Assembly: GCA_031273385.1 (NCBI GenBank)
Contig: JAISRY010000153.1
Location: 1-12,699, forward strand
DNA: 12,699 bases
DNA from: Tannerellaceae bacterium
GTDB taxonomy: Bacteria > Bacteroidota > Bacteroidia > Bacteroidales > Tannerellaceae
Reading direction: 5' to 3'
Shown here: piece by piece, positions 1 through 12,699 of the stretch
Layout: each line of letters opens with the position of its first letter
How positions within the stretch are numbered: position 1 is the first letter of the stretch
Notes under the pieces: generated by a model
Seen by the model: only the letters and a program-made list of their open reading frames with translations
Databases searched by the model: none
Told to the model about the DNA's origin: nothing
Translations under genes and position numbers: made by a program

Positions 1-68
1 AACAGAGAAGTTAAGCCCAACCACGCCGATGGTACTGCGTATAGTGGGAGAGTAGGTAACTGCCGTCT
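1..68 (+). rRNA. rrf: 5S ribosomal RNA, 3' part only
   Basis: The window opens inside a 5S rRNA. The string GAGAAGTTAAGCCC, then the CACGCCGATGGTACTGC stretch and the GGGAGAGTAGG block, are the conserved second half of bacterial 5S rRNA. The 5' part, including the strand that pairs with the 3' end, lies outside the window, so the exact 3' end (about 66-70) is an estimate. It is followed 8 nt later by a strong terminator, so it is probably the last gene of an rRNA operon entering from the left. Confidence 0.93.
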
Positions 69-76
69 TTAGTGAA

Positions 77-118
77 AGAGACTGATTCCTGTCAAAGGGA
101 GTCGGTCTCTTTTTTTTT
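77..118 (+). terminator. Rho-independent terminator of the rRNA operon
   Basis: A 12-bp stem pairs 77-88 (AGAGACTGATTC) with 99-110 (GAGTCGGTCTCT), allowing two G-U pairs, around a 10-nt loop. A run of nine T (110-118) follows directly. It sits just after the 5S rRNA, where an rRNA operon terminator is expected. Confidence 0.9.
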
Positions 119-189
119 GTCGCGGGTTGTCTTTTTTTTGTTGGTTCTTTTTTTTTGTTGAAAAGAAAGGTTGTTTGATTTAAAAGACC

Positions 190-197
190 TATATTTG
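190..197 (+). promoter_or_regulatory. Bacteroidota -7 box TATATTTG upstream of the HU/SPOR gene
   Basis: TATATTTG matches the TAnnTTTG -7 element used by the Bacteroidota primary sigma factor. No convincing -33 TTTG lies at the usual distance. The last G of the box is only 4 nt before the ATG at 202, so transcription would begin at or next to the start codon. This suggests a leaderless or nearly leaderless mRNA. The 8-mer is short, so confidence is moderate. Confidence 0.5.
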
Positions 198-201
198 CTG
201 C

Positions 202-1176
202 ATGTTAAGAATCGTATCGCATATTGAGCGTTTGTTGCTGGTGCATGATTGTGTGATTGTGCCGCAATTCGGGGGTTTTGTCTTGCAAAGCGTTCCGGCC
301 TCCTTTGTGAGGGGTGATCATTTGTTCAGCCCGATGCACAAGGAGATGATGTTCAATAGCACATTGCAGCACAATGACGGTTTGCTGCCGGAATCATACA
401 TGAAAGAGTACGGCGTCAATTACCGGAGGGCTTACCTGATGCTGGAAGAGGATGTCGAAGAGATCAAATCGGTTCTGCAGAAGAAGATGGTCGTTTCGTT
501 GGGGGCTATCGGCTCTTTCCATATCGGAAAGGAGGGGCAGGTGGTCTTTCAGGCCGGCGATACGGAGGTTATTAGCGTGGATTCGTATGGGTTGCAACCG
601 TTCCAATTCAAGACATTGCAGGCGTTGCAACAGGAGGGTGCGCTTTCGTCCGGTGGGAAGAGGAAGAGGGATGCCTATTATATTCCTGTAAACCGGGGAT
701 TATTACGGGGGATCGCTTCTGCGGCTGCGGCTATTACACTCTTTCTGGCCGTCTCTACTCCGGTGAAAGAGCTGAATGTGGCGACCTATACGGCCAGTTT
801 TATTCCGGTTGAGATGACGGCGAATCCTGTCAAGACTATTGTTCCGGAAAGGACGCCGGTACAGACGGCAGCCACACCCGGACCGGCGAAGAGGGCTGAA
901 ACGACTCCCGTCCGGCGGGAAAAGAGGGAGCAGGTAAAGGACAGGGCTGCCTATCATATTATTATCGGGAGCGTTCAGTCCGACAGGCAGGCCGATGAGT
1001 TTATCGCAAGAGTGAATCGTTCCCAGTTTAAGCAGGTTCGTAAATTGCTTGTCAATGGGCGGATCCGTATTTCCGCCGGTACGTTCAGTGGGCGTGGGCA
1101 GGCGGAAGCTTACTTAGCCAAGGTTCGCCGCCATACCAGATACCATGATGCCTGGCTTTTTACCGCACACAAATAA
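202..1176 (+). CDS. HU (CCDC81-type) and SPOR domain membrane protein
   Basis: The 324-aa protein has three parts. Residues 1-140 resemble the bacterial CCDC81-type tandem HU-like region: the N-terminus MLRIVSHIERLL followed by HDCVIVPQFGGFV (15-27) is characteristic, and VSLGAIGSFHI (98-108) fits the second HU-like unit. A basic patch, KRKR (153-156), precedes one membrane helix at about 167-187. A Thr/Pro/Lys-rich linker (205-245) leads to a C-terminal SPOR domain (about 250-324, starting YHIIIGSV). SPOR domains bind denuded glycan strands of peptidoglycan, so the expected topology is HU part in the cytoplasm and SPOR in the periplasm. Such proteins may link the nucleoid or cytoplasm to the cell wall, possibly at division sites, but that role is inferred. 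The start is well supported because the family motif begins at residue 1. The helicase gene follows in the same reading frame 9 nt after the stop. Confidence 0.85.
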   Translation: MLRIVSHIERLLLVHDCVIVPQFGGFVLQSVPASFVRGDHLFSPMHKEMMFNSTLQHNDGLLPESYMKEYGVNYRRAYLMLEEDVEEIKSVLQKKMVVSLGAIGSFHIGKEGQVVFQAGDTEVISVDSYGLQPFQFKTLQALQQEGALSSGGKRKRDAYYIPVNRGLLRGIASAAAAITLFLAVSTPVKELNVATYTASFIPVEMTANPVKTIVPERTPVQTAATPGPAKRAETTPVRREKREQVKDRAAYHIIIGSVQSDRQADEFIARVNRSQFKQVRKLLVNGRIRISAGTFSGRGQAEAYLAKVRRHTRYHDAWLFTAHK

Positions 1177-1185
1177 CGCCATTTC

Positions 1186-3183
1186 TTGAAATTTCAGATC
1201 GACACAGACAATAAAGAGTTTCAGGACGCACTCCAACTGATAACGCATACCCGTCAGTCCGTTTTCCTTACGGGAAAGGCGGGGACAGGGAAATCTACTT
1301 TCCTCAGATACATTTGCAGCCACATCAAGAAGAAATATGTCGTTTTGGCGCCTACCGGTATTGCTGCGATCAATGCCGGAGGGGTGACGCTGCACTCTTT
1401 CTTTAAGCTGCCTTTCCGGCCTATGTTGCCCGATGATCCCGATTTAAGTTTGAAAGACGGCCGTATCTTTGATTTTTTCAAATATAAAAAGGCGCACAGG
1501 AAGATCCTTTCCAATGTGGAGCTGATTATTATTGATGAAATATCCATGGTACGGGCGGACACGATTGACTGTATAGACCGTATTTTGCGCGTCTATTCGG
1601 GGAATATGCGTTTGCCTTTCGGGGGGAAGCAGTTGTTGGTCGTCGGGGATATTTTTCAGTTGGAGCCTGTCGTCCCGTCCGACCAGAAAGAGATTTTGCA
1701 CCTTTTCTATGCCAGCCCGTTTTTCTTTTCCGCCCGTGTGTTTAAAGAGATTAACCTGGTGCCGATCGAGTTGCAAAAGACTTACCGGCAAACGGATACC
1801 GTATTTATTGACATCCTGGACAGGATACGCGGGAATACGATCGGGGAAAAGGAGTTGGAGGTGTTGAATACCCGCCACTTTCCCACTTTTGCCCCGCGCA
1901 ACGAAGATATGTATATTACCCTGGCTACGCGCCGCGACCAGGTGGATTATATCAATGAGAAGAAGCTGGCGGAATTGCCGGGGGAAGAGTTTGTCAGCAG
2001 GGGGATAGTAAAGGGGGACTTCCCCGAATCCTCCCTCCCGACGCAGCTGAACCTTTCCCTGAAAGAGCGTGCGCAGGTTATTTTTATCGACAACGATACC
2101 GAGCGGCGTTGGGTGAACGGTACGATTGGCGTCATATCGGGCATTGACGAAGAGGGCGCTCTCTATGTGGTACTGGAGAACGGGAGGGAGCATCTCGTCG
2201 AGCCGGTTTCGTGGAGGAATTACAAATACCGCTACAACGAGAAAGAGCGGAAGATAGAGGAGGAGATCATCGGTACGTTCGAGCAGTTGCCGATCCGTTT
2301 GGCCTGGGCTATTACGGTGCATAAAAGCCAGGGGTTGACGTTTAGCCGCGTCGTCGTCGACCTGACGGGAGGCGTATTCGCCGGCGGACAGACCTACGTC
2401 GCCTTAAGCCGCTGCACTTCGCTGGAGGGGTTGGTACTGAAAGGGAAGGTATCGCAACGGGATATCTTCGTCCGGAAAGAGATTGTCGCTTTCAGTGCGA
2501 TGTTCAACGACCGCAGGCTGATTGAAACGGCTATACACGAGAGTGAGGCGGAGCTGTTGTATGCCCGCGCGGTACATTATTTTGAGGAGGGGAAGATCAA
2601 AGAGGCGGTGGAGGCCTTTTCCGCCGCCGTCGTAAAGAAGAACGAGTTGGGTAATCCTTTGGCGCAACGCCTGCTCAGGCGGAAGTTGCACCGTATCGTT
2701 AACCAGCGGAATACGATCATACGGCAGCAGAAGGAGTTGGCCGAGCTGCGGGATATGCAGAAAGAGTATGCCCGCGAGTATTATGTGATGGGCAATGCGT
2801 GCGTGGCTACGGCGAAAGACCCGGAGGCTGCGATCCGCAACTTCGACAAGGCGCTCCGGCTTGATCCGCTCTATGTCGATGCCTGGGTGCGTAAGGGGGT
2901 GACGTTGATGGATATGAAAGACGATTATGCCGCCCTGGCCTGCCTGAATGAGGCCGTCGAGCTAAGTCCACTCTCCTTTAAAGCCCGGTATAACCGGGGG
3001 AAGTGCCATCTTGGGCTGACTAATCACGAAGAGGCCGCCTCCGATTTGCTGAAAGCGGTGTCGATCAAGGCCGACCATGCCGCCGCCCACGAGTACCTCG
3101 CCGAAGCCTACCGCCACCTGGGGGAGAAGAAGCTCGCCCTCCGGCACCAGAAGATTGCCGATTCGTTGCGGGGAAAAGCATAA
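1186..3183 (+). CDS. PIF1-like SF1 DNA helicase with C-terminal TPR repeats
   Basis: A 665-aa ATP-dependent helicase, probably acting on DNA 5'-to-3' like Pif1/RecD relatives. Visible motifs are Walker A GKAGTGKS (30-37), Walker B IIIDEIS (114-120), GDIFQL (154-159), TYRQ (199-202), VHKSQGLTF (378-386) and ALSRC (406-410). The last two are the C-terminal RecA-fold motifs typical of Pif1/RecD2 enzymes. Residues about 455-660 are TPR-like helical repeats (for example 530-563, 564-597 and 598-631), interrupted by a charged, probably coiled stretch near 500-530. TPRs suggest docking to a partner protein. The start is TTG: after the in-frame stop at 1174-1176 no ATG or GTG occurs before Walker A, and Walker A must be included. 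No clear Shine-Dalgarno is visible. With a 9-nt gap it is very likely co-transcribed with the HU/SPOR gene. The substrate is unknown. Confidence 0.88.
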   Translation: MKFQIDTDNKEFQDALQLITHTRQSVFLTGKAGTGKSTFLRYICSHIKKKYVVLAPTGIAAINAGGVTLHSFFKLPFRPMLPDDPDLSLKDGRIFDFFKYKKAHRKILSNVELIIIDEISMVRADTIDCIDRILRVYSGNMRLPFGGKQLLVVGDIFQLEPVVPSDQKEILHLFYASPFFFSARVFKEINLVPIELQKTYRQTDTVFIDILDRIRGNTIGEKELEVLNTRHFPTFAPRNEDMYITLATRRDQVDYINEKKLAELPGEEFVSRGIVKGDFPESSLPTQLNLSLKERAQVIFIDNDTERRWVNGTIGVISGIDEEGALYVVLENGREHLVEPVSWRNYKYRYNEKERKIEEEIIGTFEQLPIRLAWAITVHKSQGLTFSRVVVDLTGGVFAGGQTYVALSRCTSLEGLVLKGKVSQRDIFVRKEIVAFSAMFNDRRLIETAIHESEAELLYARAVHYFEEGKIKEAVEAFSAAVVKKNELGNPLAQRLLRRKLHRIVNQRNTIIRQQKELAELRDMQKEYAREYYVMGNACVATAKDPEAAIRNFDKALRLDPLYVDAWVRKGVTLMDMKDDYAALACLNEAVELSPLSFKARYNRGKCHLGLTNHEEAASDLLKAVSIKADHAAAHEYLAEAYRHLGEKKLALRHQKIADSLRGKA

Positions 3184-3204
3184 CAAAAAGGGAAAAGAGA
3201 AAAA

Positions 3205-3246
3205 AGAGAGGGCTGTCCATTTCGGTGGGCAGCCCTCTCTTTTTGT
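3205..3246. terminator. Bidirectional terminator between converging helicase and mdh genes
   Basis: A 14-bp stem pairs 3205-3218 with 3227-3240 (one G-U) around an 8-nt loop, ATTTCGGT. T's follow on the plus strand (3240-3244). On the minus strand an A-run before the stem (3200-3205) gives a T-run after it. It lies 21 nt after the helicase stop and 22 nt after the mdh stop on the other strand, so it can end transcription from both sides. Confidence 0.92.
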
Positions 3247-3262
3247 GTAAACCCGGACGGGA

Positions 3263-4204
3263 TTAAAGGACGTTGATCTCCTTTAATACCACATTGGTGG
3301 CGCGGACAGCCGCTGCGCTTTTGGCGAACAGCGCTTTCTCTTCGCCGTTCAGTTCGAGCCGGATGATCTCTTCGATGCCGTTTTTCCCTAACACGACGGG
3401 AACGCCGATACAGATATCCGATTCGCCGTATTCTCCCTCCAGGGCAACGGAGCAGGGGATCATCTTCTTCTGGTTATGGATAATCGACTCGGCCACCAAC
3501 GCTCCTGCGGCTCCGGGGGCATACCATGCGGATGTCCCTAAGAGGCCGGTCAGTGTGGCGCCGCCTACCATAGTCGCTTTTACGACCTCTTCCAGCTTTT
3601 CTTCGCTTAACAGCTGACTGACCGGAATCCCTTTGTAGGTGGCGAAACGGGTCAGGGGAATCATCGTCGTATCGCCGTGTCCGCCGATCACCATTCCCTC
3701 GACCTCGTTGGCGTTGCACCCCAAGGCTTGGGAAAGGTAGTATTTGAAACGGGAGCTGTCCAACGCCCCGCCCATCCCGATGATCCGGTTCTTAGGCAAC
3801 CCCAGGGCGTTCAACGCCAGGTAGGTCATGGTGTCCATGGGGTTGGATATGACGACAATGATGGCGTCGGGGGAATAGGCCAATGCGCTTTGGGCGACAT
3901 TTTTGACGATACCGGCATTGACGCCGATCAGCTCTTCGCGGGTCATACCCGGTTTGCGGGGGATACCGGAGGTGATGATGACGACATCGGAGTTCGCCGT
4001 TTTCGCATAATCGTTGGTACATCCGGTAATCGTCGTGTCGAAATCCAACAATTGAGCGGTCTGCATCATATCCATCGCTTTCCCTTCGGAGACATTCTCT
4101 TTGACGTCCAGCATGACTACTTCGTCCGCCACTTCGTTGAACGCCAAAACATTCGCACAAGTCGCGCCCACATTTCCGGCGCCGACTACTGTTACTTTAG
4201 ACAT
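3263..4204 (-). CDS. mdh: Malate dehydrogenase (NAD-dependent)
   Basis: This 313-aa cytosolic enzyme interconverts (S)-malate and oxaloacetate with NAD(H). It is of the LDH-like MDH type found in many Bacteroidota, where it works in the reductive branch from oxaloacetate to fumarate and succinate. The Rossmann glycine motif is GAGNVG (8-13), and Asp33 in VVMLDV fits NAD rather than NADP preference. Substrate arginines are R83 and R89 in IPRKPGMTR and R152 in LDSSRF. N121 (NPMD) is also present, and the catalytic pair is D149 and H176 (GGHGDT). The Arg in the IPRKPGMTR loop favours malate over lactate. Length is normal for the family and the frame is intact. The gene begins 36 nt after the methyltransferase stop, and no good TAnnTTTG box is visible in that gap. 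It is therefore probably the last gene of the DUF5063 operon, although its own promoter cannot be excluded. Confidence 0.95.
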   Translation of the reverse strand: MSKVTVVGAGNVGATCANVLAFNEVADEVVMLDVKENVSEGKAMDMMQTAQLLDFDTTITGCTNDYAKTANSDVVIITSGIPRKPGMTREELIGVNAGIVKNVAQSALAYSPDAIIVVISNPMDTMTYLALNALGLPKNRIIGMGGALDSSRFKYYLSQALGCNANEVEGMVIGGHGDTTMIPLTRFATYKGIPVSQLLSEEKLEEVVKATMVGGATLTGLLGTSAWYAPGAAGALVAESIIHNQKKMIPCSVALEGEYGESDICIGVPVVLGKNGIEEIIRLELNGEEKALFAKSAAAVRATNVVLKEINVL

Positions 4205-4240
4205 AATAATTTGTTTTATATAGTTTATAAAAAGAGAAAC

Positions 4241-5428
4241 TTATTCCACGTATAACACCAATCCTTTCAGGTACTCTCCCTCCGGGTGATAGATATTGAC
4301 CGGATGATCCGCCGGCTGGGTGAGCTGGTGGAGGATACTGACTTGCCGTCCCGTCTGGGCGGCGGCGCTGAAGACGGCCAGGCGGAATTGCTCCTTGCTG
4401 ACCACCTGCGAGCAGGAAAAGGTAAAGAGCAGCCCGCCGCGCCCGATGCGTGAAAGGGCGGCGGCGTTCAGTTTGCGGTAGCCCTGCAGGGCGTTGCGCA
4501 GCACGTTTTTGTGCTTGGCGAAAGCCGGAGGGTCCAGGATCATCAGGTCGTACCGGTTGCCGGCCTTTTCGAGGTACTTGAACGCATCTTCGGCAAAAGC
4601 CTCATGGCGCGGATCGCCGGGGAAGTTCAGCTCGACGTTTTTCTTTGTCATCAGGATGGCTTTGGCAGAGCTGTCGACCGAATGGACGACGGTTGCCCCG
4701 CCGCGCATGGCATAGAACGAGAAGCCGCCGGTGTAGCAGAACATATTGAGTACGGAACGGTTGCGGGCGTAGCGCTCCAGCAGCGACCGGTTTTCCCGCT
4801 GGTCGACGAAGAAACCGGTCTTCTGTCCCTTTTGCCAATCGACATAAAACCGCAGCCCGTTCTCCATCGCCATATCTTCGTCGCCCGCGCCGCCCAACAG
4901 GTAGCCGTCTTCCTTTCCGGTATCGGCCTTGTAGGGTAGGGTAGCCTCCGACTTATAATAGATATGTTGCAGGGCTTCGCCCAAGACCGTTTTCAATGCG
5001 GCGGCGATTTGGTGGCGGGCGTGATGCATCCCCACCGAATGGGCTTGCATGACGGCGGTCTCGGCATAGATGTCGATGACCAGCCCGGGGAGGTTGTCCC
5101 CCTCGCCATGGACGAGGCGGTAGGTATTTCCGCTCTCCCCCCCGGCCAGGCCGACGGCGCGGCGGAGCGTGTAGGCAGCGCGGAGGCGCCCGGCCCAAAA
5201 GGCGTCGTCGATGGGCGTTTGGGAAAAGGATAATATCCGTATGGCGATGCTGCCGATCTGATAATGCCCGGTGGCCAGGAAACGGCGGTCGGCGGCATAT
5301 ACCTCCACGACATCCCCCTCTTGCGGGTTTCCCTCGACGGCATGGATTGCCCCGGAAAATATCCAGGGGTGAAAGCGCAGGAGGGATTCCTCTTTCTTCG
5401 GTTTGAGAATAACGTTGCAGTCGCTCAT
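4241..5428 (-). CDS. rlmI: RlmI-like 23S rRNA (cytosine-C5)-methyltransferase
   Basis: A 395-aa class I SAM-dependent RNA methyltransferase of the RlmI/RlmK type. E. coli RlmI has almost the same length and makes m5C1962 in 23S rRNA. Residues 1-75 form the PUA-like RNA-binding domain (KPKKEESLLRFHPWIFSGAI region). GQKTGFFVDQRENR (201-214) marks the family's linker. FCYTGGFS (230-237) is the SAM-binding motif I, LDPPAFAK (298-305) is motif IV, and FSCS (337-340) is motif VI with Cys339 as the likely nucleophile. An upstream in-frame start (5524) would add 32 residues inside the exonuclease gene. The ATG at 5428 is preferred because homologues begin MSxxxVxLKPxKE and because it makes a 4-nt ATGA overlap with the exonuclease stop, a sign of translational coupling. 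Assignment to RlmI rather than another m5C family member rests on these motifs and on length. Confidence 0.85.
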   Translation of the reverse strand: MSDCNVILKPKKEESLLRFHPWIFSGAIHAVEGNPQEGDVVEVYAADRRFLATGHYQIGSIAIRILSFSQTPIDDAFWAGRLRAAYTLRRAVGLAGGESGNTYRLVHGEGDNLPGLVIDIYAETAVMQAHSVGMHHARHQIAAALKTVLGEALQHIYYKSEATLPYKADTGKEDGYLLGGAGDEDMAMENGLRFYVDWQKGQKTGFFVDQRENRSLLERYARNRSVLNMFCYTGGFSFYAMRGGATVVHSVDSSAKAILMTKKNVELNFPGDPRHEAFAEDAFKYLEKAGNRYDLMILDPPAFAKHKNVLRNALQGYRKLNAAALSRIGRGGLLFTFSCSQVVSKEQFRLAVFSAAAQTGRQVSILHQLTQPADHPVNIYHPEGEYLKGLVLYVE

Positions 5429-6006
5429 GTATGTTGGTTCAGGAATGTATATATTTTCAGGCATGCCCACGCATCCAATGCCGCATATTTCTTTTGCGAT
5501 TCGGATAATACGTCTGCTTCCCAATTCGTCAAACGCTGTCCTTTCGATATCTTTTTCCCGAACAGGATGGCGTATATCTTTTGCAGGCTGACATCTTTGA
5601 TGCCGAATTGCCCGACATAATTTTGCAGGTCCAGGAAGTTCGCCAGCTCGCCGTTGGTTCGTTTCCGTATGGCGCCGAAGTCGTCGCGCAGGGAGAGCCC
5701 TATTTTGAGTATGGCCTCGTTCGCCAGGAATTTCTCCAGCGATTCGGGCATACCGATACGGTTCAGCCTGAATAGGAAGCAGGCCTCTCCGGTCGAAATC
5801 TGCATGAGTGCGATCTTAAACCGCTGCCCTTTCTTAAAGCTGGGGCGCGTCTCGGTATCAAACCCCACCCAATCGTATGCGGCAAGATAGTCGATCGCCC
5901 TGTTCGCATCTTTTTTCGTGTCGATAATGATCGTCCGCCCCTTAAACTCTTCCACCGGAAGCTGGGCGATTTCCTCTTTCGTTATCGCATGTGTGTATTG
6001 TATCAT
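5425..6006 (-). CDS. DEDDy-family 3'-5' exonuclease (WRN/RNase D-like)
   Basis: This 193-aa single-domain nuclease of the DnaQ-like superfamily removes nucleotides from 3' ends with two metal ions. The four acidic residues and the tyrosine are visible: D50 and E52 in VGFDTETRPSF (Exo I), D108 or D109 in GLSLRDDF (Exo II), and Y174 with D178 in QKKYAALDAW (Exo III, the YxxxD form). NWEADVL just before Exo III resembles the WRN/RNase D group. No HRDC or helicase domain is present, so this is an exonuclease domain alone. Whether it acts on DNA or RNA is not shown. Its position between an rRNA methyltransferase and a DUF5063 protein leaves a role in RNA processing possible. It overlaps both neighbours by 4 nt (ATGA at each end), so the three genes are almost certainly co-translated. 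Confidence 0.88.
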   Translation of the reverse strand: MIQYTHAITKEEIAQLPVEEFKGRTIIIDTKKDANRAIDYLAAYDWVGFDTETRPSFKKGQRFKIALMQISTGEACFLFRLNRIGMPESLEKFLANEAILKIGLSLRDDFGAIRKRTNGELANFLDLQNYVGQFGIKDVSLQKIYAILFGKKISKGQRLTNWEADVLSESQKKYAALDAWACLKIYTFLNQHT

Positions 6007-6551
6007 TCTATGTCGTACGTTTCTAAATCATTCTCTTCGTTATAGCGTATGGCGTGAAGCGCTTTGAGTGCGTTCAACAGCCGCTGCCCCCAGTATTCGC
6101 GGAAATTGGTTTTGCAAACGGCCACGGCTTCGGTCGCCACCTTGTTGTTGTCATGGGAGAAAAGGCCAATGAAATTGCCGATATCCTGGTATACGTCGGC
6201 CAGGCTTTCGGAAATAAAGGCTGCGATGGGTGTGTCGCTGTAGGGCATATCGGGATGGAACGTCTCCAGAAAGGAGTCAAATTCGCCCAACAGGGCGGCG
6301 ATCCCGCTTCGCGCCGTTTCGTACATCTCTTCCGTTACGGTCTGCTCCGGCGCGGAGTCGTCGTCTTCCGTCTCCAGGCTGGGGAGAAGCGTCGCCTTAC
6401 TATATAATAAAGGTAGGACTTTGATGCTCCCGTCCACAAAAGCAAAAAGGCTCAACGCCGTGACCCTCTCGACGAGGGTGCAAAATTCCATTGCGACCGT
6501 AAGAAATCCCAATACATTGCTTTCGCTTATAGGATGCTTTTTCTGTTCCAT
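6003..6551 (-). CDS. DUF5063 domain protein, first gene of the exonuclease/rlmI operon
   Basis: An acidic, helical protein of 182 aa without signal peptide or membrane segment, so probably cytoplasmic. I recognise it as DUF5063 from the pattern LADVYQDIGNFIGLF and the C-terminal YWGQRLLNALKALHAI, together with its place before a WRN-like exonuclease, an arrangement familiar in Bacteroidota. No enzymatic motif is visible and its function is unknown. Coupling to the exonuclease (ATGA overlap at 6003-6006) suggests a shared process. The ATG at 6551 has no strong Shine-Dalgarno, only an A/G-rich leader (6552-6576). A TAnnTTTG box lies upstream at 6588-6595. Confidence 0.75.
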   Translation of the reverse strand: MEQKKHPISESNVLGFLTVAMEFCTLVERVTALSLFAFVDGSIKVLPLLYSKATLLPSLETEDDDSAPEQTVTEEMYETARSGIAALLGEFDSFLETFHPDMPYSDTPIAAFISESLADVYQDIGNFIGLFSHDNNKVATEAVAVCKTNFREYWGQRLLNALKALHAIRYNEENDLETYDIE

Positions 6552-6587
6552 TTTTTCCGTCTTTTCTTTCCATTAATTACCGGTGTA

Positions 6588-6595
6588 CAAAAGTA
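6588..6595 (-). promoter_or_regulatory. Candidate -7 box of the DUF5063-exonuclease-rlmI-mdh operon
   Basis: On the minus strand the sequence reads TACTTTTG, a TAnnTTTG match, 36 nt before the DUF5063 ATG. That would give a leader of roughly 30 nt. The -33 element is not clear; TTTC/TTCG-like sequence at 6607-6611 is too close. The 22-bp repeat array starts only about 46 bp upstream (6642), so anything bound there could affect this promoter. Confidence 0.5.
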
Positions 6596-6641
6596 GTAAT
6601 AAAAAGCGAAAGTTACTTTCTCCTTAAACAAATTACTGCCT

Positions 6642-6873
6642 TGCCGGTGAACAACTAACGGCCGGGTCGTTAATAACTCGTGACGGGCTCGGGAACAACT
6701 AATGGTCTCACAGCTGTGAACTAATGGTCTCACAGGAGTGAGGCGATCGCCTCACAGGAGTGAAACGATCGTCTCACAGGAGTGAGGCGATCACCTCACA
6801 GCTGTGAAACCATTAGTTGTTCCCGACCTAATCAAGAGTTGTTCCCGAGCCGGCCATTAGTTTGTACCGAGCC
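6642..6873. repeat. 22-bp-periodic, dyad-symmetric repeat array beside the recombinase gene
   Basis: This fills most of the gap 6552-6916. Five 12-bp dyads start exactly 22 bp apart: TCACAGCTGTGA at 6708 and 6796 (perfect palindromes), and TCACAGGAGTGA at 6730, 6752 and 6774. The 10-bp spacers are ACTAATGGTC (6698 and 6720), GGCGATCGCC (6742, palindrome), AACGATCGTC (6764) and GGCGATCACC (6786). The lattice goes on outward: left units at 6642, 6664 and 6686 carry variants of GAACAACTAATGG, and on the right AGTTGTTCCCGA variants begin at 6815, 6837 and 6859. The block is also one large inverted repeat centred at 6757.5. Arms 6689-6719 and 6796-6826 match at 30 of 31 positions, 6664-6683 pairs with 6832-6851 at 15 of 20, and 6642-6663 with 6852-6873 at 15 of 22. 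No ORF or T-tract is associated. Possible roles are recombinase binding, an operator, or a structured RNA. Confidence 0.9.
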
Positions 6874-6890
6874 GGTTGTTAGTCGTTCGT

Positions 6891-6922
6891 TTGTGGATCA
6901 ATAATGCGCTTGTGGATCAATA
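6891..6922. repeat. 13-bp direct repeat overlapping the recombinase stop codon
   Basis: TTGTGGATCAATA occurs exactly at 6891-6903 and again at 6910-6922, a 19-bp period. The second copy includes the last Tyr codon and the stop codon of the recombinase gene (minus strand). It lies just outside the 22-bp array. Candidate functions are a recombinase core site or a duplication left by insertion; neither is shown. Confidence 0.75.
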
Positions 6923-8062
6923 GATTTTCTCGAGGTCGCGGATGAGGGTCAAGTCCATAATCTTGCTGTATATCTCTGTTGTCCTTACGCTCTTGTGCCC
7001 GAGGAGTTTTTGTACGGTGGTGATATTCGCCCCGTTGTAGAGGAGGAGCGTCGCGTTGGTGTGGCGGGCGGTATGAAAAGAGACCTTTTTTTCGATATTG
7101 GCTTTCCGGCAAATGTGGAGTAGTTGCTTATTGACGTTTGAATTGGAATCCATAGAGGTGTTGAACAGGTTATTTTTGTAGCGGTTGAAAATAGCGATGG
7201 CCTTTCCCTCGAAGAGGAGGGAGAGGGGCAGGCGGACATGGATGTCCGTTTTGACGGAAGAGTAGACGAGCCACAACTTATCGTCGATAATGAGGAAGTT
7301 TTCTTTGGTGATCGTCGTGATGTCGGAGAAGCGTAGGCCGGTATAGCAGCTGAAGAGGAACATATCGAGACAGCGTTGGAGGTTTTTGTTCTTCCCCAGG
7401 TTGAGGTTCTCCAGCTTATAGAGCTCATCGGGCGTGAGATAGTTGCGATGACTCTCGACGTATTTGATTTTGTATTTCCTGAAAGGGTATTTCTCCAGCC
7501 TGAAAAGCTCTTTGTTGATGGCCAGGTTGACGTAGCGCTTGATGTGCTTCATGTGTTTGGCGATGGTGTTGCGGTGGTAGCGGCGTTTCAGGAGGTAACG
7601 TTCAAATTCGCAGAGGAAATTGTAATTGATGTCCTTAAAGGCGACGTTTTTCTTGAATATGGAGAGGATGTTTAATGTGGAGAGGTGATTTTTCATGGTC
7701 GACGGTCTTAAATGGCTCTGCTCTATCTCTTCCCTCATAAAAGAGGTAAAGGAGATGGGTGGAGGCTGGCTCCTTCCTTTCGGCTTGTCGGGGATGATGT
7801 TTTCCCCGTCTACGGTGAGAAAAAACTCCAACTGTCCGATGTTGGAGATAAACGCCTTGAGGTCTTGGTTGATGATTTCTTCTTTGGGGTAATCCTTTAC
7901 CGAGCGGTTTTTGTTGTCCCATTGGTTTGGCTTGAAGTACATCTTTATTACGGCATCATTTTTGTGTTTGTCCGGATTCGCTTCCGCTTGTATGAACATT
8001 TTACCTTCGACGTTTAACCGCTCTTTCTGCTTAATAGCTGAGCTGTTCATTTTCTTTTCCAT
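6917..8062 (-). CDS. Tyrosine recombinase / integrase (Bacteroidota type)
   Basis: A complete 381-aa site-specific recombinase. All six catalytic residues of the family are visible: R244 (CYTGLRFSD), K271 (SSVKTD), H330 and R333 (HTARH), H356 (LLGHKS) and the nucleophile Y365 (TEIYSKI). Residues 1-90 look like the arm-DNA-binding domain common in Bacteroidota integrases, about 100-185 is the SAM-like core-binding domain, and 205-375 is the catalytic domain. It therefore should cut and rejoin DNA at paired sites. The ATG at 8062 is used; a second Met (8050) is a possible start. No excisionase, relaxase, phage gene or transposon cargo lies nearby, so it is a solo recombinase. Its 3' end abuts the 22-bp dyad array, and its 5' end is 13 nt after the PD40 lipoprotein stop with no terminator between. 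The protein is richer in Lys, Asn and Ile than its Ala/Gly/Arg-rich neighbours, consistent with horizontal arrival. The target site is unknown. Confidence 0.93.
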   Translation of the reverse strand: MEKKMNSSAIKQKERLNVEGKMFIQAEANPDKHKNDAVIKMYFKPNQWDNKNRSVKDYPKEEIINQDLKAFISNIGQLEFFLTVDGENIIPDKPKGRSQPPPISFTSFMREEIEQSHLRPSTMKNHLSTLNILSIFKKNVAFKDINYNFLCEFERYLLKRRYHRNTIAKHMKHIKRYVNLAINKELFRLEKYPFRKYKIKYVESHRNYLTPDELYKLENLNLGKNKNLQRCLDMFLFSCYTGLRFSDITTITKENFLIIDDKLWLVYSSVKTDIHVRLPLSLLFEGKAIAIFNRYKNNLFNTSMDSNSNVNKQLLHICRKANIEKKVSFHTARHTNATLLLYNGANITTVQKLLGHKSVRTTEIYSKIMDLTLIRDLEKIY

Positions 8063-8075
8063 GGTATGCAGAGTT

Positions 8076-9536
8076 TTATTCTAAAAATATGACATTGATT
8101 CCTTTCTCCTTTTTTGCTTTTAACCCAAATTCCCTACCCCGCCTCTTCACCTTTCCGGTAATAAACTCGGGGATATTATAAGATTTCATAAGACGATGAT
8201 AAAATGCGGTATCCTTTTGTGGCAGGAGAAAGGGTTTGGAGGCTTTCCCCTCTTCATTGATATAGGCGATATAGGGGCGGGTATAGAGGCCGTCCATCCT
8301 CCGGCTGCTGAAAACGACCCAACGGCCGTTGCTGCTCCATGAGTGGTAACTTTCCACGTCGTCGCTGTTCAGGATATCTAAGGGGAAGTGTTTTTTGGTC
8401 GCAAGATGAAAGAGATGCAGATCCGCATCTTTATGCCAGATCGAGAAGTTGCCGTAGCCGGACAGGGTATAGAGCAGGAATTTCCCGTCAGGGGAAACGC
8501 GCGGAAAAGAGACGCTTCCCCCCTCCGCCGCGGCATTGTAAAGGGTATCGGCGACGGCGCCGAAGCGGCGGTTTTCCGCATCGAACGAAATGGCGCACAG
8601 GCTATAGGCCATCCGCTCGAACGCTTCCGGCATCGGCAGGGCGTTGGCCGTACAGAAATACAGCGTTTTCCCGTCGGGCGAAAAGGTGGGAAAGGTTTCA
8701 AAGGCCTCTTGTGAGAACAGGGCGGGCGTGGTGACGATCTCATGCTTTTCCACATCATAGACCACCACATCCGACGCGTTGTCGTACACCTCTATCCTGT
8801 TCCGGTGGTTCAGGTGGAACGACTGCTCCGTCTTGTTCACCGAAAAGGCGATATACCTCCCCGACGGATGCCAGGAGGGATAGGCCAACGGCGAAATGGT
8901 ATGGTCGGTCTTCGTGTTCAATTTCTCTATTTTATCCCCGTCCGTCAGTAGCGTACCGGCATACGCCCGCCTCATGTGAAAGAGCATCTTCTCCGGATTC
9001 TGCATACAAAAGGAGTGGCAATTGATGCAGTTGTTCCCGCTCATTTTGTTCTCGATAATGGCGCTCTGCGTATTGCCCTCCAGGTCGCGCTGGTAGATCC
9101 CCATCCTGTTCCACAGTTCATAGCCGGGCTCGATCAGGCGATAGGCCAGGTAGGGGTCGACAGGCTCTTTCGCTACATACAGGTAGAAAGCGGGATAGCG
9201 TATCCATTCGCCCCGTTTGGCGTGGATGGTGACGGCAACCTGTCCGCCCCGGGCTCCGGCCAGCAGCTTTCGCCATGCCGAAGGGGGGATGGTGAATTGC
9301 CCGCCCCCGGCCTTTACCGTCAGTTGCCGGCCATTGGCGTCGAAGCGGGCGTATGCCTCTTCCGAAGGGTTGATCAGGGCGAAATTAAGCGGGGCGATAT
9401 TGTAGGGAATCCTTACCCCGGCATAGTCGGGGAAAAGCGCCGGCAGGCTGTCCGCCTCTTTCCCCTCCGGTATCCGGTGGGTGCACGACACGAGCCATGC
9501 CGCCGCCGCGATATAATAGATTATGATGTGTTTCAT
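8076..9536 (-). CDS. Lipoprotein with c-type haem motif (CxxCH) and PD40/TolB-like propeller
   Basis: The ATG at 9536 gives 486 aa beginning with a lipoprotein signal peptide: MKHIIIYYIAAAAWLVSC, lipobox LVSC with Cys18. A start 54 nt further upstream would hide this signal and lie in the preceding gene, while a strong purine-rich ribosome site precedes 9536. CINCH at 170-174 is a CxxCH c-type haem-binding motif; another Cys follows at 177. The second half holds PD40-like strands of a beta-propeller: YPSWHPSGRYIAFS (219-232), FPTFSPDGKTLYF (282-294), FPRVSPDGKFLLYT (344-357) and YHSWSSNGRWVVFS (397-410). Residues 20-165 are beta-rich without a family I can name. It should be exported and lipid-anchored outside the inner membrane. 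A monohaem electron carrier or sensor is an inference from the motif. It lies 16 nt after the DUF6057-like gene, so the two probably work together at the envelope. Confidence 0.75.
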   Translation of the reverse strand: MKHIIIYYIAAAAWLVSCTHRIPEGKEADSLPALFPDYAGVRIPYNIAPLNFALINPSEEAYARFDANGRQLTVKAGGGQFTIPPSAWRKLLAGARGGQVAVTIHAKRGEWIRYPAFYLYVAKEPVDPYLAYRLIEPGYELWNRMGIYQRDLEGNTQSAIIENKMSGNNCINCHSFCMQNPEKMLFHMRRAYAGTLLTDGDKIEKLNTKTDHTISPLAYPSWHPSGRYIAFSVNKTEQSFHLNHRNRIEVYDNASDVVVYDVEKHEIVTTPALFSQEAFETFPTFSPDGKTLYFCTANALPMPEAFERMAYSLCAISFDAENRRFGAVADTLYNAAAEGGSVSFPRVSPDGKFLLYTLSGYGNFSIWHKDADLHLFHLATKKHFPLDILNSDDVESYHSWSSNGRWVVFSSRRMDGLYTRPYIAYINEEGKASKPFLLPQKDTAFYHRLMKSYNIPEFITGKVKRRGREFGLKAKKEKGINVIFLE

Positions 9537-9552
9537 CCTCTCCTCCTCCCTT
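9537..9552 (-). promoter_or_regulatory. Strong ribosome binding site that fixes the lipoprotein start
   Basis: The whole 16-nt gap between the DUF6057-like stop and the ATG at 9536 is purine on the minus strand (AAGGGAGGAGGAGAGG). It contains two GGAGG cores. Such a strong Shine-Dalgarno is unusual in this window and supports the start at 9536 over the longer frame. Confidence 0.7.
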
Positions 9553-11322
9553 TTATTTAAACATGAAATAGAACCAATAGGTATCGCCATACGCGCGACT
9601 CATCAACCCGGGCAACGCCTGGCTGTTCCTCTTCTGGTCGACCACCGTCCTTTTGTATTCCGCAAAGCGCCGGATTACCGCCTCCGAAATATCGAAGCGC
9701 TTCCAATACTCCTGATCCTGCTCCGAGAGGATAATCACAGCCTCCTGAAAACTGGCGGGCAAGGCCGGAAGCGTCTCCGTCCCGTAATAGCGCTCGATCA
9801 TCTGCTGGAAAAGATCCAACCTTTTCGACAACAGGTAAAACGCGCCGGCATAGTGTATGGAGGCCTTGTCCGACGGATTGGCTTCCGCCGCTTGCAGCAG
9901 CGCCATATCCAGCCCGCTCGTCGCATGCAGGGCGGTGGTCTGCGCTAAGGCCCTTCTCTTGTTGCCCAACAGGGGGTCTTTTTCTACTTCGGCGTCGTGA
10001 TAGAGGAAGCGGCGGTGCGCCGTCGCCCATTCGCCGTAATAAAACGTCTCTTCCAGGAGGCAGATGTATTTTTCCGCAACCGGGTATGCGCCATAGATCA
10101 GGTTCGTCTGTACCAGCCGCTTCAGCGCATCCGGGCAGCCCTCGCCGGGGGAACAGACGTAGGCGTCGAACGCCATTTGCTGCGAAAGGGCGATGGCGTT
10201 CATCGTAAAGTAAACCTCATTCAATAAACCGGAAATGAACCCCATCTGATTCTTATTCACCAACAGCCCGTCCAACCCGTGCTGGTCGTACGCGAACATC
10301 TTATCCGCCAGCTCCCCTTTCTGCGCCAACGCCATATTGACATAACAGAGGGGCAGGTAATTGGTCAGCCTCCCCTTGCAACGCTCCAAGATACGATCCC
10401 ATTGCTCCGTCCGGGCATAATAGCTCAGCTCTTTCACCTTATATGATTTTGAATCCAAATGGGACGAAACGCTCCACCAGCACAGCGCGGCGAGCAGCAA
10501 AACCTGCACGGCGGATTCTCCCGCCGCCCTCTTAACCGAACGCATCCGCCCTTTCCCCGCCATATACGCCATAACGGGAACGGCCAACAGGACAATCCAC
10601 GAATAATACAGCGCCATTTCCGGCTTCAGGAGGGGATTGTAATAGATGTCGGGAAAGAAAGCGAAGCGGTAGGCGCCGAACAACGAAAAGTACACGCCGG
10701 ACGCCCCGAGCACAAACGCTTCGGCAGGCAGAACCGGCAGGAAACCGATGCGCCGCCCTTTATGGAGCGCCTCAATCACCGCCACCGATAAAGCATATAA
10801 AACGTAAACGGAACCGGCCAGCCAGAAAAGAAGAGCCGTCAGGAAAACGGCGACGCCCAGCCGGACGCTAAAACGGGCGATGCCTGCCGTCAGGAAAAGA
10901 AAGAAGAGCGCCAGCACGTACGAAACCGTCCCCCAGGCCATATACAGGTTACTGAAATGGATGCACAGCAAGGCGACGACGGGCAATAGCGGCAGGATAA
11001 ACAGGTTAGCCCGTGGCGCAACCCGCCGTATGACACCCTCCGTACATACGCCGGCCAGCGTCAACAGGCCGGCGGTAATAGCCGCCCCCGCATACGGCAG
11101 GATAAAAAACTGGACGAGCCATTCCGACAGCCACAGGGTAAACCCTCCGGGCGCCGCGGCTTTCTCCGCCAGGTAATACCCTGTCGACAGGAACAGCTGG
11201 TTTTGTTCGATAAAATAGAAATGAAACGCATAGCAGGCCTGCAGGAGGGCGAAGAGTATGCCCCACACGGCAAGCCAGAAAAGAAGCGGTCTCGAAATGG
11301 CCAGTACGCGGTTGTTTTTCAT
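9553..11322 (-). CDS. DUF6057-like multispanning membrane protein with helical C-terminal half
   Basis: The protein has 589 aa. The N-terminal half is hydrophobic, with about eight likely membrane helices (roughly 12-34, 64-95, 104-122, 128-147, 153-186, 196-215, 238-255 and 271-286). Residues from about 295 to 589 are soluble and helical, with TPR-like repeats of aromatic and leucine positions (for example ELSYYARTEQWDRILERCKG, then paired helices to the end). The overall plan and its pairing with a PD40 lipoprotein resemble the Bacteroidota family DUF6057. I assign that from memory, not by alignment. No catalytic motif is visible, so function is unknown; an inner-membrane anchor or assembly factor for the lipoprotein is speculation. 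The gene starts 24 nt after the argB stop and ends 16 nt before the lipoprotein start, so the three are probably one transcript. Confidence 0.7.
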   Translation of the reverse strand: MKNNRVLAISRPLLFWLAVWGILFALLQACYAFHFYFIEQNQLFLSTGYYLAEKAAAPGGFTLWLSEWLVQFFILPYAGAAITAGLLTLAGVCTEGVIRRVAPRANLFILPLLPVVALLCIHFSNLYMAWGTVSYVLALFFLFLTAGIARFSVRLGVAVFLTALLFWLAGSVYVLYALSVAVIEALHKGRRIGFLPVLPAEAFVLGASGVYFSLFGAYRFAFFPDIYYNPLLKPEMALYYSWIVLLAVPVMAYMAGKGRMRSVKRAAGESAVQVLLLAALCWWSVSSHLDSKSYKVKELSYYARTEQWDRILERCKGRLTNYLPLCYVNMALAQKGELADKMFAYDQHGLDGLLVNKNQMGFISGLLNEVYFTMNAIALSQQMAFDAYVCSPGEGCPDALKRLVQTNLIYGAYPVAEKYICLLEETFYYGEWATAHRRFLYHDAEVEKDPLLGNKRRALAQTTALHATSGLDMALLQAAEANPSDKASIHYAGAFYLLSKRLDLFQQMIERYYGTETLPALPASFQEAVIILSEQDQEYWKRFDISEAVIRRFAEYKRTVVDQKRNSQALPGLMSRAYGDTYWFYFMFK

Positions 11323-11346
11323 GTTTCAAAAGGTTAGTGGTTTATG

Positions 11347-12120
11347 TCAGTATACGCGCGTTCCCTCTTGCCGCCCGATGGCGGAAGCGTGGGTGATCAC
11401 CACCTGCCTTACTCCGGCGTCGAGGGCGTCGAACGCGTTCTCAAGTTTAGGGATCATCCCTCCCTGTATGATGCCTTGGGCGAGGTATTGCCGGTATGTG
11501 GCGCGGTTGATCTCCGGTATCACGCTTCCGTCGTCCCCCTCATCCCGCAAAACCCCTCTCTTTTCAAAGCAGAAGACCAGCGTCACGTCGAAGTAACCGG
11601 CTAACGCCTTGGCCGTTTCCCCGGCAATAACGTCGGCGTTCGTATTAAGCAAAAGCCCATGCCCGTCGTGCGTCAGCGGAGCCAGCGCCGGAACGACGCC
11701 TTGCCGTATCAGCGTAGCCAGTATGCCGGCGTTCACCTCCCTGATATCTCCCACATAGCCGTAGTCCACCTCTTTCACCGGACGTTTGTCCGAGCGGATC
11801 AGGTTCAAGTCCGCACCGGTCAGCCCCAACGCATTCACGCCCAAAGCCTGCAACCCGGCTACTATATGCTTATTGACTGCCCCCCCGTACACCATCGTGA
11901 CGACTTCGAGCATCTCCCTGTCCGTAACCCGGCGTCCGTCGACCATCTTGTTCTCGATCCCCAGCCGTTCCGCCAACCGTGTCGCCGAACGCCCCCCTCC
12001 ATGCACGAGGAGGCGATGCCCCTCAATGGCGGCGAAATCGTGCAATAACCGGCGAAGCGTCACCTCTTCCTCGACTATTTTCCCCCCTACTTTGATCAAA
12101 GTCAGTCTTTCTTTTCCCAT
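11347..12120 (-). CDS. argB: Acetylglutamate kinase (possibly acting on N-succinylglutamate)
   Basis: This 257-aa amino acid kinase performs the second step of arginine synthesis, phosphorylating N-acyl-glutamate with ATP in the cytoplasm. The N-terminal KVGGKIV (10-16), the glycine loop HGGGRSA (40-46), RVTD (64-67), NTNAD (159-163) and GGMIPKLENA (220-229) are the expected nucleotide- and substrate-binding motifs. The short N-terminus lacks the extra helix of arginine-inhibited hexameric enzymes, so E. coli-like insensitivity is likely. In Bacteroides fragilis the later transcarbamylase uses N-succinyl-ornithine, so the substrate here may be N-succinylglutamate; the sequence alone does not decide this. 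No other arginine gene is in the window. The gene leads a row with two envelope genes that have no obvious link to arginine. Its promoter region faces that of tRNA-Gly. Confidence 0.92.
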   Translation of the reverse strand: MGKERLTLIKVGGKIVEEEVTLRRLLHDFAAIEGHRLLVHGGGRSATRLAERLGIENKMVDGRRVTDREMLEVVTMVYGGAVNKHIVAGLQALGVNALGLTGADLNLIRSDKRPVKEVDYGYVGDIREVNAGILATLIRQGVVPALAPLTHDGHGLLLNTNADVIAGETAKALAGYFDVTLVFCFEKRGVLRDEGDDGSVIPEINRATYRQYLAQGIIQGGMIPKLENAFDALDAGVRQVVITHASAIGRQEGTRVY

Positions 12121-12140
12121 AATTCAAAAATAATTCGCCT

Positions 12141-12148
12141 CAAAGTTA
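12141..12148 (-). promoter_or_regulatory. Candidate -7 box of argB
   Basis: The minus strand reads TAACTTTG, a TAnnTTTG match, 20 nt before the argB ATG. The expected -33 region would fall at about 12167-12175, on top of the tRNA -7 box. No clear TTTG is found there. Confidence 0.5.
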
Positions 12149-12168
12149 CAAAAAAAAGAAAGATTTAC

Positions 12169-12176
12169 TACATTTG
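12169..12176 (+). promoter_or_regulatory. Candidate -7 box of tRNA-Gly
   Basis: TACATTTG matches TAnnTTTG and ends 10 nt before the mature tRNA 5' end, giving a very short 5' leader. Its -33 region overlaps the argB -7 box on the opposite strand. Confidence 0.55.
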
Positions 12177-12186
12177 CACCCATAAC

Positions 12187-12259
12187 GCGGTAGTAGCTCA
12201 GTTGGTAGAGCATCAGCTTCCCAAGCTGAGGGTCACGAGTTCGAATCTCGCCTACCGCT
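12187..12259 (+). tRNA. tRNA-Gly, anticodon CCC
   Basis: The 73-nt gene folds into a full cloverleaf. The acceptor stem GCGGTAG (12187-12193) pairs with CTACCGC (12252-12258). The D stem is GCTC/GAGC, the anticodon stem TCAGC/GCTGA encloses the loop TTCCCAA, and the T arm has TTCGAAT. Bases 34-36 are CCC, so it reads GGG glycine codons. The discriminator base is T, as usual for tRNA-Gly, and CCA is not encoded. No copy of its 3' end appears downstream in the window, so nothing shows use as an attachment site. Confidence 0.97.
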
Positions 12260-12620
12260 CTCTTCACTAATAATCAACACGATACCTCCTCCCTCATCTT
12301 CCTCCTCCTCCGAATTTCCAGGATAAAAGAATTTTCAAAATAAAAAAAAATACCTGCCTCGCCCACCCCTAAAAGTCATTGCTAACGCAATCCCTGCGGA
12401 AATTGTAGAAGAAAACACGACAAAACCCCGCATGCCTGCCCCAGGTATGCGAACAATAATCATGGAATGATGATTCGTCGTCATTATAAACGCAGCGTCG
12501 GCAATCCAGAAGGTGCCCACTAAAACCTCATTTTCACCTAATTCCCTAAACACAGACCTCCAATACTACCCTACGCAAACAAAGAGTTGTAGAAGATTCC
12601 TTCGTAAAGAGAAAAATCAC
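12260..12620. other. Non-coding block with three consecutive hairpins, possible dispersed repeat
   Basis: No supported gene lies here. A C/T-rich tract (about 12285-12311) and an A-rich stretch come first. Then three stem-loops follow. ATTGC/GCAAT (12378-12391) has loop TAAC and a GTCATTGC...GCAATCCC context like common interspersed bacterial repeats. A 10-bp stem joins 12429-12438 and 12442-12451 (one G-T) around CCC. An 8-bp stem joins 12466-12473 and 12478-12485 around TTCG. The 10-mer TTGTAGAAGA occurs at 12403 and again at 12587. The block may be a REP/MITE-like element or the leader of the gene at 12633. No canonical terminator follows the tRNA. A GTG-started 72-codon frame on the minus strand (12553-12335) is not supported as a gene. 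Confidence 0.5.
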
Positions 12621-12628
12621 TAAATTTG
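12621..12628 (+). promoter_or_regulatory. -7 box TAAATTTG directly before the gene at the window end
   Basis: TAAATTTG matches TAnnTTTG and ends 4 nt before the ATG at 12633. This is the same spacing as the box before the HU/SPOR gene at 202, again implying a leaderless or nearly leaderless message. Confidence 0.5.
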
Positions 12629-12632
12629 CATC

Positions 12633-12699
12633 ATGAGTCAATTATTATTACCCTTGTTTCCATCGGGAACTCATCTGATCACCCCCACCCTTGGGGTTT
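12633..12699 (+). CDS. Start of an unidentified gene, possibly a transposase, cut by the window end
   Basis: Only 22 complete codons are present, reading MSQLLLPLFPSGTHLITPTL and on. The frame is open to the edge, begins with ATG and has a -7 box just upstream. The N-terminus (short, Leu/Pro-rich, LLLPLFP...) recalls Bacteroidota transposase-like proteins with an N-terminal winged-helix region, but 22 residues cannot decide this. No terminal inverted repeat has been identified upstream. Treat the product as unknown. Confidence 0.5.
   Translation, partial: MSQLLLPLFPSGTHLITPTLGV

What the first reader, a model, noticed from the sequence alone, without database searches (positions are those of the whole stretch)
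6642..6873. Twelve-bp palindromes on an exact 22-bp lattice inside a 232-bp dyad
Five TCACAGnnGTGA-type 12-mers start at 6708, 6730, 6752, 6774 and 6796, exactly 22 bp apart, and the same register continues outward with a second motif family (GAACAACTAATGG and its reverse). The block is also symmetric about 6757.5, the centre of the middle 12-mer. A 22-bp period puts every unit on nearly the same face of the helix, as in iterons, centromere-like arrays or co-operative operators. The combined periodicity and dyad are far beyond chance and fit neither a terminator nor CRISPR. It lies beside a solo tyrosine recombinase and upstream of a housekeeping operon promoter.
Basis: partly seen in the sequence, partly recalled or inferred. 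Interest (0 to 1): 0.85.

Follow-up and report, generated by a model that had tools for sequence, protein, structure and literature searches.

The report
Histone-like protein's 22-bp address arrays
The odd 22-base lattice is one of about a dozen copies in this bacterium of a DNA array that also sits in front of the gene of a histone-like protein, and most related histone-like genes that were examined have a 22-base array of their own, which suggests sequence-specific bacterial chromatin.

Summary
In detail: period 22 scores 55 of 66 (30 shuffles: at most 35), and the dyad at 6757.5 pairs 84 of 116 (at most 50 elsewhere). The tie to the recombinase fails: the array lies on 12 contigs of this genome, and no other own-genome copy has a relative of it nearby.

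One copy lies just upstream of a 205-aa gene on contig C8: an HU/IHF-type domain (Pfam HU-HIG) plus a predicted winged helix. This is close to a rule in the gene family. Of 70 testable ~200-aa HU-HIG genes, 60 have a period-22 array within 450 bp upstream (47 of 54 clusters at 70% identity), against 0 of 107 other genes and 0 of 33 short HU-HIG or ordinary HU genes; but 3 of 4 HU-HIG genes without a winged helix seen have one too. The unit sequence differs from gene to gene; the 22-bp period does not. Array similarity follows the winged helix better than the HU domain.

Best reading: each protein binds its own array, controls its own promoter, and occupies dispersed copies such as this one. 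Binding is inferred. My ten paper searches listed no description.

The parts
6642..6873 (.). Whole array: 22-bp lattice, dyad about 6757.5; a dispersed (orphan) copy of the array family that precedes the HU-HIG gene on contig C8 of the same genome
6708..6719 (.). Core unit 1, TCACAGCTGTGA (perfect palindrome)
6730..6741 (.). Core unit 2, TCAC-AGGA-GTGA
6752..6763 (.). Core unit 3, TCAC-AGGA-GTGA, centre of the dyad
6774..6785 (.). Core unit 4, TCAC-AGGA-GTGA
6796..6807 (.). Core unit 5, TCACAGCTGTGA (perfect palindrome)
6649..6707 (+). Left outer arm: oriented units GAACAACTAACGG and GAACAACTAATGG in the same 22-bp register
   Evidence: left and right arm consensus agree over 13 own-genome loci (one, L157, placed by hand)
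6808..6873 (-). Right outer arm: the oriented units in reverse complement, three copies at 22 bp
6917..8062 (-). Neighbour, not a part: tyrosine recombinase, 381 aa (Phage_integrase, SAM_5, Arm-DNA-bind_5)
6003..6551 (-). Neighbour, not a part: DUF5063 gene, its start faces the array

Best explanation
The block is a dispersed copy of the cognate binding array of an HU-HIG + winged-helix protein (205 aa, contig C8:14983 of the same genome). In this protein family nearly every gene examined has an array of its own upstream: a few units, often palindromic, 22 bp apart, with oriented outer units in the better-studied cases. Proposed working: dimers bind each unit through two winged helices, which set the sequence; the HU bodies, on one face of the helix because of the 22-bp spacing, pack side by side and bend or wrap the DNA; over the gene's own array, which usually begins just downstream of the promoter, this represses or tunes its own transcription; over dispersed arrays such as this one it makes a local architectural complex (anchor, silencer or insulator) and titrates the protein. 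Shown: array anatomy, dispersal, gene-array adjacency, gene-specific units, covariation with the winged helix, predicted fold. Inferred: binding, filament, autoregulation, any effect of the orphan copies.
For: Adjacency: 60 of 70 testable ~200-aa HU-HIG genes reach lag-22 >= 36/66 within 450 bp upstream, 56 of 70 with 22 as the best of 30 lags, 47 of 54 clusters at 70% identity; of the ten misses L158, L162 and L164 have visible arrays with a 1-bp shift or only two units, and L265 has its array 1.7 kb upstream with a DDE transposase gene in between. Controls: 0 of 107 other genes, maximum 34 (from G003 and G006 loci only); 0 of 33 short HU-HIG or ordinary HU genes, maximum 35. Genus mates with few TCAC arrays have one at this gene: G004, two loci, one 57 bp before it; G005, its only locus, 0.9 kb before it. 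Units differ by gene (TCAC-N4-GTGA, TTCGCCAATTGGCGAA, TTCGACAGCTGTCGAA, GGACCTGGGTCC and others) while the period stays 22. Palindromy over 57 arrays: mean 0.66 against 0.53 with columns permuted; 24 of 57 exceed their own 95th percentile, about 3 expected. Mantel over 57 pairs: winged helix vs array r 0.30, 0 of 2000 permutations; given the HU domain r 0.18, P 0.001; HU given winged helix r 0.07, P 0.125. With 45 representatives below 70% identity: r 0.19, P 0.0005, partial 0.12, P 0.02; with 29 below 50%: r 0.18, P 0.007, partial 0.14, P 0.035. In G003 nine of 15 dispersed arrays have linkers nearest to the C18 gene's array and four to the C2 gene's. TAnnTTTG (the Bacteroidota -7 box, recalled) lies at the upstream edge in 42 of 57, against 4 of 57 in a control stretch. 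Model of the C8 protein: HU fold plus winged helix, pLDDT 90, pTM 0.59; profile and fold matches to HU and IHF (the first fold match is a ribosomal chain).
Against: No binding data. Ten of 70 genes miss the threshold; for six (L192, L201, L250, L251, L263-independent L163 with two units only 0.9 kb away, L268 with a doubtful start) I can show no array close by. L266 passes at exactly 36 with another lag higher. Three of four HU-HIG genes without a winged helix looked at (L167, L168, L179; not L183) have 22-bp-lag repeats upstream, so the lattice may go with the HU-HIG domain itself. Own-genome HU-HIG gene C110 has no array at threshold (32 of 66 in the 348 bp available). Only 24 of 57 arrays are palindromic beyond their own permutation limit. 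The Mantel signal is modest and rests largely on close pairs. Two G003 arrays fit none of three tested genes, and C3-gene linkers score close to C18's for some. Dispersed arrays have no uniform gene orientation, so a plain promoter role is unlikely for them.
Confidence: 0.72

Rival explanations
1. Selfish or MITE-like repeat: the array is mainly a mobile element, spread from HU-HIG gene units by a transposition machinery supplied in trans; the HU protein is its passenger or its tamer, and the orphan copy does nothing for the host.
For: Dispersed copies, homologous essentially over the lattice dyad in the nine own-genome loci compared. Some G027 copies carry, beside the array, a match to only part of the HU-gene region. 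Two sites with an array in G027 and G026 lack it in the relative G025. The Porphyromonas gingivalis BrickBuilt MITE holds 23-nt tandem repeats, always intergenic, 19 copies in one strain (PMC4596501; abstract and passages read).
Against: An array stays at one site in two genus mates (neighbour proteins 94 and 98% identical) with its half-sites intact while N4 and linkers differ widely; caution: these arrays were found by their half-sites. The association with one gene family, found without any motif, suggests a binding function anyway. Ends of transposon type or target duplications were not searched for.
Confidence: 0.2
2. RNA element: the array is transcribed as a 5' leader (or as a free RNA) and acts as a long or a serial hairpin.
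For: HU-proximal arrays mostly lie between a -7 box and the start codon. Mirrored variable positions match above between-array level in G006 (P 0.0085).
Against: The same test gives P 0.97, 0.09, 0.97 and 0.9995 in G000, G003, TD116 and P. oris. No Rfam match at gathering score; the best, mir-4856, has E 0.0004 but 31.6 of 70 bits. Dispersed copies have no fixed orientation to genes.
Confidence: 0.06
3. One reading: regulatory or attachment array of the adjacent tyrosine recombinase.
For: Adjacency in this window; two distant relatives within 0.8 kb in other loci.
Against: No other flanking frame at 103 array places matches it by blastp, and no other own-genome locus by tblastn.
Confidence: 0.02

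Closest known systems
HU-HIG domain proteins (Pfam PF18291, 'HU domain fused to wHTH, Ig, or Glycine-rich motif')
   Same: The protein beside the cognate array is a member by HMM (E 5e-35).
   Different: Pfam's one-line description names no DNA target; gene-specific 22-bp arrays are what is added here. A 2017 paper that I recall as the family's source, looked up by a DOI from memory, is not held, so I could not check it.
IHF / HU and their sites; BIMEs (recalled)
   Same: HU fold; architectural binding; dispersed intergenic repeats.
   Different: Winged helix added, many paralogues with different arrays, constant 22-bp period, array before the protein's own gene.
Iterons, parS-type arrays, multi-operator autorepressors (recalled)
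   Same: Helically phased repeats bound by the product of a neighbouring gene (here by inference).
   Different: Chromosomal, many copies, several specificities per genome, HU-type protein.
BrickBuilt MITE of Porphyromonas gingivalis (PMC4596501, abstract and passages)
   Same: Dispersed intergenic tandem repeats of similar unit length in a related bacterium; the paper also mentions 22-nt tandem repeats of unstated location in strain W83.
   Different: 23-nt unit AGAYCATARTATCCTCTCRTRTG, terminal repeats like those of IS5-family elements; no HU gene in the passages read.

Membership tests
HU-HIG cognate array (class described here) | Same unit and arms as an array upstream of an HU-HIG gene in the same genome | tested here: met
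   C8 array vs window: 83% over 145 bp on one strand, 78% over 162 bp on the other
HU-HIG cognate array (class described here) | 22-bp lattice with dyad | tested here: met
HU-HIG cognate array (class described here) | The protein binds the array | not testable with these tools
   inferred from adjacency and Mantel tests
Tyrosine recombinase site | Array accompanies the recombinase | tested here: not met
CRISPR array | Near-identical repeats separated by unrelated spacers | tested here: not met
   read from the sequence: linkers are themselves recurring parts of the 22-bp unit, and no spacer of usual length exists
MITE (BrickBuilt type) | Terminal inverted repeats shared with a resident IS, target duplication | not tested
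   homology ends about where the dyad ends; the two sites without array in G025 were compared by eye only
Iteron origin | Initiator gene beside the array, one array per replicon | tested here: not met
   12 contigs of one genome carry it; window neighbours are a recombinase and DUF5063
BIME / REP element | Associated REP transposase (RAYT) | not tested
   no search for it was made
Rfam RNA family | Match over the gathering score | tested here: not met
   window 6400-7100

The most novel reading that the evidence does not exclude
HU-HIG proteins are an addressable chromatin system: a family of histone-like paralogues (at least eleven of winged-helix size listed in genome G027), each with a private unit repeated on an invariant 22-bp lattice at its own promoter and, for most of those tested in G027, at dispersed chromosomal sites, so that one cell keeps several sequence-specific nucleoprotein compartments whose addresses diverge with their readers. 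In G027 the pooled array places are spaced more evenly than chance (40 places, gap CV 0.68 against 0.97, P 0.005), as sites of chromosome organisation might be; this rests on places picked by BLAST with eight arrays.
Probability: 0.35. Interest if true: 0.95.

Novelty: new variant of a known kind. Interest (0 to 1): 0.85.

Why it matters
HU and IHF are the textbook bacterial histone-like proteins, with little specificity or a single one (recalled). Here an HU-type family in Parabacteroides and its relatives seems to have acquired interchangeable DNA readers and private, phased binding arrays. If right, it gives some dozens of natural protein-address pairs for learning what these winged helices read, a possible bacterial counterpart of locus-specific chromatin, and an explanation for one class of dispersed intergenic repeats. 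It also predicts a DNA target for many genes now named only 'HU family DNA-binding protein'.

Tried and rejected
Recombinase link: rejected. RNA family and hairpin covariation: no match over cut-off, no general covariation. Relatives of the protein in IMG/VR: 77 pattern matches, none confirmed. Crp/Fnr-type operator: polarity TCAC...GTGA is opposite to the recalled GTGA...TCAC sites; not pursued. Second own-genome paralogue (C198): its motif recurs at C198 itself and, at one mismatch or less, at six other contigs, two overlapping hits at C136 only; control 1; so wide dispersal is not shown for that paralogue. Even spacing in G027: suggestive only. Palindromy as a rule for every array: not borne out one by one (24 of 57). 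Literature: ten counted full-text searches; no listed title was about HU-HIG arrays; one search listed 15 of 102 papers; the library lacks most subscription journals.

Rows dropped before counts: one search left out L216 (no frame found) and L227, L228, L243-L245 (not put in); in it L223, L237 and L239 gave doubtful starts. One search looked at 21 of the loci, not at L169-L171, L178, L180-L182, L184, L185. The 40 genes are the first by E-value with frames of 190-225 aa, without those already held and those with a stop in frame. One search took 72 genes and dropped L159 and L204 (too little upstream sequence). One search had beforehand left out L250, L251, L265, L266, L268, L192, L201, L204, L159 and L163, so its 58 of 61 is no unbiased rate. 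In one search nine of 78 places lack a flank at a contig end. The arrays were found by their half-sites, so half-site conservation there is partly by selection; the HU-gene counts use the period alone.

Full report
WHAT IS THERE. The block at 6642-6873 is as described. Lag 22 is the strongest period of the window (55 of 66; shuffles up to 35) and 6757.5 its strongest dyad (84 of 116; up to 50 elsewhere). Units are TCAC-N4-GTGA plus a 10-bp linker; on both sides oriented units with AACTAAT-like cores follow in the same register.

IT IS A DISPERSED FAMILY. BLAST of the block against its own genome (2.3 Mb, 251 contigs, 70% complete) gives 28 matches on 12 contigs; a motif pair on the lattice gives 22 forward and 14 reverse matches, 0 and 0 for the reversed control. 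Homology between the nine own-genome loci compared is essentially confined to the lattice dyad, apart from unrelated neighbouring repeats. TCAC-N4-GTGA pairs at 22 bp occur in 12 of 59 sampled genomes of the same family, and in 1 of 148 of a phylum sample, that one being the window's own. Named genomes with TCACAGnnGTGA pairs include Phocaeicola oris, Bacteroides sp. 214, Parabacteroides and Tannerellaceae genomes. G003, of the window's genus, has a contig of the same length and array as Parabacteroides sp. PH5-46, which NCBI places in Tannerellaceae.

WHAT IS CONSERVED. In core units the half-sites carry about 1.5-2 bits per base; the N4 is nearly free in G003 and G006 and partly free in P. 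oris. The arrays were found by these half-sites, so their conservation is partly by selection; the freedom of N4 is not. Left and right arms share one consensus in reverse complement, clearest in G000 and TD116, fading over several further units. At one site shared by G006 and the genome behind L107 (flanking proteins 98 and 94% identical) both have an array with intact TCAC/GTGA lattice while N4 and linkers differ widely. A mirror-covariation test, which a hairpin should pass, was positive in one of five genomes (G006, P 0.0085; G003 0.09; G000, TD116, P. oris 0.97-0.9995).

THE GENE THAT GOES WITH IT. In three genomes one array lies directly upstream of orthologues of one protein: Pfam HU-HIG, with a C-terminal part predicted as a winged helix (pLDDT 90, pTM 0.59). 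In the genus it lies beside the array also in G004 (57 bp) and, 0.9 kb away, in G005, which have only two loci and one locus of the motif. Upstream sequences of further homologues then showed arrays with other units on the same 22-bp period. I took more PF18291 genes from a 40-genome family sample, those given as loci and 40 more with frames of 190-225 aa.

COUNTS. ~200-aa class: 60 of 70 testable genes reach 36 of 66 at lag 22 within 450 bp upstream; 22 is the best of 30 lags in 56 of 70; by clusters at 70% identity 47 of 54. Other genes: 0 of 107, mean 24, maximum 34 (G003 and G006 loci only). Short HU-HIG and ordinary HU: 0 of 33, maximum 35. Against a strict winged-helix rule: 3 of 4 genes of other build have 22-lag repeats (L167 acidic tail, L168 and L179; L168 bears the Ig-like DUF4469). 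The 70 genes are all from the window's family as the tool groups it; five stronger HU-HIG hits outside it (L217-L221) are short proteins without arrays. In G003 all seven genes of the class that I examined have arrays with different units. Palindromy: mean 0.66 against 0.53 for column permutations that keep the period; 24 of 57 arrays exceed their own 95th percentile, about 3 expected; so palindromic on the whole, not provably each.

SPECIFICITY. Over 57 gene-array pairs array-unit similarity rises with winged-helix identity (mean 0.42 below 25%, 0.44-0.46 at 25-50%, 0.57 at 50-70%, 0.64 above 70%; the last two classes hold 25 of 1596 pairs); Mantel r 0.30, 0 of 2000 permutations. Given the HU domain the winged helix still counts (r 0.18, P 0.001); given the winged helix the HU domain does not (r 0.07, P 0.125). 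The order holds for 45 representatives below 70% identity (0.19, P 0.0005; partial 0.12, P 0.02) and 29 below 50% (0.18, P 0.007; partial 0.14, P 0.035). In G003, of 15 dispersed arrays nine are nearest in their linkers to the C18 gene's array, four to the C2 gene's, two to none; three gene arrays were compared and the C3 one scores close to C18's for some.

POSITION. In the 57 pairs the best array window begins 93-269 bp before the start codon, median 162; TAnnTTTG sits at its upstream edge in 42 of 57 against 4 of 57 in a control stretch. So the array usually overlaps the start of transcription or the leader, the place for an autoregulatory block. Dispersed copies show no such rule: G003 5 tandem, 4 convergent, 5 divergent; G006 3, 2, 6; G000 4, 0, 3; P. 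oris 5, 7, 1 (genes called by a simple frame rule, places with both flanks).

DISPERSAL IN A ONE-CONTIG GENOME. Eight HU-proximal arrays of G027 (4.46 Mb) joined as a query gave 80 matches at about 40 places; by my reading of the query coordinates seven of the eight families have at least one copy away from their gene (for one of the seven the flanks were not read). The flanks of 25 places were read; ten have an HU-HIG neighbour. Some copies of one family carry a match to only part of the HU gene region; four sit beside frames of the same DDE transposase, one of these between an array and an HU-HIG gene (L295). Two sites with an array in G027 and G026 have none in G025: gain or loss.

HOW IT MOST LIKELY WORKS. 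See best explanation. Shown: anatomy, dispersal, adjacency, gene-specific units, covariation, predicted fold. Inferred: binding, side-by-side packing on one DNA face, autoregulation, architectural role of orphans. How orphans spread is open; a MITE-like route is the main rival and may be true at the same time.

KNOWN OR NEW. The protein family is known; ten counted full-text searches listed no title on its arrays, in a library without most subscription journals. BrickBuilt (PMC4596501; abstract and passages) is the nearest described repeat that I found and differs in unit and ends. PMC5771137 was seen by passages only.

Noticed in passing
L167, L168, L179 (upstream of HU-HIG genes of G017 and G016): HU-HIG genes of other build (acidic tail; Ig-like DUF4469 in L168) also have 22-bp-lag repeats upstream (57, 51 and 36 of 66), for example AATTCCTATAAGAATTTTATAA repeated; the lattice may belong to the HU-HIG domain rather than to the winged helix.
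   Followed up: partly
L299, L301 (G027): Array plus a match to part of an HU-HIG gene region elsewhere in the chromosome: perhaps degenerate array-and-gene units.
   Followed up: partly
L295, L298, L300, L307 (G027): Frames of one DDE transposase lie beside four arrays; in L295 it separates an array from an HU-HIG gene.
   Followed up: partly
L309 (G027): One array lies beside a reading frame that looks like the start of a Cas9 protein (recalled resemblance, not run against a library).
   Followed up: no
window 6888-6922: TTTGTGGATCAATA occurs twice, 19 bp apart, between the array and the end of the recombinase gene.
   Followed up: no
L148, L150; L147, L153: Other dispersed repeats lie near own-genome arrays: an element with GGATTGCTTCACTGCGTTCGCAATGACG and CTTAAG-rich repeats.
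   Followed up: no
Phocaeicola oris loci, e.g. L069, L084, L090, L099, L101: Its arrays have outer palindromes such as TCATACGTATGA on the same lattice and 7 of 13 lie between convergent genes; its matching HU-HIG gene was not sought.
   Followed up: no
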